A DNA stretch of 32,890 bases from a virus. Each line of letters starts with the position of its first letter. The first letter of the stretch is position 1. Below are positions 1-32,890 of the stretch, piece by piece. The position numbers and the translations under genes are program-made. The stretch lies in the IMG/VR virus record IMGVR_UViG_3300025324_000024, positions 1 to 32,890 of that record. The stretch is one strand, 5' to 3'. Below the pieces are notes generated by a model. It did no database searches. It was given only the letters and a program-made list of their open reading frames with translations, and was not told where the DNA came from.

Positions 1-306
1 GGCGAACGCTCCGAAGGCGGTATTGGACACCAGGAACATGTAAAAGGCGGCGCTGTAACTCGAACCTTTAAACTGGTTCTGAAGCATGTCCGTGCGGCCT
101 TCGGTGGTTGTGAGATTTGAAATTTCCTCGGTCCACTCATCGACGTACTCGACTCTGCCGTCGCGGTGCTCGACCTTGATGCCGCCGGGCTTATCCGCCT
201 TGAAGTGGAAGCGGTAGGTATTGCGCGTAAGCGCGCCCGCGCGGACATCCGCAAGCGCCTGAGCCGCGGCTCCAAAACGCGCGCCCGCTGAACCCGTCAT
301 TTTCAT
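1..306 (-). CDS. Tail/appendage protein, N-terminal part (cut by window edge)
   Basis: The frame starts at an ATG (304-306) with GGGAGG five bases upstream and stays open to base 1, giving 102 residues. A second ATG two codons in (298-300) has a worse spacing. Residues about 75-100 (QNQFKGSSYSAAFYMFLVSN region) look like the short module found near the start of many phage tail-fibre or tail-appendage proteins; that resemblance is from memory. It follows the gp10-type gene by one base, where P22 has its tail genes. The last full codon ends exactly at base 1, and the open frame entering at base 32890 is in the same phase. This is probably the beginning of the protein whose end lies at 31673-32890. 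Confidence 0.75.
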   Translation of the reverse strand, partial: MKMTGSAGARFGAAAQALADVRAGALTRNTYRFHFKADKPGGIKVEHRDGRVEYVDEWTEEISNLTTTEGRTDMLQNQFKGSSYSAAFYMFLVSNTAFGAFA

Positions 307-307
307 G

Positions 308-1810
308 TCAGCCTCCCGTGCCTTTCTCAAATTTTACATATCCATCGACCCAGGCCTGCGGCTGGTTATCGGTGGTGGTAATCCGGAACACCCGGTCGCG
401 GCTCATCCCCAGTCTACGCCATTCGATACGGCTCGTGGATTGCTGCCCCGCGCCGATCGACAAGGATTTAGGCGTTCCGTAGTTGAAACCGCCGTCATCG
501 GAGTTCTCCAGCGTATACGTCCGGGTGACGTTGAACGGTCCGCCCACCTTGAGCCACAGCGAACGATACATCACCCGCAGCGTTTCATTGTTCAGGTGCG
601 GCGCTACTCGGCCCCGTAGAATTGCGCTGCCTTCCTGTTGGTACAGATCGAGGCGAGCTCTTAAAATCTTCCCGCTGTTCAGATCCGCCACCAGGTGCTT
701 GCCCCACACATCGGCGTGGAACATCGCGGGCGGGGCGGTCAACGCCGCCCAGGTAGAACCCGCCGCGCGCTCGTGCCACTGATTTGTTGTCAGGTCGCAC
801 ACCCACTGTTTGTTAGCAGTGGGGAACGTGAGTACATAGAAGGTGTGCCCGTTCTCTTCGTATCCATATGCCACTGCATTCGAGTAGTCCGAGCCAGCCG
901 CTATGTAGGCGTTGATCGAAGCTTCGACGGCGTGATTCGAGATCCGCTCCGGGATATAGCCGTTCATCTTGACCACGGGCCCGGCCACGCCGCGGTCGCT
1001 GGCCGACACAAACACGACGGTATTCTTGAAGCCGACAATCGAATGCTTGGCCCATACCCCTGTGTTGATGAAGGCTCCATGCACGCGCTCGAACGGGAAG
1101 GGATTGAGCGCCGTTCCGCCGGTGTTGTACCAAATCCGGATGGTCTTGCGACCCATCAGCCAGAGCTCTTCCGGTCCGCCATTGAAGGAACCAGGCCCCA
1201 GGACCATCAACACGGCGTCCGGAGCGGAAGTTTCGACGGCGTAGTCCAGAGGGTCCCAGGAACCACCGTCGAGCAAGGCCGACAGGTTGAACTGCGTCTG
1301 ATTGGCAACCACCACGGAAGCCGGATCGCAGGCGTAGTCCGCTCCGCCTGGCCGCAGCGCAACGAAATAGCCGTCCATGTAGGTGATGCCCACGGAGGAG
1401 ATGACGGGTATCGGCGGCTGCGCGCCGGTCAGGAGCCACGTGTTCGCAGAAGTGGGGGTGAGAATTCCGTCCCACACCAGAAGCTGAGAGCCGTTCGATA
1501 CGATCTGTCCTGGAGTCGTCGCGCTTCCAATGGCTCCGATATCCGTGATCGTGGTTCCATCCGCCGCGACTTCATAAACATGATCGCCGCCGATGGCGAA
1601 GAGGCGTTCGTTCCCAGCCCACAGACAGCGCACGGGGCTTTTAGGAAGCGTGGAAAACAACTCGAAGCCGGGGGTGTTGTAGTAGGCGAACTTCCCGCCC
1701 GCCCCGGCGCCCGACTCGACCAGCGCCGGCAGCATATTGATCAGGCGTTGCGAGTCAACGCCGCGGTTGAGCGTTTCGTAGGATGGTCCGATGAGGCCAA
1801 AGGAAGGCAC
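308..1810 (-). CDS. P22 gp10-type DNA-stabilisation / tail hub protein
   Basis: 500 residues; P22 gp10 is about 470. The N-terminus (SYETLNRGVDSQRLINMLPA) and the middle block DYAVETSAPDAVLMV, ELWLMGRKTIRIWYNTGG, FPFERVHGAFINTG match the layout of the packaged-DNA stabilisation family: an NMY/NML motif near the start, then a W-rich propeller-like middle. In P22 this protein sits below the gp4 ring and closes the head after packaging. The start is GTG at 1808-1810 with AAAGGAGGG about 11 bases upstream. It lies just downstream of a gp4-type gene and just upstream of a tail protein gene, the P22 order. Family call is by sequence pattern; fold details are inferred. Confidence 0.88.
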   Translation of the reverse strand: MPSFGLIGPSYETLNRGVDSQRLINMLPALVESGAGAGGKFAYYNTPGFELFSTLPKSPVRCLWAGNERLFAIGGDHVYEVAADGTTITDIGAIGSATTPGQIVSNGSQLLVWDGILTPTSANTWLLTGAQPPIPVISSVGITYMDGYFVALRPGGADYACDPASVVVANQTQFNLSALLDGGSWDPLDYAVETSAPDAVLMVLGPGSFNGGPEELWLMGRKTIRIWYNTGGTALNPFPFERVHGAFINTGVWAKHSIVGFKNTVVFVSASDRGVAGPVVKMNGYIPERISNHAVEASINAYIAAGSDYSNAVAYGYEENGHTFYVLTFPTANKQWVCDLTTNQWHERAAGSTWAALTAPPAMFHADVWGKHLVADLNSGKILRARLDLYQQEGSAILRGRVAPHLNNETLRVMYRSLWLKVGGPFNVTRTYTLENSDDGGFNYGTPKSLSIGAGQQSTSRIEWRRLGMSRDRVFRITTTDNQPQAWVDGYVKFEKGTGG

Positions 1811-1828
1811 GTCTGGAATGCCCTCCTT

Positions 1829-2752
1829 TTAACCTGCCGGCGTTGCGGGTGCCACATCACCCATCAATGAGGCGTTCAACTGCCGGATCTCGGCGAGCGC
1901 TTCGGCACGATTGCTCAAAAGCTCCTGTGTCACGGGCGCCGAGAGCATCGAGGCCACTTCCACTGCCAAAGAAAGAATCAAGGCGCGCTCGTAACCAGGC
2001 AATAAAACATTGTTGGTTGAAAGCGATGCGAAGGTGGCCTGGAAAGGCCAGGCCGCGAAGCTGATCGTGCCGGAAGCCTTCGGCCGCGGCGAGACATAGA
2101 CCTTGGCGCTGCCGCCGGAGCTTGTGACCACGCCACCCAGGGTCCCAACCACGGTCTGCCCGGAAGTGCCGACGGAGCGGTCCATGGTCCAGCGGTTATT
2201 GACCGTATCGGCAGCCGTGATCTGGTAGACTCCCGCCGTAGCTGAGCCGCCGGTGATCACGACATAGGCCCCCACGTCATCCGCTGTGACCGTATAATTG
2301 GCGAGCGCCACGTTGATTTGTGTCGTTGTCGTGTGGACCGTTGAGGCCGTCGTGAGATTGGCGGTGATGGGAGTTTGTTCGGTGGAGCCGCCGGCGCGGT
2401 CGTAAAACAGGAAGCGGATCAGGTTACCGGAGATGCCGCGGTCTGGAATTTTGTTCCACTGGACGGCGTTTATAATTTCGATGGGCTGGATGAACGTGGA
2501 ACTGATGAGATGCGATGCCGAAATCAGTTTCCGGTAGGCTGTTGCCAGCGTGGCGGTTTCGGCGTCGGCCGAAATGGCTACCGTGTCGATTACGGCGGAA
2601 GTCGCCATGAGTTCCTGGATATTCCAGTTTCCAATGAGAGCGTTCAAGCGCACCAGAGCGTCCGCCAACTCGCTCGCCGACAATCCTTCCCCGGTGTCGA
2701 TGACGTTCAGCGCCAGACAAGCGTTCTCGATCAGGGATTGGGCGGTAGGCAT
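1829..2752 (-). CDS. P22 gp4-type head-to-tail adaptor with an inserted beta-rich domain
   Basis: 307 residues from the ATG at 2750-2752; an upstream TTG at 2776 would overlap the previous gene by 17 bases and destroy the GGAGGGAAG that serves the ATG. Residues 1-50 (SLIENACLALNVIDTGEGLS, then LNALIGNWN) are the helical start of the gp4 adaptor family. Residues about 240-300 are the closing helices. Between LIRFLFYDR (about 111-119) and AKVYVSPRPKASG (about 216-228) lies a Thr/Val/Gly-rich stretch of about 95 residues without counterpart in the 247-aa adaptor encoded at 3835-4578. I infer a surface Ig-like insertion. It is the second of two gp4-type genes in this phage. P22 gp4 is only about 166 residues. 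Confidence 0.8.
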   Translation of the reverse strand: MPTAQSLIENACLALNVIDTGEGLSASELADALVRLNALIGNWNIQELMATSAVIDTVAISADAETATLATAYRKLISASHLISSTFIQPIEIINAVQWNKIPDRGISGNLIRFLFYDRAGGSTEQTPITANLTTASTVHTTTTQINVALANYTVTADDVGAYVVITGGSATAGVYQITAADTVNNRWTMDRSVGTSGQTVVGTLGGVVTSSGGSAKVYVSPRPKASGTISFAAWPFQATFASLSTNNVLLPGYERALILSLAVEVASMLSAPVTQELLSNRAEALAEIRQLNASLMGDVAPATPAG

Positions 2753-2759
2753 TTGCGAT

Positions 2760-3110
2760 TTAACTTCCCTCCACAAACTTGCTGTACAGCGGCAGCAATT
2801 CGAGAGTCAACTTTTGCTCGGTGTTCAACTTCTCCAAACAAGTGCCTATGATGCTCCAGGCGCGCGGACCAATGTTAACCGTTTTGATGTAACCGGCCTC
2901 CTTGGTGACATCCCAGTTGACCTGATTGCCTTGAGCGACCATCGACAGTGCCGCCACTTCTTCTTCCGAAAACCCCAAGAGCGAACGCAATTCAGCCACG
3001 ATCCGCATGGTCACCAGATCGCCTTGTGGCGGCAGCACGTTGAGCAGGTGAAGGCGCTCGATTACCCTGAGCGGCACGCCCTCCGGACGGATTGGAGTGG
3101 GGCTGTTCAT
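2760..3110 (-). CDS. Small conserved head/tail-region protein, unknown
   Basis: 116 residues; the ATG at 3108-3110 directly follows the TAA of the upstream gene (TAAATG). No domain is recognised. The sequence is a mix of amphipathic helices: RPEGVPLRVIERLHLLNVLPP near the start and a long LNTEQKLTLELLPLYSKF helix at the end. There is no signal peptide and no membrane segment. It sits between a 236-aa virion-type gene and a gp4-type gene, so a head-completion or tail-assembly role (for example a chaperone-like helper) is possible but rests on position only. No good ribosome site precedes it, so translation is probably coupled to the gene before it. Confidence 0.7.
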   Translation of the reverse strand: MNSPTPIRPEGVPLRVIERLHLLNVLPPQGDLVTMRIVAELRSLLGFSEEEVAALSMVAQGNQVNWDVTKEAGYIKTVNIGPRAWSIIGTCLEKLNTEQKLTLELLPLYSKFVEGS

Positions 3111-3821
3111 TTAGTCGGTTCCGGCGAAGTACGGGATGCGCATGACATCCCCATCCACAAGAATGGAAATATACCCGTCCGCCGTAGAGTACGTGCCGGG
3201 TGTTTTGACGATCATGGTCCCACAGGTGTCGAAGGCAAACAGAGCGTCGATGCCGTTACCGCCATAGATGTAGAACACCTGATTGAAGTGCGTGGTCCCG
3301 TTGTTGGTGATGTAGGCCATTGAGACTTGGCCCGCGGAGACCGTCTTTGCGAGATGGGAGTCGAGCCACAGAGCCGCGACGTGACCGACAGCCGTGTAGG
3401 TTCCGCCGTCTTCGATCAGGCCGTACAGGGCGGCCATGAACGATCCGGAGCCATTGATAGTGCCGTTGTTGGCGACCTGCCCGTATGTTCCAATGATGGA
3501 CCCAGCGGTCATGGTGAAAGTGGCCGCGAGACGCGCCACGCCCTGAAGGCCACGGACGCCGCCGCCTGTCGTTCCGGCTGCTTTCCAGTCGCACGTCGCT
3601 TCGATCAGCGCATGTCCAGCTGCCGCTCCGGTGAATTCCGATTTCGCTTGAACGCAAAAAGCGTCGGTCGTAGGCCGGTTGAAGAACTTCAGCATGCCGT
3701 TGTGGCGGAAGAAGCCCGGACTTTCCGAAGTCATGGTCTGTACGGCAGTCCCCGGAGCAAGTCGAGCGAGCAGATTGAGTGCATCCGGTGTGAAACACCC
3801 TAGGGGTACGGCAGTCGGCAT
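3111..3821 (-). CDS. Putative virion protein, beta-rich, unknown family
   Basis: 236 residues; ATG at 3819-3821 with GGAG six to seven bases upstream. It is rich in Gly, Thr and Ala with alternating hydrophobic positions (VRGLQGVARLAATFTMTAGS, TPGTYSTADGYISILVDGD), typical of a beta-sandwich or jelly-roll structural protein, and it has no signal peptide. The stretch from about residue 105 to 160 (IIGTYGQVANNGTINGSGSF) resembles repeats found in phage decoration or tail-surface proteins. It lies between the two gp4-type adaptor genes, so it is probably part of the neck/tail or a head decoration. I do not recognise the family. Confidence 0.7.
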   Translation of the reverse strand: MPTAVPLGCFTPDALNLLARLAPGTAVQTMTSESPGFFRHNGMLKFFNRPTTDAFCVQAKSEFTGAAAGHALIEATCDWKAAGTTGGGVRGLQGVARLAATFTMTAGSIIGTYGQVANNGTINGSGSFMAALYGLIEDGGTYTAVGHVAALWLDSHLAKTVSAGQVSMAYITNNGTTHFNQVFYIYGGNGIDALFAFDTCGTMIVKTPGTYSTADGYISILVDGDVMRIPYFAGTD

Positions 3822-3834
3822 GATATTCTCCTTT

Positions 3835-4578
3835 TTACCTCAAACCACCTGTCAAATAATTGAAATACGGTTGCGGCTGTCCAGTTTTGACTACGCGCGT
3901 AGCATCGTTCTGGTAGCGAAACGATACAGAATTCGCGGACTGCAACCGGCCCCGAGCCTTTCGGGCCTCGTCCTTCACTTCAGCCAGCAGCGCGTTGGTT
4001 TTTTGCCAGTACAGCGGTGCAATGCGCTCCGCAAGCGAGTACTCGATGGCGTCCTGGTAGCCATCCGGCAGGGAAATGGAATCGGAAATGATCAGTGTCG
4101 CCGGGAGTTGCTTCGTCATGAACAGTTCGACACGGTTGGCCGTGTCCGAGTACCCCCAGAAATACAGCTTCCGCAGCGGGTAATCGTTGTCGATGTACAG
4201 CTTGATCGGAAGCGAGACCGACAGCGCCGGAACGGGCACGCTAGCCCACTGATCGACTTCCAGAATTTCAAGGGGTACCCGAACCCGCGGTGTCGACCCC
4301 ACCAAAATGATGTTTGCCCGAAGAATGCCGGCCGGCCGCGTGGTGTTGAAATCCCCAGACGGCCCCAGGGTGTAGGTGACCTGAGCCGGAACGAGAACGA
4401 ATTCTTCAATCCGGATCTGAAAGATGTTCGCTCGGAACACATTCCAGGAGTCGATCATCTTGTTCAACCGCTGCAGTATTTCGGTCGCTTGGTCAGTCGA
4501 ATACGCGCGGCCGGGGGCGCCCATCTGCCCGCACAGCCGCAACGCGCTGGTGATGACTTCGGTGACTGGTACGACCAA
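3835..4578 (-). CDS. P22 gp4-type head-to-tail adaptor
   Basis: 247 residues. The start is a TTG (4576-4578) supported by GAGGAG six bases upstream; no ATG or GTG fits better. N-terminal helices VITSALRLCGQMG and EILQRLNKMIDSWN, the strand block PIKLYIDNDYPLRKLYFWGY and C-terminal helix DGYQDAIEYSLAERIAP follow the gp4 tail-accessory layout: helices, a beta middle with a proline-rich loop, then a long helix. In P22, gp4 forms the ring that joins portal and tail and it can carry a muramidase activity; nothing here shows catalytic residues. It comes first in the adaptor pair and probably makes the ring that contacts the portal. Confidence 0.85.
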   Translation of the reverse strand: MVVPVTEVITSALRLCGQMGAPGRAYSTDQATEILQRLNKMIDSWNVFRANIFQIRIEEFVLVPAQVTYTLGPSGDFNTTRPAGILRANIILVGSTPRVRVPLEILEVDQWASVPVPALSVSLPIKLYIDNDYPLRKLYFWGYSDTANRVELFMTKQLPATLIISDSISLPDGYQDAIEYSLAERIAPLYWQKTNALLAEVKDEARKARGRLQSANSVSFRYQNDATRVVKTGQPQPYFNYLTGGLR

Positions 4579-4593
4579 TTCCTACTCCTCGGC

Positions 4594-4875
4594 CTATCTG
4601 CCTCTGCCTCTGCCTCTGCCTCTGCCTTCCGGGTTTGCTTCGGGCTTTGCTTCGGGTTCCCCGCCGATCACGGCGGATTCCTCGGCGGCATTGTTGCAGC
4701 GAACTTTCACGCCATCCGCCCCACACACCATCTTTGGGTAGTCCTGATAGGTGTACTGCTCGCGCCAACCGTCGGCCAGTGCGGTGTTCAACTCACCAAC
4801 ATTGTTGACCTGAAGTTGCTTGCCGCCTTCGCCGAACAGCATCCGGGGGTACGGATTGTCCTTGAACATTTCCAT
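4594..4875 (-). CDS. 93-aa protein with PEA- and GR-repeat tail
   Basis: ATG at 4873-4875 with AAAGGAG upstream (nine-base spacing). Residues 1-65 look like a compact folded part (DNPYPRMLFGEGGKQLQVNN, YPKMVCGADGVKVRCNNAAE). They are followed by an acidic EPEAKPEANPE linker and a (GR)5 ending encoded by five CTGCCT hexamers on the plus strand. The basic RG tail could bind nucleic acid or acidic protein surfaces; this is inference. The gene sits right after the terminator behind the coat block and before the first gp4-type adaptor. It may be expressed from read-through, as I see no clear promoter in the gap. Similar short proteins occur in this position in other P22-like phages, as far as I recall. 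Confidence 0.65.
   Translation of the reverse strand: MEMFKDNPYPRMLFGEGGKQLQVNNVGELNTALADGWREQYTYQDYPKMVCGADGVKVRCNNAAEESAVIGGEPEAKPEANPEGRGRGRGRGR
4598..4627 (+). repeat. (CTGCCT)5 hexanucleotide tandem repeat
   Basis: Five perfect CTGCCT copies, read on the minus strand as alternating Gly-Arg codons at the end of the 93-aa protein. The unit is a multiple of three, so copy-number change keeps the frame and alters only the length of the RG tail. Confidence 0.9.
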
Positions 4876-4906
4876 CGCTTCACTCTCCTTTCAAGGAAGG
4901 ATAGCA

Positions 4907-4942
4907 GAAAAAGAACGGCGCGCCCAGGTTCCGAACGCGCCG
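4907..4942 (-). terminator. Rho-independent terminator after the coat-protein block
   Basis: On the minus strand a 7-bp GC stem, CGGCGCG paired with CGCGCCG (plus-strand 4936-4942 and 4916-4922), encloses a 13-base loop and is followed by TTCTTTTT. It lies in the 81-base gap between the signal-peptide protein gene (ending 4957) and the 93-aa gene. It would lower expression of the neck/tail genes relative to coat and its neighbour, a common stoichiometric arrangement. It is the only clear intrinsic terminator I found in the late operon. Confidence 0.75.
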
Positions 4943-4956
4943 CTGGGCCCCGAACC

Positions 4957-5709
4957 TTAGTGGACGAAGGTGCCTACGCTGTAGACCGTGTAGGCTTCGT
5001 TGCCCGAGTCCACGGCCGTGAAGCGGAATAAGAACAGCTTGGAGTTCGACTGCGCAATCGTGGCAGTGCCAGAGATGGTGCCACCAGTCCCGCCCGCTAC
5101 CGTGATGGTCTCCGACGCGTCCGCTGTATTGCGAACCGTGAAGTAAAACGAGGTACCGACGGTTGCGCCGGGTACGGCTTGGATCATCAGGACAGCCGTA
5201 GGAAGCGTTGCTGTCACCGCGCCACCGGCCGGATCTTCCAAGATCAAGCCTCCGAGAACCTGACCCGCTGTCAGCGTCACCGTCGTAGCAGTTGCGACCG
5301 TGGCTGGGTAAGTTTCAAAGCTTCCCGGACCACTCGCGAGTTGGTTAGTGAACAGCCACCCGCACTGGCCCAGGCCGGAGCCGCCTTGACACGATTGGAA
5401 GTTGACGGGGGCTCCTACTTTTACCGCCCGGCCGTTTCCGTGCCGTGTCGCCCTGGTACCAGAGACTCCGCGGCTCACGGTAATGTTCAGCCCACTAACG
5501 GCCTGGACGCCCATCAACTCGTTATCGACCGAGAGAATGGTTGTCCGCGCCGTGAAGCCGGTAGCCGATGCCACCGTGATGACGTTCTGGCCGGCGGTGA
5601 TGGCGGCCGACAGGCTGGTAGTGGTGAACGTGGGGGCCTGCACTTGCCCGTAGAGGACAAATGCAAGCGCCAGCATGAAAGAAGCGATCTTTGCGATTCG
5701 AGTTTTCAT
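4957..5709 (-). CDS. Secreted-type or decoration protein with Sec-like signal peptide
   Basis: 250 residues from the ATG at 5707-5709, which has AAAGGAG nine bases away; a second ATG at 5713-5715 lies only three bases from the same site and would add two residues. The N-terminus is a textbook signal peptide: KTR, hydrophobic core IASFMLALAFVLYG, then VQA before PTF. The mature part is Thr/Gly/Val-rich. Residues about 30-95 (ITAGQNVITVASATGF, GVSGTRATRHGNG) resemble the small beta modules found in phage decoration and tail proteins. A central pair of cysteines (SCQGG, GQCGW) may form a disulfide. It follows coat directly and precedes the terminator, so it is likely made in large amounts. The leader is surprising for a capsid component. 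Confidence 0.75.
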   Translation of the reverse strand: MKTRIAKIASFMLALAFVLYGQVQAPTFTTTSLSAAITAGQNVITVASATGFTARTTILSVDNELMGVQAVSGLNITVSRGVSGTRATRHGNGRAVKVGAPVNFQSCQGGSGLGQCGWLFTNQLASGPGSFETYPATVATATTVTLTAGQVLGGLILEDPAGGAVTATLPTAVLMIQAVPGATVGTSFYFTVRNTADASETITVAGGTGGTISGTATIAQSNSKLFLFRFTAVDSGNEAYTVYSVGTFVH

Positions 5710-5753
5710 TTTCATAATCTCCTTTGGTCTCTTGTCTCTGTCTCGTTTCGCCT

Positions 5754-6983
5754 TTAGGTCAGCGATTGCACGCGAACCGCACAGTTCTCGGCGTAGAGGA
5801 CGCCAAAGCCCATCAGCACGTCGAACCGGTTTACCATCCGGGATTGGATCGGGTCGAACATCTTGACGTACCGGATCGCAATGCCGGTCTCGGGATCGCG
5901 CGCTTGCGAGGACTGCTCGACCGCTTGCGGAACTTCGAGCGGCACAGCCACCAGAGCGAAGGCGTCACGGTGCAGAGCCAAGCCCTGAATACCGTGCTTG
6001 CCGTTGGGTGAGCTGGTATCCGGGAAGAACGTCAGATCCGCGTCGTTGGCCGGCAGGCTGTCCACGTTCTGGTACTGCGAGCCCGGTCCGACGATAGCCG
6101 GATAAATTGAGAGCGTGGCCGCACTCGCAGCGCCAACGGTGGCCTGAGTGACCGTGAAGCGCTTGAGGATGCCGGTCGAGCGGCGCGTTACGGGGTTGAC
6201 GTTATAGACGGCTTCGATCTGGAACACGTCGCCTTGGTTGAAAGTGTTGCCGGTAACACAGCTAATCAGCAGCGATGCGCCCGACTGTCCGGCTCCGTCA
6301 ACTTCGGGAGTGGTTGTAGTTCCTGCGGTATGGTCGTAGAGCGACATGCTCTCGAACCATTTGGAGAACCCGGCGCCCTTACCCAATACGCCCTGCCGGA
6401 AGACATCGGAGACAACATCGGTCGGGTTGAACACGGACGCCACGGCGCTGGAGATCGACACCTGCATCCCCGGCGAGATAATCATAGTCTTGTCGCCGGG
6501 AGGACAAGCGTTGCGCGCCAGTTCGGCACGCGCCTCGTTATAGGTCGACATGGCCGTGGGGTTGGTGCCCAGCAAACCCACAATGTTCGGCGTATGTTGA
6601 TATGCGAACAACGTGGCGCGGGAGTCGATTTCCTGCGCGATCTGGTTCATTACCGGAACGATGTAATCGGCGCGAATCGCGTCCTTACCGCGCTCGGCCT
6701 TCAGAGCGGCCTCAACCGAGTCCATTTCGAAGTCCACACCGAAAACCTGATCGCAGGTTACGGTAGTGTAGATCCGGTTGATCGCCTGCGCGTTGTAGCC
6801 CAAGCCGTCCCGGATCGTGAAGCGCTGCGGGAGTTTAATCCGCACGGTGTCACCGACCGCAAAGGGCTTACGGAAGTCCTTGTTGTAGTCGGTATTGAAA
6901 CAGCGGGCGACCGCCAGCGTGTTCTTCAGAACGCGCAGCGCCTCCATCGTCACCCAGTCAACTACCTGAAAGCTGTTTGCCAT
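5754..6983 (-). CDS. Major coat protein, P22 gp5 family
   Basis: 409 residues; P22 coat is 430. The N-terminus (VDWVTMEALRVLKNTLAVAR, then FRKPFAVGDTVRIKLPQRF) matches the N-arm and E-loop start of the P22 coat family. VMNQIAQEIDSRATLFAYQ is the long backbone helix, and residues about 230-300 are a beta-rich stretch in the place of the family's extra I-domain. The C-terminal NRFDVLMGFGVLYAENCAVR is the closing A-domain block. The gene follows scaffold and portal as in P22. ATG at 6981-6983 with GAGAGG six bases upstream. It builds the icosahedral shell around the scaffold. Confidence 0.92.
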   Translation of the reverse strand: MANSFQVVDWVTMEALRVLKNTLAVARCFNTDYNKDFRKPFAVGDTVRIKLPQRFTIRDGLGYNAQAINRIYTTVTCDQVFGVDFEMDSVEAALKAERGKDAIRADYIVPVMNQIAQEIDSRATLFAYQHTPNIVGLLGTNPTAMSTYNEARAELARNACPPGDKTMIISPGMQVSISSAVASVFNPTDVVSDVFRQGVLGKGAGFSKWFESMSLYDHTAGTTTTPEVDGAGQSGASLLISCVTGNTFNQGDVFQIEAVYNVNPVTRRSTGILKRFTVTQATVGAASAATLSIYPAIVGPGSQYQNVDSLPANDADLTFFPDTSSPNGKHGIQGLALHRDAFALVAVPLEVPQAVEQSSQARDPETGIAIRYVKMFDPIQSRMVNRFDVLMGFGVLYAENCAVRVQSLT

Positions 6984-7019
6984 GTTGTCCCTCTCTCAAG
7001 GGGCAACCGGCCTCTAAGC

Positions 7020-7982
7020 CTACCCCTTCATCTTCGCGATCTGGCGCCCGTTCATGATGCGCTCGTATGCCGCGAAATCTTGACGCTCCAAAGCCAACTC
7101 GGCCTCATCGGTCGTCGTGCTCGAAGCACCGGCGATTTCCGAAGTAGGCTTGGGAGCTCTGGACTGGATTACTGGTTTCGCAGGAGGGGTCTCAGTCTTA
7201 GGCTGTGTACCGGAAAATTGCCGCTCAAGCTCGAAGAGAGCCCGCGCGGCTTGGCCTTCCGGCAACTTCGCGATACGCAAAGCTTCGTCGGGATGCTGGC
7301 CCAAGTGATACAGCAGTTCGGCCGTCTTGGGCGATTCCATAATGATCTGCCCCATGAAAACCGTAACCGGTACATCCTGGGAAAGAGCTACCTCCCTGAA
7401 ATCGGGGTGCTCCTTCTCAAAGGCTTCCACCTTCGTGTTGAAGGTAGTCGCCAACTGCTCCCGCGCTTGCTTTACGGCGTTCTGCTCTTCACGCTCGGCA
7501 ACTTTCTTTGAAACACCATCCTCGATCAAGTCTTGGGTGTATTTCGCCAGAGCCAGCTGCCACTCCTGCATGGTGTCAAACTCATCCATGAGCGGCATCT
7601 TGCGTTCTGCGGGTTTCTCTTCAGCCTTCGTTTCCGTTGGCTTCCCATCGGGCGAATCTGGAATCTTGGCGCCCTGGAGAACTCCGCGCAAGCGTGCGAG
7701 TTCGCGCTTATCGGCCTCATTCGCATCCAGCAACTGCTGTATGCGTTTGGCCGTCTTAGCCTTGTACTGCTCCTGTGTTTCGGCGGTGGGCGGGTCCGTC
7801 GTAGCGCCCTCAGTAGTGTTCCCCTTGACGGTGGTCTTGGGGTCTGCTGCGGGTGCCGGGTCCGCTTGCGGCATTTCCCCGGTTGCGTCCCATTTCGCCA
7901 GCTCAGCGGGCGTCAGTTTCGCAAGATCAGGTACTTGTAACTCAGGCGACGATTCCTGGGTCGTGTTTGCGTCTGGTTCCAT
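7020..7982 (-). CDS. Capsid scaffolding protein
   Basis: 320 residues; P22 gp8 is about 303. Highly charged and helical: KAKTAKRIQQLLDANEADKR and QNAVKQAREQLATTFNTKVE are coiled-coil-like, framed by low-complexity Pro/Thr/Glu segments. The C-terminus is a short basic amphipathic stretch (YERIMNGRQIAKMKG), as expected for the coat-binding helix-turn-helix at the end of P22-type scaffolds. Position between portal and coat supports the call. ATG at 7980-7982 with GGGAG five bases upstream. No protease motif is seen, so the scaffold is probably released intact. Confidence 0.85.
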   Translation of the reverse strand: MEPDANTTQESSPELQVPDLAKLTPAELAKWDATGEMPQADPAPAADPKTTVKGNTTEGATTDPPTAETQEQYKAKTAKRIQQLLDANEADKRELARLRGVLQGAKIPDSPDGKPTETKAEEKPAERKMPLMDEFDTMQEWQLALAKYTQDLIEDGVSKKVAEREEQNAVKQAREQLATTFNTKVEAFEKEHPDFREVALSQDVPVTVFMGQIIMESPKTAELLYHLGQHPDEALRIAKLPEGQAARALFELERQFSGTQPKTETPPAKPVIQSRAPKPTSEIAGASSTTTDEAELALERQDFAAYERIMNGRQIAKMKG

Positions 7983-8007
7983 GTATACTCCCTTTCGCTG
8001 ACTCCTG

Positions 8008-10074
8008 TCAAGCCCCTTGTGCCACCTGGTTCGGCTGCTGCTGCGCTTCCATCGCGCTCAGCCGCGCCTGCCACACAGCCTGAAGCCTGTCGGCCTCGGC
8101 CAAACCCTCCGAGCTCACAACCTTCATTTTCTCGATATCGAGCTTCACGATGTTGTCGCGCAGGTTCATCCGCTCCTTTGCCGCGATCTCGTTGGCCTGC
8201 TTTGAGACTTCCTGAATAACCATCTGCGCCTGCTGGAGTTGTTGCTTCAATGCTTCGAGCGCAGCAGCCATCTGCTGCGGGTCGGTCTGCTCGTCCGGGT
8301 CGATCACCTTGGCGATCTCATCCATGATCGCTCCGCCGTTTTGCAGCTTGATCGATAGTGAAACGATCTTTTTGGCCGTAGTATTGCCCTGAATCGCCAT
8401 TGCCATCAGTTCGGGGCTGACCATGGACGACGCGAATTCATCGGCCTTCTCGCGCTGGGAATCGTGCGACGGCCCGGTTGAGATGGTCACGTCGTAATCG
8501 CCCTGCGTCATGACGTGATGTTTATCGTTCCCGGCGTCGTCCTTGTAGGGCTGATTGATTTTTCCGAGGCGGGTAGAACCATCGGCAGCGCGTAAAGCAA
8601 CTTCACGCGGCGTATCGTAAAAGTAGGGGATAAGATCGTTGATGCAGCGGCCCATGAAGTCCAGGAAACGCTCATAGTTGTCGATGAAGTGGTAGGTGCC
8701 CACTTCGGACTGCTGCTGAATCCTTTCAAGCGCCACACCAGATTTCTCATTCAACCGGCTGGCAGCCGTCGGCAGACTTGAAATTCCCATCGCGTTACGC
8801 ACATCCTGCCGGGAACTCTCTGCCAAGATCTCAAGAGCCTGAATCGCAGGCTCGTAGTTCGCACGCTGAGGGGCTGGAAGCAAAGTATTTCCAGTCGCGT
8901 CCATGACGGCGTGGTACTGAAGGAACGTCGTAGGCACAACTGCTGCATTCTGCCAGTCCTCTTCAAAACCCGCGAGTTGACCAGCAATCACCACCCAAGG
9001 ATTCTTCGGAATCTGCCCCACGAGCTCGGCTTGGGTCGAGCGGTTGTAGTTGTAGAGCATCTGCGCGCCCTGCGCGCCGCGGGTGAGCGACTTGAATACC
9101 CGCTCGGTACCGCTTCCGGTGTCGACCCACAATTCACGGCCAAAGCCACAACCGATCGGGATGTACTTGCCAGGCCACTCCTGCTGTTCCAGAATCTCCA
9201 CACCATTGGTGATGTACTTGCAAATCGTGTGGACCTCCACCGTGCGGCTGTTCAAAATATTGAAGGTCGCCACATTGCCGTCATCCAGTATAAAATCGAC
9301 TTGCTGCGCACGGACCTTACTCCCCAGAGGCAGGGATTCCTTGATCATCAGAAGCCCTTGCGAACTGTTGTTGTCCAAGAGTAAGAGAGTCTTTTTGTCG
9401 ACCTCCATCTCCCAGTAGGCCGCCACGCGGAAGCCGCGTTCCTGCACCCAATCGCCATAGATGGAGTTTCCACCGACCATCTCAAACGAGACTTCGCGGG
9501 CCTTCGGCCACCGGCGCTTGAATTCCTCTTTCGGAATGAAATCTTCTTTGAAGACGTAGCGCTTGTCCGAGGTGTCGGCCTCGGTGTAGTCTGGATCGAT
9601 GGTCACCGAGTCCGGGTCGGGAATTCGTTTGATGCGAAGCTCTTGATTGAAGGTGTTGTCGTTGCAGTAGCAACTCGTGATCTCGGCGTAGCCGTAAGAT
9701 CGTTGCACCATGCCCTCGAACACATAGGTGTAAGCGGACTGCGCGCTCGATTTGTACTCAATCTGCCGGATAAGGTCTTGCTTCACTTCGGCATCGTCGT
9801 CGTTCGCGCCGTTCCCGGTGGGGGTGACTGCAATGGAGCGTTTATTCTGGCGGACTTGGTTGGTGACCTGGTTCAGATATTGGCTGATCTGATCCATGTG
9901 CAAACAATGCCGGTCAGCTTCCTGCCTGCGGCGTTTTTCATCCGGGTCCCACGGATCGCCATTGACATAGCGCGTGTCGGTCTTGGCTTCATCGCGGATC
10001 TTCTTCCACTTCGTACGCGCATACTCGTAGCGCTCACGAATGCGTTTGAGTAGATCCTCGTTTGGCTCGGGCAT
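8008..10074 (-). CDS. Portal protein, P22 gp1 family
   Basis: 688 residues; P22 portal is 725. Diagnostic blocks: DTRYVNGDPWDPDEKRRRQ near the start, NQVTNQVRQNKRSIAVTP, the DPDYTEADTSDKRYVF stretch, GRELWVDTGSGTERVFKSLT, then ARQQSEVGTYHF-like helices (ALERIQQQSEVGTYHFIDNY) and a long Gln/Ala-rich C-terminal coiled coil (about 600-680) that would form the barrel. It makes the 12-mer through which DNA enters and leaves. The ATG (10072-10074) has no ribosome site, but a perfect TATAAT lies 9 bases upstream, so a leaderless transcript is possible. It is far from terL, with about 3 kb of small genes between; usually these genes are adjacent. Confidence 0.92.
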   Translation of the reverse strand: MPEPNEDLLKRIRERYEYARTKWKKIRDEAKTDTRYVNGDPWDPDEKRRRQEADRHCLHMDQISQYLNQVTNQVRQNKRSIAVTPTGNGANDDDAEVKQDLIRQIEYKSSAQSAYTYVFEGMVQRSYGYAEITSCYCNDNTFNQELRIKRIPDPDSVTIDPDYTEADTSDKRYVFKEDFIPKEEFKRRWPKAREVSFEMVGGNSIYGDWVQERGFRVAAYWEMEVDKKTLLLLDNNSSQGLLMIKESLPLGSKVRAQQVDFILDDGNVATFNILNSRTVEVHTICKYITNGVEILEQQEWPGKYIPIGCGFGRELWVDTGSGTERVFKSLTRGAQGAQMLYNYNRSTQAELVGQIPKNPWVVIAGQLAGFEEDWQNAAVVPTTFLQYHAVMDATGNTLLPAPQRANYEPAIQALEILAESSRQDVRNAMGISSLPTAASRLNEKSGVALERIQQQSEVGTYHFIDNYERFLDFMGRCINDLIPYFYDTPREVALRAADGSTRLGKINQPYKDDAGNDKHHVMTQGDYDVTISTGPSHDSQREKADEFASSMVSPELMAMAIQGNTTAKKIVSLSIKLQNGGAIMDEIAKVIDPDEQTDPQQMAAALEALKQQLQQAQMVIQEVSKQANEIAAKERMNLRDNIVKLDIEKMKVVSSEGLAEADRLQAVWQARLSAMEAQQQPNQVAQGA

Positions 10075-10083
10075 TGTCTAAGG

Positions 10084-10089
10084 ATTATA
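10084..10089 (-). promoter_or_regulatory. Candidate -10 box (TATAAT) just before the portal start codon
   Basis: On the minus strand TATAAT is preceded directly by TG and ends nine bases before the portal ATG, placing a transcript start within a few bases of the codon. No convincing -35 is visible 16-18 bases upstream (ATGTGC region). The portal gene lacks a Shine-Dalgarno sequence, which fits leaderless initiation. Confidence 0.4.
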
Positions 10090-10118
10090 CACGGCTTCAA
10101 CGCTCAGCACATCGGAGA

Positions 10119-10298
10119 TTACATTTTCTGCACTGGGAAGGTCCTGAAGATCCAAGCCGCGATTGCCAAGGCCGGAGTCACGTAAGACTTCGCGTCATCG
10201 GGGACTACATCCTTCACGGAATCTAAGCCGTTGTAGAGCAGCAGCCCCATCACTGCCCAATTGGTCTTGGAGAGAAATGCTTTCTTGAGTTTGTCCAT
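10119..10298 (-). CDS. Small membrane protein, holin candidate
   Basis: 59 residues starting MDKLKK; this ATG has GGGAG eight bases upstream, while an ATG eight codons earlier overlaps the stop of the previous gene. The sequence is a basic N-terminus, hydrophobic WAVMGLLLYNGL, a short polar DSVKDVVPDDAKS, a second hydrophobic YVTPALAIAAWIF and a basic end. Two short membrane segments with charged ends are the pattern of class II holins. The partner gene upstream also encodes a membrane protein. No lysin is recognisable nearby, so the lysis role is a guess. Confidence 0.65.
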   Translation of the reverse strand: MDKLKKAFLSKTNWAVMGLLLYNGLDSVKDVVPDDAKSYVTPALAIAAWIFRTFPVQKM

Positions 10299-10321
10299 AT
10301 TATGTGCTCCCTTCAAAGTCA

Positions 10322-10570
10322 TCAGATGTCCGTGCGCGCGGCCCGATCTTCCAAAATCGCCAGGCGCTTATCGACCGTCGCATTGAAATGAAGTTGACCT
10401 TCCGCCAAGCCGGTAAGTTTCTCGATATTTTCTTCCTGCTTTTCCGTGGAGAACCGGATAGCCTTCACCGCGGCGATATGACGGTTCAACATCATTGCCG
10501 CCGCTCCAACGAAAGTAACGATTGTAAAGACGTTTCCGATGCTGATTGTCGGGTCGAAGTTAAAGGACAT
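10322..10570 (-). CDS. Single-pass membrane protein with coiled coil, possible lysis accessory
   Basis: 82 residues; ATG with TAGGAG six to seven bases upstream. N-terminal hydrophobic segment IGNVFTIVTFVGAAAMMLN is followed by a charged coiled coil (STEKQEENIEKLTGLAEGQ, VDKRLAILEDRAART). The layout, membrane anchor plus short coiled coil, resembles XhlA-like and spanin-like lysis accessories and also phage proteins of unknown role. Its stop overlaps a possible early start of the next membrane protein, and the two are best viewed as a pair. Confidence 0.7.
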   Translation of the reverse strand: MSFNFDPTISIGNVFTIVTFVGAAAMMLNRHIAAVKAIRFSTEKQEENIEKLTGLAEGQLHFNATVDKRLAILEDRAARTDI

Positions 10571-10595
10571 CGCAGACTCCTAACGTACGAAATTG

Positions 10596-11192
10596 TCACG
10601 CCTTTTCGGGCGGCAGGTTCCAGATGATACCGGCAGCGCGGTCGGCTTCGTAGTATGGGATCGCGAAGTCAAGCCACGTAATTAGCGCGCCCGGTGGCGG
10701 CGAGTGAGGATTGTACTTCTGCCCATTCCAGACAGGCCCGTCAAATCCCATCCTAACCTGCGGACTGCCCAGTGGCATCGTCCACGGGCGACCAAGCGCA
10801 AACCGCTCGCTCATCACGCTGGCGGGATGCCTGCCGTTCACTACGATGGGGGGGTCGATCACAAAGCCGCGCCGCACAAGATCCAGAGCCGCGAGTAGCC
10901 TGCCAGTCCCATCCCCCGTTTCAACGTAACGGAGTGCCTGAACTTCGGGTGGTTGCGCTTTCCACCAGGCGTCAGTCGAGGTCTGCGGAATGTTTGGGTC
11001 CGGTCGCGGCGGCGCATTGTACGCAACAGTGCCGGGGGCGTCCGTGAGATTCGGAACGGGTCCGGTAGCCACCGGAGATCCGCCGGTAAGGCTCAGACGA
11101 GCGATTAACGTCCTGAGTTCCTCGAATCCAGCTAAGATGCGATCTTCCAACTGCGCGTTGGTTGGTTCCGGGCGTGTGGGTACTTGGCTCAT
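10596..11192 (-). CDS. Proline-rich protein, unknown
   Basis: 198 residues; its ATG overlaps the stop of the small gene upstream by ATGA. The first 40 residues are helical (QLEDRILAGFEELRTLIARL), then a Pro/Gly-rich linker (PPRPDPNIP), then a compact aromatic part (VIDPPIVVNGRHPASVM, PPPGALITWLDFAIPYYEAD). No signal peptide, no catalytic motif of lysozymes, amidases or peptidases is visible. It sits just before the membrane-protein pair, the place where a lysis gene might be expected, but I cannot support that role. A minor virion protein is equally possible. Confidence 0.65.
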   Translation of the reverse strand: MSQVPTRPEPTNAQLEDRILAGFEELRTLIARLSLTGGSPVATGPVPNLTDAPGTVAYNAPPRPDPNIPQTSTDAWWKAQPPEVQALRYVETGDGTGRLLAALDLVRRGFVIDPPIVVNGRHPASVMSERFALGRPWTMPLGSPQVRMGFDGPVWNGQKYNPHSPPPGALITWLDFAIPYYEADRAAGIIWNLPPEKA

Positions 11193-11353
11193 GGTTTTAT
11201 TCTATCCTTTTCTGTTAGCCTAGCTTGAGCGTCATCAATGGCGGCTTGCCAAGTGTTGCCCTTGCCAATAATGTCCCGGCCGCCGGTGTGAGGTTCACTG
11301 AGGCACCACCATTCCTTGGGTCCTGGCTCTAGTGACCACCCATTCATTGCCAT
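11189..11353 (-). CDS. 54-aa protein, unknown
   Basis: A short frame that fits exactly between its neighbours: its ATG (11351-11353) shares its A with the TGA of the gene before it (TGATG), and its TGA (11189-11191) overlaps the next ATG (ATGA). The product starts MAMNGWSLEPGPKEWWCLSE and ends AAIDDAQARLTEKDR. It is Trp-rich in the first half with a helical end, like the small phage proteins that match a short WxxxIDDA-type pattern. The precise coupling on both sides is the main evidence. Confidence 0.7.
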   Translation of the reverse strand: MAMNGWSLEPGPKEWWCLSEPHTGGRDIIGKGNTWQAAIDDAQARLTEKDRIKP

Positions 11354-11598
11354 CAGATGCGCTCTCCGCGCGTTTTCGTGATCCGCGACGATCTGCTGGG
11401 CATCCTCAATAGTTCGGCAAGCAGCAACCGTTCGAACCGTTCTTTCCTTGTCAGCTTCTCGCGCGCCGCGATCCTTGCTGCGGTCTGAGCAACCAAGTCG
11501 CCCGCTAGAGCGCGGCCGGCAGTCTCCTTCACGATCTCACCGGCGGTACGGTCAAAGGCGATGGGTTGTGCCGGATTCGCGGATTTTCTGAAGATCAT
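11353..11598 (-). CDS. Basic helical protein, unknown
   Basis: 81 residues starting MIFRKSANPAQ. The ATG overlaps the TGA of the 95-aa gene (ATGA); an upstream in-frame ATG would run 140 bases into that gene and is unlikely. The product is Arg/Lys- and Ala-rich (ALAGDLVAQTAARIAAREKL, ERFERLLLAELLRM) and is probably mostly helical. No known domain. It is one link in a coupled chain of four small genes (11189-11882) between the lipoprotein and the 198-aa protein. Confidence 0.65.
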   Translation of the reverse strand: MIFRKSANPAQPIAFDRTAGEIVKETAGRALAGDLVAQTAARIAAREKLTRKERFERLLLAELLRMPSRSSRITKTRGERI

Positions 11599-11882
11599 TG
11601 GTGAGGCCTGCGCTGCCACTTCGGCTTGTGATAGGCGTACTTCTCTTTGTCCCGCAATTCTTCCATGTAAGCGATCCGCGCGCTCGTTACCAACAACCTG
11701 CGATGCAGGCGCAACTGTTGTATCGGGCTTTCCCGCCAAACCCGTACTTTCTTGGGGTGAGTGGGACGCTCCCGCTTCGCTCGAATGACGGCACGCTCTC
11801 GCATCAGGACAGCATGTGCGGCCACCCTTGCGCGATATCGAAGGGTACCGGGTGCGGCCTCTCGTGGATACCTGTCAGCCAT
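11595..11882 (-). CDS. Very basic 95-aa protein, unknown
   Basis: ATG three bases after the stop of the lipoprotein gene; no ribosome site, so probably coupled. The sequence is dominated by Arg, Lys and His (REAAPGTLRYRARVAAHAV, HRRLLVTSARIAYMEEL, YHKPKWQRRPHQ). This could bind DNA or RNA, but no domain is recognised. The other frames here are open because of the base composition, so identity rests on the tight junctions at both ends (3-base gap, ATGA overlap). Confidence 0.6.
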   Translation of the reverse strand: MADRYPREAAPGTLRYRARVAAHAVLMRERAVIRAKRERPTHPKKVRVWRESPIQQLRLHRRLLVTSARIAYMEELRDKEKYAYHKPKWQRRPHQ

Positions 11883-11885
11883 ATT

Positions 11886-12248
11886 CTAAGGTGCCGGCGT
11901 GTCGTAGCTGATCTGCCCCGAGTCTCCCGCCGCGAAGGTCTGGCCTACTGGCAGCGAGATTACCAGCGTCCGCTGGAGGATCGCGCTTTGCGTCGGATCG
12001 AAGTGCATCTCCGTTCGGGTGTACCCCATGGAGTTGTAGAACCCGACTTTTATCAACGAACCCGGTGCCGGCTGCTTTGCCAGAATGTAGGTGAAGCTGG
12101 CCGTCCCGACAGCGGCCGCCGGGACTGTGTAATTTTCGATCACGTGGTCCAGGAGCTTGGCTGCGACCGGCACCGGCGGTTTCAAGAGAATTGGCGTCTG
12201 GCTGCACGCCAGCAGCGGAGCGATCAGCAGGAGAGTGAGTGTTTTCAT
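11886..12248 (-). CDS. Predicted lipoprotein
   Basis: 120 residues with a lipoprotein signal: MKTLTLLLIAPLLAC gives a lipobox L-L-A-C with the modified Cys at 15, followed by SQTP. The mature part is beta-rich (ASFTYILAKQPAPGSLIKVG, SLPVGQTFAAGDSGQISYD). ATG with a strong GGAGGAAAAGG upstream, and the stop of the previous gene abuts it. Phage lipoproteins are known in superinfection exclusion and as outer-membrane spanins. This one is longer than typical o-spanins and not Pro-rich, so exclusion or another envelope role is more likely. The function is inferred from the leader only. Confidence 0.75.
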   Translation of the reverse strand: MKTLTLLLIAPLLACSQTPILLKPPVPVAAKLLDHVIENYTVPAAAVGTASFTYILAKQPAPGSLIKVGFYNSMGYTRTEMHFDPTQSAILQRTLVISLPVGQTFAAGDSGQISYDTPAP

Positions 12249-12249
12249 T

Positions 12250-12477
12250 TTAACCTTTTCCTCCAGGACACTTTTTACAGATGGCGATCAATTCTTTCTT
12301 CCCATCGCGTTCTCGAATGGTGATCGTCCAACCCGCAGCTTCCGCATCCTGGCGCGCAAGCATCTGATCGTCGGATTGAAAAATCCCATAGCGCGTACAC
12401 TTCACGCACACCACCGTGAGGGCGCCCGTCGGGACCTTACGAAGGCCCGGAGGAAGTTGGATTGTGCCAGCGTTCAC
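12250..12477 (-). CDS. Small zinc-ribbon protein
   Basis: 75 residues. The start is GTG (12475-12477), overlapping the TGA of the 89-aa gene. Two CxxC pairs, CVKC at about 24-27 and CKKC at about 67-70, are separated by a predicted helix-strand segment (LARQDAEAAGWTITIRE) as in simple zinc ribbons. A DNA-, RNA- or protein-binding adaptor is likely. The partner is unknown. The gene is coupled on both sides. Confidence 0.7.
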   Translation of the reverse strand: MNAGTIQLPPGLRKVPTGALTVVCVKCTRYGIFQSDDQMLARQDAEAAGWTITIRERDGKKELIAICKKCPGGKG

Positions 12478-12743
12478 AATTCACCAACGTACCTTTGACC
12501 GTGCCGTTGACGCCACCGATACCCCCGCGGTGCAGCATTGTCATCCTCATCGGAAGCCCGCTTTGTGCCGGCGGTTCCCTTGACTGCGTTTTGCTCGGCC
12601 AACTTGAGGCGTGCGGACTGCTGCTCGGCGAGCGCGGCCACGTCGATACCGGCATCCTGCTTGTTGACTTTCTTCTTGTCGGACTCACCAGCGGCTTTCT
12701 TCAGCGCGCCCTTACCGAATAGAAACTCAGAGAACCAGTTCAT
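12474..12743 (-). CDS. 89-aa charged helical protein, unknown
   Basis: ATG at 12741-12743 overlaps the TGA of the upstream Tat-leader gene (ATGA). The start MNWFSEFLFGKGALKKA is amphipathic and could touch a membrane; the rest is polar and charged (AALAEQQSARLKLAEQNAV, SDEDDNAAPRGYRWRQRHG), probably disordered with one helix. Comparable short proteins with a W-F-rich start occur next to terminase and portal genes in many phages, but I cannot name a family. Confidence 0.65.
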   Translation of the reverse strand: MNWFSEFLFGKGALKKAAGESDKKKVNKQDAGIDVAALAEQQSARLKLAEQNAVKGTAGTKRASDEDDNAAPRGYRWRQRHGQRYVGEL

Positions 12744-13033
12744 ACGCGCAGCCTCCGTGATCGAGTGTCAAGTTTTGGTCGAAGTAATCGTGCATCGGGC
12801 GGCATTGGCGGGTCTGCCAAAATCCAAATCTTGTCCCCAGCGTGAAGCATCTCCTTCTGCCGAAGATCGAGGAACACATCTTCCTGAACCAAATACTCCC
12901 AACCGTCCATGACGGCCTGCGAGGGGATACTGATCGTCTTAGCTCCGGGCACCCACAGTAGCCGCTCGGGGTCGAGCACCATCGGAGCCGCGACGGCGCC
13001 CAGTAGCGCGGAAAGAAAGCCCCGGCGGTTCAT
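12740..13033 (-). CDS. Small exported protein with Tat-like leader
   Basis: 97 residues from the ATG at 13031-13033, which overlaps the stop of the zinc-ribbon gene (ATGA). The leader MNRRGFLSALLGAVAAP has the twin-arginine pattern (RRGFL) with a hydrophobic core, followed by LDPERLLWVPGAKTISIPS. The folded part is short (EYLVQEDVFLDLRQKEMLHA). I recall close relatives with the DPERLLWVPG block in other uncultured phages, always next to terminase genes; that memory needs a search. Role unknown. A longer reading from an upstream TTG or ATG would overlap the previous gene out of pattern. Confidence 0.7.
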   Translation of the reverse strand: MNRRGFLSALLGAVAAPMVLDPERLLWVPGAKTISIPSQAVMDGWEYLVQEDVFLDLRQKEMLHAGDKIWILADPPMPPDARLLRPKLDTRSRRLRV

Positions 13034-13191
13034 GATGCCACTGTACCACGCGGAGCATTGCACTTCCAGCACAATACGGGCAGCCCTGATTCGATAAACC
13101 AGCCTGCTAATCGAGCAAGTTGCTCCATCTCGCCCAAGTCATCCTCAAATATGCCCTCACGGCGACACTGAGCGCACACCAGCACAAGCAT
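13030..13191 (-). CDS. 53-aa zinc-ribbon protein
   Basis: Short frame directly after terL: ATG at 13189-13191, two bases beyond the terL TGA, with GGAG six bases upstream inside the end of terL. An ATG four codons earlier (13203) is also in frame. The product has CAQC near the start and CWKC near the end with a helix between (EMEQLARLAGWFIESG), a minimal zinc ribbon. Its TGA overlaps the ATG of the next gene. Function unknown; it could be a packaging helper given its place. Confidence 0.7.
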   Translation of the reverse strand: MLVLVCAQCRREGIFEDDLGEMEQLARLAGWFIESGLPVLCWKCNAPRGTVAS

Positions 13192-13193
13192 AG

Positions 13194-14702
13194 TCAACTC
13201 CATTGTCCACCGCCTCTCTGATACGCCGGATGTACCGCGCTCCCGCTCTGCTTGTAACCGATCTCCGGCGCCACCTTGCGCGCGAACGTCAGTACCAGAG
13301 CGTCCGCGTCATCTGGAGAGTCCTCACCACGGCCCGTGATGTCCTTCTTTGACTCCAACACAATTTTACCACTGGAATTGTGGTGCATTCCAGGCACACC
13401 GAGCTGGTTCCCCAAGAGGTCCGAATCGTCCGGTATGCAGCCCATCTCCAACCATTCTTTGCAGCGGCCGTACATGAAACTGCGCATATTCAAAAAGTGA
13501 TCGTCGGTCGCCGGGTCGCCGAAGTTGATCGCAAACACGTTCTTGTGACCGAGCATCTGCAATCGCGCGACGATCTCAGCGCCGAAAGCAGCGTCTACAA
13601 ACATCGCGGCAATCCTGCGCGCGGGCGTGCGATCGCTCAGAAGCTCCGCGACCTTGCCGACAAGCACACCAGGCGTCCGCGCGACCTCACCCATGATCCT
13701 GACGGGCGGAATCGAGCGCGCATCGAAGCCCCTACGGTAGCGGATTACGTTCCACGCGGACCCGCCGCCTGAAACGTCGAAGCCTGCGATCAGCGGCTCA
13801 TCGGGCATAGCGACGCCGTGCCACTCTCGATTCTGAGCGGCCTTGATACGCTCACCGTCGATGTACTGCAATTCGTTCGTCCGCGGTGGAAGCCCGAGAA
13901 CACGGACCCGGACGAAGTCGGAATCTTCGCCGTAGTCCTTGATCCACTGCTCGATCAGAGTTTTGTTTGTGAACGCTGAAGTCCTGGAGTCCACGCGCCT
14001 GGTGTTCCAGAGATTTCGTTCGCTCCCGAAATTGACGCGGTAGAACTGACCCGTATTTCGTGCGCACTGGCCCCAGGCGAACATCATCGGCTCGCCGTCT
14101 GTCATACCGCCCATCGCGACCTTCCACACTTCATCGGGAACATGTGACGACTCATCGAAGATGTAGAAGCTGGTCGAATTGATGGCGTGCTGGCCGGCAA
14201 ATGACTGAGCGTTTTCCTCTTTGCACGTTTGCAGCTCCACCTTCCAGTCGTGCGGAGAGACCTTGTGGTAAATTCCATCGGCGCGGATTTCAAACCAGTG
14301 CGCTGTTACGCACAGTTTCGTCCATCTGCGCATCGCCGCCCAGGTGCGGGATTTCAACTGCTGATAGGTGGAGGCGGTTACCGTACCCATAGAATGTGGA
14401 CGCGTTGAGAGAATCCAATTCCCTAGCCACGCCGCCAATGCAGACTTGCCGGTGCCATGACCTGAGGTTTCCGACATCAATATCGGCATCACTGGATCCC
14501 GCCCGTTAAACTTGCGGCGGCGCACTTCTTCTCCAAGCGATCCCAAAAACTCACACTGGTTCGTATCGGGCCCTCTGAAGCCATTCAATTCGCCCTCACC
14601 CCACTGATAGCCCCACAAAACAAAGCCCAGAGGGTCGGCGTAGAAGCGCGCGAGTTCATCGCAGAGTGCTAAATCGGTTTCAGCCCTAGGAAATTCGACC
14701 AT
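13194..14702 (-). CDS. terL: Terminase large subunit
   Basis: 502 residues; P22 gp2 is 499. The ATPase part shows Walker A SGHGTGKS (80-87) and Walker B FYIFDES (179-185, D183/E184). The nuclease part shows the RNase H-like acidic set: GFDVSGGG (D309), MFVDAAFG (D370) and DSPDDADALV (D464-D467 region). It cuts concatemers and pumps DNA through the portal. Only one ATG fits (14700-14702); its ribosome site is poor. The downstream zinc ribbon overlaps its last codons in signal but not in frame. Between it and the terS candidate lie two unrelated genes, which is unusual. Confidence 0.93.
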   Translation of the reverse strand: MVEFPRAETDLALCDELARFYADPLGFVLWGYQWGEGELNGFRGPDTNQCEFLGSLGEEVRRRKFNGRDPVMPILMSETSGHGTGKSALAAWLGNWILSTRPHSMGTVTASTYQQLKSRTWAAMRRWTKLCVTAHWFEIRADGIYHKVSPHDWKVELQTCKEENAQSFAGQHAINSTSFYIFDESSHVPDEVWKVAMGGMTDGEPMMFAWGQCARNTGQFYRVNFGSERNLWNTRRVDSRTSAFTNKTLIEQWIKDYGEDSDFVRVRVLGLPPRTNELQYIDGERIKAAQNREWHGVAMPDEPLIAGFDVSGGGSAWNVIRYRRGFDARSIPPVRIMGEVARTPGVLVGKVAELLSDRTPARRIAAMFVDAAFGAEIVARLQMLGHKNVFAINFGDPATDDHFLNMRSFMYGRCKEWLEMGCIPDDSDLLGNQLGVPGMHHNSSGKIVLESKKDITGRGEDSPDDADALVLTFARKVAPEIGYKQSGSAVHPAYQRGGGQWS

Positions 14703-14714
14703 GAGACCATAATG

Positions 14715-16553
14715 TCACGTCTCCTGGGCCAGCCTGTACTCGCTCGGCTTCATATCGAACGTCCATGCCAGCGCGCCTAATACCGTTGTTTGATCCGGGG
14801 GAACGCGAATGATGTACTCACGCGCTGTGGATGGACAAACCACCCGCAGCGCAACCATGCGACCTTCGGGATCGTCTGGAAGCTCAATCGCCAGTAGTTC
14901 ATTCAGCATCTCGGTGCAGCCTACGTGCATCGGCTGAACGGAGCTATCGAGAACCTTCGCCCCGCACGCACGCATGAATGAGCCCCTGCCGTTCAACTCA
15001 TCATACCGCTCAATCAGACAGCGGCGCACTTCAACGTTGCGCTCAGCCAGAATCTCAACAGCGGTAGGCTCTTCAAAATAGTATCGCGCTGGCATCCGGG
15101 TGCCGTGCCATGCAAACAAAGAGGAACCATCTGACCACTTACAAAATGGGCCAGTAGCGTTGTGTGGCCGATTTTGGTCATCCACAGTGAGATCGCGCGG
15201 CCTATCGGAAATCATACAAAACTTCTCGTGCATTATCCTTGGGCCGCCGTGGAGGGAAGCTGCCTCCCAGTGCGCCCACCTTGAGTAATCGATCTCTAGC
15301 TTTGCAATGTTACGGAAAAACGAGATATACGAGTCGTACGCGCTCCACTGATTCCCTCCCTGCCACAGCCTGTAAATTTCATTTGCACACCGGAGCCCAA
15401 AAATGGCATGTCTCTTTAGAAGACCTAGCGCTACGGCCTTAAAATCTCCGGTACGCCACCACGCATTGCGCGTCGCATCGTTCATCGCAGCGTCCGTCGC
15501 CAGGCGCGTCGCAGCGTCCGTCGCCAGGCGCGTCGCAGCGTCCGTCGCCAGGCGCGTCGCAGCGTCCGTCGCCAGGCGCGTCGCAGCGTTCGTCGCCTCG
15601 TTCGTCGCCTCGTCCGTCGCCAGGCGCGTCGCAGCGTTCGTCGCCTCGTTCGTCGCAGCGTCCGTCGCCAGGCGCGTCGCAGCGTCCGTCGCATTGAGCG
15701 TCGCAGCCGCAGCGCGCGTCGCAGCGCGCGTCGCATCGCGCGTCGCATTGAGCGTCGCCTCGAACGTCGCAGCGTCCGTCGCCAGGCGCGTCGCAGCGTC
15801 CGTCGCATTGAGCGTCGCATCGCGCGTCGCAGCGCGCGTCGCAGCGTTCGTCGCCTCTCGCGTCGCCTCTCGCGTCGCATCGAGCGTCGCATTGAGCGTC
15901 GCCTCGAACGTCGCAGCGTCCGTCGCCAGGCGCGTCGCAGCGTCCGTCGCATTGAGCGTCGCATCGCGCGTCGCCTCGCGCGTCGCAGCGCGCGTCGCCT
16001 CGAACGTCGCCTCGAACGTCGCCTCGAACGTCGCATCGTTCATCGCAGCGCGCATCGCCTCGCGCGTCGCCTCGTCCGTCGCCTCGTTCGTCGCAGCGTC
16101 CGTCGCCAGGCGCGTCGCAGCGTCCGTCGCATTGAGCGTCGCAGCGTTCATCGCAGCGCCCGTCGCCAGGCGCGTCGCAGCGCCCGTCGCCAGGCGCGTC
16201 GCAGCGTCCGTCGCCAGGCGCGTCGCAGCGTCCGTCGCCAGGCGCGTCGCAGCGTCCGTCGCCAGGCGCGTCGCAGCGTTCTTTTTCCGAAGCCACCAGA
16301 TTGCGCTGGCAAATCCAGCAGAAAACCGTAGGACAAATGGACTTGACACAAATACGATCCGATGGTCAGGCGGCGGCTCCAACTCAGCAGCTCGATAAAG
16401 CCCCTTCATCGCCTCGCGCGTTACGGCCCGATCTGTATCGTCCATAGGCTTCGTACTCATCGCATTGGCGATCCACTTATCAACCCAGGGCTTCAGTTGC
16501 GCACGATGCGCCGCAGTCAAGGAATACTTCTTCATGCTTTTTTTTCTATCCAT
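14715..16553 (-). CDS. DUF6745-type protein with a 67-unit A-T-x-x tetrapeptide array
   Basis: 612 residues; ATG with GGAGA seven bases upstream. Residues 1-90 (AMSTKPMDDTDRAVTREAMK, then ELEPPPDHRIVFVSSPFVL) form the usual N-terminal block of this family: a 'xLST' helix, then 'EPP..IV...SP'. Residues 94-363 are 67 A-T/M-x-x units with one two-residue slip. Residues 364-612 hold the DUF6745 region: GPFCKWSDG, FAWHGTRMP, NVEVRRCLIERY (about 506-517), YIIRVPPDQTT, ALAWTFDMKPSEY. Family members from bacteria often carry other tetrapeptide arrays (such as xQVx) at the same place. No catalytic residues are known to me. It lies between the terS candidate and terL, behind a 110-aa partner gene. The role is unknown. 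Confidence 0.85.
   Translation of the reverse strand: MDRKKSMKKYSLTAAHRAQLKPWVDKWIANAMSTKPMDDTDRAVTREAMKGLYRAAELEPPPDHRIVFVSSPFVLRFSAGFASAIWWLRKKNAATRLATDAATRLATDAATRLATDAATRLATGAATRLATGAAMNAATLNATDAATRLATDAATNEATDEATREAMRAAMNDATFEATFEATFEATRAATREATRDATLNATDAATRLATDAATFEATLNATLDATREATREATNAATRAATRDATLNATDAATRLATDAATFEATLNATRDATRAATRAAAATLNATDAATRLATDAATNEATNAATRLATDEATNEATNAATRLATDAATRLATDAATRLATDAATRLATDAAMNDATRNAWWRTGDFKAVALGLLKRHAIFGLRCANEIYRLWQGGNQWSAYDSYISFFRNIAKLEIDYSRWAHWEAASLHGGPRIMHEKFCMISDRPRDLTVDDQNRPHNATGPFCKWSDGSSLFAWHGTRMPARYYFEEPTAVEILAERNVEVRRCLIERYDELNGRGSFMRACGAKVLDSSVQPMHVGCTEMLNELLAIELPDDPEGRMVALRVVCPSTAREYIIRVPPDQTTVLGALAWTFDMKPSEYRLAQET
15465..16274 (-). repeat. 12-nt tandem array, 67 units, inside the DUF6745 gene
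   Basis: Every unit has a constant GCGACG (occasionally GCGATG) on the minus strand followed by a variable hexamer drawn from a small set encoding RL, DA, NE, FE, LN, RD, RE, RA. Homogeneous 24-nt pairs (ATRL-ATDA) flank a mixed centre. Period is strict except for one 6-nt insertion (an extra Ala-Ala) near plus-strand 15705. The constant hexamer shows almost no silent variation, which suggests recent expansion or sequence homogenisation. All frames stay open through it, giving false long frames on both strands. Confidence 0.95.
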
Positions 16554-16586
16554 GACAGTCTCTCCGAACAGCCGGTTTAAGTTTTT

Positions 16587-16919
16587 TCAATCCACGACGC
16601 TGCGGAGCGCTTCCGGCGAATACTCGCGCTGAATACGTACTTTATGTTCACCAGGCGAGAGCGTCACCGGCAGGTGCTCCTGATGCGTGAACGTAGCGCC
16701 TTCAATCCGAATGCCGCTCTCAGAAACGTGAACGAACAACCCATCACCGATCTCCAACACTTCGGCGCGCTCCAAATCTTCAGCAGCGAGAGAGTGATGG
16801 TGGCCAGTCGCTTCGCCATACGCCACCGTTCCGTTATCGCGTTTTTTGCGGTCGCCCGCAGGTAGTTCCGCAACTGGCAGAAACATCACATCGCCTTGTC
16901 TGATTGGCAGCCTTTTCAT
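16587..16919 (-). CDS. RQGDV-family protein, partner of the DUF6745 gene
   Basis: 110 residues; the ATG overlaps the TGA of the terS candidate (ATGA). Motifs: LPIRQGDVMFLPV at the start, YGEATGHHHSL in the middle, and HQEHLPVTLSPGEHKVRIQRE with REYSPE at the end. This is a small beta-barrel-like family that I recall encoded beside DUF6745 genes in actinobacteria and other bacteria. The His-rich GHHH and HQEH pieces could bind a metal as in cupins; this is inference. It is followed 33 bases later by the DUF6745 gene, so the two probably travel together as a cassette. Confidence 0.75.
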   Translation of the reverse strand: MKRLPIRQGDVMFLPVAELPAGDRKKRDNGTVAYGEATGHHHSLAAEDLERAEVLEIGDGLFVHVSESGIRIEGATFTHQEHLPVTLSPGEHKVRIQREYSPEALRSVVD

Positions 16920-17377
16920 TTCGATTCTCCTTTATCTTTCTTCAGCCTCTCGGTCAGAAATTGTTCCATGAACTCGCGACCTTTGCAGAGCCGTTCTTCC
17001 ATCTGCTCCTGTTGAGCTGGATCGAAAGAATGCTCAATCGCTTTCCGCTTCGGCGCGATGTAGGCCGCAAGCTCCGAAGCGGCTCGTACACGAGTGTCCG
17101 GCGAAAGCTTCTCCCGCAACGTCCCATAACAACTCTCGCAGGTCCGCATCAAAAGCCTACCCTTCTTATCCATATATTTCGTCTTACCCACACCGCGACA
17201 GACGTTACAGGGCAAGTCTCCATTCACTGCCTGCGCCAAAAACTCAAATGGGTTACAGCCATACTTCTCTGCAGCCGCCTGCACGTCCCACGTCGCTTTG
17301 TTGGGCGTGCCTTTCTTGCGACCGGCGTTGGGTAAGCGCCGCTGGCCCTTCTGAAACGGTTTGCCTCGTTTTTGCAT
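16916..17377 (-). CDS. Terminase small subunit candidate with inserted zinc finger
   Basis: 153 residues; ATG overlaps the TAA of the gene before it (TAATG). The start NAGRKKGTPNKATWDVQAAA is the phage 'GRKxGTPNK' DNA-binding opening seen in small terminases and related packaging proteins. The helical end (TRVRAASELAAYIAPKRKAI) matches the rest of that family. Between them lie two DnaJ-like knuckles, CNVCRGVG (57-64) and CESCYG (80-85), likely holding one zinc. P22 gp3 is of similar length (about 162). Position upstream of terL supports the call, although two genes intervene. It probably recognises the packaging site. Confidence 0.7.
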   Translation of the reverse strand: MQKRGKPFQKGQRRLPNAGRKKGTPNKATWDVQAAAEKYGCNPFEFLAQAVNGDLPCNVCRGVGKTKYMDKKGRLLMRTCESCYGTLREKLSPDTRVRAASELAAYIAPKRKAIEHSFDPAQQEQMEERLCKGREFMEQFLTERLKKDKGESK

Positions 17378-17556
17378 TACGTTGATGCGCTCGGTTTCTG
17401 CGGCCGAAAGCGGCTCCGCACCTTAGCGATAGCTGCATCTCTCTCGGCTTTGGCTGCACTACGAAGAGCCGCAATACACTCCTTCAGCGTGGCATCCAAG
17501 TTGTGCTGGAGGACGACCCGCATATCCTCAACAAGCTGCTGTGCTGGTGTTTCCAT
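17377..17556 (-). CDS. 59-aa helical protein, unknown
   Basis: Recovered between the Gp157-type gene and the terS candidate. ATG at 17554-17556; its TAA (17377-17379) shares a base with the next ATG. Product: METPAQQLVEDMRVVLQHNL, then a charged helix (IAALRSAAKAERDAAIAKV) and a short basic end. It is probably one long amphipathic helix or hairpin, a coiled-coil partner. AAAGGCGG lies about 12 bases upstream, a weak ribosome site. No known family. Confidence 0.6.
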   Translation of the reverse strand: METPAQQLVEDMRVVLQHNLDATLKECIAALRSAAKAERDAAIAKVRSRFRPQKPSAST

Positions 17557-17574
17557 AAACTTTGTTGCCGCCTT

Positions 17575-18315
17575 TCATTCTACTCGTAGGTGCTCCTTTG
17601 TCCGGTTCAGCCGCGCCCCTGGTACCCCCTGCCTTACACATTGGTCGCCTTCCCCAGTTTGCGCCTTCTCCTGCTGCAGGAGTACAGTCTTGATCGCCTC
17701 CAGCATCAGTGTAGCCTCACCATCATACTCGAATTTCCCCTCCAGCCAAGGGCATACCTCGATAATCGTTTGCCACTCCGAGCTGTTCATGCGGATGTGT
17801 ACCTGCTGGTAAGACCGCGGGATTACCTGACGATTGGTGATCTCGACACTGACCGGGTTGGCCTGCCTGCGTATCCGGGAGTAACCTCCCTCCAGCCGCT
17901 TCTGATGAGTCGCCTGAAGAGCGTACAGCGCCGCTGCTTTCACGCGCTCCTGAAGAGCCTCTAGGCGCTTGCGGTACTCGTAAAGACGGGTTTCCTCGGC
18001 TTTGACGCGCTCCTGGGAGCTTGTCAGGTACCGGATGAAGCCGGCGATACTGTCCACTTTCGAGCGTTCGGCGGTGACGTACTGACGGATGGCGAGTTCC
18101 GCGGTTTGGATCTCAGCATCCATCTGCGCCACGGCGTCTGTATCCACCCCAAACTCAAGAGTTTCGCGCCGCTCCAGCGCATCCCCGAGAAGTTGCCCCA
18201 GTTCCACCAGTTCCGTTTCAATGCGGTAGAGGCTCAGCGGATTGACGGGCTCTTTCAGAGCTAGTGCGAGTGCTTCCGCTTGCGGCCTGGCTTTCTCCAT
18301 CGTCGCTTGATCCAT
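17575..18315 (-). CDS. Gp157-type recombination/replication accessory protein
   Basis: 246 residues; ATG with GGGAAGG five bases upstream. Layout matches the siphovirus Gp157 family: LYRIETELVELGQLL near residue 30-44, a long coiled coil about 50-130 (IRQYVTAERSKVDSIAGFI, ERVKAEETRLYEYRKRLEAL), then the beta part VSVEITNRQVIPRSYQQVHI. Family members sit in phage recombination operons next to SSB or RecT-type genes. Here an SSB-like gene is a few genes upstream but no recombinase is seen. The last 60 residues are extra and polar. It overlaps the preceding gene by about 98 bases. Confidence 0.75.
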   Translation of the reverse strand: MDQATMEKARPQAEALALALKEPVNPLSLYRIETELVELGQLLGDALERRETLEFGVDTDAVAQMDAEIQTAELAIRQYVTAERSKVDSIAGFIRYLTSSQERVKAEETRLYEYRKRLEALQERVKAAALYALQATHQKRLEGGYSRIRRQANPVSVEITNRQVIPRSYQQVHIRMNSSEWQTIIEVCPWLEGKFEYDGEATLMLEAIKTVLLQQEKAQTGEGDQCVRQGVPGARLNRTKEHLRVE

Positions 18316-18538
18316 ATTTTCCTTCCCACTTTCCTTTCCAGATCAGGATAATTCCTTCGTCGCCGTCGCGGAAAACAACCTCCGGCACATTGAACAGACC
18401 GGGTTGTATCTCGACCGTCAGATTTCTCGCAGCCACCAGGCCCATGTAGACCTTACCGGTGTGGTCATAGAGTAACGCGCACAACAGTTTGCCGGGTTCC
18501 GCCTCCAGTCTGGGCTCCAACCGTTGATTCAGTTCCAT
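18218..18538 (-). CDS. 106-aa beta-rich protein overlapping the Gp157 gene
   Basis: ATG at 18536-18538 with AAGGA seven bases upstream, overlapping the stop of the MerR gene by ten bases. The folded part (GKLLCALLYDHTGKVYMGLV, IQPGLFNVPEVVFRDGDEG, IILIWKGKWEGKYG) alternates hydrophobic residues as in a small beta-barrel. The last 30 residues (SSDDGESQAASGSTRTSSER) are polar and low-complexity and are encoded inside the start of the next gene in another frame. The well-formed core and ribosome site favour a real gene. Family unknown. Confidence 0.6.
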   Translation of the reverse strand: MELNQRLEPRLEAEPGKLLCALLYDHTGKVYMGLVAARNLTVEIQPGLFNVPEVVFRDGDEGIILIWKGKWEGKYGSSDDGESQAASGSTRTSSERARQSAEPLPH

Positions 18539-18951
18539 TGCTGAATCCTTAACCACAGCGGGGCCACGCTCACCAGCCACAGCGGTCTCACACTGTCCCG
18601 AAAGATTTCCACCACGCGCGTCTCATTCTCCGTGAGTATACACGTCCGCCCGTCCGTCACAACGTACAAATCGTATCCGTTCTTATCGACGTGCAGCGTT
18701 TTCTGTAAATACCTCAATATCCATCGGATCTTCTGCAAGCTGAACCCCTTCCGGCGAAGTTCGGCAATGATCGCGATTTCGAGCACATCCTGTGACTGGT
18801 AGATCCGGCGGTGCCCATTATGGTACGGCGAGACGACTTTGCGTTCTTCCCACCACTGAAGCTGACGAAGGCTGACCTGCACCAGCCGCATGACTTCGTT
18901 CGAGCTGAAGGTGCGCTCCGAAATTTTATGCTCTGCGCCAAACTCCGTCAC
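18529..18951 (-). CDS. MerR-type transcription regulator
   Basis: 140 residues; GTG start overlapping the upstream TGA (GTGA). Residues 14-85 form a MerR winged helix: FSSNEVMRLVQVSLRQLQWW (helix-turn-helix), ERKVVSPYHNGHRRIYQSQD (wing) and a second helix pair ELRRKGFSLQKIRWILRYL. The rest (YDLYVVTDGRTCILTENETR) is a short beta part with no visible effector-binding cysteines. It could switch early to late transcription, since it is encoded midway in the leftward operon. This is inference. It differs from a classic phage repressor, and none of the C1 or Cro type is found. Confidence 0.8.
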   Translation of the reverse strand: MTEFGAEHKISERTFSSNEVMRLVQVSLRQLQWWEERKVVSPYHNGHRRIYQSQDVLEIAIIAELRRKGFSLQKIRWILRYLQKTLHVDKNGYDLYVVTDGRTCILTENETRVVEIFRDSVRPLWLVSVAPLWLRIQQWN

Positions 18952-19274
18952 GCCCGAGCCTCCCGCATATCGTTACAAGCGCACTGGCAGCTTGCCGCTT
19001 TGCCGTAGTGCGGATCCCCGTGCCGGCCGTCAGCGCAGTCCAAGCAGGCGCCCAATCTCAGCCGGAGGCCTTCGAGCGGAAGAATTGCCGCGGCGCCTGC
19101 GCTTTCGGCTGCGGATTTGCTGCTGAACATCTTCCGGCCCTGGTACACGATGAGCCGCGATTTCGGATTGTCCAGCGTGACCACGATCGTCGCGCCCGCG
19201 GGGATTGTCTCAACCCGCTGAAAGTCCGGCAAGTCCCACGCTTTAATCGGTTTCTCAAGAGTTATCGTCGTCAT
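18948..19274 (-). CDS. 108-aa protein with C-terminal cysteine cluster
   Basis: ATG with a strong GGGAGGA four to five bases upstream. Residues 1-52 look like a small beta-barrel (WDLPDFQRVETIPAGATIVV, then SRLIVYQGRKMF), followed by an Ala-rich linker and a cysteine cluster CLDC..HGDPHYG..CQCAC that may bind zinc. Its TGA overlaps the GTG of the MerR gene. No known family; nucleic-acid binding is plausible from the fold pattern and neighbours. Confidence 0.65.
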   Translation of the reverse strand: MTTITLEKPIKAWDLPDFQRVETIPAGATIVVTLDNPKSRLIVYQGRKMFSSKSAAESAGAAAILPLEGLRLRLGACLDCADGRHGDPHYGKAASCQCACNDMREARA

Positions 19275-19362
19275 GATCTCCTCCCAACATCACCAGCACA
19301 ATTACGCACACCGCCACAGCCAGAACGGCTCCCACAATCAGCTGCATGGATTGGTCGTCCAT
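19255..19362 (-). CDS. 35-aa single-helix membrane micropeptide
   Basis: ATG at 19360-19362, two bases after the TAG of the SSB-like gene; TGA at 19255-19257, overlapping the start of the 108-aa gene by 20 bases. The product is a short acidic start (MDDQS), one membrane helix (QLIVGAVLAVAVCVIVLVML) and an acidic tail (GGDHDDDNS). No good ribosome site is seen, but the position right behind the stop allows coupling. It carries the strong ribosome site of the next gene within its own codons. Confidence 0.5.
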   Translation of the reverse strand: MDDQSMQLIVGAVLAVAVCVIVLVMLGGDHDDDNS

Positions 19363-19364
19363 AG

Positions 19365-19952
19365 CTAAAACGGCACGTCGTCGTCACTGACCTGGCTCGG
19401 GTCCCAAGGCTGTTCCTCGACCGGCTTCTGAATTGGAGCAGCCCGGTGATGCTGCTGCACCGCTGGTTCTGGTTTCCGGTCTTTTACCCGCACGTAGCCC
19501 AATGGAGCAAGCGGCGGTGAACCCTTAGGCGATTTCATGACCGCTTGGACATTCGCAAACACCCCACCCTTCCGGCCGGTATTGTGGACAATGCTCAACA
19601 TGCAAGACACGCCGATTACTTGCTCCAAATCGAAGCCCACCAATTCATCGAAAGTGAAGGTCTTACCGCGCCAACTCTGCAAGTGCTTACGGAGTGTGGC
19701 TTTTTCATCCAAAGAGGCCGTGTAGTCCTGCTTCACGATGTAAAGCGAGCCTACTGGCATTTTTAAGTTTTCGCACTCCAACGCCGGCATTTCTTCATCG
19801 ATCTGCCACACCAGGCGCACCATGTGACGCTCGCGGGTTTCTCCGTTGAAAGTGCTGGTCATCTTCCCGAGGTCGATTTCATCCACACATACCGCGCGGA
19901 AAGCGCCCTCGGGGGCTGTCGGAAACTTCTGATCCGGCTGTCGAACTATCAT
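19365..19952 (-). CDS. Single-stranded DNA-binding-like protein with SSB tip
   Basis: 195 residues from the ATG with GGGGAG six bases upstream, overlapping the previous stop (ATGA); longer upstream readings are Arg-rich shadow sequence. The beta-rich core (PTAPEGAFRAVCVDEIDLGK, RHMVRLVWQIDEEMP, WRGKTFTFDELVGFDLEQVI) fits an OB-fold-like phage ssDNA-binding family. A Pro/Gln-rich linker ends in DDDVPF, nearly the bacterial SSB tip DDDIPF that recruits RecO, PriA, exonuclease I and others. It probably coats phage ssDNA and borrows host enzymes. A Gp157-type gene downstream fits a recombination module. Confidence 0.75.
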   Translation of the reverse strand: MIVRQPDQKFPTAPEGAFRAVCVDEIDLGKMTSTFNGETRERHMVRLVWQIDEEMPALECENLKMPVGSLYIVKQDYTASLDEKATLRKHLQSWRGKTFTFDELVGFDLEQVIGVSCMLSIVHNTGRKGGVFANVQAVMKSPKGSPPLAPLGYVRVKDRKPEPAVQQHHRAAPIQKPVEEQPWDPSQVSDDDVPF

Positions 19953-20182
19953 AGTTTGCTCCCCATTCGTTTGGTCTTTCTCAATTCCGCTTTCTCTCGC
20001 CGCCGCGCTGCCGCCGCGTTCTCCGCGCCCAGCTCGTAAACTTGCCGGAACGTCACATCGAACGAGTAGCGCCGCCCCTTCTCTTTCATGCGCACGCCCC
20101 ATGGGTGCAGCTCGATCACGATAGGGCGATTCTTGATTAGCGCGTTCGTCTCACGACGAACGACGCGGGTTATAGTGGTCAT
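19949..20182 (-). CDS. 77-aa conserved phage protein, unknown
   Basis: Starts MTTITRVVRRETNAL at the ATG 20180-20182; the frame is open further upstream but those residues lack coding character. The core LIKNRPIVIELHPWGVRMKE followed by GRRYSFDVTFRQVYELGAEN is a beta hairpin plus helix that I recall in many phage early operons (VxRRETxAxI...GxxxREKGRR). The basic end (RRREKAELRKTKR) may bind nucleic acid. It precedes the SSB-like gene with an ATGA overlap. Confidence 0.7.
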   Translation of the reverse strand: MTTITRVVRRETNALIKNRPIVIELHPWGVRMKEKGRRYSFDVTFRQVYELGAENAAAARRREKAELRKTKRMGSKL

Positions 20183-20241
20183 AAAGTCTCTGCCTACGTC
20201 TCCGCATACTTTGCTCCGAGAACACTCTTGAGGGTGATCGC

Positions 20242-20328
20242 TTAACACCCCTTTCTGGTGATACACTGCAAAAGCACTACCACGAAAAACGCGATCCCGA
20301 TCATGTAAGCAATGGATTGCATGGTCAT
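20242..20328 (-). CDS. 28-aa membrane micropeptide
   Basis: ATG overlaps the stop of the 57-aa gene (ATGA) with GAGGT six bases upstream. The product is a short start (MTMQS), one hydrophobic helix (IAYMIGIAFFVVVLLQCI) and a basic end (TRKGC), the positive-inside pattern of an inner-membrane peptide. It ends at TAA 20242-20244, followed by a 59-base gap before the 77-aa gene. It may interfere with host membrane processes; function not visible. Confidence 0.55.
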   Translation of the reverse strand: MTMQSIAYMIGIAFFVVVLLQCITRKGC

Positions 20329-20506
20329 TTCGCTACCTCAGGTTTATGTGCCCAGTCCGCTACATGGACCCTGGGTTCGAATATGTCAAGCTCACGTAGA
20401 GCCTCCGCTGCCCGTACCACTTTCCCAGCATCCGCTTCGCAGCCGACCGTTATACTCCAGTTGTCATGCAAATAAAGTTCTGCCTCTTGTCGCGTCATTT
20501 CGCTAC
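20324..20506 (-). repeat. Duplicated 13-nt start/stop cassette (20324-20336 and 20494-20506)
   Basis: GTAGCGAAATGAC (minus strand) occurs twice, 170 bases apart. Each copy supplies the last codons and TGA of one gene (ending V-A-K) and the overlapping ATG of the next. The same coupling junction has therefore been copied or maintained in two places. Confidence 0.85.
20325..20498 (-). CDS. 57-aa early protein, unknown
   Basis: ATG at 20496-20498 with AAAGGAGCG upstream, overlapping the previous TGA (ATGA). Product starts MTRQEAELYLHDNWSITVG and has a helix AGKVVRAAEALRELDIF. The composition and helix-strand pattern are those of a small folded alpha/beta protein. Codon use is normal and both junctions are coupled. 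No family recognised. Confidence 0.65.
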   Translation of the reverse strand: MTRQEAELYLHDNWSITVGCEADAGKVVRAAEALRELDIFEPRVHVADWAHKPEVAK

Positions 20507-20794
20507 GCTCCTTTTCTCGAATTCCCTGGCGTTGGCGACCGCTACAGGATGCGCTGTGGCTTTCCAGCCGGCCTGCCGTTCCTCTTCGACTGAAGCGAGC
20601 ACCTGACGGCGGCAGTATTCGTACACGCGACGCCCAACCTCTTCCGCGTCGTCAACGTCGCATTCGGCCTTCTGCGAACAGAAAAAGTCGCGCGATTCGT
20701 AGTTGCCCATATTCATCTTATAGCTGTAGGACCGAGCTACCTCCACCCGGCGGCTGGGTTTTCGCTGTAAACCAAGAAGGCGTTGCCATGTCAT
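20495..20794 (-). CDS. First gene of the leftward operon, conserved early protein
   Basis: 99 residues from the ATG at 20792-20794, which has GGAGG eight bases upstream. The frame also begins at a second ATG (20855-20857) one 63-bp repeat earlier, giving 120 residues. The core RRVEVARSYSYKMNMGNYES, RDFFCSQKAECDVDDAEEVG and RRVYEYCRRQVLASVEEE resembles a phage early family that I recall as 'SRSFSxKxNxGNYES', function unknown, found with recombination genes. Its stop overlaps the next ATG. Expression is likely from the leftward promoter at the 37-bp palindrome. Which start is used is uncertain. Confidence 0.7.
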   Translation of the reverse strand: MTWQRLLGLQRKPSRRVEVARSYSYKMNMGNYESRDFFCSQKAECDVDDAEEVGRRVYEYCRRQVLASVEEERQAGWKATAHPVAVANAREFEKRSVAK

Positions 20795-20859
20795 GACGGC
20801 TACCTCCACCCGGCGGCTGGGCTTTCGCTGTAAACCAAGAAGGCGTTGCCATGTCATGA
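20736..20859 (-). repeat. 63-bp direct tandem duplication at the operon start
   Basis: Copy one begins at 20736 and copy two at 20799; they differ at one base within about 62. Each copy holds the start ATG, 20 codons (MTWQRLLGLQRK...) and a GGAGG near its end, so the duplication puts a ribosome site in front of the second ATG. The length is 21 codons, so the frame is kept. Confidence 0.95.
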
Positions 20860-20862
20860 TTG

Positions 20863-20892
20863 AAGGTACCATATTTATATATTTGTTGTCAA
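20863..20892 (-). promoter_or_regulatory. Leftward early promoter
   Basis: On the minus strand a perfect -35 TTGACA (20892-20887) and a -10 TACCTT (20868-20863) are 18 bases apart. The expected start point is at about 20856, at the first ATG of the leftward operon (20857). The -35 lies within the left half of the palindrome, so a protein bound there would block it. Confidence 0.6.
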
Positions 20893-20913
20893 TACCCTTG
20901 ACTATAAATATAT
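20877..20913. promoter_or_regulatory. 37-bp dyad operator between divergent promoters
   Basis: Arms ATATATTTGTTGTCAA and TTGACTATAAATATAT flank TACCC; 14 of 16 positions are symmetric. The inner arms GTCAA/TTGAC contain both -35 boxes, back to back with five bases between. The adjacent ribbon-helix-helix gene is the likely binder, giving joint control of both operons; this is inference from position and symmetry. Confidence 0.7.
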
Positions 20914-20927
20914 TTCCGTAGTACACT
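20898..20927 (+). promoter_or_regulatory. Rightward early promoter
   Basis: TTGACT (20898-20903) and TACACT (20922-20927) are 18 bases apart. The start point would fall at about 20933-20935, at the ATG of the ribbon-helix-helix gene, which has only a poorly spaced AAGG. A leaderless message is therefore likely, as for lambda cI from PRM. Confidence 0.6.
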
Positions 20928-20934
20928 CAAGGTC

Positions 20935-21117
20935 ATGGCAGCCAGCCAAATGACCGGCCTCTACGTCAAGATCCCACTCGCACTGCACCGGGAACTAAAG
21001 ACCGCTGCCGCACAGCAAGACAAGCGGATAACGGCGCTGGTGACCGAGGCGATCATGCGGGCGATCCAAGCCAAAGCCAAACAACCAAAGGAGAAGCAAC
21101 CAAAGGAGAAGAAGTGA
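20935..21117 (+). CDS. Ribbon-helix-helix DNA-binding regulator
   Basis: 60 residues. GLYVKIPLALHRELKTAAAQ is the strand and first helix, and DKRITALVTEAIMRAIQA the second helix of an Arc/CopG-type fold; these bind as dimers of dimers to palindromes. The tail is a lysine-rich KQPKE repeat. It lies beside the 37-bp dyad and is the best candidate for its ligand and for self-control of both operons. The ATG is seven bases from the -10 box, suggesting a leaderless message. Its stop overlaps the next GTG (GTGA). Confidence 0.8.
   Translation: MAASQMTGLYVKIPLALHRELKTAAAQQDKRITALVTEAIMRAIQAKAKQPKEKQPKEKK
21082..21111 (+). repeat. 15-bp tandem duplication carrying the next gene's ribosome site
   Basis: CAACCAAAGGAGAAG occurs twice in tandem, encoding QPKEK twice. 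The second AAAGGAG is five bases before the GTG of the next gene, so the ribosome site has been duplicated along with the tail. Confidence 0.9.
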
Positions 21118-21599
21118 CAGACCTACTGAGAGTGTTGACTGACATGCGATCCGGCAAGGTTGCAATCGACTGCAACCAGAAATTTAACGAGGTCCTGAAA
21201 GCGGTCCTCGAAACTGGCGGCAACGGTAAGCTCACGATCGAACTCACCATGCTCGAAGTCGCGCGGGACCTGAGCGCCAGCAGCGATGTAAACTTCCAAA
21301 GCGGCATCCGGCTCGACAACGGCTCTATCCAGTTCGGTTATACCGAAGAGATCAAGGGTTCGTTCGGCCGCGACAAACTTGAAGTTCCCGAACGCTTCAC
21401 GGTTTCAATTCCGGTGTATGTGGGATCGGAACGTGTGAGCATGGTAGCCCGGCTGCGTTATCGCATCGCGGACGGCAAGCTGACGTTCTGGTACGACCTG
21501 CTACGCGCGGAAGCGGTCGAGCGGGAAGGATTCCTGACCACCCATCGCGCAATCGCGCAAACCTTAGCCATCACCATCATCAACGGCTCCCCGGCGTAA
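21114..21599 (+). CDS. DUF2303-like C-terminal half fused to a different early-protein N-terminus
   Basis: 161 residues; GTG start with GGAG five bases upstream. Residues 60-161 (DVNFQSGIRLDNGSIQFGY, LEVPERFTVSIPVYVGSE, VARLRYRIADGKLTFWYDLL) match, from memory, the second half of the phage DUF2303 family. Residues 1-45 (LLRVLTDMRSGKVAIDCNQK, then KAVLETGGNGKLTIELTM) instead resemble the start of another small early family with a 'LTELRGG...ETGKKGSLTLTL' pattern. The protein is about half the usual DUF2303 length. DUF2303 has no known function but is linked to phage recombination loci. Confidence 0.65.
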   Translation: MTDLLRVLTDMRSGKVAIDCNQKFNEVLKAVLETGGNGKLTIELTMLEVARDLSASSDVNFQSGIRLDNGSIQFGYTEEIKGSFGRDKLEVPERFTVSIPVYVGSERVSMVARLRYRIADGKLTFWYDLLRAEAVEREGFLTTHRAIAQTLAITIINGSPA

Positions 21600-21602
21600 A
21601 GC

Positions 21603-22634
21603 GTGGGAAACACATCAATCCAGTGGACGAATAAATCTTGGTCACCGCTACGCGCGCGCGTGCTAGACGATGCTGCTGCCGTAGCAGAGCGGAAGGGCTA
21701 CACGTCGCTCGTTCAAATCGCTGGCAAGATGGCGGGCCACGTCGGACAGCACTGTGAACACCTCTCGGACGGTTGCCTGCACTGTTACAGCGAAACAGAT
21801 CAACACCGCTGCCTGCCGAACAATGGTACGGGTCTGCCGTTCGATCGCCGGAGCCGCGACCTGATTGAGCCGTTCGTAGACAAGAAGATCCTGATGCAGC
21901 CGCTTCACTGGAAGAAGCCTCAGCGTATTTTCGTTGAGAACCAGAGTGATCTGTTCGGCGAGTGGAACACCGATGAAATGATAGACCAGGTGTTGGCCAT
22001 CGGCGCTTTGTGCCCGGAACACACGCTGCAAATTTTGACGAAGAGGGCCAAGCGGATGCTGGAGTACTTTGGAATTTGGCCCGAGCGTCAGGAGCGAATT
22101 GACAACGAGATGAACCGTTGCATGCGCGACATCCCCAAGGGGCGATCCTTCCCGCGAGTCAGCGGGGGGTGGCCGCTGCCGAACGTCTGGCTAGGTGTCA
22201 GCGTGGAGGATCAGAAGACCGCCGATGAGCGCATCCCGCTGCTGCTCCAGACTCCGGCAGCGGTACGGTTCGTCAGCTACGAGCCAGCGTTGGGGCCAGT
22301 GGATTTTAGCGCATGGCTCCCACAATTCAAGTCTGGCTTTTCAGCCTCTCTCAATGAAGCGCCATGGATAGATTGGGTGATCGTCGGTGGCGAATCCGGC
22401 CCAGGTGCGCGGCCGTTCGACATTGCTTGGGCCCGGCAAACCATCGCGCAGTGCAAGGCGGCGGGCGTAAAGTGCTTCGTGAAGCAGCTCGGGGCCAACC
22501 CAATCATGGATCGCGACGATCCACTTGCGCCGGGGGTTTTCATTCCGCCCTATGAGTTTTTGTTCAAGGACCGCAAGGGCGGCAAAATGGAAGAGTGGCC
22601 CGAACATGTACGGGTCCGAGAGTTTCCGGCATGA
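21603..22634 (+). CDS. DUF5131 (phage Gp37/Gp68 family) protein
   Basis: 343 residues. Family signs: SIQWTNKSWSP at the start, the cysteine set C51-x6-C58-x2-C61 (CEHLSDGCLHCYSE), the blocks PQRIFVENQSDLFGEW and HTLQILTKRAKRML, LPNVWLGVSVEDQKTADERI, RFVSYEPALGPVD, then WVIVGGESGPGARPFD and VKCFVKQLGAN. The cysteines and barrel-like spacing suggest a metal-cluster enzyme related to the radical-SAM type; no reaction is established to my knowledge. It is common in phages and often near zinc proteins such as the DUF3268 gene downstream. Start is GTG 21603-21605 with a weak ribosome site, four bases after the previous stop. Confidence 0.85.
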   Translation: MGNTSIQWTNKSWSPLRARVLDDAAAVAERKGYTSLVQIAGKMAGHVGQHCEHLSDGCLHCYSETDQHRCLPNNGTGLPFDRRSRDLIEPFVDKKILMQPLHWKKPQRIFVENQSDLFGEWNTDEMIDQVLAIGALCPEHTLQILTKRAKRMLEYFGIWPERQERIDNEMNRCMRDIPKGRSFPRVSGGWPLPNVWLGVSVEDQKTADERIPLLLQTPAAVRFVSYEPALGPVDFSAWLPQFKSGFSASLNEAPWIDWVIVGGESGPGARPFDIAWARQTIAQCKAAGVKCFVKQLGANPIMDRDDPLAPGVFIPPYEFLFKDRKGGKMEEWPEHVRVREFPA

Positions 22635-23113
22635 CTCCGGAAATGCCGCGAGTCGGAAATAACAAGCGCAAGCGCAAACCCCACACCGCGACGCGTGAGG
22701 CTGGGATTATCATTAACGGCGGGGTGTTCTGCGGAGAATGCGGCAGCCGCGCCGAGCTCGTCACTGGTGAAGTGCTCTATCCGCATCGTCCAGACCTGAA
22801 GCGTAAGCGCTTCTGGCGCTGTACGGGGTGTCTAGATTCGCACGTCGGCTGTCACCCCGGAAGTAAAATCCCTCTTGGTGCGCCGTCGCGTGGTCCACTC
22901 CGCAGAGCCAAAATGGAGGCACACGCGGCCTTTGACCCGATTTGGAGAACTGGGGAAATGAGCCGGAGCGCCGCCTACGCCTGGTTAGCCAATGAGCTCG
23001 GCATTCCAAGAGTGAAAACCCACATCGGCTATTTCGACTTGAAAACGTGCCGGCGGGTAGTCGAAGTTTGCCGTCCTGGTACTTGCATTGACTTCGGAGA
23101 GGTGCTAGGCTGA
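22631..23113 (+). CDS. DUF3268 zinc-finger protein
   Basis: 160 residues; the ATG overlaps the stop of the DUF5131 gene (ATGA). Four zinc ligands CGEC (34-37) and CTGC (64-67). Family blocks follow: RAELVTGEVLYPHRPDLKRK, FWRCTGCLDSHVGCHPGS, PLGAPSRGPLRRAKMEAHAA, FDPIWRTGEMSRSAAYAWLA, THIGYFDLKTCRRVVEVC. The family is phage-borne with an unknown role. Its first zinc ribbon may bind DNA. After its stop comes a 103-base stretch (23114-23216) with no gene; a small CCACC/GGTGG hairpin (23134-23149) is the only structure I see there. Confidence 0.85.
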   Translation: MTPEMPRVGNNKRKRKPHTATREAGIIINGGVFCGECGSRAELVTGEVLYPHRPDLKRKRFWRCTGCLDSHVGCHPGSKIPLGAPSRGPLRRAKMEAHAAFDPIWRTGEMSRSAAYAWLANELGIPRVKTHIGYFDLKTCRRVVEVCRPGTCIDFGEVLG

Positions 23114-23216
23114 AATTGATCCGTTTGGGGCGTCCACCTTCGCCGGTGGCCAAGCGGGAACGATCGAGGAGGCGGGCCGTACTCAGAATCCGGTCCGCTT
23201 CCGGAAAGATTCTGAC

Positions 23217-23657
23217 ATGCACACCTCTCCGATCCAACCTGATTTATTCGATACCCGCCCGTGGACCCCTGAGCCCAAACCGCGTCGAAAGACGCACATG
23301 GATTTGTTCTTCCAGATTCAGCGCATGGCATTGCGACCCGCCGGCTGTTTCGCCAGGCTGAAGTACTTCTCTGTCCAGTTCTCCGTCTGCGTCCGCACGA
23401 TTAAGAACTGGCTGAAGATCCTCCGGGAAAAAGGCTTACTGAAACTGGAGCATCACGGCCCGAAAGGCGCTGTGATGAAAGTACTTCGCGCACTTGCCCC
23501 GATTATTGCCCCATTTAAAAAGCGGTCCTCTATATTAACTCTTCGAGACACACACACAGCGTGTGTGGAGAAAAAACGGCCCGAAACCCCCAAGGAGCCA
23601 ACCCTGGCGGAGAGGGTGTATGCTAATCTGCTAGCGAAATACGGAGGTCAGCCGTGA
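23217..23657 (+). CDS. Winged helix-turn-helix replication-type protein with clamp-binding motif
   Basis: 146 residues; ATG with GGAAAG about nine bases upstream. Near the start is QPDLF (7-11), which fits the sliding-clamp-binding consensus QL[SD]LF at four of five sites. A winged helix follows (FSVQFSVCVRTIKNWLKILR, EKGLLKLEHHGPKGAVMKV), and the end has a small helix LAERVYANLLAKYGG typical of replication proteins. I infer an initiator or loader of host replication. The gene itself holds an AT-rich tract and a DnaA-box-like 9-mer, as origins often sit in initiator genes. It overlaps the next GTG (GTGA). Confidence 0.65.
   Translation: MHTSPIQPDLFDTRPWTPEPKPRRKTHMDLFFQIQRMALRPAGCFARLKYFSVQFSVCVRTIKNWLKILREKGLLKLEHHGPKGAVMKVLRALAPIIAPFKKRSSILTLRDTHTACVEKKRPETPKEPTLAERVYANLLAKYGGQP
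23512..23572 (+). other. Candidate replication-origin segment
   Basis: An AT-rich stretch (tttaaaaag, then tatattaact) is followed by a hairpin CACACA-cagcg-TGTGTG (23551-23567) and TGTGGAGAA (23564-23572), 8 of 9 to a reverse DnaA box. Further 9-mers TTATCCACG (23713-23721), TGATCCACA (23991-23999, 7 of 9) and TCATCCACA (24255-24263) lie downstream. All are in coding sequence, so the call is tentative. Confidence 0.35.
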
Positions 23658-24076
23658 AGTTAGACCCCAAGACCGTAGCGGATCAGGTTGCGCGTCTCCG
23701 CTTCACCAACTATTATCCACGTGATTCCAAAGAAGGGGAGGCGTTCACGAACGAATTAGCTGATGTGCTGATGTTCGCCAAGAGCGAAATAATAGTTCTA
23801 GCCGTGGTGAATGAATGGCTGTGGAATCACACCGAAAAACCAACACTGGCGGATATTCACGCACTCGTGAAAGAGCATAACGCCAGAAGCAAGCCAGTGG
23901 TGTACGTCGATGCGATACCCCAGGAATGGAAAGACAACGCAACCCCGATCACCGAAGCGGAACGGGAAGGGCTACGTAAACTTGAAGAGCTGATCCACAC
24001 GCGGGCGAAATCTTTGAAAGCCACGACGAAGGATTACCTGGAAGCTGAACAGGTCCTCAAAGGCACCGGAGTATGA
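23654..24076 (+). CDS. 140-aa replication-region protein, unknown
   Basis: GTG start overlapping the previous TGA, with GGAGG five bases upstream. Helical: ADQVARLRFTNYYPRD, NELADVLMFAKSEIIVLAVV, NEWLWNHTEKPTLADIHALV, and a long C-terminal helix. The layout resembles small phage replication proteins (helicase-loader helpers), but no motif confirms it. It sits between the helix-turn-helix protein and a 59-aa gene, coupled on both sides. Confidence 0.65.
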   Translation: MKLDPKTVADQVARLRFTNYYPRDSKEGEAFTNELADVLMFAKSEIIVLAVVNEWLWNHTEKPTLADIHALVKEHNARSKPVVYVDAIPQEWKDNATPITEAEREGLRKLEELIHTRAKSLKATTKDYLEAEQVLKGTGV

Positions 24077-24252
24077 GGATCGAACAAATGATCGAGCAAC
24101 TCCAAGCAGTTCACCGCACACATGGGAACGTCCCATGCATGGTCAGCGCAGACGAGAAAACAACAAACGTGGAAATCATCGAGGTGCAGCATGGGAAGCA
24201 TGGCCTGGGCGCTATCGCGGTAATTGAAACCGATCCGAGGCTGAAAGTGTGA
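24073..24252 (+). CDS. 59-aa conserved early protein, unknown
   Basis: ATG overlaps the previous TGA (ATGA) and its TGA overlaps the next GTG. Product: IEQMIEQLQAVHRTHGNVPC helix, then strands (TTNVEIIEVQHGKHGLGAIA). This helix plus beta layout with 'hGnvPc.v' is frequent in small phage proteins of unknown role. Codon use matches its neighbours. Confidence 0.65.
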   Translation: MRIEQMIEQLQAVHRTHGNVPCMVSADEKTTNVEIIEVQHGKHGLGAIAVIETDPRLKV

Positions 24253-24635
24253 GCTCATCCACAATCCGGCGCAAAGCCAATGAGAGCGCCAACAAACAAC
24301 TCCGCAGATCCTGGAGAGCTGGAAAAGGTAAGTGGCCGCTGCACGATCCTGAGTATCTGAAGTGGATTCGCCAACAGCCTTGTCTATGCTGTGAGGCAGC
24401 CAATCTCATGCTAGAACGTCAAGGAGAACGTAAAAGCTTCGCAACAGAAGCCGCGCACGTCGGCCTACGAGGACTCGCCCAGAAATCGAGCGATCGCGAA
24501 ACTATTCCGCTGTGCCGCTGGCACCATAGAGAGGGTCCTTTCTCGGCGCACAAACTACAAAAGGTCTTTTGGAAGTTCTGGAACTTCAACCGCGATCGAA
24601 TTGTTACTGAACTGAATCGAGAGTACGATGAGTAG
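24249..24635 (+). CDS. HNH-type nuclease-like protein
   Basis: 128 residues; GTG start (GTGA overlap). Zinc ligands CLCC (45-48) and the finger C89-x2-H92-H93. The signature block is EAAHVGLRGLAQKSSDRETI (67-86) followed by PLCRWHHREGPFSAHKLQK. AH70, H92/H93 and H101 are the probable catalytic or metal sites. This resembles the recombination-linked HNH families (DUF968-like, Ref-like) found in phage replication blocks. It may process recombination intermediates. It is not next to terminase, so a packaging HNH role is less likely. Confidence 0.75.
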   Translation: MSSSTIRRKANESANKQLRRSWRAGKGKWPLHDPEYLKWIRQQPCLCCEAANLMLERQGERKSFATEAAHVGLRGLAQKSSDRETIPLCRWHHREGPFSAHKLQKVFWKFWNFNRDRIVTELNREYDE

Positions 24636-24643
24636 AAAGCTGC

Positions 24644-24967
24644 ATGAAAACGCTGCACCGGCCAGTCCTTAGATTGGAACACTCGCCGTTTTGGATACAA
24701 AACCTTCTTAAAGAGTGTGCCGCGCGACACGGCATAACCCTTGTAGAACTCCAGCGCGGGCGAAAAACCAGCCGCAATGTAGAGGCCCGGCGGGATGCCA
24801 TGATCCAATTACGAGCTTTGGGGCTGAGCCTTTCGAAGATCGGCCGATTCTTTGGCGGCATGCACCACACAACCGTTTTGCACCACGTTGGGTCTCAGAC
24901 ACAACAAAAACGAGGAGAGCCAATTGAGATTCCATGCCCAGATTATTCTGGAGAGTGGGCCATCTAA
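24644..24967 (+). CDS. DnaA domain IV-like DNA-binding protein
   Basis: 107 residues. Residues 49-81 (RRDAMIQLRALGLSLSKIGR, then FFGGMHHTTVLHHV) carry the DnaA signature: the helix-turn-helix and GGxHHTTVLH, where bacterial DnaA has GGRDHTTVxxA. The AAA+ part is absent, so it can bind DnaA boxes without ATP-driven opening. Such phage proteins could target the phage origin or compete with host DnaA. ATG 24644-24646 lies eight bases after the previous stop; a weak AGAAAG precedes it. DnaA-box-like 9-mers are present within 1.1 kb upstream. Confidence 0.75.
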   Translation: MKTLHRPVLRLEHSPFWIQNLLKECAARHGITLVELQRGRKTSRNVEARRDAMIQLRALGLSLSKIGRFFGGMHHTTVLHHVGSQTQQKRGEPIEIPCPDYSGEWAI

Positions 24968-25191
24968 TGAAACTGAAACCTTCATGGGTAGAGCCCAAGC
25001 CCTACTTGCACGCCAGCAATCGCCAGTTCACGCCTGAAGAGAAAGAGTGGCACAAGATTCAGGCTGCGCTCGCGCGTGCCCAGCGGAAGTTCGCTACTGG
25101 TGAATCACTTCGTGCGCTTGCGTTTTCCGCTGTAGGTGTTAGTCGAGATCCCCAGAGCGTCGGCAATCATCGCAAGCAAGATGTTCGCTGA
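24967..25191 (+). CDS. 74-aa last gene of the rightward operon, overlaps the convergent gene
   Basis: ATG shares its A with the previous TAA (TAATG). Residues 1-46 (KPSWVEPKPYLHASNRQ, then FTPEEKEWHKIQAALARAQR) look like a normal charged helical protein. From about codon 47 the frame is antisense to the end of the 573-aa gene (25105-25191), and the ending (SVGVSRDPQSVGNHRK-like) has little character. The real coding part may end near 25105 by an acquired tail. No terminator is seen between the converging operons. Confidence 0.55.
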   Translation: MKLKPSWVEPKPYLHASNRQFTPEEKEWHKIQAALARAQRKFATGESLRALAFSAVGVSRDPQSVGNHRKQDVR

Positions 25192-26826
25192 GTTGGGATC
25201 GTTCTTCAGCTCCACATAGTTGGTTGCGGCAATCGGCGCGAAGAGATGCACGGCTTCGTTCGCGATGGTTGGCTTCTCACCCGATCGCGTTTCTCCCTTG
25301 CGTAAATCGTTCACCACACCCGCCGCCGGACTCAGTTTGTTCTCGAAGAAATCATACACCGGGCTGTCACCGTACTTGCCGGGACGGAGGTCTCTTATCT
25401 TGCCAGTCGTGCTGTCTTTGGTTTTGTCGCGAGCCAGCCGTGTCGCAAGCGTAGCAATGGAAGCCATGCCCCCGGAAACATCAAAACGAGTGTTGCCCAC
25501 ACGGATCTTCCCAGAGTTGGCGCTAAGCGGATCTAGCTCTACACTTTCCTTTCGGAGCGCGCGTGCCGTTGCGAGAACCGCAGCCGTACCACCAATCACC
25601 TTCAACAGATTCAAAGCTGCCTGCTTCCGTTCAAACTCCCAATACTTGTCGCCAAACTTGTCGAACGGGTGGAGCAGCAGAAAATCAATGTTCGCCTTCA
25701 GGAATCGCGGCGAAAAGAACACGTTATTGAGATCCTTGGCGATTGGCTCCAGGCGCCCAAGGTCTCCACGGCCCGTCAGTGAATTTATCATTTTACCGAT
25801 ACCCAAAAGGCGCTCGGTCGTGAGTTCCACTTCAGAGTTTGGAACACCGCGCCACAGGCGGCTAAGCCGGTCTCCCTTGGCAGGAAGAGCACTCTCCCTC
25901 ACGATCTCGATCATCTTGTCGAAAACATCTGCCCGAGTCCGGCGCATAAAGCCTGTGTAGGCATTGTCGCTGGCCTGGTACAGTTTTCCAAGCCACGGAA
26001 TCTTATGTGGGAGCGTGCTTGGGTAAGCCTCTTCCGTCACTCCCACGTCAAGCTTCGCGCGGCGCATCAGATCAACGTTTGGCCGGGAAATAATCTCGGC
26101 GTTCACTTCGTCCATAACCGCCTTTTTGCCAAAGGTGTTGACGATATCGACAAACGACTTCCGTGCGTTCTTCTGCCAGATTTCCGGGTGCGCGAAAAGC
26201 AACTTCCACCCCTGCCGTCCGAGAGCGCTGAGGTCAAGCGCCGCTACCATTGATTTCGCGACTCCAGCACCTGTGCTGATCCCCTTCAGCACGGAGCTGC
26301 CGGGATTACGTTTTAACTCAGCCATCGACATTTTATCCGCGTTGGCCTTCAACTCTCCGACGTAGTTCTTAAGCGCGACAACCGCGCGCCCGTACTCCAT
26401 GCGGTCCACGGCATCCTTCGTGTCTTCGATACGTTTCGAGAGTTCCGCGATTTTCCCGGCCTCTTCGTAACTGACATGCGTGCCAAGACGTTGCGCCGCG
26501 AGGTCTTCAAGAAATACTTTCTCTTCCGCTGGACTCAGGATCTTATCCATGCGTTCGATACGGGAAATGATGTCACGCCGCGCCGGTTCCGTGATCCCGG
26601 TGACGCGCTTCGCCCAGTTCACCATGCCGGTCTGCTGGTTCTTCAGCAGCATCTTACTTTCAAACAGCGCATTGACGGGCTCCGCAATATCTTCACCAAA
26701 GTGTTCGGCCATTTGAGCACGGCGTTCCGCGGAAGACATGCCCGACAATCGAACGGGGTCCACTTCGCCGCGGACGATCCGACGCTTGAATTCTTCAGCA
26801 AGTTTCGGTGGAATGCAAAAAGCCAT
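25105..26826 (-). CDS. Large ejection/internal virion protein candidate (second half of a split pair)
   Basis: 573 residues; P22 gp16 is about 609. Starts MAFCIPPKLAEEFKRRIVRG three bases after the previous stop. Blocks: MSSAERRAQMAEHFGEDIAE, FESKMLLKNQQTGMVNWAKR, YQASDNAYTGFMRRTRADVF, NNVFFSPRFLKANIDFLLLH, AALNLLKVIGGTAAVLATAR. This resembles the structural part of large polyvalent phage proteins that travel with DNA into the cell; that recall is not proof. A hydrophobic stretch at about 420-440 may insert in a membrane. The gene ends the minus-strand late operon. Confidence 0.65.
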   Translation of the reverse strand: MAFCIPPKLAEEFKRRIVRGEVDPVRLSGMSSAERRAQMAEHFGEDIAEPVNALFESKMLLKNQQTGMVNWAKRVTGITEPARRDIISRIERMDKILSPAEEKVFLEDLAAQRLGTHVSYEEAGKIAELSKRIEDTKDAVDRMEYGRAVVALKNYVGELKANADKMSMAELKRNPGSSVLKGISTGAGVAKSMVAALDLSALGRQGWKLLFAHPEIWQKNARKSFVDIVNTFGKKAVMDEVNAEIISRPNVDLMRRAKLDVGVTEEAYPSTLPHKIPWLGKLYQASDNAYTGFMRRTRADVFDKMIEIVRESALPAKGDRLSRLWRGVPNSEVELTTERLLGIGKMINSLTGRGDLGRLEPIAKDLNNVFFSPRFLKANIDFLLLHPFDKFGDKYWEFERKQAALNLLKVIGGTAAVLATARALRKESVELDPLSANSGKIRVGNTRFDVSGGMASIATLATRLARDKTKDSTTGKIRDLRPGKYGDSPVYDFFENKLSPAAGVVNDLRKGETRSGEKPTIANEAVHLFAPIAATNYVELKNDPNSANILLAMIADALGISTNTYSGKRKRTK

Positions 26827-26829
26827 GGT

Positions 26830-28650
26830 TTAACACTTGAGCGAGTCGACGAACTTCATCCAGTCTCCCATCTTGGGAGCCGCGGTATCGCGCGCTTTTA
26901 CGATTTCATTCTGCACCTGCTGTTTCATCTTCGTTCCAAACCTGCGAGTAGCGGCAGACTCGCGCGCCGCTTGCACGTCCTGGATGGACGCCACTGCGGA
27001 ATCCGGGTTCCGTTCGGCCAGCATGCGAATTCTCTGGCCCATGCCGGTCGCCTGCGTGGTCAGGCCGGAAGAGGTTGCGAGATCCCGAAGCAAGGCGACG
27101 TTGCTGGTTTCCGTAGCGTAGTTCTCGACCGCGACGAAGATACTCTCTGGCAACACACCCTCAGGAGGAAGGATGTTTCCCATCGCGACATTGATCGCGA
27201 GCTGTGGGTCAGACTTCAATAGTTCGGCGGATCGCTTGGCCTGGTCCGCGACGTTGACCATCTTGTACTCTGGCAGACCCTCGAAGCCAGTAGTGAGTTT
27301 ATTGGCGATAGCTTTCTCCTGGACACCCAGTGCGAGCTTGGAAATGTTGGCCTGGATGGGCTGCGCTGGCTCTCCGGCAGCCACAGGCACGTCTGGACGA
27401 ACGCCGGGGATCTCAGACTGCGCAGTCAGTTTGCCTGAATCAGCTATCTTGCGCGCTTGATCCGCTGCGACCTCATAAGTGGTAGCTGAGCCAATCCAGA
27501 CATCATCGCGGTACAATCCATATGGTTTTCCAAATGGGTCAGGCCGAATAGAATATCGCGGTGGTAAACCTGCGTTCTCAGCCTTCATTACCTGCGGCGT
27601 GGTATCCTGTCCTGGTAATGTTTCACGCGGAACACTTTCGACGGTCGGGGCGATCTCGCTGGAAGGGGCCGCTTCCCGGATGTCCGATACCCGAGCCTCA
27701 CTCCTGGGCGAAGTGCCGGATGTGTCAATCGGCCTGGATGACTCTGCAGCGGCACGCGGGGCGGTTTCCGCGGCATTCGACTCCTGAAAGTCGAGCCAAG
27801 GACCATTTGCGGTACGAATGCCAGATGGGGATTCGGGAACGGCAGCCGTGCGAGCTGTGCGGAGGTCCTGGGCTGATTTGGCTGGAGAGCCTGGAGCCTC
27901 TGGTGTTTCGATGGCTGTGTCGAGTACATCACCGGCTTGTGCGGACTGGGGCCGTGGTGCTTCAGAAACGGCTGTAGGCGTGCCGCGGCGTATCGGTATG
28001 CCTTGACCCTTGAACCCATGCGCGCCCGCTGCTGTGCCCATCCCCAGCGTTCCCAGGAACAACGTACCGACCTCTACGATCTTTTCCGGATCTCCAGAAT
28101 CCAGCGCTTCTTTGACCTCGGGAAGCTCAGCGGCGCCGCTCTTTAGAAGTTCCTGTGCGAAGTAGGCCGATGCCAATTGAACGGCCGTTTTTCCAACCAC
28201 CGGAATCGCACCAGCGCCAGCGGTAGCGCCCAAGAGTGCGGCGTTCATTGGACTGGTCAGGCCCTTTGCCAACGCTGCAGTACCCTTCAGAAAACCGATC
28301 CCAGCTTTCGGCAAGCCGGTCTTGGTGAGCATTTCGTCGCTCGGGATCAACTTGTCGAATGGCAGACCCTCCATACCGGCGAATCCGCTGGCGATCTCAC
28401 TCAAGCTGGTAGGAGTTGCCCTGGCACGTCTTTCTGCAGCGTTGGGACGGCGAGCGAGGTTGGGGTTTATCCGGACCGGCAGCGAATCGGCGGCGGGCTG
28501 CGCTTCCGGGCGCGCGAGGTAGTATGGAATTTCCAGCTTCGCGGGTTCCTCGTCCCAGGGATCGCGAATTTCCGGCCCATCGTCCCAAGGGTCACGGCCA
28601 CGCGGCGGCGCGGTAACAACAGTCGAACCCGCTTCCCAAGGGTCAGGCAT
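26830..28650 (-). CDS. Large internal virion protein candidate (first half of a split pair)
   Basis: 606 residues from the ATG at 28648-28650, with GGAAGAAGG about ten bases upstream; an earlier start would overlap the previous gene by 19 bases. Two D-P-W-D motifs near the start (DPWEAGS, DPWDDGP, DPWDEEP) in a Pro-rich segment; a Gly/Ala-rich hydrophobic region about 120-200 (NAALLGATAGAGAIPVVGKT, GTLFLGTLGMGTAAGA), possibly membrane-active; then a polar linker and a helical end (ATGMGQRIRMLAERNPDSAV, GDWMKFVDSLKC). Ejection proteins of P22-like phages fit this profile. It is followed four bases later by the 573-aa gene. Confidence 0.65.
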   Translation of the reverse strand: MPDPWEAGSTVVTAPPRGRDPWDDGPEIRDPWDEEPAKLEIPYYLARPEAQPAADSLPVRINPNLARRPNAAERRARATPTSLSEIASGFAGMEGLPFDKLIPSDEMLTKTGLPKAGIGFLKGTAALAKGLTSPMNAALLGATAGAGAIPVVGKTAVQLASAYFAQELLKSGAAELPEVKEALDSGDPEKIVEVGTLFLGTLGMGTAAGAHGFKGQGIPIRRGTPTAVSEAPRPQSAQAGDVLDTAIETPEAPGSPAKSAQDLRTARTAAVPESPSGIRTANGPWLDFQESNAAETAPRAAAESSRPIDTSGTSPRSEARVSDIREAAPSSEIAPTVESVPRETLPGQDTTPQVMKAENAGLPPRYSIRPDPFGKPYGLYRDDVWIGSATTYEVAADQARKIADSGKLTAQSEIPGVRPDVPVAAGEPAQPIQANISKLALGVQEKAIANKLTTGFEGLPEYKMVNVADQAKRSAELLKSDPQLAINVAMGNILPPEGVLPESIFVAVENYATETSNVALLRDLATSSGLTTQATGMGQRIRMLAERNPDSAVASIQDVQAARESAATRRFGTKMKQQVQNEIVKARDTAAPKMGDWMKFVDSLKC

Positions 28651-28652
28651 GA

Positions 28653-29975
28653 CTACCGAGCCTTCTTCCAATTCTCTTTTACGTTGGCTCCACCCATGAA
28701 CATTACATCGTAACCCAGCGTTGGGCTGTAACGAATATCGCCCTTTTTCGGCTTGGCTGGGGCGGTTGGACTCGCCTGCTGTGTCGCTTGTCCAATGGAT
28801 TGCTGAGCGTTGCGCCTCACGCCATTGAATTCATCCACCAGTTGATCCGCCCAATCGTTGTGCTCCACGTCATTCCCCGACAACTCAGTGGACCCGGCCT
28901 CGTAGTCGAGTTGCGCCTGCTGCATCCTTCTCAAGTGAGCGAGGTTCGCTCGCCGTACGTCTGCGTCGTGCTGTTCCTTTAAAGCCTGCAGGGCCTTGGG
29001 ATCACTCACTAAGTCCTGCGCTTCACTCTTGAATTCTTTGTCGATGCGCACTAGATCGCCATCTAAGTTCGTTTGCGAATCCCGCAGGGCTCTGTCCTTG
29101 GCGGTCTTAACCGTCAAGAATTGCCCGCGCGTCGCCGTGCCGCCAGCCGCCGCTCGTCCTTCCATCGCCAGCTCATGCCGGAACTGGTCATCGACACGCT
29201 GCTGCTGGCGCTTGTTGTCCTCGATCCGGTCGCGGTCGATCCGCTCCTGATTGAGTCTTATATTCCGCTGCGCAGCGCTCTCCGGTAGTTCGCCTTTGTT
29301 TTCGAGTAAGGTCTGCTGGGTATCCGCTTCAGCCTTGGCGGTATCCGCCGCTTTCTTCTTGAAATCCAACAGTTCCCCGGCGTGTTTCCATTTCGCCTCA
29401 TCCTGCGCGGCTCGCTGTTTCGCTTGCTCCAATCGGTCCTTCTCACTCAACCCAGCCGTGCGGTAGAATTGCGCGGTCGTGTCGTCAAAAGGTTGATCGG
29501 GTTTTAGTACACCCTGTTGAATGAGCCACTGCTGCACCTGCGGAGCGGTTGCGGTGCGTTGATCGTCCGGCAGATCGAGATACGCCGTCATATTCTGCGA
29601 AAGCATCTCGGCTTTCTTCTGCTTCGCCTCGACATCTCTAAAAGCCGCATCGGAGTTAGCCTTGAACGCGTCCGCGAGTTCCTTATTCTGCTCGGTGTTG
29701 AATTTCTCAACCGTCATCCACGCACCCGGTGAAACTCCGGCTTGAATGGCTTTCTGCCGCCACACTTTGAAATCGCCACCCGAAGAAAGGAACGTGTCGT
29801 TCAGAATCTTGTGATCGTTAAGAGCGCGATTGCGTGTCGCTTCTTCGTCGTCGGCCTTGGCTTTTGAGATACGGCGCTCCTGCCATTGTTGAGCCATCGA
29901 CGGCGGAAGCTTGGACGGAGGAGCCGCGCCACCACTGGCAAGTTGCTCGTACAAAGAATTGGGGACGGTTGCCAT
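28653..29975 (-). CDS. Coiled-coil virion/ejection protein candidate
   Basis: 440 residues; P22 gp20 is about 470. ATG with AAGGA nine bases upstream. Almost wholly helical and Gln/Ala/Asp-rich: KADDEEATRNRALNDHKILN, RLEQAKQRAAQDEAKWKHAG, a long coiled coil about 200-270, then LRRMQQAQLDYEAG. The end carries a small beta tail (IRYSPTLGYDVMFMGG). The composition and position between the gp7-type and the large proteins fit P22 gp20. Function inferred from position and composition. Confidence 0.65.
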   Translation of the reverse strand: MATVPNSLYEQLASGGAAPPSKLPPSMAQQWQERRISKAKADDEEATRNRALNDHKILNDTFLSSGGDFKVWRQKAIQAGVSPGAWMTVEKFNTEQNKELADAFKANSDAAFRDVEAKQKKAEMLSQNMTAYLDLPDDQRTATAPQVQQWLIQQGVLKPDQPFDDTTAQFYRTAGLSEKDRLEQAKQRAAQDEAKWKHAGELLDFKKKAADTAKAEADTQQTLLENKGELPESAAQRNIRLNQERIDRDRIEDNKRQQQRVDDQFRHELAMEGRAAAGGTATRGQFLTVKTAKDRALRDSQTNLDGDLVRIDKEFKSEAQDLVSDPKALQALKEQHDADVRRANLAHLRRMQQAQLDYEAGSTELSGNDVEHNDWADQLVDEFNGVRRNAQQSIGQATQQASPTAPAKPKKGDIRYSPTLGYDVMFMGGANVKENWKKAR

Positions 29976-29981
29976 AAGCGA

Positions 29982-31247
29982 TTATCCTTCTGTGTCTGGA
30001 CCGTAGATGTACGTCGAAGGCTTTTTCTTCATCAACTCACCAAATATATCGAGTCCGTTGCTCACCGTGCTTCCGAGCAAGCTTTGAAACGCTCCGGCAT
30101 TCCCTAAAATGCTCGATGCCGTAGCGGCACCGCGATTCGCCAGCAGTTGGTTGATGAAGCTCTGCCCCTGTAAGTCGAAACCAGCAGCTTTCGCTGCCGC
30201 ATCCGCCTCCAGCTCGGAAACCGTGATTCCTTTACGTTCGTTGATCGTCGCTTCCTGCTGTGCGCCTTGAAAATCGAGGTTGCCGCGATAGATCCCCGCG
30301 TCGAGAATGTTTTGCGCGATTGGTTTTCCAAAAGCCTCATTGGTCTGGCCGAACATCTGGGCCGCAAACTGGTTTGCTCCCTGCCGGGATGTGGAAGCAA
30401 ATTGATTCGCGCCCATGTAGTCGCGCCCAAAGGCTTCATTGGAACTTCCGTAACCGCCGGCGGCCTCCAAGCCTTGACCGCTGAGCGCCAGATTCAGATT
30501 CCGATTCTGCTGCTGCTTGTCCAGTTCCAAGCGATCGGAAGAGAGCGCATTCGCGATGGCGTTCTGGTATGACGTTCCAGCGAGTCCTTGTCCATACTGC
30601 ATCAGTGCTTTTGCGGTTCCACCGCTCGACACCAGGCCACGCGAGGACGCCTGTTGATTGACGCCCTTCAAGCCTTGCGCGAGTTGCCACTGATAGCCCG
30701 GCGTGTTTTCAAGATTCGCTGGATTGTCGAGCAGCGCCGCAAGGCGATTCGCCGAGGTCGGGGTTCCTTGCAGTTCATTCAGCCGGTCGAGCGCAGTCTG
30801 TCCGGCGGTCATGTACGGCTGGTAACCGGCCTGCGTTTGTGCCAGAAGCCGCCGCGTATTCGCTTGCGTGTCGCCCAATCGCGCATCGGTGTAGGCGTTC
30901 GTGTCGGAACGCATCCCGGAGATATTGGCTTGGGTGTCGCCCAGCAGCGTAGCCAAGTAGTTATTGGAGGCTCCGGTCGTTACATCCCGATCCGCGGCCG
31001 CGCGGGTCTTGGCGTCGGTGATGAGTTTCTGAGCCCAGTCGGACTCGGTTTGAATTCGATTGGTCGCATTGCCGCTCGTAATTCCAAGGCGCTCCAGTTC
31101 CCGGAATACGGCATCTTCGGTACGCTTGATGCCTTCGCTTGCGGAATCCGCGAGGGCGGTTCCAGCGCGCGCGTTGGCGGAAGATTGTTTGCGGTATCCG
31201 AGATAGTCGGTGGCGAGACCAACCAGCGGAGCGATGAAGCCGGCCAT
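29982..31247 (-). CDS. DNA-transfer (ejection) protein, P22 gp7-like role
   Basis: 421 residues from the ATG with AGGAGG five bases upstream; an earlier GTG-like start adds six residues only. MAGFIAPLVGLATDYLGYRK opens with a short hydrophobic stretch. The family block is AGYQPYMTAGQTALDRLNEL, then YQWQLAQGLKGVNQQASSRG and SGGTAKALMQYGQGLAGTSY, seen in DNA-transfer proteins of many P22-like and related phages. The end repeats Asn/Gln-rich segments with 'GANQFA' motifs (GANQFASTSRQGANQFAAQM). It should be packed in the capsid and ejected with the DNA. Confidence 0.78.
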   Translation of the reverse strand: MAGFIAPLVGLATDYLGYRKQSSANARAGTALADSASEGIKRTEDAVFRELERLGITSGNATNRIQTESDWAQKLITDAKTRAAADRDVTTGASNNYLATLLGDTQANISGMRSDTNAYTDARLGDTQANTRRLLAQTQAGYQPYMTAGQTALDRLNELQGTPTSANRLAALLDNPANLENTPGYQWQLAQGLKGVNQQASSRGLVSSGGTAKALMQYGQGLAGTSYQNAIANALSSDRLELDKQQQNRNLNLALSGQGLEAAGGYGSSNEAFGRDYMGANQFASTSRQGANQFAAQMFGQTNEAFGKPIAQNILDAGIYRGNLDFQGAQQEATINERKGITVSELEADAAAKAAGFDLQGQSFINQLLANRGAATASSILGNAGAFQSLLGSTVSNGLDIFGELMKKKPSTYIYGPDTEG

Positions 31248-31314
31248 GGCGTCCTCCTGAAACAAAAGGAATCGCGGACGGCGAATCCGCCCTGCTTTCT
31301 GCCTTGTGTTCTAT

Positions 31315-31322
31315 GCTACACT
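31315..31322 (+). promoter_or_regulatory. Extended -10 promoter for the tRNA gene
   Basis: TATGCTACACT holds an extended -10 (TGC-TACACT, -10 at 31317-31322). The predicted start point is about 31329, at the tRNA 5' end. The -35 region is weak (GCTTTC at about 31294-31299), which extended -10 promoters tolerate. Confidence 0.5.
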
Positions 31323-31328
31323 ATTTTC

Positions 31329-31407
31329 CGCAGCGTGGGCTGGAAAGGTTACCAGCGGCGGTCTCATAAACCGAGTGATGCGGGTTCGAGTCCCGCCGCT
31401 GCATCCA
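31329..31407 (+). tRNA. tRNA with anticodon CAU (Met/initiator-like or Ile2)
   Basis: A 79-base cloverleaf with encoded CCA. Acceptor CGCAGCG (31329-31335) pairs with CGCTGCA (31397-31403) at six of seven positions, leaving C1 opposite A72, a mark of bacterial initiator tRNA. D-stem GCTG/CAGC with loop containing AAAGGTTA. Anticodon loop CTCATAA (31363-31369), stem GCGGT/ACCGA with a G:A mismatch at its base. T-stem GCGGG/CCCGC with loop TTCGAGT. The three G:C pairs of typical initiators are not all present, so the isotype is open. It is on the strand opposite to the late genes, in a 150-base gap. Confidence 0.88.
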
Positions 31408-31412
31408 CTCTT

Positions 31413-31673
31413 TCAATACCTCCGGATGCGCTTGGGTAGCAGCGTTCCTACAACACGCTCGCGTTCAGCGGATCGGGGGAACGCGAAAATCAAACCGCCG
31501 TGCGCCTGGGTCCCCGTGGGCCGGTTGATCCAGTTTTGATCCTCGGGCCACTCGAATCCTTGCCCAGTGTAGACTTGGTAAACGTCCGGTGTGAAGTCGG
31601 CGGCCCAATTCTGGGTTGCGTCATCGAAAAGCTTCACGCCTACCGACCATCGAGATTGACCGATCAGCGCCAT
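31413..31673 (-). CDS. 86-aa virion-region protein, unknown
   Basis: Starts MALIGQSRWSVGVKLFDDAT at an ATG that shares its A with the upstream TGA (TGATG). Aromatic and compact: FTPDVYQVYTGQGFEWPEDQ, NWINRPTGTQAHGGLIFAFP. Short proteins of this kind often occur between tail and ejection genes. Its stop is six bases from the tRNA 3' end on the other strand. No family recognised. Confidence 0.65.
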   Translation of the reverse strand: MALIGQSRWSVGVKLFDDATQNWAADFTPDVYQVYTGQGFEWPEDQNWINRPTGTQAHGGLIFAFPRSAERERVVGTLLPKRIRRY

Positions 31674-32890
31674 CAGACAGCCACACACTCTGGAGGATCG
31701 GCGGCATCGTCAGTCCTGAAACATAGTGTTCCAAGAGCGCCGTTCGCATTCTGTACTACGCCGGTCCCCCATACCACCCACTGCTTATTGTCGAACTGAA
31801 AAGCGGGCGTTGTATCCGCCACGAAACCTTTATGTACGACGAGTCCACCCGGCAGCCTGCCGACAATCGGCGAAACCGAGCCCTGAATCACATTGAATGC
31901 GATCCAGGGTTCGCCGATCTGGCCGAGTGTATTTTCCCACGGCGCTCCGTCCTGTTGCGCCCCGCCGAAGAGGCTCACTACGCGCGGCGTGTGCGCGCCT
32001 ACGGCGGTACTCACCAGGTAGTCTCCATTTAGGAGCATGAGCATGATACCGGAACCTGTGGCGTTGGGATTGCGGCGGAAACGTCCTTCCGTCGATCCCG
32101 TGCCTGCCGCGCCAAATCCAGCGCGCGTAATACCTGTGATGCGCAGATCGCAGGCTCCACACTCCACATGGCCATTCTGTCCGGAATCTATCAACGCGAT
32201 CATCGCATGAGAAGGTCCGCAAGCGACACGAAATGCGCTCTGCGTAAACTGAATTCCAGCAGGTCCGGTCTCATAGGCCGGGCGCCAATTGGTCTGATTG
32301 AGGAACTTGGTTCCGAATACCGGCTGAGCGTCAAGCGAGACGCCGAAGGAAACCAGCGGCGGGAATGGAGCCGTACCGCCAATCGGACTTCGGCACAAAA
32401 ATAAATCGATGGTATTTCCTACTCCGTTGGCGGCCGAGCGGCAAGCGTAGCCCCCAAGCGATCCGATGGAGGGATCTCCACCACCGATACGAAGGTTGAG
32501 TCCGGTACCTGGAATCACAATTCCTTGGACGAGTTTGGCCTTACCCCGCGCGATCCATGAATCTTCGCGGTACTCGATCGACATGTTGCGTTCCGGCGGA
32601 AATCCAAGAGCGATGAAGGCACCGGGGTCCGGCCCCAGTTCGACAATGCGAGAGTCCCAGAACGCCATCGCGTCAAGCGTTTGTCTAAAACGCGAAGTTG
32701 GATCGTCCCACGGAACACCCACGACAAAGGGCACGGGCCACAGGTTGTAATTGGCGGGTGGGATAGGCACCCCTGCTTCCGCGGACCACAGCATCTGCCA
32801 GCCACCCACAGGCGGATTGAGGTCTCCTGGATTTGGCGGATTCGTTGAAGGTCCGACGCTCCATTTCCACGCCACGGGACCCGATGAAAA
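31673..32890 (-). CDS. Tail/appendage protein, C-terminal part (cut by window edge)
   Basis: At least 405 residues; open to base 32890 with no stop. A GTG at 32873-32875 could be a start, but no ribosome site precedes it, so the frame more likely continues. Beta-rich with conserved-looking W and G: VGGWQMLWSAEAGVPIPPAN, FWDSRIVELGPDPGAFIALG, TGLNLRIGGGDPSIGSLGGY, GRFRRNPNATGSGIMLMLLN, DNKQWVVWGTGVVQNANG. It looks like a receptor-binding or tail-surface sandwich domain, but no family is recognised. The frame is in phase with the partial gene at 1-306; joined, they would encode 507 residues. Confidence 0.7.
   Translation of the reverse strand, partial: FSSGPVAWKWSVGPSTNPPNPGDLNPPVGGWQMLWSAEAGVPIPPANYNLWPVPFVVGVPWDDPTSRFRQTLDAMAFWDSRIVELGPDPGAFIALGFPPERNMSIEYREDSWIARGKAKLVQGIVIPGTGLNLRIGGGDPSIGSLGGYACRSAANGVGNTIDLFLCRSPIGGTAPFPPLVSFGVSLDAQPVFGTKFLNQTNWRPAYETGPAGIQFTQSAFRVACGPSHAMIALIDSGQNGHVECGACDLRITGITRAGFGAAGTGSTEGRFRRNPNATGSGIMLMLLNGDYLVSTAVGAHTPRVVSLFGGAQQDGAPWENTLGQIGEPWIAFNVIQGSVSPIVGRLPGGLVVHKGFVADTTPAFQFDNKQWVVWGTGVVQNANGALGTLCFRTDDAADPPECVAV

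Follow-up and report, generated by a model that had tools for sequence, protein, structure and literature searches.

A hypervariable tetrapeptide-repeat array in a DUF6745 phage protein and its likeness to Tweety gp54

The closest described counterparts of the gene analysed here are the phage proteins Tweety gp54, Che8 gp57 and PMC gp51, which have unique N- and C-terminal parts and carry a 12-bp in-frame repeat encoding tetrapeptides with two constant leading residues; the third codon bases are constant, the first and second bases vary, and the number of units differs between these close phages (48, 26 and 15) (PMC2884959). In Tweety gp54 this frozen-third-base codon rule operates on an AA-x-x backbone (PMC2884959), as we confirmed by recomputing it from EF536069. 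Tweety gp54 acts against the prophage defences of Phrann (gp29/gp30) and MichelleMyBell, and mutants of it that escape prophage defences have more or fewer tetrapeptides (PMC9262239, PMC8549241). According to a review, how the two ends of the protein are juxtaposed may be important (PMC9262239). Repeats within a phage gene are also found, as described in PMC2884959, in variable region 2 of Bordetella phage bbp36, where a 24-bp unit occurs in an isolate-dependent number and the region is dispensable.

The gene described here lies in a window of 32,890 bases, one IMG/VR virus record, and shares the main features of the Tweety gp54 group: in-frame 12-nt units, two constant residues per unit, frozen third codon bases at variable first and second bases, and distinct N- and C-terminal parts. 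In our interpretation the array is a coding, hypervariable segment inserted between the two folded domains of a phage protein that is accessory and presumably not part of the virion.

The array, its gene and its relatives

The gene occupies positions 14715–16553 on the minus strand and encodes 612 residues, comprising an N-terminal domain, the array and a C-terminal DUF6745 domain. The N-terminal domain (residues 1–93; 16275–16553, minus strand) is conserved among the phage relatives. The C-terminal part (14715–15464, minus strand) contains a match to PF20530 at residues 440–612, covering profile positions 43–206 of 206 and scoring 73.6 bits, well above the Pfam gathering cut-off of 27; the protein is thus a DUF6745 member, as originally proposed.

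The array itself fills 15465–16274 (minus strand; residues 94–363) exactly. Read codon by codon, these 810 nt resolve into 67 units of 12 nt and a 6-nt remnant; Tandem Repeats Finder detects 67.1 copies at a period of 12 over 15468–16278 and, for periods from 12 to 72, gives scores between 497 and 732. The remnant, GCG GCT at 15705–15710 (minus strand), is a unit without ACGCGC and is the sole slip in the array, leaving the frame intact. Each unit has the form GCG-ACG-N6 and encodes Ala-Thr-x-x. The first codon is GCG in 67/67 units and the second is ACG in 63, the other four having ATG, so that the constant part, which the original prediction described as almost free of silent change, contains none at all. 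The third codon (x1) is CGC, GAC, AAC, CTC, TTC or GGC, with CGA twice, and the fourth (x2) is GCT, CTG, GAG, AAT or GAT. Pairs of ATRL-ATDA dominate both ends of the array and mixed units its middle, again in agreement with the prediction. Because the array probably exceeds the short-read length, the exact order and count of units in this record are uncertain. A search of viral contigs with an exact 29-base pattern found no near-identical copy of the window. An antisense open frame of 331 residues (15403–16398, plus strand) also runs through the array; frames of this kind are open only because the repeat unit lacks a stop in several frames.

Scans with the C-terminal part of the protein gathered first seven and then about 80 viral loci, together with five loci in bacterial genomes, and yielded 70 usable arrays comprising 1,743 units for statistical analysis. 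In nearly all phage relatives an A-T-x-x array lies between a conserved N-terminal domain of about 90 residues and the DUF6745 domain. The repeat sequence had been predicted not to be ancestral; its presence at the matching place in these relatives indicates instead that the A-T-x-x motif is old within the phage clade, and it is the codon choice, the length and the variable residues that change. More distant DUF6745 members do carry other tetrapeptides at the matching position, as predicted, namely SSLx in phage MW202476 and QLxx in gp38 of prophiGD102-1. Complete A-T arrays range from 6 to 76 units, with a median of 29.5, and one array that runs off its contig has at least 98. At 48 of 87 loci the contig ends inside the DUF6745 gene, nearly always within the array. 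Arrays therefore break assemblies, and DUF6745 array genes are for this reason probably under-reported.

Some members have no array. The DUF6745 phage protein at L037:4596–5669 lacks one and is thereby a natural control, and Microcystis phages have the DUF6745 gene and its partner (described below) without it; we conclude that the core function of DUF6745 is independent of the array. Among 289 genomes of the class to which a Hansschlegelia genome belongs, DUF6745 was found in one, the query genome itself, and a made-up AAxS-type peptide used as a tblastn query with the low-complexity filter on gave no match. Culturable bacteria that have the gene include Hansschlegelia zhihuaiae (locus L089) and Pseudothauera rhizosphaerae (locus L087). 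Two aberrant forms were also seen. At L016:4470–5696 the array is frameshifted, such that the N-terminal domain and array run into an early stop while the remainder of the array and DUF6745 lie in another frame; the cause may be an error of sequencing, or else an indel in the array that produces an off-state. The arrays of L058 (3642–5669) and L061 are degenerate, with many AIDx or AIxx units, and are perhaps decaying, turnover having stopped.

Array turnover, residue choice and fold

Local homogenisation and changes in copy number, both anticipated in the original prediction, are seen between near-identical relatives. Contigs L025 and L027 have at least 27 and 20 units, respectively, and no differences in the 6,735 bases outside the array, so that unit number varies between near-identical phages here as it does in the Tweety gp54 group. 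Contigs L020 and L071 show 34 mismatches in 356 array bases when compared without gaps and none in the 5,720 bases outside; aligned by unit, they differ in length close to the C-terminal end and show further unit differences. Pairs with flank identities of about 80 to 96% differ in unit order, and in some of them the constant codons have been switched altogether. As counter-cases, L044 and L045, which are 99.5% identical, share their array peptide, and the degenerate arrays of L058 and L061 are identical. Array change has thus been seen directly in only two very close contig pairs. These comparisons show that relatives differ in array length and in residues 3 and 4 of the unit despite identical surrounding DNA.

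The tendency of contigs to end inside the array, where assemblers struggle, raises the question of an assembly artefact. This is very unlikely, given that the frame remains intact over 270 residues between conserved domains, that the matching array type occurs in 70 contigs, and that similar arrays are present in annotated phage and prophage genomes. The L020/L071 mismatches, moreover, begin within about 50 bases of the unique flank, inside one read length, and so do not arise from misassembly deep in the repeat. We reject an artefact as an account of the existence of the array.

Across the 70 arrays, the Ala and Thr codons are fixed within each array and differ between arrays, in ten combinations. 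This is the pattern expected of re-expansion from founder units, and each array looks, from its codons, to have been re-founded from one or a few such units. Changes at x1 and x2, taken together and counted on minimum-spanning connections within the 70 arrays, fall 172 times at codon position 1, 175 times at position 2 and 38 times at position 3 (347 against 38), and comprise 326 non-synonymous and 15 synonymous edges; the constant Ala/Thr columns have 13 silent and 3 non-silent edges. The associated p-value, 4e-27, is only nominal, since changes within one array are not independent. The same rule of frozen third bases holds on unrelated backbones, SSL-[GGG/AGG/GAG/TGG] and QL-[NGG]-[GGC/GAC].

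Variation concentrated at the first two codon positions resembles the NNC/NNG randomisation produced by a diversity-generating retroelement, which might hypermutate the variable codons. Against this, an RVT_1 reverse transcriptase is absent from 23 records, including the window, in a search that was positive for three control genomes; the A of ACG, a would-be target, is never mutated; and variants also spread as whole units. For the records searched, the array as a retroelement target is largely refuted, and we regard it as the least credible of the readings considered.

The choice of residues provides a stronger argument for selection than do the codon-position counts. Arrays with third base C have at x1 mainly Asp (27%), Arg (26%) and Tyr (21%), and those with third base T have Asp (39%), Arg (23%) and Tyr (20%). 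Tyr and Asp cannot be encoded with third base G, and arrays of that type use Arg (27%), Trp (22%) and Glu (20%). Acidic, basic and aromatic classes are all present in 54/70 arrays. Among the 49 arrays with third base C, a single step would give Pro in 44 and Cys in all 49, yet x1 is never either residue; at x2, Pro could be reached in one step in 63 arrays but is absent throughout. Lys occurs twice at x1, compared with 452 occurrences of Arg. The variation in the arrays consists almost wholly of replacement changes, and whichever third base is frozen, the residues converge on acidic, basic and aromatic ones. This convergence in chemistry, reached within a constraint that the founder imposes, is best explained by selection on the residues, and the sequences point to selection for an acidic/basic/aromatic set at x1.

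For the structure of the array, a length-variable solenoid was among the initial suggestions. In an AlphaFold2 model of the 612-residue protein the N- and C-terminal domains are confident, residues 11–90 of the former reaching a pLDDT of at least about 90, and the array is predicted as long helices at low to medium confidence (pLDDT ∼41–80). The array might accordingly be a length ruler or rigid spacer, a long helix that fixes how far apart the N- and C-terminal domains lie, with the identity of its residues relevant to nothing beyond folding and solubility. The absence of Pro and the minor presence of Gly in the arrays are consistent with this, as is the importance suggested for juxtaposed ends in Tweety gp54 (PMC9262239). 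Opposite charges in neighbouring units (i, i+4) are also more frequent than in shuffled arrays (279 compared with 244 ± 12), although this pairing may stem from block duplication. The confidence of the array helices is limited, however, and Ala-rich repeats are readily modelled as helix; a plain spacer also leaves unexplained the retained aromatics, the near-absence of Lys and the scarcity of silent relative to replacement changes. We consider a ruler possible, if doubtful.

Another reading takes the array as a multivalent sticker-and-spacer chain, with Ala/Thr as the spacer and Arg, Tyr/Trp and Asp/Glu as the stickers that make it self-associate or condense. It fits the x1 composition, with its excess of Arg over Lys, and the low model confidence in the middle of the array, but sits poorly with a strict four-residue register whose spacing is altered by one slip only, with the exclusion of Pro, and with arrays as short as six units. 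This seems to us improbable, more so than a ruler.

The partner gene and the neighbourhood

The gene had been placed between terS and terL. The second part of this assignment holds, a large terminase-like protein (13194–14702, minus strand; PHROG terminase, E 1e-23) being encoded 12 nt downstream. Directly upstream, however, at a distance of about 33 nt, is a gene for a 110-residue protein (16587–16919, minus strand; phrog_27831) that starts MKRLPIRQGDV and is here called QGDV. The presumed terS is probably the next protein, of 153 residues (16916–17377, minus strand), which has no named terS match; its PHROG matches are unnamed, and it has none in Pfam, NCBIfam or solved structures. A Gam-like end-protection protein is encoded about 1 kb upstream of the DUF6745 gene. 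Elsewhere in the window are a 343-residue protein (21603–22634, plus strand) of the unnamed phrog_2045 (E 6e-73), a family that also occurs in three neighbour proteins of the relatives; a 63-bp unit present twice in tandem, the copies matching at 98% (20736–20859); and a tRNA-Met (CAT) gene (31329–31407, plus strand).

The QGDV gene adjoins the DUF6745 gene in 38/38 complete loci, lying upstream of it in 18 and downstream in the other 20, and a QGDV homologue also adjoins bacterial DUF6745 genes that lie beside STM4011–STM4015 genes. From this constant adjacency, DUF6745 and QGDV look like an old two-gene unit, with the array an insert into one of its proteins. The QGDV protein has no match in Pfam, NCBIfam or the PDB; its family has conserved GH.H and H motifs and gives the impression of a cupin. 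At loci L123, L124 and L125, on bacterial plasmids, DUF6745 and the QGDV homologue are found beside STM4011–STM4015 radical-SAM genes. The literature library searched contained no paper on STM4011/4012/4014/4015 and none naming DUF6745.

The proximity of the large terminase gene had suggested that the DNA of the array might itself act in genome packaging, through terminase binding or cutting. Some relatives, a minority, do have a terminase nearby: L013 (about 1.2 kb away), L016, L053 and a few more. The commoner neighbours are genes for DNA methyltransferases, helicases, primases, recombination proteins and integrases, and in isolates the gene lies beside an integrase and DNA adenine methylase, RepA, or a DNA polymerase and uracil-DNA glycosylase. 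With ten Ala/Thr codon combinations between relatives, moreover, no DNA motif is conserved. A packaging role is therefore very improbable, and we reject the array as a pac- or cos-like site, for which conserved DNA beside a terminase would be expected; the neighbours are mostly not terminase genes.

Searches for a molecular function were made with the arrayless L037 protein, whose model is of high quality (pLDDT 89.2, pTM 0.81). A fold search against the PDB had no hit with an E value of 0.001 or lower. The best VIA-align result had a Z score of 5.6 and extended over a portion of the C-terminal sheet; in BFVD, the top matches were DUF6745 or unnamed phage proteins. The fold thus gives no hint of enzymatic function. 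Neither the C-terminal alignment nor the two upstream proteins had a significant match when their sequences were searched against solved structures. The PADLOC defence models and NCBIfam also gave no match; for PADLOC this is expected of a counter-defence gene, yet lends no support to such a role.

A possible role and comparison with known systems

The reading we tentatively favour, by analogy with Tweety gp54, is that the protein is tunable and defence-facing. Unequal recombination or replication slippage would add, remove and copy 12-nt units, and changes in length by whole units would leave the reading frame unshifted. Each array would be re-expanded from few founder units, and selection exerted by an opposing partner that itself changes would retain variants at x1. 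Together with its QGDV partner, the protein may bind or block a component of a host or prophage defence; how many units there are, and of which kind, would then set the reach or specificity of this contact, which the phage could retune quickly.

Arg, Tyr, Trp and Asp are favoured at protein interfaces, which suggests reading the residue set as one of interface hot spots. The array might then be a rapidly rewritable recognition surface, with one contact residue per four-residue unit drawn from an acidic, basic and aromatic alphabet, and with units swapped, added and copied to match changing defence proteins without a dedicated mutator enzyme. We regard this more specific proposal as unlikely on balance, though a real possibility; if true, modular recognition repeats would have a phage counterpart in this array, and the QGDV protein would be its obligate partner. 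More generally, phage genes that change faster than the remainder of the genome mark points of contact with bacterial defences. The finding of arrays that differ between phages otherwise identical over kilobases makes binding of a partner by the array directly testable, and the combination of frozen third bases with variable first and second bases provides a signature for finding more such proteins.

DUF6745 proteins with other tetrapeptides are encoded by phage MW202476 (SSLx) and the Mycobacterium prophage prophiGD102-1, whose gp38 has QLxx units. Like the window protein, these contain PF20530 with an array at the matching place, frozen third bases, an adjacent QGDV partner and a small residue set (G/R/E/W). 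They differ in their constant residues, and the array has therefore either been founded independently or had its backbone changed. The bacterial proteins encoded beside STM4011–STM4015 on Streptomyces, Deinococcus and Methylobacterium plasmids share the DUF6745 region and the adjacent QGDV homologue but lack the array, their middle being non-repetitive or leucine-rich, and they probably belong to a cellular pathway.

Tweety gp54, in contrast, has an Ala-Ala rather than an Ala-Thr backbone and uses G/W/Q and S/Y as variable residues. It has no Pfam match at E values up to 1, and hence no detectable DUF6745 domain, so that the functional link is one of analogy: the window protein may work like Tweety gp54, but is not a member of its family. 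The counter-defence role of Tweety gp54 is experimental, whereas that of the DUF6745 protein is proposed from this likeness. Previously, Tweety gp54 was the one tetrapeptide-repeat protein known to be tunable by repeat number; to this the present analysis adds a broad family on a different scaffold, a codon rule shared by several unrelated backbones, and convergent residues.
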